Both the position numbers and the translations under genes were made by a program. A stretch of 37,036 nt of DNA from Clostridia bacterium (GTDB lineage: Bacteria; Bacillota; Sulfobacillia; RBS10-35; JAJYVM01): assembly GCA_027314765.1 (NCBI GenBank), contig DAHVAF010000135.1:1-37036 (forward strand). Direction: 5' to 3'. This document shows positions 1-37,036 of the stretch, piece by piece. Position 1 is the first letter of the stretch, and each line of letters starts with the position of its first letter. The notes under the pieces were generated by a model, which was not told the origin of the DNA, made no database searches, and was given only the letters and a program-made list of their open reading frames with translations.

Positions 1-480
1 GCCCTTCAGGACGATCTGCATCACGGCCTGCTGCACCTGCTGCTGCAGGGACTTGCTGACCTCCGGGCTGGTGAGGGCCTTTTCGATGGCCTGGTTCAGC
101 GCCTGCTGGCCCGCGGCCGTCTGCAGGGCCGCCTGCAGCGCAGGGTCGGTGGCGGTCGCGGAGCTCGATGAGCCTCCGCCGCCCCCGCCGCTGCTGCCGC
201 CCCCGCCGCTCGAGCCCCCGCCGCTCGTGGACCCGCTGGTGCCGCTCCCGCCGCTGCTGGTCCCGGCCTGGCCGGCGCCGGAGCTCGGCGCGGGCTCGGC
301 CCGCAGCTCCTGGCGGATGAGGCTCCGGATCTCCGCCTGGGACGGCGGCGCGCTGCTCCCGCAGCCCGCCAGCAGACTCCCCCCGGCCACCACCAGCGCC
401 GCGGCCCACGCGATCCGGCCCCGACGCCCGCTCCTCCGCGGCCCCACGCCCGGGCCTGCGCGCGACCCGGTCGCCGCCAT
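1..480 (-). CDS. Lipoprotein, possibly GerD-like spore germination protein (C-terminus cut off)
   Basis: Only the first 160 residues lie in the window. The N-terminus has basic residues, then a hydrophobic stretch ending in the lipobox LLAGC with the lipid-acceptor Cys at residue 40. A short helical segment (SQAEIRSLIRQEL) follows, then about 45 residues of almost pure Gly/Ser, then a Gln-rich helical segment containing TAAGQQALNQAIEKALTSPE. That last part resembles the GerD pattern of a T.(D/E)GKKAL stretch followed by a D/SPE segment, so a membrane-anchored spore germination lipoprotein is a reasonable guess. Nothing else proves it, and the Gly/Ser linker is much longer than in Bacillus GerD. 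The ATG is preceded by AGAGGGTGAG. The gene diverges from trpS. An unrelated secreted low-complexity lipoprotein is the main alternative. Confidence 0.6.
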   Translation of the reverse strand, partial: MAATGSRAGPGVGPRRSGRRGRIAWAAALVVAGGSLLAGCGSSAPPSQAEIRSLIRQELRAEPAPSSGAGQAGTSSGGSGTSGSTSGGGSSGGGGSSGGGGGGSSSSATATDPALQAALQTAAGQQALNQAIEKALTSPEVSKSLQQQVQQAVMQIVLKG

Positions 481-526
481 CTCACCCTCTGCGCGCCGCA
501 GCGCCCGCACCCCCGACGTGTACGCT

Positions 527-556
527 TTGCAGGCGCGGGCGCCGCATGCGTAGAAA
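527..556 (+). promoter_or_regulatory. Candidate sigma-A promoter of trpS
   Basis: TTGCAG (527-532) and TAGAAA (551-556) are separated by 18 bases. They match the -35 and -10 consensus at 4/6 or better each and stand out from GC-rich surroundings. Transcription would begin near 563 and leave a leader of about 80 bases with a GC-rich imperfect hairpin (about 589-615). No T-box antiterminator signature was found in it. This is prediction from sequence only. Confidence 0.4.
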
Positions 557-643
557 TGGCTGGGATCATTGGGAACGCTACGGGCGGCGCGGGTCCCGCG
601 GCGCCGCCACCAAAGTCAGCGGACGGCAGGTGCAGCAAGCGCG

Positions 644-1636
644 ATGAAGGTCTTCTCGGGCGTCCAGCCCTCCGGCATCCTGACGATCGGCAACTACCTC
701 GGCGCGATCCGCCACTTCGTGCGCCTGCAGGACTCGGCGGAGTGCCTGTTCTGCATCGTGGACCTGCACGCGCTGACCGTCCCGCGCGACCCCGAGGACC
801 TGCGCCGCGACACCCGCACCGTCGCCAACCTCTACATGGCGTGCGGCCTCAAGCCCGAGCGGTCCATCCTCTTCGCGCAGTCGCACGTGCACGAGCACGC
901 CGAGCTGTCCTGGCTGATGGGCTGTCTGGCCCGGCTCGGCGAGCTGCGCCGCATGACCCAGTTCAAGGACAAGTCCCACGGCGCCCAGGAGGACGGCGCC
1001 GGGTTCGGGCTCTTCGCCTACCCGGTCCTCATGGCCGCCGACATCCTCCTCTACCGCGCCAGCCACGTCCCCGTCGGCGACGACCAGCGCCAGCATCTGG
1101 AGCTGACGCGCGATCTCGCCCAGCGGTTCAACGCCCGCTTCGGCGAGACGTTCCCCGTGCCCGAGGCCCTCATCGCGGGCGTGGGCGCCCGCATCATGGG
1201 CCTTGATGACCCCACGCGCAAGATGAGCAAGAGCGAGCCGAACCCAGGTCACTACGTCAGCCTGCTGGACCCGCCCGACACCATCCGCGACAAGGTCAAG
1301 CGCGCCGTCACCGACAGCGGGCGCGACGTGCGGCTGGACTGGGAGCAGAAGCCTGCCGTCAGCAACCTGCTGGAGATCTTCGCCCTCATCGCCGACGAGC
1401 CCGTGCCGTCGCTGGAGGCGCGCTACGGCAGCGAGGGCTATGCCCGCTTCAAGCGCGACCTGGCCGAGGCCCTGGTGGCGGGCCTGGAGCCCATTCAGCG
1501 GCGCTACGCGGAGCTGGTGGCCGACCCGTCATACGCCGACAGGACGCTGCGCGAGGGCGCGGCGCGAGCCCAGGCGCAGGCGGCGCCGGTCCTGCGGGAA
1601 GTCAGGGAGCGCGTGGGTCTTTTGGGCGCGCGCTGA
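644..1636 (+). CDS. trpS: Tryptophan--tRNA ligase
   Basis: Cytoplasmic class I aminoacyl-tRNA synthetase that charges tRNA-Trp using ATP. The 330-residue protein starts MKVFSGVQPSGILTIGNYLG, the typical N-terminus with the HIGH-like signature as TIGNYLG. The second signature KMSKS is intact at residues 193-197, and the length is normal for the family. An open frame continues upstream, but conservation begins at this ATG. The ribosome site is weak (GGCAGG about 9 bases upstream). The stop codon sits in the loop of a perfect 9-bp hairpin. The gene is divergent from the lipoprotein gene, and the MFS gene downstream is 97 bases away on the same strand. No functional link to the purine genes is apparent. 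Confidence 0.97.
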   Translation: MKVFSGVQPSGILTIGNYLGAIRHFVRLQDSAECLFCIVDLHALTVPRDPEDLRRDTRTVANLYMACGLKPERSILFAQSHVHEHAELSWLMGCLARLGELRRMTQFKDKSHGAQEDGAGFGLFAYPVLMAADILLYRASHVPVGDDQRQHLELTRDLAQRFNARFGETFPVPEALIAGVGARIMGLDDPTRKMSKSEPNPGHYVSLLDPPDTIRDKVKRAVTDSGRDVRLDWEQKPAVSNLLEIFALIADEPVPSLEARYGSEGYARFKRDLAEALVAGLEPIQRRYAELVADPSYADRTLREGAARAQAQAAPVLREVRERVGLLGAR

Positions 1637-1645
1637 GCGCGCGCC
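1625..1645 (+). terminator. Perfect hairpin across the trpS stop codon
   Basis: GGCGCGCGC and GCGCGCGCC form a perfect 9-bp inverted repeat whose three-base loop is the TGA stop codon of trpS. There is no following T-run, so a classical intrinsic terminator is doubtful. It may be a U-tract-less terminator or an mRNA-stabilising hairpin. Confidence 0.4.
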
Positions 1646-1733
1646 TCATCCCGGCCCGAAGGCGCGCGGCGGCCTGTTGCGGCGGTCGCGGGGGAGGGCC
1701 GCTCGCCGGCCGCCCCGTGATAAGGTGTGCTCC

Positions 1734-2942
1734 ATGCGCCGCGCTTACTGGCTGCTTTGGACAGGGCAGGTCGTCAGCCGCTTCGGGGACGGCTTCTTCT
1801 TCATCGCCGTCGGCTGGCTGGTGTACGCCAACACCGGCTCGCCGCTTGCGCTCGCCGTCCTCTGGTTTGCCCGCCTGGCGGCGGCCGCCCTGGCCAAGAC
1901 GCTGGCGGCGCCCCTGGTCGACCGCTTCGAGCGGCGCCGCCTCATGGTCGCGCTGGACCTTCTCCGCGCCCTGACCACGGTCACGCCGTGGCTGCTGGCG
2001 CTGGCCGGCGCGCTGCACACATGGGAGGTGTACGCCGTCCTGGTGGCCACCGGCATCCTCGGCACGCCCTACATGCCCGCCGCATATGCCCTGCTCCCGG
2101 GCGTCGTCGACCGCGAGCGGCTGCTCCGGGCCAACGCCTGGCTGGAGGGCGGCCTGCAGGCCATGTACCTTCTCGGGCCCGCGGTGGGCGGCCTCTTCAT
2201 CGCGGCCTTCGGCGCCCCCCGCTCCATGGCGGTCGACGCCCTCAGCTACCTGGCCTGCGCGGCGTTCGTGGCGGCCATCCCGCGCGCGGCCGCGTCCGCC
2301 GCCCGGCGGCGGGAGCCCTACGGCGCCGCCGTCGCCGCCGGCTGGCGCCTCCTGCGCGGCGACGCCACCCTGCGCGCCCTGACGGCCATGCAGGCCATCC
2401 TGGGCTCCACGGACATGGTGGTCGCCGTGCTGATGATCCCGCTGGTGCGCGATGTGCTGCACGGGGGCGCGGCCGGGGTCGGGCTGCTTGAGGCCTCGCT
2501 CTCGGCGGGGGTCATCGCCGCCTCGCTGGTGGCGCACCGCCGCATGCGTCCCCTGGCGGTCTGGCTGAGCGTGACGGGCTTCTGCCTGGCGACCGCCGCC
2601 CTGGTCCTGGCGCCGACGCTGGCCTGGGCCCTGGTGCTGCAGGTCGCTGCCGGCGTGGGCAGCGGCCTCTTCGACATCCGCTCGGTGGCCCTGTTCCAGG
2701 CCATGGTCGGCGACGAGCGCCTCGGGCGGACCATCGCCACCCGCGACGCCGTGCGCACGGCGTCGCAGTCTGCCTCGTCCCTGGTGGCTGGGGCGGTCTC
2801 CCTGATCGCCGGCGTCCCGGGCGCGTTCGCCGTCTTCGGGCTGGCTGGCGCCGTGCTCAGCGCGGGGCTCGTGGCCCGGCTACCGGGCCACGTCCTCACG
2901 CCACTGGGCGCGGGCGAAGCGGCATCGCTCAGCGAGCGCTGA
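1734..2942 (+). CDS. MFS transporter (MFS_3/DHA3-type, about 12 membrane helices)
   Basis: Inner-membrane major facilitator protein of 402 residues, probably a proton-driven exporter. It opens with YWLLWTGQVVSRFGDGFFF and continues with alternating hydrophobic helices. The basic loop DRFERRRLM fits motif A between helices 2 and 3, and the GPAVGGL stretch is typical of this branch (EntS/macrolide-efflux-like). The substrate cannot be predicted. ATG 1734 was chosen because AAGGTG lies 7 bases upstream and the membrane-protein pattern begins there; the longer open frame runs back into trpS. Its last 63 bases overlap the end of purD on the other strand. Confidence 0.9.
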   Translation: MRRAYWLLWTGQVVSRFGDGFFFIAVGWLVYANTGSPLALAVLWFARLAAAALAKTLAAPLVDRFERRRLMVALDLLRALTTVTPWLLALAGALHTWEVYAVLVATGILGTPYMPAAYALLPGVVDRERLLRANAWLEGGLQAMYLLGPAVGGLFIAAFGAPRSMAVDALSYLACAAFVAAIPRAAASAARRREPYGAAVAAGWRLLRGDATLRALTAMQAILGSTDMVVAVLMIPLVRDVLHGGAAGVGLLEASLSAGVIAASLVAHRRMRPLAVWLSVTGFCLATAALVLAPTLAWALVLQVAAGVGSGLFDIRSVALFQAMVGDERLGRTIATRDAVRTASQSASSLVAGAVSLIAGVPGAFAVFGLAGAVLSAGLVARLPGHVLTPLGAGEAASLSER

Positions 2943-4052
2943 CGCGCGCCCCCGCGCCTCGTCGCGGCTCGGCCCCAGGCCCACGGCCGTCAGCACCCGC
3001 CCCCCGGCGGTGTACCAGCCGTCCGGGCGCCTCTCCGTCGCCGCGTGGAAGATCAGGCCATCATCGGGCAGCTCCGGCAGCCGCTGCCCTGGCTGCGGGT
3101 GGTCGGGATACCCCGGTGACGCCAGCACGATGCCCACGGCATGCTCCGCCGACATCTCCACCGTGGCGCCCCCCAGGGCGCCATGCGCGGCGGCCAGCAG
3201 CAGCTCACAAAACGGCGCCTTCCAGCGCGGGATCACGACCTGTGCCTCCGGATCGCCGAAGCGCGCGTTGAACTCCAGCACCTTGGGCCCATCCGCCGTC
3301 AGCATCAGCCCCGCATACAGAAAGCCGGCGAAGGGACAGCCTTCGGCCGCCATCCCATCCACGGTGGGCGCGATGATCGTGTCGGCGATCTGCTGGAGAT
3401 CGGCCTCGCCGACCGGGCTGAACGCACCCATCCCACCCGTGTTCGGCCCGTCATCCCCCGCCAGCAGGCGCTTATAGTCGCGGGCGTCGCCGATGAGCGA
3501 GAAGCCGCTGCCGTCGCAGAGCGCAAACACGGAGAGCTCCCTGCCCTCCAGAAGCTCCTCGATGATGTAGGGTGCGGGCAGAGCCCGCGCGCGGGCCTCG
3601 TCAGCGTCCTCGCGGACCACGACAACGCCCTTGCCGGCTGCCAAACCATCCGTCTTCACGACGCATGGCCGGGGCAGCTCGCGCGGCAGCTCCTTCGCCG
3701 TGCCGAAGCGCGGACCTGGAATCCCGTGATGGCGGCAGAAGGCCCGAGACCAGGTCTTGCTGGTTTCAATGCGCGCCGCTGCCTGATCGGGCCCAACGAC
3801 GGCGATGCGCCGCTGACGCAGGCGGTCGGCCAATCCGGCGGCCAGTGGCGCTTCGGGACCGATGACCACCAGGTCCAGCCGGCCCTGATCGGCCCATGAG
3901 GCGATGTCCTTCGGATCTGTGAGCGGGATTCGCTCGGCCACCATGGCCATCGCGTCCGAACCGGGTGCCGCGAGGACGGTCGCGCCGTCCTGCCGGCACC
4001 GCCAGGCCAGTGCGTGCTCGCGCGCGCCGCTTCCGACGATCAGGACGCGCAT
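2880..4052 (-). CDS. purD: Phosphoribosylamine--glycine ligase (GAR synthetase)
   Basis: Second step of de novo purine synthesis: phosphoribosylamine + glycine + ATP gives GAR. The 390-residue ATP-grasp protein has the N-terminal signature GSGAREHALAW, the ATP-grasp stretch KTDGLAAGKGVVV, the family motif GPNTGGMGAFSPV and the metal-binding FNARFGDPE. It is about 30 residues shorter than most PurD proteins, but its C-terminus keeps the expected FARAQWREDVAR ending, so it is probably complete. It is the last gene of the purB-D operon; its ATG overlaps the purH stop by one base (TGATG), suggesting translational coupling. The 3' end overlaps the convergent MFS gene by 63 bp. Confidence 0.97.
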   Translation of the reverse strand: MRVLIVGSGAREHALAWRCRQDGATVLAAPGSDAMAMVAERIPLTDPKDIASWADQGRLDLVVIGPEAPLAAGLADRLRQRRIAVVGPDQAAARIETSKTWSRAFCRHHGIPGPRFGTAKELPRELPRPCVVKTDGLAAGKGVVVVREDADEARARALPAPYIIEELLEGRELSVFALCDGSGFSLIGDARDYKRLLAGDDGPNTGGMGAFSPVGEADLQQIADTIIAPTVDGMAAEGCPFAGFLYAGLMLTADGPKVLEFNARFGDPEAQVVIPRWKAPFCELLLAAAHGALGGATVEMSAEHAVGIVLASPGYPDHPQPGQRLPELPDDGLIFHAATERRPDGWYTAGGRVLTAVGLGPSRDEARGRASALAERCRFARAQWREDVAR

Positions 4053-5503
4053 CAGTGCCGGAAGTGCCGCACGCCGGTCAGCACCAGGGTGAAGCCCAGG
4101 CGCTCGGCGGTGGCGATGACTTCCGAATCCTGCACGGAACCGCCCGGCTCGACGAGGGCCACGACGCCGGCCTCGGCAAGGGCCTCGACCGTGTCCGGGA
4201 AGCAGAAGCCGTCGGTGGCGGCCACCGCGCCCCTGGCCCTATCGCCCGCGGCGCCCAACGCGATGCGCGCGGCACCCACCCGGTTGGGCTGGCCACCGCC
4301 CACCCCGAGGGTCTGCTGCGTGTCGCTCACGACCACCGCGTTGCTCGGCACGAAGCGGCAGACGGCCCAGGCGAAGCGCAGGGCCGCCCGGTCGGGCTCC
4401 TGACCTGCGGCCACGCGCCACTCCGCCTCCGGCTCGAAATCCTTCTCCTGAACGAGGACGCCGCCGCTGATCCGCCGGATTCGGTAGTCGCGCCCGGGGG
4501 GCGCGCCCACCTCCAGCACCCGGAGGTTCTTCTTGCGCTTCAGGGCGGTCCGGGCCTCCTCCGTCACCTCGGGCGCCAACACGACGTCCAGGTGCTGCTT
4601 ACCCACGGCCCTGACCGTCGCGGCATCCAGCGGCCGGTTCCAGGCCACCACGCCGCCGAAGATGCTGATGGGATCCGCAGCCTGGCACCGGGCGTAGGCC
4701 TCCGCCGCGTCGCGGCCGAGGCCCACGCCACACGGCCCTCCGTGCTTGACGGCGACGCAGGCAGGCTCCGAGAAGGCCGAGACCAGCTCCAGCGCCGCGT
4801 CCGCGTCGCAGAGGTTGTTGTAGGAGAGGGGCAGGCCCTGAAGGGTTTGCGCAGCAGCCAGACCGCCGTTGCCGTCCAGGTAGACGGAAGCTTTCTGGTG
4901 CGGGTTCTCGCCGTAACGGAGGGCCGCTCCGCGGCGCCAGCCGAGGGCCAGCTCCTCAGGGAAGGCGAGGGGCGAAGCCCCGAGCCATCCGGCGATGGCG
5001 GCGTCGTAGCCTCCCGTGTGGGCGAAGACCTTGCGGGCGAGCGCCCGCCGCGTCTCGGGCGAGGTGTCGCCCTGGGCCCGGATCTCCGCCAGCACCGCCG
5101 GATAATCCGCGGGGTCACAGACGGCGGTGACCCGCGCGTGGTTCTTGGCCGCGCCCCGCAGGAGCGACGGTCCCCCGATGTCGATGGTCTCCACATCCGG
5201 ACGCTCGCGGAAGGGGTACAGATTCACCGCCACGAGGTCGATCTGCGTCGTGCCGAGCGCGGCCAGCTCGGCGGCATCTTCAGGGCGGGCCAGGATCGAA
5301 GCGTGAAGCGGTGCATGAAGCGTCTTGACCCTGCCGCCCAACCCCTCGTAGTTGCTGGCGGGCCGGACCGGCAGGACGGCGGCGGCCAGGGCCGCCGCCG
5401 TTCCGCCCGAGGCCAGGAGCTCCCACCCCAGCTCGTGCAGCCCGCGTGCGAACTCCACGACCCCAGTCTTGTCATAGACGCTGAACAGCGCTCGCTTCCC
5501 CAA
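4052..5503 (-). CDS. purH: Bifunctional AICAR transformylase / IMP cyclohydrolase
   Basis: Catalyses the last two steps to IMP: formyl transfer to AICAR, then ring closure. The N-terminal cyclohydrolase domain (about residues 1-150) begins GKRALFSVYDKTGVVEFA and includes GGPSLLRGAAKNHARVTAV. The C-terminal transformylase domain carries the Lys-His pair in VKHGGPCGVG. At 483 residues it is slightly short for the family (510-525). The start is a TTG directly after the purN stop. It is supported by a full GAGGTGATC Shine-Dalgarno at the right distance and by the conserved N-terminus; no ATG or GTG fits. It overlaps purD by one base. Confidence 0.97.
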   Translation of the reverse strand: MGKRALFSVYDKTGVVEFARGLHELGWELLASGGTAAALAAAVLPVRPASNYEGLGGRVKTLHAPLHASILARPEDAAELAALGTTQIDLVAVNLYPFRERPDVETIDIGGPSLLRGAAKNHARVTAVCDPADYPAVLAEIRAQGDTSPETRRALARKVFAHTGGYDAAIAGWLGASPLAFPEELALGWRRGAALRYGENPHQKASVYLDGNGGLAAAQTLQGLPLSYNNLCDADAALELVSAFSEPACVAVKHGGPCGVGLGRDAAEAYARCQAADPISIFGGVVAWNRPLDAATVRAVGKQHLDVVLAPEVTEEARTALKRKKNLRVLEVGAPPGRDYRIRRISGGVLVQEKDFEPEAEWRVAAGQEPDRAALRFAWAVCRFVPSNAVVVSDTQQTLGVGGGQPNRVGAARIALGAAGDRARGAVAATDGFCFPDTVEALAEAGVVALVEPGGSVQDSEVIATAERLGFTLVLTGVRHFRH

Positions 5504-6052
5504 TCAGATCACCTCGACGTGACGGCCGTTCCTGCGCAGGCGCCCGGCCAGGTGCAGCCGGACCGCCTCCGGCAGCAGGCGGTGCTCCTCCACCTGGATG
5601 CGGGCATGCAGGCTGTCCGGCGTGTCGTCCGCCCGCACGGGCACGGCCGCCTGCAGAATGATGGGGCCCGTGTCCACTCCGGTATCCACGTAGTGTACCG
5701 TGCAGCCGGTGAGCTTCACGCCATAGGCGAGCGCCTGCTCCGGCGCCCGGAGGCCCGGAAACGCGGGCAGAAGCGAGGGATGGACGTTGATGCAGGGATG
5801 CGACAACACGAAATCGCCCGGCAGCAGCCGCATGAACCCGGCCAGCACCACGACGTCCGGCTGGAAAGGAGCGAGAACCTCGCCCCACCGGGCAAGGTCC
5901 CGGTTCACGACCGTCCGGACGCCTGCTGCGTGCGCCCGTTCCAGCGCGCGCGCCAGCGGCCGGTCGGAGCCCACCACCACCACGGGAAGGCGCTCGTCCA
6001 TGAGCGCCTGCACGTTCGTCCCCTCGCCCGAGGCCAGCACGGCGATCCTCAC
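5504..6052 (-). CDS. purN: Phosphoribosylglycinamide formyltransferase (GAR transformylase)
   Basis: Transfers a formyl group from 10-formyl-THF to GAR. The 182-residue protein starts VRIAVLASGEGTNVQALM, with the Gly-rich phosphate-binding segment. It keeps the catalytic Asn and His in INVHPSLLPAFPGL and the Asp in VDTGVDTGPII, so the Asn-His-Asp triad is intact. The GTG start overlaps the purF stop as GTGA. A longer open frame exists but runs inside purF. The purF-purN overlap leaves no room for purM, which sits here in the usual Bacillota gene order. Confidence 0.96.
   Translation of the reverse strand: MRIAVLASGEGTNVQALMDERLPVVVVGSDRPLARALERAHAAGVRTVVNRDLARWGEVLAPFQPDVVVLAGFMRLLPGDFVLSHPCINVHPSLLPAFPGLRAPEQALAYGVKLTGCTVHYVDTGVDTGPIILQAAVPVRADDTPDSLHARIQVEEHRLLPEAVRLHLAGRLRRNGRHVEVI
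5507..5515 (-). promoter_or_regulatory. Strong ribosome binding site deciding the TTG start of purH
   Basis: The minus strand reads GAGGTGATC, a nine-base match to the Bacillota anti-Shine-Dalgarno region. It lies at the very end of purN, and the GAGG core is 8 bases before the TTG. This is the main reason to accept TTG as the purH start. Confidence 0.7.
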
Positions 6053-7491
6053 CGGATCGCCTGCACGGCCGACTTCGGCGGCACCGGATAGCTGCCCGTG
6101 AAGCAGGCGGTGCAGAAGCCGTCGGCTGATGCCTCCCCGGCCGCGGCGGCCCGTGAGCCTTCTTCGCTCAGGAATGCCAAGCTGTCTGCACCGACTTCTG
6201 CTGCCATTTCCGCGACAGTCCTTCCGGCCGCCAGCAGCTCGTCCTCCGTGGGGATGTCGATGCCGTAGTAGCACGGGTGCTTGAAGGGCGGCGCGCTGAT
6301 GCGCAGGTGCACGGCCGTGGCCCCCGCCTCGCGCAGGAGGGTGACCAGCCGCCGGCTGGTGGTGCCGCGGACGATGGAGTCGTCCACCAGCACGACGCGC
6401 CGGCCGGAGAGCACCCGGCCCACCGCGTTCAGCTTGACGCTGACCCCCGCCTCGCGCAGGGCCTGGGCCGGCTGGATGAAGGTGCGCGCCACATAGCGGT
6501 TCTTGACCAGGCCCATCTCATACGGGATGCCGCTCTCCTCGGCGAAGCCCACGGCGGCGGAGATCCCGGAGTCCGGCACGCCGACGACCACGTCCGCCTC
6601 GACGGGCGCCTCCTGCCAAAGGCGGCGGCCCATCGCCTTCCGGGCCAGGTGAACGTTGCGGCCGTGCAGGTCCGAGTCCGGGCGGGCCAGGTAGATGTAT
6701 TCGAAGAGGCAGAGGGCTGGCCGCCCGGCGGGCAGCGACGCCACGGTCTCGACGCGGCCGCCGCGCAGCTCCACGACCTCCCCCGGTGCCACGTCGCGGA
6801 GGAAGCGACCGCCCATGGCATCGAGGGCGCAGGTCTCCGAGGCCGCCAGCAGGGCCTCGCCGGCCTGGCCGAGGCTCAGCGGCCGGATGCCGTGCGGATC
6901 GCGCGCCAGCAGGATGCGGTCCGGCGCGAGCAGCGCCAGCGCGAAGGCCCCGCGCACCTGGCTCAGCGCGTGGAAGAACGCCTCCGTCAGGTCGTCCGTC
7001 TCCGCCCGGGCCATCAGGTGCGGGATGACCTCCGTGTCCGTCTCGCCCTGAAAGATGGACCCGGCCGCCTCGCAGCGGGCCCGCAGCTCCGCGGCGTTGA
7101 CCAGGTTCCCGTTGTGGGCGATGGCCACCTCGCCCTGGCGCAGCCGGGCGTAGAGCGGCTGGGCGTTGGCCAGCGTCGAGGAGCCCGTGGTGGAATACCG
7201 GGTGTGCCCCACGGCATCCTCACCCGGCAGGGCCGCCAGGTCCGACGGCTTGAGCGCGTCGGCGACGAGGCCCATGCCGCGCCGCACGCTGAGGCTCGCT
7301 CCATCGGCGGTCGCCACGCCGGCGCTCTCCTGGCCGCGGTGCTGAAGGGCGAACAGGCCGTAGTAGCTGAGCTCCGCAGCCCGCGGGTGGCCGTGGATGG
7401 CCACGACACCGCACTCGCAGCCGAAGCGGCGATCCTGCTCCCCGTTGCCGGCGATGGCATAGGCGTTGCCGGGATGCATCAACCGAGCCAT
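6049..7491 (-). CDS. purF: Amidophosphoribosyltransferase (glutamine PRPP amidotransferase)
   Basis: Committed step of purine synthesis: PRPP + glutamine gives phosphoribosylamine. It has an N-terminal Ntn-type glutaminase and a C-terminal PRT domain. A short propeptide precedes the catalytic Cys in CECGVVAIHGH. The PRPP loop is VVLVDDSIVRGTTS (about residues 364-377). The four Cys of the B. subtilis-type 4Fe-4S cluster are present (ALCLFEYIY, HPCYYGIDIPT, CTACFTG), so the enzyme should be oxygen-sensitive and cluster-bearing. Two starts are possible: ATG 7491 (used here, 13-base overlap with purL) or ATG 7479, which makes the same TGATG junction as purH/purD. Neither has a clear ribosome site. 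Confidence 0.96.
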   Translation of the reverse strand: MARLMHPGNAYAIAGNGEQDRRFGCECGVVAIHGHPRAAELSYYGLFALQHRGQESAGVATADGASLSVRRGMGLVADALKPSDLAALPGEDAVGHTRYSTTGSSTLANAQPLYARLRQGEVAIAHNGNLVNAAELRARCEAAGSIFQGETDTEVIPHLMARAETDDLTEAFFHALSQVRGAFALALLAPDRILLARDPHGIRPLSLGQAGEALLAASETCALDAMGGRFLRDVAPGEVVELRGGRVETVASLPAGRPALCLFEYIYLARPDSDLHGRNVHLARKAMGRRLWQEAPVEADVVVGVPDSGISAAVGFAEESGIPYEMGLVKNRYVARTFIQPAQALREAGVSVKLNAVGRVLSGRRVVLVDDSIVRGTTSRRLVTLLREAGATAVHLRISAPPFKHPCYYGIDIPTEDELLAAGRTVAEMAAEVGADSLAFLSEEGSRAAAAGEASADGFCTACFTGSYPVPPKSAVQAIR

Positions 7492-9680
7492 GGCTCAAGG
7501 CCCCTTTCGTCGCGCAGCGGCCAGGTCCCGAGCCCCTCGGCCACCAGGTCGCGGCCATCCGTCGTGACGCCGAGCTTCCGGCAGGGAACGCCGGCCTCGC
7601 GGCAGAGCGCAGCCAGCGCCGGATAGTTGTCCGTCGAGACGACCACGCGTCCCGGGGCCTCGCCGAAGAGCAGTTCGTCCAGCCGGCCACGGGGCTTGGG
7701 GAGACGGACGGCGGCGCCGGCCGTCCCCGCGAGGACGCACTCGGCCAGGCAGACCAGGAGGCCGCCCTCGGCACAGTCGTGCGCCGAGCGCAGGTCGGCC
7801 TCGGCCAATACCCGCAGCAGGCCACGCTCAAGGGCAAAGTCCGGGCGCTGGGGCGCACCGGAAGCCGCTCCCCACCGGAGCGCCTGGTACTCGGAGCCGT
7901 CCAGGCGACCGGCCGCGGGTCCGAGCATGGCCACCGCCAGGCCGGTGGCCGGGAAGCCGCTCCCCCGCCTCAGCCCGATGTCGGCCACGAGGCCGGCGAC
8001 CCCAACCATCGGCGTCGGGTCCACCGGCCGCCCGCTGGTCTCGTTGTAGAAGGAGACGTTGCCGCCCGTGACGGGGATCCCGAGCGCGCGCGCCGCCCGC
8101 GCCATGCCGTCGATGGCGGCGACGAAGGTGCCCATGGTGGCGGGATCCTCCGGGCTGCCCCAGTTCAGGCAGTTGGTGAGCCCGAGCGGGCGGCCGCCGG
8201 CGCAGGCCACGTTCCGGGCCGCCTCACAGACCGCCAGCGCGGCCCCGCCGTACGGGTCCAGCCGTGTGAGGCGCCCGGAGCCGTCCAGGGCCAGCGCCAC
8301 GCCGAACTCGGTCCCCTTGCGCCACAGCACGGCCGCGTCGCCCTGCCCCGGGAGCACGGCCGTCGCCGTCTGCACCTGGTGGTCGTACTGGCGGTAGACC
8401 CAGCGGCGGCTGCAGATGTTGGGCGCGGCGAGCAGCCGCGCCAGCCAGTCACCCACGGCAGGGAGGTCCTCGCCCGGCGACGACCGTGCCGGAACCAACG
8501 GCCGCCGTGCGGGTCTCCGGTACCGCGGCGCCGCCGAGGTCAGCAGCGCCACGGGCATGTCGGCGACCAGCTCGCCGTGGTCGCGGACACGGATGCGCCC
8601 GTCTGCGGTCACCCGACCCACGCGGGCCACGTCGCACCCCCAGCGCTCGCACACGGCGATCGCCTTCGCCTCGTCGGCGGCCTCGACGACCAGCAGCATC
8701 CGCTCCTGCGACTCCGAGAGCATGACCTCATAGGGATTCATGCCCTCCTCGCGCCGCGGCACGGCGTCGAGGTCGAGCTCGATCCCCATCCCGCCGCGAC
8801 CCGCGGCCTCGGAGGCGGCCGACGTCAGCCCCGCGGCGCCGAGGTCGTTGCAGCCGAGGAGCAGGCCGCTCGCGGCCAGCTCGAGGCACGATTCGAGCAG
8901 CAGCTTGCCGACGAACGGGTCGCCGACCTGGACGGCCGGCCGCAGCCCGGCCGGGTCCTCGGCGAAGCTGCGCGAGGCCAGCAGGCTGGCGCCGTGGATC
9001 CCGTCGCGGCCCGTGCGGTTGCCGATCAGCAGCACGGGGTTGCCCGGTCCGCTCGCCCGCCCGTGCAGGATGGCGTCCGCGCGCAGCCACCCGGCCGCCA
9101 TGACGTTGACCAGGGGGTTGTCCCGGTAGCCGGGCAGAAACGCCGTCGCGCCGCCCACCGTCGGCACGCCGATGCTGTTGCCATAGTGGGCGATGCCCTC
9201 GACGACGCCCCGCAGCAGGTGGCGGGCCCGCCCCTCGTCCGGCGGCGCGAAGCAGAGGCCGTCGAGCACGGCGCAGGGCCGGGCGCCCGTGGCGAAGATG
9301 TCGCGCAGGATGCCGCCCACGCCGGTCGCGGCGCCCTGGAACGGCTCGACAGCACTGGGGTGATTGTGCGACTCCACCCGGATGGCGACGGCCCACCCCC
9401 CGGGGAGCGCCAGGACGCCCGCGTTCTCCCCCGGCCCGACCAGCACGGCGTCCCCCTCCGTGGGCAGGCGCCGCAGATGGACGCGCGAGGACTTGTACGA
9501 GCAGTGCTCCGACCACATGGCGCCGAGCATGCCGAGCTCCAGGGGCGACGGCGCGCGGCCGAGGGCGGCGGCGATGCTCCGGTACTCCTGCCGGGTCAGG
9601 CCGACCGCATCCCAAGGCGCAGGATTGTCCGCCACGCCAACTGGCGTGGCGGCACGAACGGCCCCTCTGCGGCCCGTCAT
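7479..9680 (-). CDS. purL: Phosphoribosylformylglycinamidine synthase subunit PurL
   Basis: Synthetase subunit of FGAM synthase; converts FGAR to FGAM using ammonia from PurQ, with PurS bridging the complex. At 733 residues it is the small Bacillus/archaeal-type PurL, as expected next to separate purS and purQ. The N-terminus TRQEYRSIAAALGR and the conserved GAMWSEHCSYKSS with its catalytic His are present, as are the repeated PurM-like AIRS domains (for example ESHNHPSAVEPFQGAATG). The ATG overlaps the purQ stop as ATGA. A longer open frame upstream is an out-of-frame read through purQ. Confidence 0.97.
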   Translation of the reverse strand: MTGRRGAVRAATPVGVADNPAPWDAVGLTRQEYRSIAAALGRAPSPLELGMLGAMWSEHCSYKSSRVHLRRLPTEGDAVLVGPGENAGVLALPGGWAVAIRVESHNHPSAVEPFQGAATGVGGILRDIFATGARPCAVLDGLCFAPPDEGRARHLLRGVVEGIAHYGNSIGVPTVGGATAFLPGYRDNPLVNVMAAGWLRADAILHGRASGPGNPVLLIGNRTGRDGIHGASLLASRSFAEDPAGLRPAVQVGDPFVGKLLLESCLELAASGLLLGCNDLGAAGLTSAASEAAGRGGMGIELDLDAVPRREEGMNPYEVMLSESQERMLLVVEAADEAKAIAVCERWGCDVARVGRVTADGRIRVRDHGELVADMPVALLTSAAPRYRRPARRPLVPARSSPGEDLPAVGDWLARLLAAPNICSRRWVYRQYDHQVQTATAVLPGQGDAAVLWRKGTEFGVALALDGSGRLTRLDPYGGAALAVCEAARNVACAGGRPLGLTNCLNWGSPEDPATMGTFVAAIDGMARAARALGIPVTGGNVSFYNETSGRPVDPTPMVGVAGLVADIGLRRGSGFPATGLAVAMLGPAAGRLDGSEYQALRWGAASGAPQRPDFALERGLLRVLAEADLRSAHDCAEGGLLVCLAECVLAGTAGAAVRLPKPRGRLDELLFGEAPGRVVVSTDNYPALAALCREAGVPCRKLGVTTDGRDLVAEGLGTWPLRDERGLEPWLG

Positions 9681-10318
9681 CGCAGGGCCGCGCGCGCGGC
9701 GCCCCGGATGCGCAGGCCGTCCGTCCCGCCCAGGATCTCCGACGCGGCGCGCTCCGGGTGCGGCATCAGGCCGACCACGTTGCCGGCGCGGTTGCTCACA
9801 CCGGCGATGCTCTCCAGCGACCCGTTCGGGTTCTCGCCGGCATAGCGGAAGGCCACGCGCACGCCCGCCAGGTCGGGGGCCCAGTACCGGCCCTCGCCGT
9901 GGGCGATCGGCAGGCGCAGGCGCTCGCCCCGCCGCAGGCCGGCCGTCCAGGCCGTGTCGGCATCGGTGACCTCCACGCTCACGGTCTGGCAGTGGAAGGC
10001 GATGTCCGCGTTGCGGGCGAGGGCGCCCGGCAGCATGCCGGCCTCGCAGAGGACCTGGAAGCCGTTGCAGATGCCCAGGACCGGCATGCCGGCGTCCGCG
10101 GCGCGGCGCACGTCCGCCATGATGGGCGAGAAGCGGGCCAGGGCGCCCGCGCGCAGGTAGTCGCCGTAGGCGAAGCCACCGGGCAGGATCACGGCCGCGG
10201 TGTCGGCGGGCAGGTGCTCCTCCTGGTGCCAGACGGGCGTGGCGTCGGGGCCGAGGGCCCAGAGCGCGTCCTGGTCGCAGTTGCTGCCCGGGAAGATCAC
10301 GACGGCGGTGCGGCTCAT
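9677..10318 (-). CDS. purQ: Phosphoribosylformylglycinamidine synthase glutaminase subunit PurQ
   Basis: Class I glutamine amidotransferase that supplies ammonia to PurL. The 213-residue protein starts with VVIFPGSNCDQDA and has the ILPGGFAYGDYLR loop, the nucleophile Cys at residue 84 in GICNGFQ, and a C-terminal MPHPERA with the catalytic His and Glu. It is complete and of normal length. It overlaps purS upstream (ATGA) and purL downstream (ATGA), which fits the three-subunit PurLQS complex being made together. Confidence 0.97.
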   Translation of the reverse strand: MSRTAVVIFPGSNCDQDALWALGPDATPVWHQEEHLPADTAAVILPGGFAYGDYLRAGALARFSPIMADVRRAADAGMPVLGICNGFQVLCEAGMLPGALARNADIAFHCQTVSVEVTDADTAWTAGLRRGERLRLPIAHGEGRYWAPDLAGVRVAFRYAGENPNGSLESIAGVSNRAGNVVGLMPHPERAASEILGGTDGLRIRGAARAALR

Positions 10319-10563
10319 GCGTGCACCTCGACCCCATAGTCCTCCAGGACCGGGTTGGCCAGCAGGTCGCGGGCGAGGCGTGTGATCAGGGCGCGGGCCG
10401 CCTCGGCGTCCGCCGCCTCCACGGTCAGGCGGATGGACTTGCCGACGCGCACGTCCTCCACGGCCGGCAGGCCCATGCTGTGGATCGCCCGCAGCACGGC
10501 CTGGCCCTGGGGGTCGAGGGTGCCGGGCCGGTAGTGGACGCGCACCTCGGCCGTGAACTTCAC
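10315..10563 (-). CDS. purS: Phosphoribosylformylglycinamidine synthase subunit PurS
   Basis: Small structural subunit (82 residues) that joins PurQ to PurL and helps channel ammonia. The sequence begins VKFTAEVRVHYRPGTLDPQG and contains the LPAVEDVRVGKSIRLTV core typical of PurS. The GTG start overlaps the purC stop as GTGA. A longer frame starting 36 bases upstream would add a basic tail unlike the family. Confidence 0.95.
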   Translation of the reverse strand: MKFTAEVRVHYRPGTLDPQGQAVLRAIHSMGLPAVEDVRVGKSIRLTVEAADAEAARALITRLARDLLANPVLEDYGVEVHA

Positions 10564-11285
10564 GCGCCCTCGCCGTCCTCGCCGAGCAGGCGCCGCCACA
10601 CCTCGCGGTAGGCCTCGACCACGCCGCCCAGGTCCTGGCGGAAGCGGTCCTTATCGAGCGGGGTGCGGCTGACGCTGTCCCAGAAGCGGCACGTGTCGCA
10701 CGAGATCTCGTCCCCGAGGCGCATGGCGCCGTGGGTGTCGCGGCCGAACTCCAGCTTGAAGTCCACCAGGATCAGGCCGCGGGCGGCCAAGGCAGGCTCC
10801 AGGGCCTGGTTGACGCGCATGGCCATGTCGTCGGCCTCCGCCAGCTCGGCGGCGCTGGCGATGCCCAGAGCCTCGACGTGGGTCGCGTTCACCCAGGGGT
10901 CATGCAGGGCGTCGTTCTTGAGGTTGTGCTCCAGGATCGGCCGCCGCAGGGTGGCGCCCGTCTGCAGGCCCAGGCGGCGCACAAGGCTGCCGGCCGCCAG
11001 GTTGCGGACCACGACCTCCACGGGCACCATCTTCAGCTTGCGGACGATCATGGCGTCGGGGCCGTCGCTGCGCACGAAATGGGTGGGAACGCCCTCCTCC
11101 TCGACCATGCGGAACAGGGCGGCCGAGATGGCGGCGTTGAGCTGGCCCTTGCCGGGCAGGGTGGCGCGCTTGGCGCCGTCGCCCGCCGTGGCGTCGTCCT
11201 TGAAGACGATGCGCAGCTCGTCCAGGCGCTCGGTCGGGTAGACGATCTTGGCCTTGCCTTCATACAGCTTGTCCAGCGGGATCAC
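10560..11285 (-). CDS. purC: Phosphoribosylaminoimidazole-succinocarboxamide synthase (SAICAR synthetase)
   Basis: Joins CAIR and aspartate using ATP. The 241-residue protein starts [17 protein letters not shown] and contains FKDDATAGDGAKRA, the VVVRNLAAGSLVRRLG stretch, LVDFKLEFG and GDEISCDTCRFWD, all hallmarks of PurC. The GTG start overlaps the purB stop as GTGA and the conserved N-terminus begins immediately, so the start is secure. It lies between purB and purS, the standard Bacillus order. Confidence 0.97.
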   Translation of the reverse strand: MIPLDKLYEGKAKIVYPTERLDELRIVFKDDATAGDGAKRATLPGKGQLNAAISAALFRMVEEEGVPTHFVRSDGPDAMIVRKLKMVPVEVVVRNLAAGSLVRRLGLQTGATLRRPILEHNLKNDALHDPWVNATHVEALGIASAAELAEADDMAMRVNQALEPALAARGLILVDFKLEFGRDTHGAMRLGDEISCDTCRFWDSVSRTPLDKDRFRQDLGGVVEAYREVWRRLLGEDGEGA

Positions 11286-12628
11286 GCCTCCGATCCGCCT
11301 TGGGGAAGCGCGCGGTCTGCCCGCGCGCGATCGGCTGCAACGACGCCGAGGTCGGCCAGGATCTGGGGCACGTGGCGCAGCTGGGCCGCGACATCGAAGC
11401 TCTCCGCCAGGGCGGCGCGCGCCGCGTCGTCAAGGCGGGGATCGCCGAGCAGCCGCTCCTGGAAGGTGGGTCCGCCGTCCCAGGCCGCCTGCGCGTGCTC
11501 CTGGACCAGGCGGTAGGCCTGCTCGCGGCGCAGGCCGGCGCCGATCAGGGCGTTCAGGGCGGGGCCGGAGGACCAGAGGCCGCGGGTGGCGGCGAGGTTT
11601 TTTGCCATGGCGTCGGGGTAGACGTGCAGGCCGGCCACGATCTCCGTCAGGAGGGCCAGCATGTAGTCCAGGATGGTCGTGGCGTCAGGCAGGATCACGC
11701 GCTCCGTCGAGCTGTGGGAGATGTCGCGCTCAAACCACAGGGCCTGGTCCTCCAGGCCAGCCAGGGCGTAGGCGCGCAGCAGGCGCGCCTGGCCGCAGAT
11801 GCGCTCGCACTTCTCCGGGTTGCGCTTGTGCGGCATGGACGAGCTGCCCTTCTGGCCGCCGCGGAACGGCTCCTCGACCTCGCGCACCTCCGTGCGCTGC
11901 AGGCCGCGGATCGTGGTGGCGAAGTACTCCAGCGAGCCGCCGACCACCGCCAGGGCGCACAGGTACGCGGCGTGGCGGTCACGGGCCACGATCTGGGTCG
12001 CGTCCCGGGCGGACCGCAGGCCGAAGCGCTCGCAGACGAGGCGCTCGATGCGGGGGTCGAGGCCGGCGTAGGTCCCCACGGGGCCGGATACCTTGCCGAC
12101 GCGGACCTCCTCGCGGGCGGCCTCCAGGCGCGCGCGGCCCCGCTGAAGCTCGGAGTGCCAGCGGGCAAAGACCAGGCCGGCCGTGACCGGCTCCGCGTGG
12201 ACGCCGTGGGTGCGGCCGATCTGCGGCACGTCCCGGTGGGCGGCGGCCTTGTCCATAATGGCGCGATCCAGCGCGTCGAGGTCGGCGAGCAGGACGTCGG
12301 TGGCCTGAACGAGCTGGATGGCGAGCACGGTGTCGTTGACGTCGTTGCTGGTGAGGCCGAAGTGCAGCCAGCGGCCGGCGGCACCCGCCGTCTCGGCCAC
12401 CGCCTCCACGAAGGAGGCGATGTCGTGGCCCGTGCTGGCCTCCAGGGCGGCCATGCGGGCGGGATCGAGCCGGGCGTGGGCGCGCAGGGCCTCGGCGTCG
12501 GCGGCCGGCACGCGGCCGATGGACACCCAGCCGTCCACGGCGGCCAGCTCGACGTCGAGCTGCGCGTGGAGCCGGTTCTCGGCGCCCCAGATGCGGGCCA
12601 TGGCGGGACGGGTGTAGCGCTCGATCAT
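11282..12628 (-). CDS. purB: Adenylosuccinate lyase
   Basis: Fumarase-superfamily enzyme acting twice: SAICAR to AICAR, and adenylosuccinate to AMP. The 448-residue protein starts with [14 protein letters not shown] and includes the substrate-binding [13 protein letters not shown] segment. The superfamily signature [13 protein letters not shown] with the flexible catalytic Ser loop lies near residue 260. It is the first gene of the leftward pur operon. A purine-rich AAAGGGGAG lies 9 bases before the ATG. The divergent region upstream carries the PurBox-like inverted repeat. Confidence 0.97.
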
Positions 12629-12721
12629 GGGTGGGGCGCTCCCCTTTCGCGGTCGATGCAGGGAACGCGGGCATCATTCGTCTTTATGATAGACCTTCCC
12701 TGGCGACGAGGGGAAATCTGC

Positions 12722-12781
12722 AATGTTTTGGGCTTAAACACGAACATTATTGGGGATGATGCCAGGTGAATGTTCGCACAA
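12722..12781. promoter_or_regulatory. PurBox-like operator between purB and purE
   Basis: CGAACATT (12741-12748) and AATGTTCG (12769-12776) form a perfect 8-bp inverted repeat with a 20-base spacer. Extended to 13 bases, the left arm matches the B. subtilis PurR PurBox arm AWWWCCGAACWWT at 11 of 13 positions and the right arm at 10 of 13. A third, weaker reverse arm, AATGTTTTG, lies at 12722-12730. The PurBox arms sit in one of the most AT-rich stretches of the window, between divergent pur genes, as expected for PurR, a PRPP-sensing repressor. The spacer is longer than the usual 16-17 bases. No purR gene is in the window. Confidence 0.7.
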
Positions 12782-12816
12782 GGAGTCCCCGGCGCCCTGG
12801 GGGAATGGCTAGGCCC

Positions 12817-13305
12817 ATGAAACCCCTGGTTGGCCTGATCATGGGCTCCCGGTCGGACTGGGAGACCGTCGAGCACGCGGCCAAGACGCTGGAGCGGCTG
12901 AGCGTGCCGTTCGAGGCGCGGGTCGTGTCCGCCCACCGCACACCGGACCTCCTTTTCGAGTATGCCGCCACGGCGGAGACGCGCGGCATCGAGGCGATCG
13001 TCGCGGCGGCCGGGGGTGCCGCCCACCTGCCGGGCATGGTGGCGGCGAAGACCCACCTGCCGGTCCTGGGCGTGCCGGTGGAGTCCAAGGCCCTGCACGG
13101 CCTGGACTCCCTGCTCTCGATCGTGCAGATGCCGGCCGGCATTCCTGTCGGCACCCTCGCCATCGGCCGGGCCGGGGCCATCAACGCGGCGCTGCTGGCG
13201 GCGGCGATCGTGGCCGGCCGGCACCCGGACATCCGGTCCGCCCTGGTCGCGTACCGCGAGGAGCAGACGCGGGCGGTGCTCGAGCACCCCGACCCCGCCT
13301 CATGA
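12817..13305 (+). CDS. purE: N5-carboxyaminoimidazole ribonucleotide mutase
   Basis: Class I PurE; converts N5-CAIR (made by PurK) to CAIR. The 162-residue protein starts [18 protein letters not shown], with the mononucleotide-binding GSRSDW. It continues through SAHRTPD, the [11 protein letters not shown] loop and [17 protein letters not shown], all conserved. ATG 12817 fits the family best; ATG 12805 is possible and would add four residues. Neither has an ideal ribosome site (GGGGGA lies just before 12805). The ATGA overlap with purK suggests coupled translation. It points away from purB, unlike the single pur operon of Bacillus. Confidence 0.96.
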
Positions 13306-14387
13306 CGATCGGCGTCGTGGGCGGGGGCCAGCTGGGCCGCATGATCGCGCTGGCGGCGGCGCCGCTCGGGATTCGCTGCCGCTTCCTCGAGCCCGGCGCC
13401 GGGCCTCCCGTCGCGGGCCTCGGCGAGCACATCGCGGCGCCCTACGACGAAAAGGATGCATTGGATCGCTTCGCCGAGGGGCTGGCCCTCGTCACCTACG
13501 AGTTCGAGAACGTTCCCGTCGCGAGCGCGGAGAGGCTCGCTGCCCGGCTTGCCGTCTACCCGCCGCCGCGGGCCCTGCAAACGGCCCAGGACCGGCTGCT
13601 GGAGAAGGACCTGGCGCGGAGGCTCGGCATTCCGACGCCTCCCCACCGCGCCGTGGACGACCGTGTCGGGCTCGATGCCGCGCTCGCCGAGATCGGGCTG
13701 CCGGCCGTGCTCAAGACGCGCCGGCTCGGGTACGACGGCAAGGGACAGGCCGTGCTGCGCGCCCCGGGTGACGTCGAGGCGGCCTGGGCCGCCATCGGCG
13801 GCGTTCCCCTCATACTGGAGGGCTTCGTCGGCTTCGAGCGGGAGCTGTCCGTGCTGTCGGCGCGGGGCCGCGGCGGGGAGACCGCCTTCTACCCGCTGGT
13901 GGAGAACCGTCACCGCGAGGGCATTCTGCGGGTCTCGCGGGCGCCGGCGCCGGGCGTGACGCCCGCGCTGCAGGCGGAGGCGGAGGCCTATGCCCGCGCC
14001 GTGATGACGGAGCTGGACTACGTGGGTGTCGTGGCGTTGGAGCTATTCGAGGCCGGCGGCCGGCTGCTCTTCAACGAGATGGCGCCGCGCGTCCACAACT
14101 CGGGCCACTGGACCATCGAGGGCGCCGAGACCAGCCAGTTCGAGAACCACGTGCGGGCGGTGGCCGGCCTGCCGCTGGGGACGACCGCGATGCGCGGCCA
14201 GGCCGCGATGGCCAACCTCATCGGCACGGTGCCCGATCCGGCGCGCGTGCTGGCCATCCCGGGCGCCCACCTGCACCTCTACGGCAAGGCGCCCCGCCCG
14301 GGCCGGAAGCTGGGCCATGTGACCGTGCGCGGGGAGGACGCGGCAGGGGTGCAGGGGCGACTGGACCAGGTGCTGAGGCTGCTCTGA
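13302..14387 (+). CDS. purK: N5-carboxyaminoimidazole ribonucleotide synthase
   Basis: ATP-grasp enzyme that carboxylates AIR with bicarbonate and ATP. The 361-residue protein begins [18 protein letters not shown]. It contains the family motif VTYEFENVP, the ATP-grasp [12 protein letters not shown] stretch, the metal-binding [18 protein letters not shown] loop and the late NLIG segment. It overlaps purE by four bases, and a nuclease gene starts one base after its stop. The product, N5-CAIR, feeds PurE. Confidence 0.97.
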
Positions 14388-14388
14388 C

Positions 14389-15291
14389 ATGCCAGGGGCG
14401 AAAGACTTCTGGATTGGGGTCACGGATAACGACTGGTTCAGCAACCTCGCTCGGTCAGGCACCCGGGAAGTGAACTTCTGGCGCCCGAGCCCCACGGCCT
14501 TTCGGGCCCTGAAGCCGGGCGGGCTGTTCCTCTTCAAGCTGCACGCGCCCATCCACATGATCGTGGGCGGGGGCTTCTTCACGACCTCCCTCCAATTGAC
14601 GGTCCGCCAGGCCTGGGACTGGTTTGGCGCCGACAACGGCTGCGGAGGCCTGGACGATCTCCTGCGGCGGCTCGGCGGCCCCGCGAGCCGCCAGATCACC
14701 TGCATCCTGCTGGGGGATGTCTTCTACTTCCCCAAGGAGCGCTGGATCCACGCGCCGCCGTCATTCCACCCCAACCTGCAGGTCGGCAGGGGCTACATGC
14801 TCGCCGAGGAGCCGGGCCTCGTGCAGATGGTGCGGAGCCAGCTCCGGGAGGAAGCGGAGCCGGACGCGCCCGCCGCGCTGGACGCGCTTCGTCGCGGCCA
14901 GCCGCGCGTGGTTCTGCCGCGCCTCGGTCAGGGGCTGTTCCGCGGGCTTGTGGCGGCGGCCTACGACCACCGGTGTGCCATCACGGGCGAACGCGCCATG
15001 CCCGTTCTTGAGGCGGCGCACATCCGGCCATGGGCCACCGGCGGGGCCAACGCGCTCGAAAACGGGTTGCTGCTGCGCAGCGATCTGCACAGGCTTTTCG
15101 ACACGGGCTATCTCACGGTCGATCCCGACCGGCGCGTGCTGCTGGTGAGCCGGCGTCTTCACACGCAATTTCACAACGGCCACGAGTACCTGAGGCTTGA
15201 TGGCGCGCCCCTCGCGGCCCCCGCGCGCGGCTACCCCGCCGCGAGCCATGAGAACCTGCTCTACCACCGGGACAACGTCTTCGTGGCCTGA
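14389..15291 (+). CDS. HNH endonuclease with N-terminal PUA/EVE-like domain (putative restriction nuclease)
   Basis: A 300-residue two-part protein. Residues 1 to about 140 (FWIGVTDNDWFSNL, the FRALKPGGLFLFKLHAP strand pair, then GCGGLDDLLRRL and ITCILLGDVFYFP) look like the PUA/EVE-type fold often used to read modified bases. Residues about 195-250 form a clear HNH domain with C.ITGE, EAAHIRPW, ENGLLLRSDLHRLFDTGY, so the His-Asn-His set is intact. By family knowledge this layout occurs in putative type IV-like restriction nucleases; the target is unknown. The ATG lies one base after the purK stop, so it is probably on the purEK transcript. The 3' end stops 10 bases before the convergent guaA end. 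Confidence 0.85.
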   Translation: MPGAKDFWIGVTDNDWFSNLARSGTREVNFWRPSPTAFRALKPGGLFLFKLHAPIHMIVGGGFFTTSLQLTVRQAWDWFGADNGCGGLDDLLRRLGGPASRQITCILLGDVFYFPKERWIHAPPSFHPNLQVGRGYMLAEEPGLVQMVRSQLREEAEPDAPAALDALRRGQPRVVLPRLGQGLFRGLVAAAYDHRCAITGERAMPVLEAAHIRPWATGGANALENGLLLRSDLHRLFDTGYLTVDPDRRVLLVSRRLHTQFHNGHEYLRLDGAPLAAPARGYPAASHENLLYHRDNVFVA

Positions 15292-15301
15292 TCCGGCGCC
15301 C

Positions 15302-16855
15302 CTACTCCCACTCGATGGTGGCCGGCGGCTTGCTGGTGATGTCGTAGACGACCCGGTTCACGCCAGAAACCTCGTTGACGATGCGCGAGGCGATCCGCTC
15401 CAGCACCTCGTGGGGCAGGCGCGCCCAGTCGGCGGTCATGCCGTCCTCGCTGCTGACGGCGCGCAGGGCGACCAGGTGGCCATAGGTGCGCGCATCGCCC
15501 ATCACCCCGACGCTGTGCACGTCGGTGAGCACCGCAAAGGCCTGCCAGAGGTGGGGCTGGCCCAGCCCCAGCGGCTTCAGCTCGTGGCGCAGGATCTCGT
15601 CCGCATGGCGCAGGGTCGCGAGCTTGTCCTCCGTGATATCGCCGATGATGCGGATGGCCAGGCCCGGTCCCGGGAACGGCTGGCGCCAGACCAGGTCGTG
15701 GGGCAGGCCCAGCTCCTCGCCCAGGCGCCGGACCTCGTCCTTGAACAGGGTGCGCAGGGGCTCGACCAGGCGCAGGCGCATCCGCTCCGGCAGGCCACCC
15801 ACGTTATGGTGCGACTTGATGGTCTGGGCCGCCTTGCCGGTGGCGCCGCTCTCCACCACGTCCGGGTAGACCGTGCCCTGGACCAGGTAATCGACCGGTC
15901 CGATGCGGGCGGCCTCCTGCTCGAAGACGGCGATGAACTCGGCACCCACGATCTTGCGCTTGCGCTCGGGGTCGGTCACCCCGTGGAGGGCGCCGAGGAA
16001 ACGGTCGGCGGCGTCGGCGACCCGCACCGGCATGCGGCCCGCGAAGGCGGCCTCCACCTCCGCGCGCTCGCCCGAGCGCAGCAGGCCGTGATCGACGAAG
16101 ATGGCGGTCAGGCGCTCGCCGATGGCCTGGCGGACCAGCTCGGCCGCCACTGCGGAGTCCACGCCGCCCGACAGGCCGACGACAGCCCGCCCGGACGGTC
16201 CGACCTGCTCCCGCACGGCGGCGATCGCCTCCCCGGCGAAGGACGCCAGGCTCCAGTCCTGCGCGAGGCCACAGATCTTAAACAGGAAGTTGCGCAGGAC
16301 CTCGGTCCCCAGCGGGGTGTGGGCCACCTCGAGGTGGAACTGCACGCCGTAGCGGCGCCCGGCCGGGTCGGCCATGGCGGCGACCGGGCTGCGGTCGGTG
16401 TGCGCCAGGGCCGTGAATCCGGGCGGGGCCTGCAGCACCGTGTCGCCGTGGCTCATCCACACCTGGCTGCGCGCCGGCAGCCCGTGCAGCAGCGCGTCGT
16501 CGCCCGGATCCCGCTCCAGCTCGGCCCGACCGTACTCGCGCGCGCCCGGATCGGCCTCGACGCGGCCCCCGCACGCCTTGGCGAGCAGCTGGTGGCCGTA
16601 GCAGATGCCCAGGACCGGCAGGCCGCCGCCCGCGAGCAGCTGCGGGTCGGCCTGCGGCGCCCCCGGCTCGTAGACGCTTGCCGGGCCGCCGCTCAGGATG
16701 ACGACCCGGACGCCCGCGGCCCGCAGCTCGGCCGCCGTGGCGGTGTGCGGCCAGATCTCGCAGTACACGCCGGCCTCGCGCACTCGGCGGGCGATCAGCT
16801 GCGTGTACTGGGCGCCGAAGTCCAGCACGGCCACCTGACCCCGGCGCTCGCTCAT
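15302..16855 (-). CDS. guaA: GMP synthase (glutamine-hydrolysing)
   Basis: Converts XMP to GMP with ATP and glutamine. The 517-residue protein has an N-terminal class I amidotransferase with the nucleophile Cys at residue 85 in GICYGHQ and the matching HGDTVLQ and FHLEVAHTP segments. An ATP-pyrophosphatase domain follows with the PP-loop [10 protein letters not shown] (about residues 218-227), then the dimerisation domain ending in [21 protein letters not shown] lies about 8 bases before the ATG, inside the end of hpt, and the two genes share ATGA. It is the last gene of the SBP-hpt-guaA unit. guaB is not in the window. Confidence 0.98.
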
Positions 16856-17427
16856 CGGGTATACACCTCCGGGCGCAGGATGCCGACGTAAGGCAGATTA
16901 CGATAGCGCCCGGCAAAGTCGAGACCGTATCCGACCACAAACGCGTCCGGGATGCGAAAGCCCACATACTCGACCGGCACCGGCACCTGGCGCCGGCTCG
17001 CCTTGTCCAGTGCCACCGCGACGGCCAGGCTGGCCGGACCCCGCGCCGTCAGGCTCTCGCGCAGGTAGTGCAGCGTAAGGCCCGTGTCCACGATGTCCTC
17101 GACGATCAGCACGTGCCTGCCCTCAATGCTCTCGTCCAGGTCCTTGATGAACCGGACCACGCCGGAGCTCTCCGAGCCGGCGCCGTAGCTGCTGATCGCC
17201 ATGAAGTCGAACGTCGCGGGGATGCTGAGCACCCGCGCCAGGTCCGCCATGAAGATGGCGGCCCCCTTCAGGATGCCCACCATGTGGATCTCCCGGCCCG
17301 CGTAGTCCGCGCTGATCTGGGCGCCGAGCTCCGCCACGCGGGCCGTGAGGCGCCGACGACTCACCAGCACGCGCGCGATGGGTTCGTAACTACCATCAGC
17401 GTCACTCGTTTGCACGCGGGTGGTCAC
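16852..17427 (-). CDS. hpt: Hypoxanthine(-guanine) phosphoribosyltransferase
   Basis: Salvages hypoxanthine and guanine with PRPP. The 191-residue type I phosphoribosyltransferase has the flexible-loop strand [17 protein letters not shown], the SSYG stretch, the PRPP-binding [14 protein letters not shown] (about residues 104-117), the LDKASRR segment and the base-specificity region [21 protein letters not shown] 17427 is chosen because it lies 4 bases after the upstream stop and gives normal family length; upstream extension runs into the preceding gene and is Arg-rich. It overlaps guaA by four bases, joining salvage to GMP synthesis. Confidence 0.95.
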
Positions 17428-17431
17428 GGCA

Positions 17432-19111
17432 TCAATGCGGCGCGATCCACGCCTTCTCCGCCCGGCAGATCGCGTACTCGCTCGGGGCCTCAAGCCCCCG
17501 CACCCACGGCTGCCTGGCGTTGATGTTCTCCGTATGCCAGAGCGGGATCGCCGGGAGCTGGTCGACGACGAGCTGCTGGAACTGGTTCATGAGCGTGTGA
17601 CGCTTGGCGGTGTCGATCTCCGACTGGGCGCTGTTGACCAGGCCGTCGATCTGCTTGGACAGGGCGGCCATGGTCGGGTTCTTGGTGATCTGCGACACGT
17701 TCCAGTACTGCGTGGAAAGAAGGTTGTCGGTGTACCCGGTCGAGCCGAAGCTGGTGCCGCCCAGCGACCAGTACGCGATGTCGTACTTCCCGGCCCGCAT
17801 GTTGGTCAGGAATGTCGCCCAGTCGGTCTGGGAGATGTTGACCTTGATCCCGACCTGCTTCAGCTCCTGCTGGATGATCTGGCAGATCAGCAGCCAGGTG
17901 GGGTCGTTCTGCGTGATCATCGAAAGCTCGAGCGGCTTGCCGCCCTTCGTCACGATCCCGTCCGAGCCAGGCGTCCAGCCGTCGGCGGCCAGAAGCTGCT
18001 TGGCCTTGGCCGGGTCGTAGCTGTACCCCTGGATGCTCCGATCAAACCCCGGCGAGCTGGGGATGACCAGCGTCGTGGAGACCTGGGCGTAGCCGTAGAG
18101 CACCTTCTGAACGATGGCGCTCTTGTCGATGGCGTAGGCCATGGCCCTGCGCACCTGCAGGTCCGCCACCAGCGGGCTGTCCAGGTTGAGCGAGACCATC
18201 TGCAGGCCCGGGTGCGAGCCGGCGATGATCTTGATGCCCTTGCCCTGAAATGCCTTCACATCCGCGGCACTGACGTTGAAGGCGAAGTCCACGGAGCCGG
18301 CCAGCAGCTCATCGCGCTGGGTGGCCGTGTCGGGCACCATGCGCACTTCCAGCGTGTCCAGATACGGCTTGCCACCCCAGAAGCCGTCGTTGCGGGCCAG
18401 GGTCAGGTGGTCGTCGGCCACGTACTCCTGGAACATGAACGGGCCCGAGCCGACCGGGTGCTGGTTGAAGGCGGCCGCGTTCGCGAAGGCCGTGGGGCTC
18501 GCCCAGTACGGGCCGAGCAGGAAGCCGGAGAAGAAGCTCGCCGGGATCTGCGCCACCTTCATCTTCAGCACAAAGGTCGCGGGATCCGGCGCGGTCGCGG
18601 TGTCCAGCTGCGTGAAGCGCTGCGCGGCCATCGGCGACTTGTTCGCCGGGTCCATGATCCAGTGGATGTTCTTGACCAGGGCGCCGGCGTCGGCCGGGGT
18701 GCCGTCCGTGAACTTCACGCCCTGGCGCAGGTGAAAGGTGAACGTCTTGGCGTCGGAGGAGGCATCCCAGGACGTCGCCAGCAGCCCCCGCGTCTGATTG
18801 TTGTTGTCGAAGGTCAGCATGGGGTCGAAGAGGTTGAAGATGGCCTCGTCGGAGTTCCAGTCGGCCTCGTGCACCGGGTTGATGGAGGCGACGGTCGACG
18901 GGATCATGATCCTCAGCTTGCCGCCGGCCACCGGTGTGCTGGCCGCGGCCGCCGCAGACGCGGTGGTCGCGCCGGCCGTGGTGGCGCCGCCGCCGGCGGA
19001 CGCGCTGGTGGGCGCGGCGCCGCCGCCGCAGGCGATCAGGGTTCCGGCCGCCGCCGCCAGGAAGCCCGCCATGCCGGACGTCCGCAAGAACTCGCGCCGC
19101 GTCAGGTGCAC
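17432..19111 (-). CDS. ABC-type solute-binding lipoprotein, family 5 (peptide/nickel class), Tat-type signal
   Basis: A 559-residue extracellular substrate-binding protein. The N-terminus has a twin-arginine motif TRREFLR, a hydrophobic stretch and the lipobox LIAC, so it is probably exported folded and lipid-anchored. An Ala/Thr/Ser-rich linker follows, then an SBP_bac_5 domain with the typical LATSWDASSDAKTFTFHLR, GVKFTDGTPA, VGSGPF and LQVRRAMAYAIDKSAIV segments. No permease or ATPase genes adjoin it, so it must work with a transporter encoded elsewhere. It lies 4 bases upstream of hpt and guaA, which hints at uptake of a purine-containing or purine-linked solute, but this is inference. 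The GTG start gives the Tat motif at the right place. Confidence 0.88.
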   Translation of the reverse strand: MHLTRREFLRTSGMAGFLAAAAGTLIACGGGAAPTSASAGGGATTAGATTASAAAAASTPVAGGKLRIMIPSTVASINPVHEADWNSDEAIFNLFDPMLTFDNNNQTRGLLATSWDASSDAKTFTFHLRQGVKFTDGTPADAGALVKNIHWIMDPANKSPMAAQRFTQLDTATAPDPATFVLKMKVAQIPASFFSGFLLGPYWASPTAFANAAAFNQHPVGSGPFMFQEYVADDHLTLARNDGFWGGKPYLDTLEVRMVPDTATQRDELLAGSVDFAFNVSAADVKAFQGKGIKIIAGSHPGLQMVSLNLDSPLVADLQVRRAMAYAIDKSAIVQKVLYGYAQVSTTLVIPSSPGFDRSIQGYSYDPAKAKQLLAADGWTPGSDGIVTKGGKPLELSMITQNDPTWLLICQIIQQELKQVGIKVNISQTDWATFLTNMRAGKYDIAYWSLGGTSFGSTGYTDNLLSTQYWNVSQITKNPTMAALSKQIDGLVNSAQSEIDTAKRHTLMNQFQQLVVDQLPAIPLWHTENINARQPWVRGLEAPSEYAICRAEKAWIAPH

Positions 19112-19177
19112 TCGCCCGCCCCCCAAAGCCGGCGTTTTCGCGGCACCGCCGCCGAAACCCTCCCGCAACCGCGCGCA

Positions 19178-19209
19178 CGGGCCGGCGCACAGCCCGCAGC
19201 GCCGGCCCG
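19178..19209. repeat. Perfect 11-bp inverted repeat between the SBP and HD-GYP genes
   Basis: CGGGCCGGCGC and GCGCCGGCCCG are exact reverse complements separated by 10 bases. They lie in the 211-bp divergent gap, so the repeat could be an operator for either gene or a leader hairpin. No clear -35/-10 pair was found in this gap. Confidence 0.6.
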
Positions 19210-19322
19210 GCCCCGAGGTTGCGCGCCGTGGCTGCGCTTCCGGACCCCGGCGGCCGTGCGGCTCAAACCCCGCTCCGGCGGACCCGATCACCAGGGTAAG
19301 AGGGCAAGGGGGTGGACACGCG

Positions 19323-20420
19323 ATGCGCCTGGTACCCCTGTCGCGAGAGCTCGCCGGGCAGAAGCTGGCGCGCAGCGTGACCACCGTTTTCGGCCAGGTC
19401 CTGCTGCGGGCCGGCACGGCGCTGACCGCCCGGTACATCGACAACCTCCTGGACCGCGGCTACGGGCGCGTCTATGTCGAGGACGAGGTCTCGGCCGACA
19501 TCATCGGCCAGGACACGCGCAGCCTGCAGGCCCAGACGGATGCCGCCCGCTGCCTCCGCGCCGCGCTTGTCGCCGGCCAGTTGGGCGGGCGCCGGATCGC
19601 GGCCATCGAGCGCGCCGTCGGCAGCATCATCGCGGAGCTGCGGACGAACGCCCCGCTGTCGACCCAGGTTGGGGCGCTCCGAGCGGCCTGCGAGTATGCC
19701 TTCACCCACGCCGTCAATACCTGCACGCACGCGCTGGTCATGGGCCAGGCCGTCGGGCTCGGCGTCGGCGATCTGTCGGTGCTGGGCGTCGGCGCCCTGC
19801 TGCAGGACATCGGCAGCCTGCGCTACGTGGACATCTGGAACCGGCCCGGGCCCCTGACGGCCGAGGAGTATGCCACCCTCAAGGGCCACACGCTCGACGG
19901 CTACCGGGCCGTGCTCGACGGGCTTCGCTACGACCTCCGCGCGGCCCACATGGCCTACCAGCACCACGAGCGGCTGGACGGCAGCGGCTACCCCCGCGGG
20001 CTGCGCGGCGGCCAGATCATGCTCTTCGCGCGCATCGGCGCCGTGGCGGACACCTTCGACGCGCTCTGCAGCCGGCGGCCCCACCGGCCGGACCTGCCGC
20101 CGCACGTGGCCATGCGCCTGCTGAAGGGCATGGCCGGCCACCAGCTCGACGGCGAACTCGTCTATCGCTTCGCCGAGCGTGCCTGCGTCTACCCCACCGG
20201 CGCGACGGTCCTCCTGGAGAGCGGCGAGGTGGGCATCGTGGCGGCGCAGATATCCGCCGGGGGGCCGTGGCCCCTGATCCGGGTGCTGACCGATCCGCGG
20301 CAGCAGCTCGTGGTGCCCTTCGAGGTCGCCCTCAGCCCCGCCGCCCCGCAACGGCACGTGAAGCGGGTGCTTCCGGCCCTGCCGGCGGCGGTGCGCCAGC
20401 GCCTGGCCCACGCCAGCTGA
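19323..20420 (+). CDS. HD-GYP domain protein with altered HD motif
   Basis: A 365-residue cytoplasmic protein of the cyclic-di-GMP phosphodiesterase family. The N-terminus (VPLSRELAGQKLARSVTT, then GQVLLRAGTALTARYIDNLL) is the usual small N-terminal region of Bacillota HD-GYP proteins. The HD-GYP domain covers about residues 120-310. It keeps an HHE at 214-216, GYP at 222-224 and ARIGAVADTFDAL. However, the normal HDIGK is QDIGS at 161-165, losing the HD histidine and the lysine. The C-terminal strand region (YPTGATVLLESGEVGIV) is typical. It may bind rather than hydrolyse cyclic-di-GMP, or have a reduced metal site. The ATG is preceded by AAGGGGGTGG. Confidence 0.88.
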   Translation: MRLVPLSRELAGQKLARSVTTVFGQVLLRAGTALTARYIDNLLDRGYGRVYVEDEVSADIIGQDTRSLQAQTDAARCLRAALVAGQLGGRRIAAIERAVGSIIAELRTNAPLSTQVGALRAACEYAFTHAVNTCTHALVMGQAVGLGVGDLSVLGVGALLQDIGSLRYVDIWNRPGPLTAEEYATLKGHTLDGYRAVLDGLRYDLRAAHMAYQHHERLDGSGYPRGLRGGQIMLFARIGAVADTFDALCSRRPHRPDLPPHVAMRLLKGMAGHQLDGELVYRFAERACVYPTGATVLLESGEVGIVAAQISAGGPWPLIRVLTDPRQQLVVPFEVALSPAAPQRHVKRVLPALPAAVRQRLAHAS

Positions 20421-20486
20421 GGCTGCCGCCGAAGAGCACTTCTAAAACAGGTTGCTTTCACTTCATATAGTGGTTCCACTGGGCGC

Positions 20487-21158
20487 GTGGATGAACGACG
20501 CCCGCGTCTGTATGACCAGTTCTGCCCCGTGGCCGCGGCCCTGGACGCGATCGGCGACCGCTGGACCCTGCTCATCGTGCGCGACCTCCTCGCCGGGCCC
20601 CTGGGCTTCAACGACCTGCTGCGCAGCCTCCCCGGCCTGGGCACCGGCCTCCTGACCGCGCGGCCGCGGGAGATGGCGGCGCGCGGCCTGATCGAGCGGA
20701 CGGCGCCCGGCGGGTCGCGCGCCGCCCACCGCCTGACCGCATCGGGGCGGGAGCTTGATGGCGCCATGCTGGCGCTGGCCCGCTGGGGCACGCCGCGGCT
20801 CGCGGACCTCGGGCCACGTGCTGTGCGGCGTCCCCTCTGGCTCCTGCAGGCCCTGGCGGCGGCCGTGCGCCCGCCGGGCGACCCCGATTTCGCCCTGGAC
20901 GTGGCGGTGGACGTGACCGGGCCGCCGCCGGGCCGTGAGCGACACCCCCTGCTGGCGCACCGTGGCCGGCTCGTGGCGCGTCGAGGCGCGCGTCCGCTGC
21001 CGGATGCGGCGATCCACACGGACGCCGATACGCTCGAAGCGCTGGTCACGCACCGAACGACGGTGGCACAGGCGATCGCCGACGGCCGAATCCGGGCGAG
21101 CGGCCTCGCGAACGCGGCGGTGTGCGGGATCCTCGACCCCGCCGCGCCCGGTGGGTAG
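20487..21158 (+). CDS. HxlR-family transcriptional regulator with C-terminal SCP2-like domain
   Basis: A 223-residue protein. Residues about 8-95 form an HxlR-type winged helix: the conserved Cys in YDQFCPVAAALDAIGDRW, then TLLIVRDLLAGPLGFNDLL and the wing region ending RLTASGREL. The C-terminal half (about 120-215) fits the SCP2 sterol-carrier-like domain seen in some HxlR proteins and may bind a hydrophobic ligand. The GTG start has no clear ribosome site. A TATAGT (20466-20471) and the inverted repeat AGTGG-TT-CCACT (20469-20480) lie just upstream and could be a -10 box and autoregulatory operator, which would make the leader very short. The MerB-like gene follows 20 bases downstream. Confidence 0.85.
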   Translation: MDERRPRLYDQFCPVAAALDAIGDRWTLLIVRDLLAGPLGFNDLLRSLPGLGTGLLTARPREMAARGLIERTAPGGSRAAHRLTASGRELDGAMLALARWGTPRLADLGPRAVRRPLWLLQALAAAVRPPGDPDFALDVAVDVTGPPPGRERHPLLAHRGRLVARRGARPLPDAAIHTDADTLEALVTHRTTVAQAIADGRIRASGLANAAVCGILDPAAPGG

Positions 21159-21178
21159 CGATCCAGGGGGTGGCCGCA

Positions 21179-21841
21179 GTGGAGCTGGAGGACCTGCGCT
21201 TGGCGGTCTACGACCACTTCGCGCGGACGGGCCGTGCACCCGCGGCGGAGGGCCTGGCGCGGACCCTCGGTGAGCCGCTGACCGCCGTGCGCGCCGAGTT
21301 GCGCGAGCTGCACGCGCAGCGGCATCTCTTGCTTGACGCCGCCAGCCGGCGCAGCGTGATGGCGCACCCCTTCACCGCAGTCCCGCTCGGCTTCTCGGTG
21401 ATGGGCGCAGAGACGCTCTGGTGGGGCGGCTGCGCCTGGGATGCCTTCGCCCTCCCCCACCTGCTGGCGGGCCAGCCGGAGCTGCTGGTGGCGACGCGCT
21501 GCCCCGCCTGTGCGGCGCCGCACGCCTGGGTGGTCCGCGCCGACGCGCCGCCGCCCGGCCCACAGGTGGCGCATTTCCTGGTGCCCGCCGCCCGCATGTG
21601 GGAGGACGTCGTCCACACCTGTGGCCACCAGCGCCTCTTCTGCGGCGAGGGCTGCGTGGCGGCCTGGCTGGAGCGGACCGGAAACGCGCGGGGCTATGGG
21701 ATGGACATTCCAACGCTCTGGCGGCTGGCCAGCCACTGGTACGACGGCCGGCTCGACCGCGGTTACGTGCGGCGAGAGCCGGCCGCGGCGCGGGACTACT
21801 TTGGCTCGGTCGGCCTCCGCGGCGCCTTCTGGGGCCTGTGA
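21179..21841 (+). CDS. Organomercurial lyase (MerB) family protein
   Basis: A 220-residue protein whose N-terminal part looks like the winged helix of MerB and whose core matches the alkylmercury lyase fold. MerB needs two Cys and an Asp to cleave carbon-mercury bonds. Here Cys85 and Asp88 are in GGCAWDAF with the same C-x-x-D spacing, and Cys148 is in VHTCGHQRLFC, the place of the third MerB catalytic residue. Extra Cys at 155 and 159 make the C-terminal part unusually Cys-rich. No merA, merR or merT is nearby, so mercury may not be the substrate. GTG 21179 follows AGGGGGTGG at good spacing. The 3' end is 16 bases from a convergent ABC gene. Confidence 0.75.
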   Translation: MELEDLRLAVYDHFARTGRAPAAEGLARTLGEPLTAVRAELRELHAQRHLLLDAASRRSVMAHPFTAVPLGFSVMGAETLWWGGCAWDAFALPHLLAGQPELLVATRCPACAAPHAWVVRADAPPPGPQVAHFLVPAARMWEDVVHTCGHQRLFCGEGCVAAWLERTGNARGYGMDIPTLWRLASHWYDGRLDRGYVRREPAAARDYFGSVGLRGAFWGL

Positions 21842-21857
21842 GCGGACCGGACCGAGC

Positions 21858-23897
21858 TCAGTCCGCCGACTCCTGCTCCATGAAGCGGAACTGGGCGCGC
21901 AGCAGCTGCGCGTAGGCGCCGCCCGCCGCCAGCAGCTCGCCGTGGGTGCCGCTCTCCAGGACCCGGCCATGGTCCAGGACGATGATCTGGTCGGCGCCGC
22001 GGATGGTGGACAGCCGGTGCGCGACCACGAACGCTGTCCGGCCTTTGAGGAGGCGCGCAAGCGCCTCCTGGATCAGCAGCTCGGTCTGCGTGTCGATGCT
22101 GGACGTTTCTTCGTCAAGGATCAGGACGCGCGGGTCGGCCAGCAGGGCGCGGGCGAACGAGAGCAGCTGGCGCTGGCCGACCGAGAGGCGGCCGCCCCGC
22201 TCCTGGACCTCCGTCTCGTACCCCTGAGGGAGGTGCGCAATGAAGTCATGGGCGTAGACGGAGCGGGCGGCGGCCTCGACCTCCTCATCCGTCGCCTCCA
22301 GCCGGCCGTAGCGGATGTTCGCGCGCACGGTGCCGGCGAAGATGAAGGTCTCCTGCAGCACCATCCCGATCTGGCCGCGCAGCGATGCGACCGTGACGTC
22401 GCGGATGTCGCGGCCGTCGATCAGCACGCGGCCGCCCGTCACGTCGTAAAAGCGCGCCACAAGGTTGATGATCGAGGTCTTGCCTGCCCCCGTATGGCCG
22501 ACCAGCGCGACCGTCTGGCCTGGCTCGGCCACGAACGAGACGCCGCGGAGGGCGTTGTCGCGGTGGGAGCGCCCCTTCTCGGCCGGGCGGGACTCGTCCG
22601 GCGCCGGGGGCGGCCCGCCATACGCGAAGACCACGTCCTCGAACACGACGCGTCCCTCGATGCGCGGCAGCTCACCCGCCCCGGCCCGCTCGACCACCGC
22701 CGGGCGGTAGTCGAGGTACTGGAAGATCCGCTCCGAGGAGGCCATCGCCTGCAGCAGGGTGTTGTACGTGTCGCCGAGCTGGGAGATGGGGTTCCAGAAC
22801 TGGTTGACGTACTGGGTGAAGGCGACCAGCAGGCCGACGGTGATGACGCCGGCGCGTAGCTGCTGGGTGCCGACCAGGAAGATGATGAACATGCCGACGG
22901 CCCCCGTCAGCTCGACCAGCGGGCGGAAGAGCGAGCTCCAGCGGACGGCCGCCAGCCAGCTCTCCAGGGCGTCGAAGTTCATCTCCCCGAAGAAGAGGCG
23001 GTTTCCCTCCTCCTGGGCGAAGGCCTGGGTGACCCGGATGCCCTGGAGGGACTCGTTGAGGTGGGCGTTGATGTTGCTGATCTTGCGCCGCACCAGCTGC
23101 CAGCCCTGGCGGATCCGCCGCCGCATCCGGGTGGAGAGCAGCAGCAGCCCCGGGATCGTGATGAAGCAGAGCAGGGCCAGCTTCCAGGCCATGAGCAGCA
23201 TCACGACGATGATGCCGATGACCGTGAAGCCGTTGGACAGCGTGTTCACGATGCCGCTTGAGAACAGCTGGTTCAGCTGGTTGACGTCGTTGGTGATGCG
23301 CACCAGGATCTTTCCGGCCGGGCGCCCGTCGAAGAAGTCCAGCGACAGGCTCTGCACGTTGCCGTAGAGGGACTCACGCAGATCGCGCAGCACGCCCTGG
23401 CCCACGCGGGCCATGATGCGGATCCGCAGGCGCGAGCAGAACCAGTAGATCAGGTACAGGACCAGGGCGATCAGCGACAGCTGGTCGAGCACGCCGATGC
23501 GGCGCGGCAGCACGGCATTGTTGACGGCGAGATCCATGATGTAGGGGATCGCCAGCTGCGTGCCCGAGCCGATCAGCGTCACGATCAGGGCCATCGTGAT
23601 CAGTCGCCGGTAGGGCCCCACGTACGCCAGCAGGCGCCGGAGCTGCGCCCAGTTGAAGGGGCGCTCCATCGCCTCGTCGTCCTTGTACTCGAAGCGCGGG
23701 ACCCGGCGGCGCGGGCGGCCGACCTCGCCAAGCCAGAGCGAGAGGGGGCCGCTGCCGCCGCGCCAATCCGCGCCCCCCTGCCAATCCGGGTCCCAGCGGG
23801 GGGCGGCGGGCGGCCCGCCTGAGACATCCCTGACCGCGATGGGGCGGCCGGGGGCTCGATCGCGTTCCGGGCGCTGGGAGCCTGATGCGCCGGACAT
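21858..23897 (-). CDS. ABC exporter half-transporter, consensus-Walker-B subunit
   Basis: A 679-residue type IV ABC protein with a membrane domain and then an ATPase. About 75 Gly/Pro/Arg-rich residues precede the first helix. The membrane domain (about 90-390) contains DFFDGRPAGKILVRITNDV. The ATPase has Walker A GHTGAGKTS, Q-loop MVLQETFIF, signature LSVGQRQ (degenerate against LSGGQ) and Walker B with catalytic Glu LILDEETSSID. A degenerate signature here and a degenerate Walker B in the partner are the pattern of TM288-type subunits of heterodimeric exporters. It overlaps the partner's stop by one base (TGATG). Drug, lipid or peptide export is possible; the substrate is unknown. Confidence 0.93.
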   Translation of the reverse strand: MSGASGSQRPERDRAPGRPIAVRDVSGGPPAAPRWDPDWQGGADWRGGSGPLSLWLGEVGRPRRRVPRFEYKDDEAMERPFNWAQLRRLLAYVGPYRRLITMALIVTLIGSGTQLAIPYIMDLAVNNAVLPRRIGVLDQLSLIALVLYLIYWFCSRLRIRIMARVGQGVLRDLRESLYGNVQSLSLDFFDGRPAGKILVRITNDVNQLNQLFSSGIVNTLSNGFTVIGIIVVMLLMAWKLALLCFITIPGLLLLSTRMRRRIRQGWQLVRRKISNINAHLNESLQGIRVTQAFAQEEGNRLFFGEMNFDALESWLAAVRWSSLFRPLVELTGAVGMFIIFLVGTQQLRAGVITVGLLVAFTQYVNQFWNPISQLGDTYNTLLQAMASSERIFQYLDYRPAVVERAGAGELPRIEGRVVFEDVVFAYGGPPPAPDESRPAEKGRSHRDNALRGVSFVAEPGQTVALVGHTGAGKTSIINLVARFYDVTGGRVLIDGRDIRDVTVASLRGQIGMVLQETFIFAGTVRANIRYGRLEATDEEVEAAARSVYAHDFIAHLPQGYETEVQERGGRLSVGQRQLLSFARALLADPRVLILDEETSSIDTQTELLIQEALARLLKGRTAFVVAHRLSTIRGADQIIVLDHGRVLESGTHGELLAAGGAYAQLLRAQFRFMEQESAD

Positions 23898-25810
23898 CAG
23901 GCGCTCCCCCCCTCGGCCGGGCGGGTGCGGCCACGGGGGCGCGGGCCGTCCGGATGCAGCGCGCCGTTGCGGTTCCCGGGGCCGGAGGACTCCGGACCCC
24001 GTCCCCGGCCAGGCGCGGCCCGACCCTCCCCCGCGCCACCGCGCCCGGGGAGGTCGTGGGCGCCGCTGCCCCCGGCCGCAAGGGCGTCGCGGTCGCGGAA
24101 CTGCACCTCATAGATGGCCCGGTACATCCCGTCGGCGCGCAGGAGATCCTCGTGGGTCCCGCGCTCGACGATCCGGCCGTCGTCCATCACCAGGATCTCG
24201 TCCGCCCGCCGCAGGCTGCTGATCCGGTGGGCGATGACAAACGTCGTCCGCCCGTCCATCACCTGCCGCAGCGCCTGCTGGATCTCGTATTCCGTCTCCA
24301 TGTCCACGCTGCTGGTGGCGTCGTCAAGGATCAGGACCCGCGGGTCGCAGACCACGGCCCGCGCCAGGGCCACGCGCTGCTTCTGGCCGCCGGAGAGGCC
24401 CAGCCCGCGCTCGCCGACGATCGTGTCGTAACGGTCGGGCAGCTCGGTGATGAACGCGTGCGCCTGCGCGACGCGCGCGGCGCGCTCGATGTCTTCGTCG
24501 CTGGCGTCCATGCGGCCGAAGGCGATGTTCTCCCGCAGGCTGGCCGAGAAGAGGAACGTCTCCCCCAGGACCACGCCGATCGAGCGCCGCAGGCTCTGGA
24601 GGGTGAAGTCGCGGACGTCGCGCCCGTCGACCGTCACCCGGCCGCCCGTCGCCTCGTAAAAGCGCGGGATCAACCCGACCAGGGACGACTTGCCCGAGCC
24701 GGTGGTTCCGAGCAGGGCGATCACGGAGCCGGCCGGGGCGTCGAGGTCAATCCCGCGCAGGACCGGATGGCCGCGGTCGTAGGCGAAATCCACGTGCTCG
24801 AAGCGCACGTCTCCGCGGACGCTCTCCACCGTCACCGCATGCGGACGGTCGGCGATGTCGCGGGGCGAGTCCAGCAGCTCCAGCAGGCGCTCGCCGCCGG
24901 CGGCGGCCTGAGAGAGCAGGTTGATCAGATAGCCCAGCTCCGTGACGGGCCAGATCAGGTAGCCCACCAGGCTGAAGAAGGCCACGAGGTCGCCGAGCGA
25001 CAGCTGGTTTGCGATCACCATCCGCCCGCCGTACCAGAGCAGCAGGACGGTGCCCAGATTGGAGATCAGCTGCATCAGCGGCCAGTACGTGGCCTGATAG
25101 TCCTGGGCCACGATGTTGGTGCGGGCGTACCCCTCATTGCGCTCGCCGAACTTGTCAAGCTCGTGCGGCTCGCGGGCGAAGGACTTCACCGTGCGGATGC
25201 CGGTCAGGTTCTCCTGCACCACGGTCGAGAGGTCGGAGTACGCCTCGCGGATGGCGCTGTAGGCCGGGCGCACGTAGCGGTCGAACTGGCGCACCGTGAT
25301 GGCGATGCACGGCGAGAGGATCAGGGTGACCAGCGTCAGGCGCGCGTTGATCGTCAACATCGCCACGAGCCCGAATCCGTAGGAGAAGAAAAAGTCCGTG
25401 GTGTCGGTGACGCCCTCGGTGAGGAAGGTGCGGAAGGCCTCGATGTCCCCCGTCAGCCGCGACATGAGGTCGCCGGTGCTCTGGTGGTCGTAGAACTTGA
25501 ACGAGACGTACTGCAGGTGCTGGTACAGCGCGTTGCGGATGTCGTAGATGACCTTCTGTCCGAACAGCTCGCCGCAGTACTGGCGCGTGTAGTTGAAGAC
25601 GCCGCGGACCAGGGCCACCGCCAGCACCGCCAGGCTCAGGGTCCAGAGCAGGCCGAAGTCTCCCGCGGTGATCACGCGGTCGATCAGCTGCTCAAGCAGA
25701 AACGGGCGGACCAGGCCGGCCGCGGTCAGCAGCCCCATGCTGATGACGCTGACGTACAGCGTGCGGCGATAGGGCCACCAGAACTGCTTCAGGCGGCGGA
25801 AAACCCACAC
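23897..25810 (-). CDS. ABC exporter half-transporter, degenerate-Walker-B subunit
   Basis: A 637-residue ABC exporter subunit, first gene of the pair. The membrane domain begins near FRRLKQFWWPYRRTLYV and includes SFKFYDHQSTGDLMSRLTGD. The ATPase has Walker A GTTGSGKSS, the consensus signature LSGGQKQRVALARA, and Walker B LILDDATSSVD with Asp where the catalytic Glu should be. This matches TM287/BmrC-like subunits, giving one degenerate and one active ATP site in the dimer. A Gly/Pro/Arg-rich tail of about 60 residues ends the protein. GTG 25810 is chosen because the family pattern starts there. Upstream in-frame codons are Arg/Pro-rich and unlike the family. The ribosome site is weak. Confidence 0.92.
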   Translation of the reverse strand: MWVFRRLKQFWWPYRRTLYVSVISMGLLTAAGLVRPFLLEQLIDRVITAGDFGLLWTLSLAVLAVALVRGVFNYTRQYCGELFGQKVIYDIRNALYQHLQYVSFKFYDHQSTGDLMSRLTGDIEAFRTFLTEGVTDTTDFFFSYGFGLVAMLTINARLTLVTLILSPCIAITVRQFDRYVRPAYSAIREAYSDLSTVVQENLTGIRTVKSFAREPHELDKFGERNEGYARTNIVAQDYQATYWPLMQLISNLGTVLLLWYGGRMVIANQLSLGDLVAFFSLVGYLIWPVTELGYLINLLSQAAAGGERLLELLDSPRDIADRPHAVTVESVRGDVRFEHVDFAYDRGHPVLRGIDLDAPAGSVIALLGTTGSGKSSLVGLIPRFYEATGGRVTVDGRDVRDFTLQSLRRSIGVVLGETFLFSASLRENIAFGRMDASDEDIERAARVAQAHAFITELPDRYDTIVGERGLGLSGGQKQRVALARAVVCDPRVLILDDATSSVDMETEYEIQQALRQVMDGRTTFVIAHRISSLRRADEILVMDDGRIVERGTHEDLLRADGMYRAIYEVQFRDRDALAAGGSGAHDLPGRGGAGEGRAAPGRGRGPESSGPGNRNGALHPDGPRPRGRTRPAEGGSA

Positions 25811-26372
25811 GGGAGCGCAACGACCCCCAAACCCAGGAAGCTTCGGCGGAGCGGAGCGAGGTCCTGCCGATCTATCGGCTGCGGAGGCCGGAATGGCGAG
25901 GCGCGAGCGCCGAAAGGCCCGTGGCTGCCGGCCGTGCCGATCCGGCCGCCAGGGGGCTGCGGGCCGGACCGGCCGAGGCGGGGGGCGGTCGCCAAGCCGC
26001 ACGGCACATCCCGGGGGAGGCTGACGCCGCTGGTGACGATCGATGCGGCGCTCGGCGCCTGCAGAACCACGAGCCCGGCCGCCAGGTGCGCGACCCGGTG
26101 GAGGTCACGGTGGCCAGAGCGAAGGGCGCTGGCCACACGCCAGGCCCCGAGGGCCTGCGCCGGGACGCCGACGGCCGCCGTCGCATCGAGCGGCTTGCCT
26201 CGACCGAGCCGTCGGATTACCTCGCCCGCGCCTGCAGCCGGGCGCCACAAGCCCGAGCGCCGCGACGCGAAGGGCGAAGGCCACGAGGGTCGCGCCCTGC
26301 AGGGGGGTGGGCACCACCGGGCCATTACGGAGCGGTCAGATGCCGCAGCCGCCCCGCCCGGAGCCGGTGTTG
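25811..26372. other. Gene-free stretch upstream of the ABC pair
   Basis: About 560 bp of GC-rich sequence with no convincing gene. The minus strand stays open for 178 codons (26325-25789) with segments such as ALGAWRVASAL and HRVAHLAAGLVVLQ that faintly recall membrane helices of heme A synthase. Composition is otherwise Arg/Pro/Ala-rich, helix-like pieces fall in different frames, and no start context supports a gene. It probably holds the ABC operon promoter, but no clear -35/-10 pair was seen. Confidence 0.5.
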
Positions 26373-26857
26373 GTCACGAGCGTTCCGCTGGCCGTCACAA
26401 GCCGCAGCCCAACGGCGTCCGGGGCGAACGCGTGGCGACGACGGGGCCCAACCCGACGCCGTCATCAGCACCTTCGTGGCGACGTCGGGGCCAGGCCGAC
26501 GGGGTCACGAGGGATTCTGCGGCGATCACGAGCCGCAGCCCGACGGCGTCACGAGCGACCCCACGGCGGTCACGAGCCGCAACCCGCTGGCCGCACGAGC
26601 GACCCCCCAGCGGTCACGAGCCACAGCCCGACGGCGTCATCGGCAACCTCGTGGCGACGATGAGGCCTAGCCCGACGGGGTCATCAGCGACCCACGGCGG
26701 TCACCAGCCGCAGCCGGACGGCCGCACGAGCGACCCACCGCGGCCACCAGCCGCAGCCGGACGGCGTCATCAGCAACCTCGTGGCGACGACGGGGCCCAG
26801 CCCGAGAGCGTCACGACGAGCGCCCCCCACGGCGACCACGAGCCGCAGCCCGACGGG
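26373..26857. repeat. Tandem array of eleven 44-bp units in two classes
   Basis: Unit starts are at about 26373, 26417, 26461, 26504, 26548, 26593, 26636, 26680, 26724, 26766 and 26810; lengths are 42-48 and the mean is 44.1. Most begin GTCA(C/T)(G/C)AGC. Class A units are two diverged halves sharing GTCACGAGC and end GCAGCCCGACGGC. Class B units (26417, 26461, 26636, 26766) carry CGTGGCGACGA and GGGGCC before GCCCGACGGG. The order is A-B-B-A-A-A-B-A-A-B-A. Since 44 is not divisible by three, each unit shifts frame, so it is not a protein repeat. There are no spacers, so it is not CRISPR. Confidence 0.85.
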
Positions 26858-26941
26858 GTCGTCAGATCCGCGAGGATACGCAGCGGCCGCTCGGCGCGTC
26901 CGCTCCCCTCACCGGGCCGCTCAGAGCCACCGCCCCGCCGC

Positions 26942-27391
26942 TCAGAGCCCGATCGCCTTGAACATGTTGGTGGTCGAGCCGGACGGGAAGATCACATAGA
27001 GCATCAGGAAGACCATGAGCCCCGAGCCCGCCGCCACCAGCCACAGCGTGGCCGTCCACGGGGCGATGCGCCGGTGGCGCGCGAAGTCCTTGCGCAGGGC
27101 CCAGCGGATGGTGAGGATGCCCATCACGCCGGCCACCGTGGCCAGCACGGTGTGGATCTGCAGGAAGATCAGGTACGGCGCGCGCCAAGCCGTGGGCCCG
27201 CCGAAGGCGGTGTCTCCCACAAGGAGCGTGTGGAGGGCGTAGCTGAGGAAGAAGGCCAGGCCGAACGCGGCGGCGGTGAGCATCGCCCGCCGGTGGCGCG
27301 CGATCTGCCGCCGGCGGATGAGACCCCACCCGATCGCCACCGCCACGGCGCTGGCGATCATGCAGGCCTCGTTCAGGATGGCGATGATCAT
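26942..27391 (-). CDS. DUF420 membrane protein (CtaM/YozB-like oxidase accessory)
   Basis: A 149-residue protein with about four membrane helices and the conserved His residues of DUF420: RRRQIARHRRAMLTAA, SYALHTLLVGDTAFGG, FLQIHTVLATVAGV and DFARHRRIAPWTATLWL. Staphylococcal CtaM, of this family, is needed for active aa3-type oxidase, so a role in oxidase maturation is likely. The ATG overlaps the ctaB stop as ATGA. It is the last gene of the cta operon. The longer open frame upstream lies inside ctaB. Downstream lies the repeat array, and no terminator was identified. Confidence 0.9.
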   Translation of the reverse strand: MIIAILNEACMIASAVAVAIGWGLIRRRQIARHRRAMLTAAAFGLAFFLSYALHTLLVGDTAFGGPTAWRAPYLIFLQIHTVLATVAGVMGILTIRWALRKDFARHRRIAPWTATLWLVAAGSGLMVFLMLYVIFPSGSTTNMFKAIGL

Positions 27392-28284
27392 CTCCGCACG
27401 TTCAAGACCATGACCGCGAAGAGCACCGTCAGGTAGAGGAGCGAGAAGTGGAACGTGCGCTTGGCCCACTTCACCTCAGGCGCCTGCTCGCGCAGCTGGA
27501 TCAGCACGTAGCCGATGAAGACGAGCCCGAGCACCCAGGCGGCCACGAAGTAGTACGGGCCGACGACCCTGGTCCAGTAGAGCAGCAGCGACACGCCCAG
27601 CAGCACGACCGTGTAGCCGAGGGACTGCCACTTCGTCGTCAGCTCGCCATGCACCACAGGCATCATGGGGATACCGGCCCGCCGGTAGTCGTCCTGCTTG
27701 AAAAGGGCCAGGGCCCAGAAGTGCGGCGGCGTCCAGAAGAGGATGATCAGGAACATGAGGACGGCCGCCACGCTCAGCTGGCCGGTCGCCGCCGCCCAGC
27801 CCACCAGCGGCGGACAGGCGCCGGCGCCGCCCCCGATGACGATGTTCTGAGGCGTGCGGCGCTTGAGCCACATCGTGTACACGAAGACGTAGTAGACGAA
27901 GCCGGCCAGCGCCAACAGCGCCGACAGCATGTTGACCGTGCGCCAGAGGAGGACGAACGAGGCGGCCTCCATGGCTAAGCCGAAGACGAGGGCCGTCTGG
28001 GGCCGCATGCGGCCCGCCGGGATGGGGCGCCCGCGCGTGCGGGCCATGACCACGTCGATGTCGCGGTCGTACCACATGTTCACGGCGTTCGCGCCGCCGC
28101 AGGAGAGAAAGAGCCCGAGCAGCGCCAGCAGGCTGACGCCGACCGGCGGCAGGCCCCCGTGGGCCACGATCATGGCGCAGTAGCCCGTGACAAGCAGCAG
28201 CAGGATGATGCGGGGCTTGGTCAGGGACAGGTAGTCGGCAAGGGTCCGCACCGGCGTCCCCGCTTTCCGAATCAGTGCGTCCAC
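27388..28284 (-). CDS. ctaB: Protoheme IX farnesyltransferase (heme O synthase)
   Basis: Membrane UbiA-family prenyltransferase adding a farnesyl group to heme B, the first step toward heme A. The 298-residue protein begins with the TLADYLSLTKPRIILLLL segment. The Asp-rich motif is NMWYDRDIDVVMARTRGRP, and the second conserved stretch WTPPHFWALALFKQDDYRRAGIPM is intact. Multiple hydrophobic helices are clear. GTG 28284 overlaps the end of ctaF by 13 bases in another frame, and no ribosome site is obvious, so translation may depend on the upstream gene. Heme A synthase (ctaA) would be the next enzyme but is not intact here. Confidence 0.95.
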   Translation of the reverse strand: MDALIRKAGTPVRTLADYLSLTKPRIILLLLVTGYCAMIVAHGGLPPVGVSLLALLGLFLSCGGANAVNMWYDRDIDVVMARTRGRPIPAGRMRPQTALVFGLAMEAASFVLLWRTVNMLSALLALAGFVYYVFVYTMWLKRRTPQNIVIGGGAGACPPLVGWAAATGQLSVAAVLMFLIILFWTPPHFWALALFKQDDYRRAGIPMMPVVHGELTTKWQSLGYTVVLLGVSLLLYWTRVVGPYYFVAAWVLGLVFIGYVLIQLREQAPEVKWAKRTFHFSLLYLTVLFAVMVLNVRR

Positions 28285-28577
28285 ATGAGAACCAGGGCGG
28301 CGAGGAACACCTCGAGCGCCACGATGGCGCCCGACACAAAGAAGATGGTGTAGAGGCGCCGCCCGTGGTTCAGGTGCATCCAGACGTCGGCCTGCAGATA
28401 GATCTGGATGACCGCGAGGATGATGACGATGGGGATCAGGATGCCGACAGGCACGCCCGCATACGCCAGCACCAGGACCAGGACGGTGAGGAGGCCCAGC
28501 GTGACGCCGACCCTCACATAAGAGCGGATGATCTCCGTGGGGCTGCTGGGAGTTCCCGCCCCGTGCGCGTCGGCCAT
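28272..28577 (-). CDS. ctaF: Cytochrome c oxidase subunit IV (caa3 type)
   Basis: Small 101-residue membrane subunit with a polar N-terminus and three hydrophobic helices: the first around VGVTLGLLTVLVLVLAYAG, the second around ILIPIVIILAVIQIYLQ, then DVWMHLNHGRR and a last helix ending ALVLMWTH. This matches the COX4/CtaF-type subunit IV of Bacillota caa3 oxidases in position and pattern. The ATG is 2 bases after the ctaE stop. It ends inside the first codons of ctaB (13-base overlap). Confidence 0.9.
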   Translation of the reverse strand: MADAHGAGTPSSPTEIIRSYVRVGVTLGLLTVLVLVLAYAGVPVGILIPIVIILAVIQIYLQADVWMHLNHGRRLYTIFFVSGAIVALEVFLAALVLMWTH

Positions 28578-28579
28578 GG

Positions 28580-29194
28580 CTACTGCAGCACCCCCACGAG
28601 ATAAACCACTGAGAAGATCAGGATCCAGACGACATCGACGAAGTGCCAGTAGAGCGCCGCCGTCTCGAACCGCACCGTCTGGCTGGCATCCAGGCCCTTG
28701 GCCCGGTACGAGTAGACGATCAGGGCGATGATCCAGGCCACGCCGAACGTCACGTGCAGGCCGTGGAAGCCGACCAGCGTGTAGAAGCTGGCGCTGAAGA
28801 GGCTGGAGTTCATGTGCAGCCCGGCGCGCCAGTAGGTGCTGAACTCGTTGACCTGCATCCCCAGGAAGACCAGGCCCAAACCCAGCGTCGCATAGAGCCA
28901 GCGGCGCATCGTGCGCACCTCGCCGCGCCCCATGGCCGCGACGCCAAGGCCCATCGTCAGGCTGCTGCTCAGCAGCACGAACGTCAGGATCGAGGCGTAC
29001 GGGATGTCGAACAGCTGCCGCGGGCCCAGGTTGCCGATATCGCGGCCGTGCAGGGCCAGGTACGTCCCGATCAGGCTCGCGAAGAAGACGCACTCCGACC
29101 CGAGGAACATCCAGAAGCCCAGCCGCTGGTTCTCGATGATCAGTCCATGGTGCTCGTGGGCGGCCGCGGGCACGTCCATCACATGGCTGCTCAC
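28580..29194 (-). CDS. ctaE: Cytochrome c oxidase subunit III
   Basis: A 204-residue, five-helix subunit III. It starts with a His-rich tail and NQRLGFWMFLGSECVFFASL, followed by FVLLSSSLTMGLG, AGLHMNSSLFSASFYTLVGFHGLHV and the terminal ETAALYWHFVDVVWILIFSVVYL, all typical of COX3. GTG 29194 overlaps the ctaD stop as GTGA. It lacks the first two helices of mitochondrial-type COX3, as is normal for the Bacillus type, where those helices extend subunit I. Confidence 0.96.
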   Translation of the reverse strand: MSSHVMDVPAAAHEHHGLIIENQRLGFWMFLGSECVFFASLIGTYLALHGRDIGNLGPRQLFDIPYASILTFVLLSSSLTMGLGVAAMGRGEVRTMRRWLYATLGLGLVFLGMQVNEFSTYWRAGLHMNSSLFSASFYTLVGFHGLHVTFGVAWIIALIVYSYRAKGLDASQTVRFETAALYWHFVDVVWILIFSVVYLVGVLQ

Positions 29195-31083
29195 GCGTGC
29201 TCACCCCCGGTCGGGACGACGTCGAGCATCTCGCCCGGATCCTTGTCGAACATCCAGCGGAACAGGCAGAAGAACATGGCCAGGATCCCGATGACCGCGA
29301 TGATCCAGATCCGCAGGAGCGAGCCGTACCCGGCCACCACCAACGCCAGCGTCAGGCATAGGGGCAGCGCGCTCGGGGCGGGCACGTGCACCTTGCCGGC
29401 ATGGTGGGCGTCGCCCTCGTCCGCGCCCGCCGTGTCGACGGGGATCATCTGCCCGTTGCCCGTCGTCTTCTCCACCCAGAACGGGTCGCGGCCCCGCACC
29501 AGCGGGATGCTCGCGAAGTCATAGGCCGGCGGGGGCGAGGTCGTCGACCACTCCAGCGTGCGCGCGTCCCACGGGTCGTTGCCGGCCGGGGCGCCGTTCT
29601 TCCACGCCCAGAGCAGGTTGACGAGATACATGACGAACCCGGCCGCCAGCACGAACACGCCGAGCGTGGCGACGTAGTTCCAGGTATTGAGGCCGAGGTT
29701 GGGCGCGTACGTGAACACGCGCCGCGGCATGCCCAGCAGGCCGAGGAAGTGCATCGGGAAGAACGTCACGTTGAACCCGATGAAGAGGAGCCAGAAGTTC
29801 CACTTGCCCAGGCTCTCCGACAGCAGGCGCCCGGTGATCTTCGGGTACCAGTAATACCCGGCGGCGAACAGGGCCATCAGGGCGCCCCCGACCAGCACGT
29901 AGTGGATGTGCGCCACCACGAAGTAGCTGTCGTTATACTGCAGGTCGGCCGGCGCGGAGGCCAGCATGACGCCGCTGAAGCCGCCGATGGTGAAGGTCGC
30001 GATGAACGCCGTCGCGAACATCATGGCCGTGGTGAAGCGGATGCGGCCGCCCCACATGGTGGCGAGCCAGTTGAAGATCTTCACGCCCGTCGGCACCGAG
30101 ATCAGCATCGACGTGATGGCGAACACCGAGTTGACGAGCGGGCCGTAACCCACCGTGAACATGTGGTGGCTCCACACCATGAAGGACATGAAGCCGATGG
30201 CCATGACGGCGAAGACCATGCTCGAGTATCCGAACAGGGGCTTGCGCGAGAAGACCGGGATCACCTCGGAGATGATGCCGAAGGCGGGCATGATCAGGAT
30301 GTAGACCTCGGGGTGGCCGAAGATCCAGAACAGCTGCTGCCAGAGCAGCGCGTTGCCGCCGACGGCCGGATTGAAGAACCCCGTCCCGAAGAACCGGTCG
30401 AAGAACAGCAGGATCAGATCCGCGGTCAGGGCGGGCATGGCGAAGATCAGCAGCAGCGAGGTCAGCACCGTCGTCCACACGAACATCGGCAGCCGCATGG
30501 GGTGCATACCCGGCGCCCGCATGTTCACGATCGTCGTGAGGAAGTTGATGCCGGTCATCAGGCTGCCGAGGCCAGCCACCATCAGGCCCACCACGTAGAA
30601 GTCGATCCCGGTGCCGGTGTACGGCGGCGAGTTCAGGGGGGCGTAGTTGAACCAGCCGGCGTCGGGCGCGCCGCCCATGAACCAGCTCGTGTAGAGGATG
30701 AGACCGCCGCCGATGGTCAGCCAGAGGCCCAGGGTGTTGAGGCGCGGGAACGCCACGTCGCGCGCCCCGATCTGCAGCGGCAGGACGTAGTTCATGAACC
30801 CGGACGAGAGCGGCATGACGACGAAGAAGATCATCGTCAGGCCGTGCATCGTGAAGAGCTCGTTGAACGTGCTGGCGGAGATCAGGGTGTTGTTCGGCAC
30901 GGCCAGCTGCAGCCGCATGAGGAAGGCCTCGGCACCGCCGAAGAACAGGAAGACGCATGCGGCCAGCATGTACATGATGCCGATGCGCTTATGGTCAACC
31001 GTCGTGAGCCAGCCCCACAGCCCGGGCTGCTCACCGGGTCGCGCGTATTGGCGGGGATGAACTCGTTCGGAGACCGCCGCCAT
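29191..31083 (-). CDS. ctaD: Cytochrome c oxidase subunit I
   Basis: Catalytic heme-copper subunit that reduces oxygen and pumps protons. The 630-residue protein holds all metal ligands: the CuB/Tyr-linked GHPEVYI with His257, Glu259 and Tyr261; the CuB pair His306-His307 in WSHHMFTVG; and the heme a3/a ligands His392 and His394 in VAHIHYVLVGG. Glu259 marks a type A1 oxidase with a D-channel. A C-terminal extension adds two more helices (around LTLALVVAGYGSLL and IWIIAVIGILAMFFCLFRW), as in Bacillus CtaD. AAGGAGCGAGG precedes the ATG. It follows ctaC by 81 bases and overlaps ctaE. Confidence 0.98.
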   Translation of the reverse strand: MAAVSERVHPRQYARPGEQPGLWGWLTTVDHKRIGIMYMLAACVFLFFGGAEAFLMRLQLAVPNNTLISASTFNELFTMHGLTMIFFVVMPLSSGFMNYVLPLQIGARDVAFPRLNTLGLWLTIGGGLILYTSWFMGGAPDAGWFNYAPLNSPPYTGTGIDFYVVGLMVAGLGSLMTGINFLTTIVNMRAPGMHPMRLPMFVWTTVLTSLLLIFAMPALTADLILLFFDRFFGTGFFNPAVGGNALLWQQLFWIFGHPEVYILIMPAFGIISEVIPVFSRKPLFGYSSMVFAVMAIGFMSFMVWSHHMFTVGYGPLVNSVFAITSMLISVPTGVKIFNWLATMWGGRIRFTTAMMFATAFIATFTIGGFSGVMLASAPADLQYNDSYFVVAHIHYVLVGGALMALFAAGYYWYPKITGRLLSESLGKWNFWLLFIGFNVTFFPMHFLGLLGMPRRVFTYAPNLGLNTWNYVATLGVFVLAAGFVMYLVNLLWAWKNGAPAGNDPWDARTLEWSTTSPPPAYDFASIPLVRGRDPFWVEKTTGNGQMIPVDTAGADEGDAHHAGKVHVPAPSALPLCLTLALVVAGYGSLLRIWIIAVIGILAMFFCLFRWMFDKDPGEMLDVVPTGGEHA

Positions 31084-31164
31084 GGACCTCGCTCCTTCCG
31101 CACCGCGGGACCGCCTGTGGTGGGCCCGCCGATGGCCGCCGCGCCTGCGCTGGGGCCGCGGGGC

Positions 31165-32196
31165 CTACTTCTGCCCTTCCAGGTACGCGCTGAGATCCGC
31201 GATCTGCTGCTGCGTCAGGTGCAGGTTCGGCATGTCGACGTCCGGCATGATGGCCGGCGGGTTCGCCAGCCACTTCGCCAGGTTGGCGTCGTTGTTGGCC
31301 AGGTTGTCGGCCGCGATGCCCACGCGCAGCCCGAGGTTTGTCAGGTTCGGGCCCAGCGTGCCCTTGTAGCTCGTGCCGTCGATCGTGTGGCACGCGCTGC
31401 ACCCGGCCGTGCTGAAGTCCTTGAACCCGGCCTGCGCGGCCCCGGAGGTCGGCTGGGTGTTCTGCGGATGCTGCATCTTCTGCACCCACGCGCTCCAGGC
31501 GCTTGGCGAGTCGGCGATGACCGACAGGCGCATCAGGGCGTGGGAGGTGCCGCAGAGCTCGGCGCACTGGCCAGCGTAGGTCCCCGGCTGGGCGGCCTCC
31601 AGCCACATCGAGTTCGTGCGGCCGGGCACGGCGTCGAGCTTGCCCGCCAGGCGCGGCACCCAGAAGCTGTGGATCACGTCCACGGACTGCAGGCTGATCG
31701 CCACCTGCGTGCCGGCGGGGATGTGCATCTCATCGGCGGTCACGATGTGCAGCGTCGGGTAGTCGAACTCCCACCACCACTGGTGGCCGACGACCGTCAC
31801 CGGCAGCGCCGTCGAAGGGTTCGGCGGGCTGGCCGCGGCAAACGCGTCCTTGATCGTCGGCACGGCCAGCACCGCCAGCAGCAGCACGGGGATGATCGTC
31901 CACGCGAACTCGAGCCGGGTGTTGCCCTCGACCTGCTCCGGCAGGGCGTCATCGTTCTTGCGGGCGCGGAAGCGGAAGATGATGGCCAGCAGGAGCCCGA
32001 GGACGACCACGCCGACCCCGAGCATGATCCAAAAGCCGAGGCTGATGACCTGAAGCTCTGTGGTGGCGACGGGCCCGGCCGGGCTGAGGACGGACTGTGG
32101 CGTCTGGGCGCACCCCGCGAGCGCGAGAACCCCCAGCGCCAGGGCAGTCGCCAAGGCCCATCGCTTCGATCCCGGACGCCACGCCGACAGCCGCAA
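31165..32196 (-). CDS. ctaC: Cytochrome c oxidase subunit II fused to cytochrome c (caa3 type)
   Basis: A 343-residue lipoprotein subunit that takes electrons from cytochrome c. The signal peptide ends in LALAGC with Cys29 as lipid acceptor, and two membrane helices follow. The CuA site is Cys211, Glu213, Cys215, His219 and Met222 in CAELCGTSHALM, with the upstream ligand His in VDVIHSFWVP. A fused C-terminal cytochrome c has CSACH at 266-270 and Met ligand candidates near the MPDVDMPNL stretch. The start is TTG; no ATG or GTG gives the signal peptide in frame, so it is accepted with some doubt. It is the first gene of the cta operon. Confidence 0.95.
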   Translation of the reverse strand: MRLSAWRPGSKRWALATALALGVLALAGCAQTPQSVLSPAGPVATTELQVISLGFWIMLGVGVVVLGLLLAIIFRFRARKNDDALPEQVEGNTRLEFAWTIIPVLLLAVLAVPTIKDAFAAASPPNPSTALPVTVVGHQWWWEFDYPTLHIVTADEMHIPAGTQVAISLQSVDVIHSFWVPRLAGKLDAVPGRTNSMWLEAAQPGTYAGQCAELCGTSHALMRLSVIADSPSAWSAWVQKMQHPQNTQPTSGAAQAGFKDFSTAGCSACHTIDGTSYKGTLGPNLTNLGLRVGIAADNLANNDANLAKWLANPPAIMPDVDMPNLHLTQQQIADLSAYLEGQK

Positions 32197-32253
32197 CCCG
32201 CACCGCCCCCGCTCTCGCCGCTACCGCACACGAGCCCGCAAAATCCAAGGAAT

Positions 32254-32282
32254 AACGTACCCGGTTTGGTGAGGCGCCTCAA
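32254..32282 (-). promoter_or_regulatory. Candidate promoter and palindromic operator of the cta operon
   Basis: On the minus strand TTGAGG is followed 17 bases later by TACGTT, a plausible -35 with a weak -10. The -35 is part of a perfect 12-bp palindrome TGAGGCGCCTCA (32270-32281), a good candidate repressor site. The start of ctaC would be about 50 bases downstream of transcription initiation. Confidence 0.35.
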
Positions 32283-32469
32283 CAACCCCAATGGGTGATC
32301 GTGCCCACGGCCAATCCGCGCCAATCTGTGCACAGCCTTCGCTGCCTGCCGCGATTGGCCTGCGAACCCTGTTGATCTGCCTCACACCCGCCGCCGCCCG
32401 CCCGACCGGCGGGGGCCTTTGCGCCAAAGATCCGCACGGACGATAATCAAGCGCGGAGGTCGTGGGCCC

Positions 32470-33804
32470 GTGCGCGCCAATCCCCGAATCCTGGCTGTCT
32501 ACCTTGCGGGCGTCTTCATCGGGTCCCTGGACACGAACGTCCTGGGCCCGGTGCTGCCGAGCATCGCCCGCGGCCTGCACGTCTCCTTCGCGTGGACCGC
32601 CTGGACCGTGACCGCCTACATGGTCGCCTATGTCACATCCACGGCCATCGCGGGCGCCAGCGGCGACCGCTACGGCCGCCACCGCCTGTTCATGATCGGC
32701 ATCGCCGGCTTCGGCGCCGCCTCGCTCCTGGCCGCCCTGGCGCAGGGCTTCGGCACCTTCGTGCTGGCGCGCGTGATCCAGGGCACCGCGGCCGGCCTCG
32801 TCTACCCGAACGCGATGGCCCAGGGCACCGACCAGTTCCCACCCGAGCGGCGCGGCGCCGCCCTCGGCCTCTTCGGCGCCTTCTTCGGCCTGGCCACCAT
32901 CGTCGGGCCCAACGTCGGCGGCGCCCTCGGCCAGTACGTGGGCTGGCAGTCCATCTTCTGGGTCAACGTGCCCCTGGCCCTGATCGTGCTGGGCATGGCC
33001 CGCGGCCTGCCGAGCGGCCGCAGGGCCGCGCCCGCCGTGCCCGACTGGCTGGGCGGCCGGGGCTTCGCCGGGTTCCTCGCGGCCCTGCTGCTCGTCATCA
33101 GCACCGGCCAGCCGCTCATCGCCGTGGCCGGCGCCGCCTGCCTGGCCCTCTTCCTGGCCCGCCAGCGGCGCGCGGCCCGGCCGTTCATCGACGCCACCCC
33201 GCTGCGCAACCCGTCCGGCGTGGCGGTGATCGCGGGGGCGGCCCTGGTCGGCTACGACCTCGCCGCCGCCGTGTTCGTGCCCACCCTGGCGCAGCAGGCC
33301 CTGCACTTCAGCATCCTCGACTCGGGCCTGGCCCTGATGCCGGCCGCGATCTCGGGCGCCGTGCTGGCCGGCGTCGCCGGCGTCATGGCCGACCGCGTCG
33401 GCCCCCGCATCCTCCTGCAGATCGGCATGCTGGCGGCCGTCGCCGGCGGCCTGCTCCTGTCCCTGCCCCACCTGACGCTGGTCGCGTTCTTCACGGCGAT
33501 GGTGCTGTTCGGGGTCGCCACCTCGCTCACGCTCAGCGCGCCGCTCAACCGCCTCGGCATGGCCCTTTACCGCGACGAGCAGTCCGCGGAGGCGCTCTCG
33601 CTGATGGCGGTGTTCCGCTCCGTCGGCCTGGCCGCCGGCGCCGTCCTGATGACCCTGGCCCTGGCCTGGCGCGGCTTCCCGGCCATGTTCGGCAGCGTGG
33701 CCCTGGCCTCGCTGCTCGGCGCCGTGGCCTTCACCGTCGTGCCCGACGTCCGTCCCGCCCCGCGAAGGATCGGGCGGGTTCCGCCCGCACGATCGCGGGC
33801 TTAA
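32470..33804 (+). CDS. MFS exporter, DHA2 (EmrB/QacA-like) type
   Basis: A 444-residue multi-helix proton-linked exporter. It begins ILAVYLAGVFIGSLDTNVLG, with the membrane-buried Asp of DHA2 members. It has motif A as GDRYGRHRLFMIG and motif C around GPNVGGALGQYVGW, followed by FWVNVPLALIV. Drug or metabolite efflux is likely; the substrate is unknown. GTG 32470 is used because GGAGG lies 10 bases upstream. The last 13 residues and the stop codon lie in the first copy of a 38-bp tandem duplication, so the C-terminal RVPPARSRA tail is a by-product of that repeat. It is divergent from the cta operon. Confidence 0.9.
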   Translation: MRANPRILAVYLAGVFIGSLDTNVLGPVLPSIARGLHVSFAWTAWTVTAYMVAYVTSTAIAGASGDRYGRHRLFMIGIAGFGAASLLAALAQGFGTFVLARVIQGTAAGLVYPNAMAQGTDQFPPERRGAALGLFGAFFGLATIVGPNVGGALGQYVGWQSIFWVNVPLALIVLGMARGLPSGRRAAPAVPDWLGGRGFAGFLAALLLVISTGQPLIAVAGAACLALFLARQRRAARPFIDATPLRNPSGVAVIAGAALVGYDLAAAVFVPTLAQQALHFSILDSGLALMPAAISGAVLAGVAGVMADRVGPRILLQIGMLAAVAGGLLLSLPHLTLVAFFTAMVLFGVATSLTLSAPLNRLGMALYRDEQSAEALSLMAVFRSVGLAAGAVLMTLALAWRGFPAMFGSVALASLLGAVAFTVVPDVRPAPRRIGRVPPARSRA

Positions 33805-33840
33805 GGATGGGGCGGGTTCCGCCCGCACGATCGCGGGTTT
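33765..33840 (+). repeat. 38-bp tandem duplication at the MFS/MBL junction
   Basis: Two copies (33765-33802 and 33803-33840) match at 36 of 38 bases, and the first bases of a third copy (AAAGGA) follow. Each copy contains the small hairpin GGGCGG-GTT-CCGCCC. Copy one encodes the end of the MFS gene; the sequence just after copy two forms the ribosome site AAAGGAGG of the next gene. It could also act as a pair of stabilising or attenuating hairpins between two cotranscribed genes. Confidence 0.85.
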
Positions 33841-33856
33841 AAAGGAGGGCCACCGC

Positions 33857-34831
33857 TTGACGAGCGAGGTCGCGCCCGGCATCCACCTGGTGGAGATCCC
33901 GATCCCCGTCGCCCTGCGCGTGGTGAACTGCTACGTGATGCGCGGCCCCGAAGGGGCCACCATCGTCGACACCGGGTTTCACACGCCGCCCACCGAGCAG
34001 GCGTGGCAGGCCGCCCTTTCCGAGCTGGGCCTGGGCTTTGGCGACATCGGCCAGATCGTCGTCACCCACTTCCACCCCGACCACTACGGCGCCGCCGGCT
34101 GGCTCCAGCAGCAGAGCGGCGCGCCCGTCCTCATGCCGGAGACGGAGCGCCCGCAGGTCGAGCGCACCTGGTCGGCCAACAGCCGCGCCGCCGCCTCGCT
34201 GACGGACTTCTTCGCCGGCCACGGCCTGCCGCCGGACCTGGGCCAGGCCATCGCCGACGTCCAGAACCTGCAGCGCAGCCGGGTCCAGCCGCAGCCGCGG
34301 GTCACCTGGCTGCCGGAGGGCCGGCCCGTGGCCTTCGGCGGCCGCACCTGGCTGCCCATGTGGACGCCGGGCCACAGCGAGGGCCTGATGGTCTTCTGGT
34401 CCGAGGCCGACCGCCTGCTGCTGGCCGACGACATGATCCTGCAGCGGATCACGCCCAACATCAGCCTCTGGCCGGGCATGAAGCTCAACCCGCTGCGCCA
34501 GTACCTGGCCTCGCTCGACAGGGTGGAGCCCCTGCCGGCCGCGCTGACGCTGACCGGCCACCGCCGCCTGGTCGAGGACCTGCAGCTGCGGGTCGCCGAG
34601 CTGAAGGAGCACCACAGAAACCGCCTGCGGATCGTGCGCGTCGCCGTCGCGGACGGGCAGTCGGACGCCTGGCACGTCGGGCTGGTGGTCTTCGGGCCTC
34701 ACGATGACCCGCACAACGTGCGCTTCGCCCTCGCCGAGACCCTCGCCCACCTGGAGTACCTGGTGGAGGAGGGAGTCCTCCGGCGCGAGCAGGAGGACTC
34801 CCAGGTCCGCTACAGGATCGCCAGCGCCTGA
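33857..34831 (+). CDS. Metallo-beta-lactamase-fold hydrolase
   Basis: A 324-residue MBL-superfamily protein with the metal motif THFHPDHYG (His71, His73, Asp75, His76). Further metal ligands are the His in TPGHSEG, the Asp in LLADDMI, and a late TGHRR His. The C-terminal part (HNVRFALAETLAHLEYLVEEGVL) looks like the winged-helix-like tail of LACTB2/RNase-Z-like hydrolases. Thioester or other small-substrate hydrolysis is possible; the substrate is unknown. The TTG start is supported by AAAGGAGG 8 bases upstream. It is probably cotranscribed with the MFS exporter. Its last 22 bases overlap the end of the convergent peptidase gene. Confidence 0.9.
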   Translation: MTSEVAPGIHLVEIPIPVALRVVNCYVMRGPEGATIVDTGFHTPPTEQAWQAALSELGLGFGDIGQIVVTHFHPDHYGAAGWLQQQSGAPVLMPETERPQVERTWSANSRAAASLTDFFAGHGLPPDLGQAIADVQNLQRSRVQPQPRVTWLPEGRPVAFGGRTWLPMWTPGHSEGLMVFWSEADRLLLADDMILQRITPNISLWPGMKLNPLRQYLASLDRVEPLPAALTLTGHRRLVEDLQLRVAELKEHHRNRLRIVRVAVADGQSDAWHVGLVVFGPHDDPHNVRFALAETLAHLEYLVEEGVLRREQEDSQVRYRIASA

Positions 34832-36432
34832 CGGAGGGCGTGGACGACCCGGTTCTGCTCCCGGGTGAGGTCGACCGCAAGGAACCTGGCCGTATCGGGA
34901 TCCGCCCCCTGCAGCGCCCTGGCCGGCTGCAGCCCGGGCAGAAGCCCCACCGGCAGGGCCGGATCGTGGCCGAACCGCCCCGCCCTTGTGTAGAGCACGG
35001 GGTTGATGATGCGGGCGAGGGCCTTCTGGGTCGCGTCGTCCGGCTGCTTGCCGGCCAGGGCGGTGCCGAGCGCGTCGGCCGCCGCGAGGCTGGGACGCAG
35101 GTCGAACCCGAGCTCCGAGAGCCCATGCAGCACGTGGCGCACTTCGTGCGCCGCGTCCTCGAACCGGAACGGCAGCCGCGCTTCCGTGCAGAGCCGCGAC
35201 ACGACCCCCACGTACAGGCGCGCGTCGCGCGCGAGGGCCTCCTGGTCCATGTGGTCGAAGGTGTCGTCGGGGCTGTGCCACCACCAGGCCGTTCCGCCGG
35301 TGCGGCGCTGCCCGCGCGCCGCGGTGATGCCGGCCGTGAGGTCGTCGCCGGCCGCCTGCGTGGACACGCCCCCGAGCACGGCGGTGACCCCAAGCCCCCA
35401 GAACGACTGGTCGTGGCTGCGGCTCACCGGCCGGCCGGCGCAGCCGCCGTACCCCTGCGCCGCGTAGACCTCCGCCACCATGCCGCGCGCCTCGGCCATG
35501 ACCAGGGGGTTGAGGTCGACGACGGAGCCCTTGGCGCCGGAGCTGTCCACGTTGACGTGCGCCACGCAGTGGGCGTCGAGGTCGCCGAAGGCGTTGTCCA
35601 CGTACCAGGTCGAACTGGAGTAGCGCCCGTGGGAGTGGCCGGACCAGAAGGCCAGCCGCAGGCGCCGCCTCAGGTCGGCCGCCCGCTGCGCCAGGACCCG
35701 CCCGGTCTCCATCATGACGGCGTTGGCGCCGCCGTTGTCCATGACGCCGTAGTACCAGGAATCCACGTGCCCGCTGAAGAGGACGAAGTCATCGCCTGAG
35801 CCGATCTCGGCCACGAGGGTCGGGGTCTTGCGCCAGCCGGTGTCGCTGGCGGCCAGGATGCGCACCCGCACGGCGCCGGCCGCCAGGCGCGCGCGCAGGG
35901 CGGCGCCGGTGTCCTTATTGACGGAGACGATCGTGACGTCGGGCAGCTGGCCCAATTCGGCCGCCCCGGGGCTGCCCCAGACGGGCGACACGATCATCTC
36001 GTGGATCTCCGGACCGGGGTTGACCATGATGACCGCCCCGGCCCCAGCCGCCCGCGCGGCCACGGCGCCGCCCGGCGACGCCAGCCCGTCCAGCAGCACG
36101 GCCTTGCCGCGCGCGGACCCGTCGGCGGGCATGGCGCGCCCGCCGTCGAGCAGATCCAGGTCGACGCCGCCCGCCAGCGTGGAGCGGCTGAAGCTGTGGG
36201 TGATCGCGTAGAGACCCTCCGTGATGGGGCCGATGACCTGCACGCCGGCCGCCAGGGGCAGGCTGATGTACGCGTCGTGCTCGATCAGGGTCGTCCGGAA
36301 GCCGTAGCCGTCGAGGCGCTCCCGCAGGCGGGCGAAGGCCTCGCGCTCGTCCGCCGAGCCCGAGAGCCGCTTGAGATCGCCGATCAGGCTGAGGTGGTCC
36401 CAGGCGTGGGACGCGCTGACGAGGTCCTGCAA
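34810..36432 (-). CDS. M28-family peptidase-like protein with PA-type insert, catalytic Glu pair replaced
   Basis: A 540-residue protein. The N-terminal region (DLKRLSGSADEREAFARL) and a PA-like insert (about residues 90-200, with GKAVLLDGLASPGGAVAARAAG) precede an M28 zinc-peptidase fold. Zinc-site residues His222, Asp224 (GHVDSWYYG), Asp232 (MDNGG), a later Asp (NVDSSGAKG) and the final His (WWWHSPDD) are visible. The usual Glu-Glu is HS in WSGHSHGRYSSSTWY (266-267). No signal peptide is seen, so it is probably cytoplasmic. The TTG start follows an in-frame stop two codons upstream, so it cannot extend further. DUF983 is 45 bases upstream on the same strand. Confidence 0.85.
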   Translation of the reverse strand: MQDLVSASHAWDHLSLIGDLKRLSGSADEREAFARLRERLDGYGFRTTLIEHDAYISLPLAAGVQVIGPITEGLYAITHSFSRSTLAGGVDLDLLDGGRAMPADGSARGKAVLLDGLASPGGAVAARAAGAGAVIMVNPGPEIHEMIVSPVWGSPGAAELGQLPDVTIVSVNKDTGAALRARLAAGAVRVRILAASDTGWRKTPTLVAEIGSGDDFVLFSGHVDSWYYGVMDNGGANAVMMETGRVLAQRAADLRRRLRLAFWSGHSHGRYSSSTWYVDNAFGDLDAHCVAHVNVDSSGAKGSVVDLNPLVMAEARGMVAEVYAAQGYGGCAGRPVSRSHDQSFWGLGVTAVLGGVSTQAAGDDLTAGITAARGQRRTGGTAWWWHSPDDTFDHMDQEALARDARLYVGVVSRLCTEARLPFRFEDAAHEVRHVLHGLSELGFDLRPSLAAADALGTALAGKQPDDATQKALARIINPVLYTRAGRFGHDPALPVGLLPGLQPARALQGADPDTARFLAVDLTREQNRVVHALRQALAIL

Positions 36433-36477
36433 AGGTCACACCCCCGCCCGGGGCATTCCACGCCGAGCGGCGCCCTC

Positions 36478-36867
36478 CTACTGCATGCGGCGCATCGAAT
36501 ACAGCACGGCCAGCGCGCCGCCGACCAGGAACGGATAGAGCAGCGGATAGACCGTCACGACGTAGACCAGCGTGATGATGCCATGGACCAGGTGGGAGGG
36601 GTGGACCTCCAGCTCCAACACGAACAGGCCGAACGCCAGGATCAGGTACGGGATCCACACGGTCGGGATCAGCAGGACGCCGAAGTCGCCGGGCTCCGGC
36701 GCGAAGACAATGCCGCACTTCGGGCAGTGGTGGCGCACCCGAAACCATCCGTCGAAGATGGGGCCCTCGTGGCAGTGCGGGCACCGGCGCCGCAGCCCGG
36801 CGCTCAGCGCGGTGCCGACATGGTCGAAAAACGAGCCCTCCCCGGGCTTGATCTGCTTCACAGACAA
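36478..36867 (-). CDS. DUF983 zinc-ribbon membrane protein
   Basis: A 129-residue protein. A Cys4 zinc ribbon (CPHCHEGPIFDGWFRVRHHCPKCG) is followed by two or three membrane helices (VLLIPTVWIPYLILAFGLFV; ITLVYVVTVYPLLYPFLVGG). This matches DUF983, a family of unknown role often found near respiratory or cytochrome genes. The start is TTG 36867, ten bases after AGGGAGG; GTG 36861 is an alternative two codons later. It reads toward the M28 gene, probably as an operon. Confidence 0.85.
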   Translation of the reverse strand: MSVKQIKPGEGSFFDHVGTALSAGLRRRCPHCHEGPIFDGWFRVRHHCPKCGIVFAPEPGDFGVLLIPTVWIPYLILAFGLFVLELEVHPSHLVHGIITLVYVVTVYPLLYPFLVGGALAVLYSMRRMQ

Positions 36868-36919
36868 TCGCGAGACGCCTCCCTACCGTCCTTCAGCCTG
36901 CCCGGGGTACGATGCCCTC

Positions 36920-37036
36920 ATGATCACGATCGAGCCGCTGACGGCCGCCCGCTGGGACGACTTCGCGACGGTGTGCCGCCAGATGGACCCGAACCGGTCG
37001 TGCTGGTGCAGGTGGTGGCGGCGGCCCTCCGGGCCG
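36920..37036 (+). CDS. GNAT-family N-acetyltransferase (N-terminus only, cut by window edge)
   Basis: Only the first 39 residues are present. They read ITIEPLTAARWDDFATVC, then DPNRSCWCRWWRRPSGP, which matches the N-terminus of a GNAT subfamily with a Cys/Trp-rich (G/S)CWC-WW stretch. The acetyl-CoA site lies beyond the edge, so the call rests on the N-terminal pattern only. It is divergent from DUF983, with a 52-bp gap between. Confidence 0.65.
   Translation, partial: MITIEPLTAARWDDFATVCRQMDPNRSCWCRWWRRPSGP

Follow-up and report, generated by a model that had tools for sequence, protein, structure and literature searches.

Locus and structure of the repeat array

The window (the whole stretch of DNA that was analysed, 37,036 nucleotides) comes from an uncultured high-GC Bacillota bacterium. 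Within it, a 1.13-kb gap separates two minus-strand genes identified by Pfam, i.e., a DUF420 gene (PF04238; 26942–27391, stop at 26942) that closes the cta operon and the leading member of a pair of ABC exporter genes (PF00664/PF00005; 23897–25810, start ~25810). The gap holds about eleven weathered 44-bp repeats. This array is ~490 bp long, starts ~80 bp past the DUF420 stop, and has its other end ~560 bp from the exporter start.

Units were cut at the conserved CAGCCCGACGGCGTC for splitting and alignment. Ten full units of 43–48 bp (26405–26845, no strand assigned; mean spacing 44.1 bp) were delimited by Tandem Repeats Finder (TRF), unit alignment and the identity matrix, and each edge carries one partial unit, likewise unstranded. 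The left partial unit (26373–26404) belongs to class A (see below), based on the D1/D2 repeat-family register and self-match lags, and the right one (CAGCCCGACGGGGTCGTCAG; 26846 to ~26862–26865) was placed by unit splitting and a weak profile match (E 0.011). Units start at 26405, 26449, 26492, 26536, 26580, 26624, 26668, 26711, 26754, 26798, and 26846, with 43, 44 and 48 bp as the distances between starts. TRF reported periods of 44, 88, and 130; its best row (26521–26856) scored 426 and its period-44 row (26492–26860) scored 280. When the gap was dinucleotide-shuffled 200 times, the top score was 77 versus the real 426, confirming the period-44 tandem array that a preliminary description of this DNA had claimed.

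GC content by codon phase showed no coding signal from ~25800 to 26940 and a strong one in both flanking genes, and no Pfam matches were found in ORFs across the gap region. The array had been described as non-coding, which is borne out by the lack of a GC-by-phase signal and by a period that is not a multiple of three; a coding repeat protein is ruled out on the same grounds. The locus thus has the features of a minisatellite, with head-to-tail units in the range of ~10–100 bp, a repeat signal above chance (TRF versus shuffles), and a position outside coding sequence (GC phase, Pfam). Across the array and the adjoining gap (25811–26862), the plus strand has an excess of A (16–18%) over T (8%).

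RNA folds of the array were at the level of shuffled sequence (z = 0.26 for the minus strand and −1.24 for the other strand), as were those of single units (z = 0.3 to 1.0). The array region had no Rfam match and no tRNA. An array of hairpins or structured RNAs is ruled out, given folds no better than those of shuffled sequence and the missing Rfam match.

Unit classes and internal duplications

The identity matrix separates the units into two classes, with average identities of 76% within class A, 81% within class B, and 62% between them. The between-class identity is 70% in the first half-unit and 53% in the second, and pairwise unit identities span 52–91%. Class B units carry the segment CGTGGCGACGA-GGGGCC (at 26431, 26475, 26650, and 26780). 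The two interleaved classes of the preliminary description are therefore real, with their difference mostly in the second half-unit, and the order given there (A-B-B-A-A-A-B-A-A-B-A) is matched by a partial A followed by B B A A A B A A B A. Unit splitting and the repeat register also agreed with its coordinates, period, and B segment.

Self-match lags were strongest at 44, 130–131, and 175 bp, corresponding to one, three, and four units, in line with the growth by block duplication that had been proposed. Because the order after the partial A reads B/BAAA/BAA/BA, the duplicated blocks were headed by B units. None of the units is recent, since even the closest pair (B3/B4) is only 91% identical. 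A sub-period of 20–23 bp, weaker than the 44-bp period, suggests that the array had a half-unit (~22-bp) ancestor. The better conservation of the first half across classes is explained by a chimeric origin of class B, and selection on the first half could be another source of it.

Sister-species locus and other arrays of the genome

The synteny comparison was made with a single genome of the same genus (G001; gap on contig L006), in which the locus has the same gene order and proteins 84–91% identical to those here. Its gap is only 556 bp long and was found to lack the array. A 42-bp block common to both gaps (26027–26068, minus strand; 81% identity) anchors the comparison, and the distance from the DUF420 stop to this block is 252 bp in the sister species versus 874 bp here. 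The array (490 bp) and a ylzJ fragment (93 bp) together account for nearly all of the ~620-bp excess, so both were either gained here or lost in the sister species, two histories that a comparison with one same-genus genome does not separate. The sister gap has a 41-bp repeat of its own (~two copies), across the 42-bp block from the DUF420 side; this is a different, short repeat in another place and not the same array.

The ylzJ fragment (26154–26246, plus strand; PF14035) derives from the 3′ part of the gene and is truncated as well as frameshifted by a one-base deletion. The intact gene is carried by contig C316, and the fragment matches it at 95% identity. The fragment lies 127 bp from the array, and the sister gap lacks it too. 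An 18-bp direct repeat (89%) flanks the fragment at 26119–26136 and 26267–26284. A Ku domain was found in the genome, so the fragment may have been captured by end joining.

The preliminary description had proposed searching for the consensus in this genome and its relatives; as carried out on the own genome and the syntenic gap of the sister species, the search found no second copy in the former and no array in the latter. Two short matches to the unit (in C155 and C48) were at shuffle level, and the better one (35 bp of a C155 gene) was equalled in 6 out of 100 shuffles when only about a seventh of the genome was searched. With no other genomic loci for its unit, the array is not a member of a dispersed family of the MIRU type.

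The genome, a fragmented metagenome-assembled genome (MAG), contains many other arrays: 33 with a TRF score of at least 100 in 624 kb, mostly intergenic. Densities were compared on sampled contigs rather than whole genomes, counting only inner, non-coding arrays with a TRF score of at least 200. The own genome had 17 such strong arrays in 624 kb (27/Mb, contig sample), versus 4.8/Mb in the sister species (contig sample), 5.0/Mb in a closed genome from the same class with matching GC content (binomial p = 0.007 versus own), none in three genomes of the same order (235 kb sampled; p = 0.004), and 5.4/Mb in the named controls (p = 0.0003). The percent match of the own-genome arrays ranges from 75 to 98, with the focal array at 81%, a spread that seems to reflect successive births and decays, with the focal array towards the old end. 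The many arrays might be put down to lost mismatch repair, but this is unsupported, as mutS and mutL domains are both present. At four loci (L127:5438–5681, L134:7278–7492, L135:7018–7168, and L143:15142–15427), the array edges overlap the ends of neighbouring genes, as if gene ends had been duplicated in tandem.

The units of these arrays are mostly unrelated to one another, the main exceptions being two hairpin families. The first is a palindromic repeat of 36–38 bp (TGAACCCGCTCGCGCGCGGATGACCGCGCGCTCC) with an 8-bp stem (fold z = −2.7 to −4.0), which has ~35 matches in the own genome, is also present in the sister species, and often forms head-to-tail arrays (L158:12974–13260, L098:12927–13182, L188:9527–9843, L139:2344–2419, and L090:5593–5661). 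A search for a Y1 (RAYT) transposase behind this family found none. The second (GGATCGCACGGGTTCC-CCCGTGCGATTGC; period 38–40 bp) is common to both genomes of the genus, with loci at 33765–33842 of the window, L096:13801–13956, and L151:5687–5764. A link between the focal array and the 36–38-bp family is ruled out, as the two share no sequence match.

Origin of the array

The array is very probably a degenerate, lineage-specific intergenic minisatellite that grew by repeated local duplication and most likely has no dedicated function. A ~22-bp stretch would have been duplicated to give the 44-bp unit, class B would have come from a variant second half, and duplications of one, three, and four units at a time would have followed, through replication slippage or unequal recombination. 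The array would have arisen or survived in this species alone, in the same gap that took in the broken ylzJ, and later divergence would have proceeded by point mutation without recent homogenisation. We infer that the array is neutral. The roles proposed in the preliminary description, as a binding array, a chromosomal landmark, or a transcription barrier, found no support in a sister gap without the array, a unit without a second copy in the genome, RNA folds at shuffle level, and a genome with many unrelated intergenic arrays.

Among the alternatives, a protein-binding array, with one protein per 44-bp unit on one face of the DNA that controls the exporter or shapes the local chromosome, is unlikely. 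A phased period of about four helical turns, a first half-unit better kept across classes, and a long gap immediately upstream of the exporter gene all speak for it, but the uneven spacings (43, 44, and 48 bp), the wide range of unit identities, the distance of the array end from the exporter start, the array-free sister gap, and a unit that recurs in the genome only as two short matches at shuffle level argue against it. Also very unlikely is a reading in which the array keeps the two exporter genes insulated from the cta operon by means of phased binding sites that are specific to this species, come in two types, and follow a fixed higher-order pattern. That the array stops transcription behind the cta operon, as a barrier or a zone of termination working through RNA structure or Rho, is highly improbable: it does start shortly past the DUF420 stop, where no intrinsic terminator was found, but its minus-strand RNA folds at shuffle level and has more G than C, the opposite of a typical Rho loading site, and the sister species manages without the array. 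An origin by local amplification of gene remains or of captured gene fragments would fit the real captured ylzJ fragment nearby and the several other arrays that overlap gene ends; however, the ORFs of the region have neither a Pfam match nor coding phase, and the best match, that to the C155 gene, is one that shuffled sequence also reaches, and we regard this origin as highly improbable.

The minisatellite reading can be set against known repeat systems. In the MIRU-VNTR loci of Mycobacterium, intergenic arrays of a high-GC genome, repeats a few tens of bp long follow one another head to tail and have grown by duplication; MIRU units recur at many loci. The array shares their arrangement, unit size, and genomic setting, whereas its unit occurs at one locus only and is strongly diverged. 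To our knowledge, most bacterial intergenic minisatellite or VNTR loci have no demonstrated role. Like the iteron arrays of replication origins, the array has ~22-bp half-units in tandem, but its neighbours are respiratory and transport genes (DUF420/ctaB and the ABC exporters), with no replication initiator gene adjacent. It resembles CRISPR in having regular repeats in a gene gap and differs in that the whole 44 bp is repeated; the units are contiguous without spacers and diverged, so its earlier exclusion from CRISPR holds. A literature search on such arrays returned only general VNTR papers besides one on Burkholderia pseudomallei, which has many, predominantly intergenic, tandem arrays, mostly of 6–9-bp units in 4–10 copies with high variability (PMC1853098). 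Both genomes are rich in intergenic arrays, whereas the array described here has 44-bp units and is old.

A single array of this kind matters little, and its setting matters more. The sampled density of strong arrays is about five times that of GC-matched or related genomes despite the mutS and mutL domains, and the lineage could be used for studying the birth and decay of bacterial minisatellites. At one further locus (L101:9075–9632), several different tandem arrays are packed into a single 1-kb gap between divergent genes.
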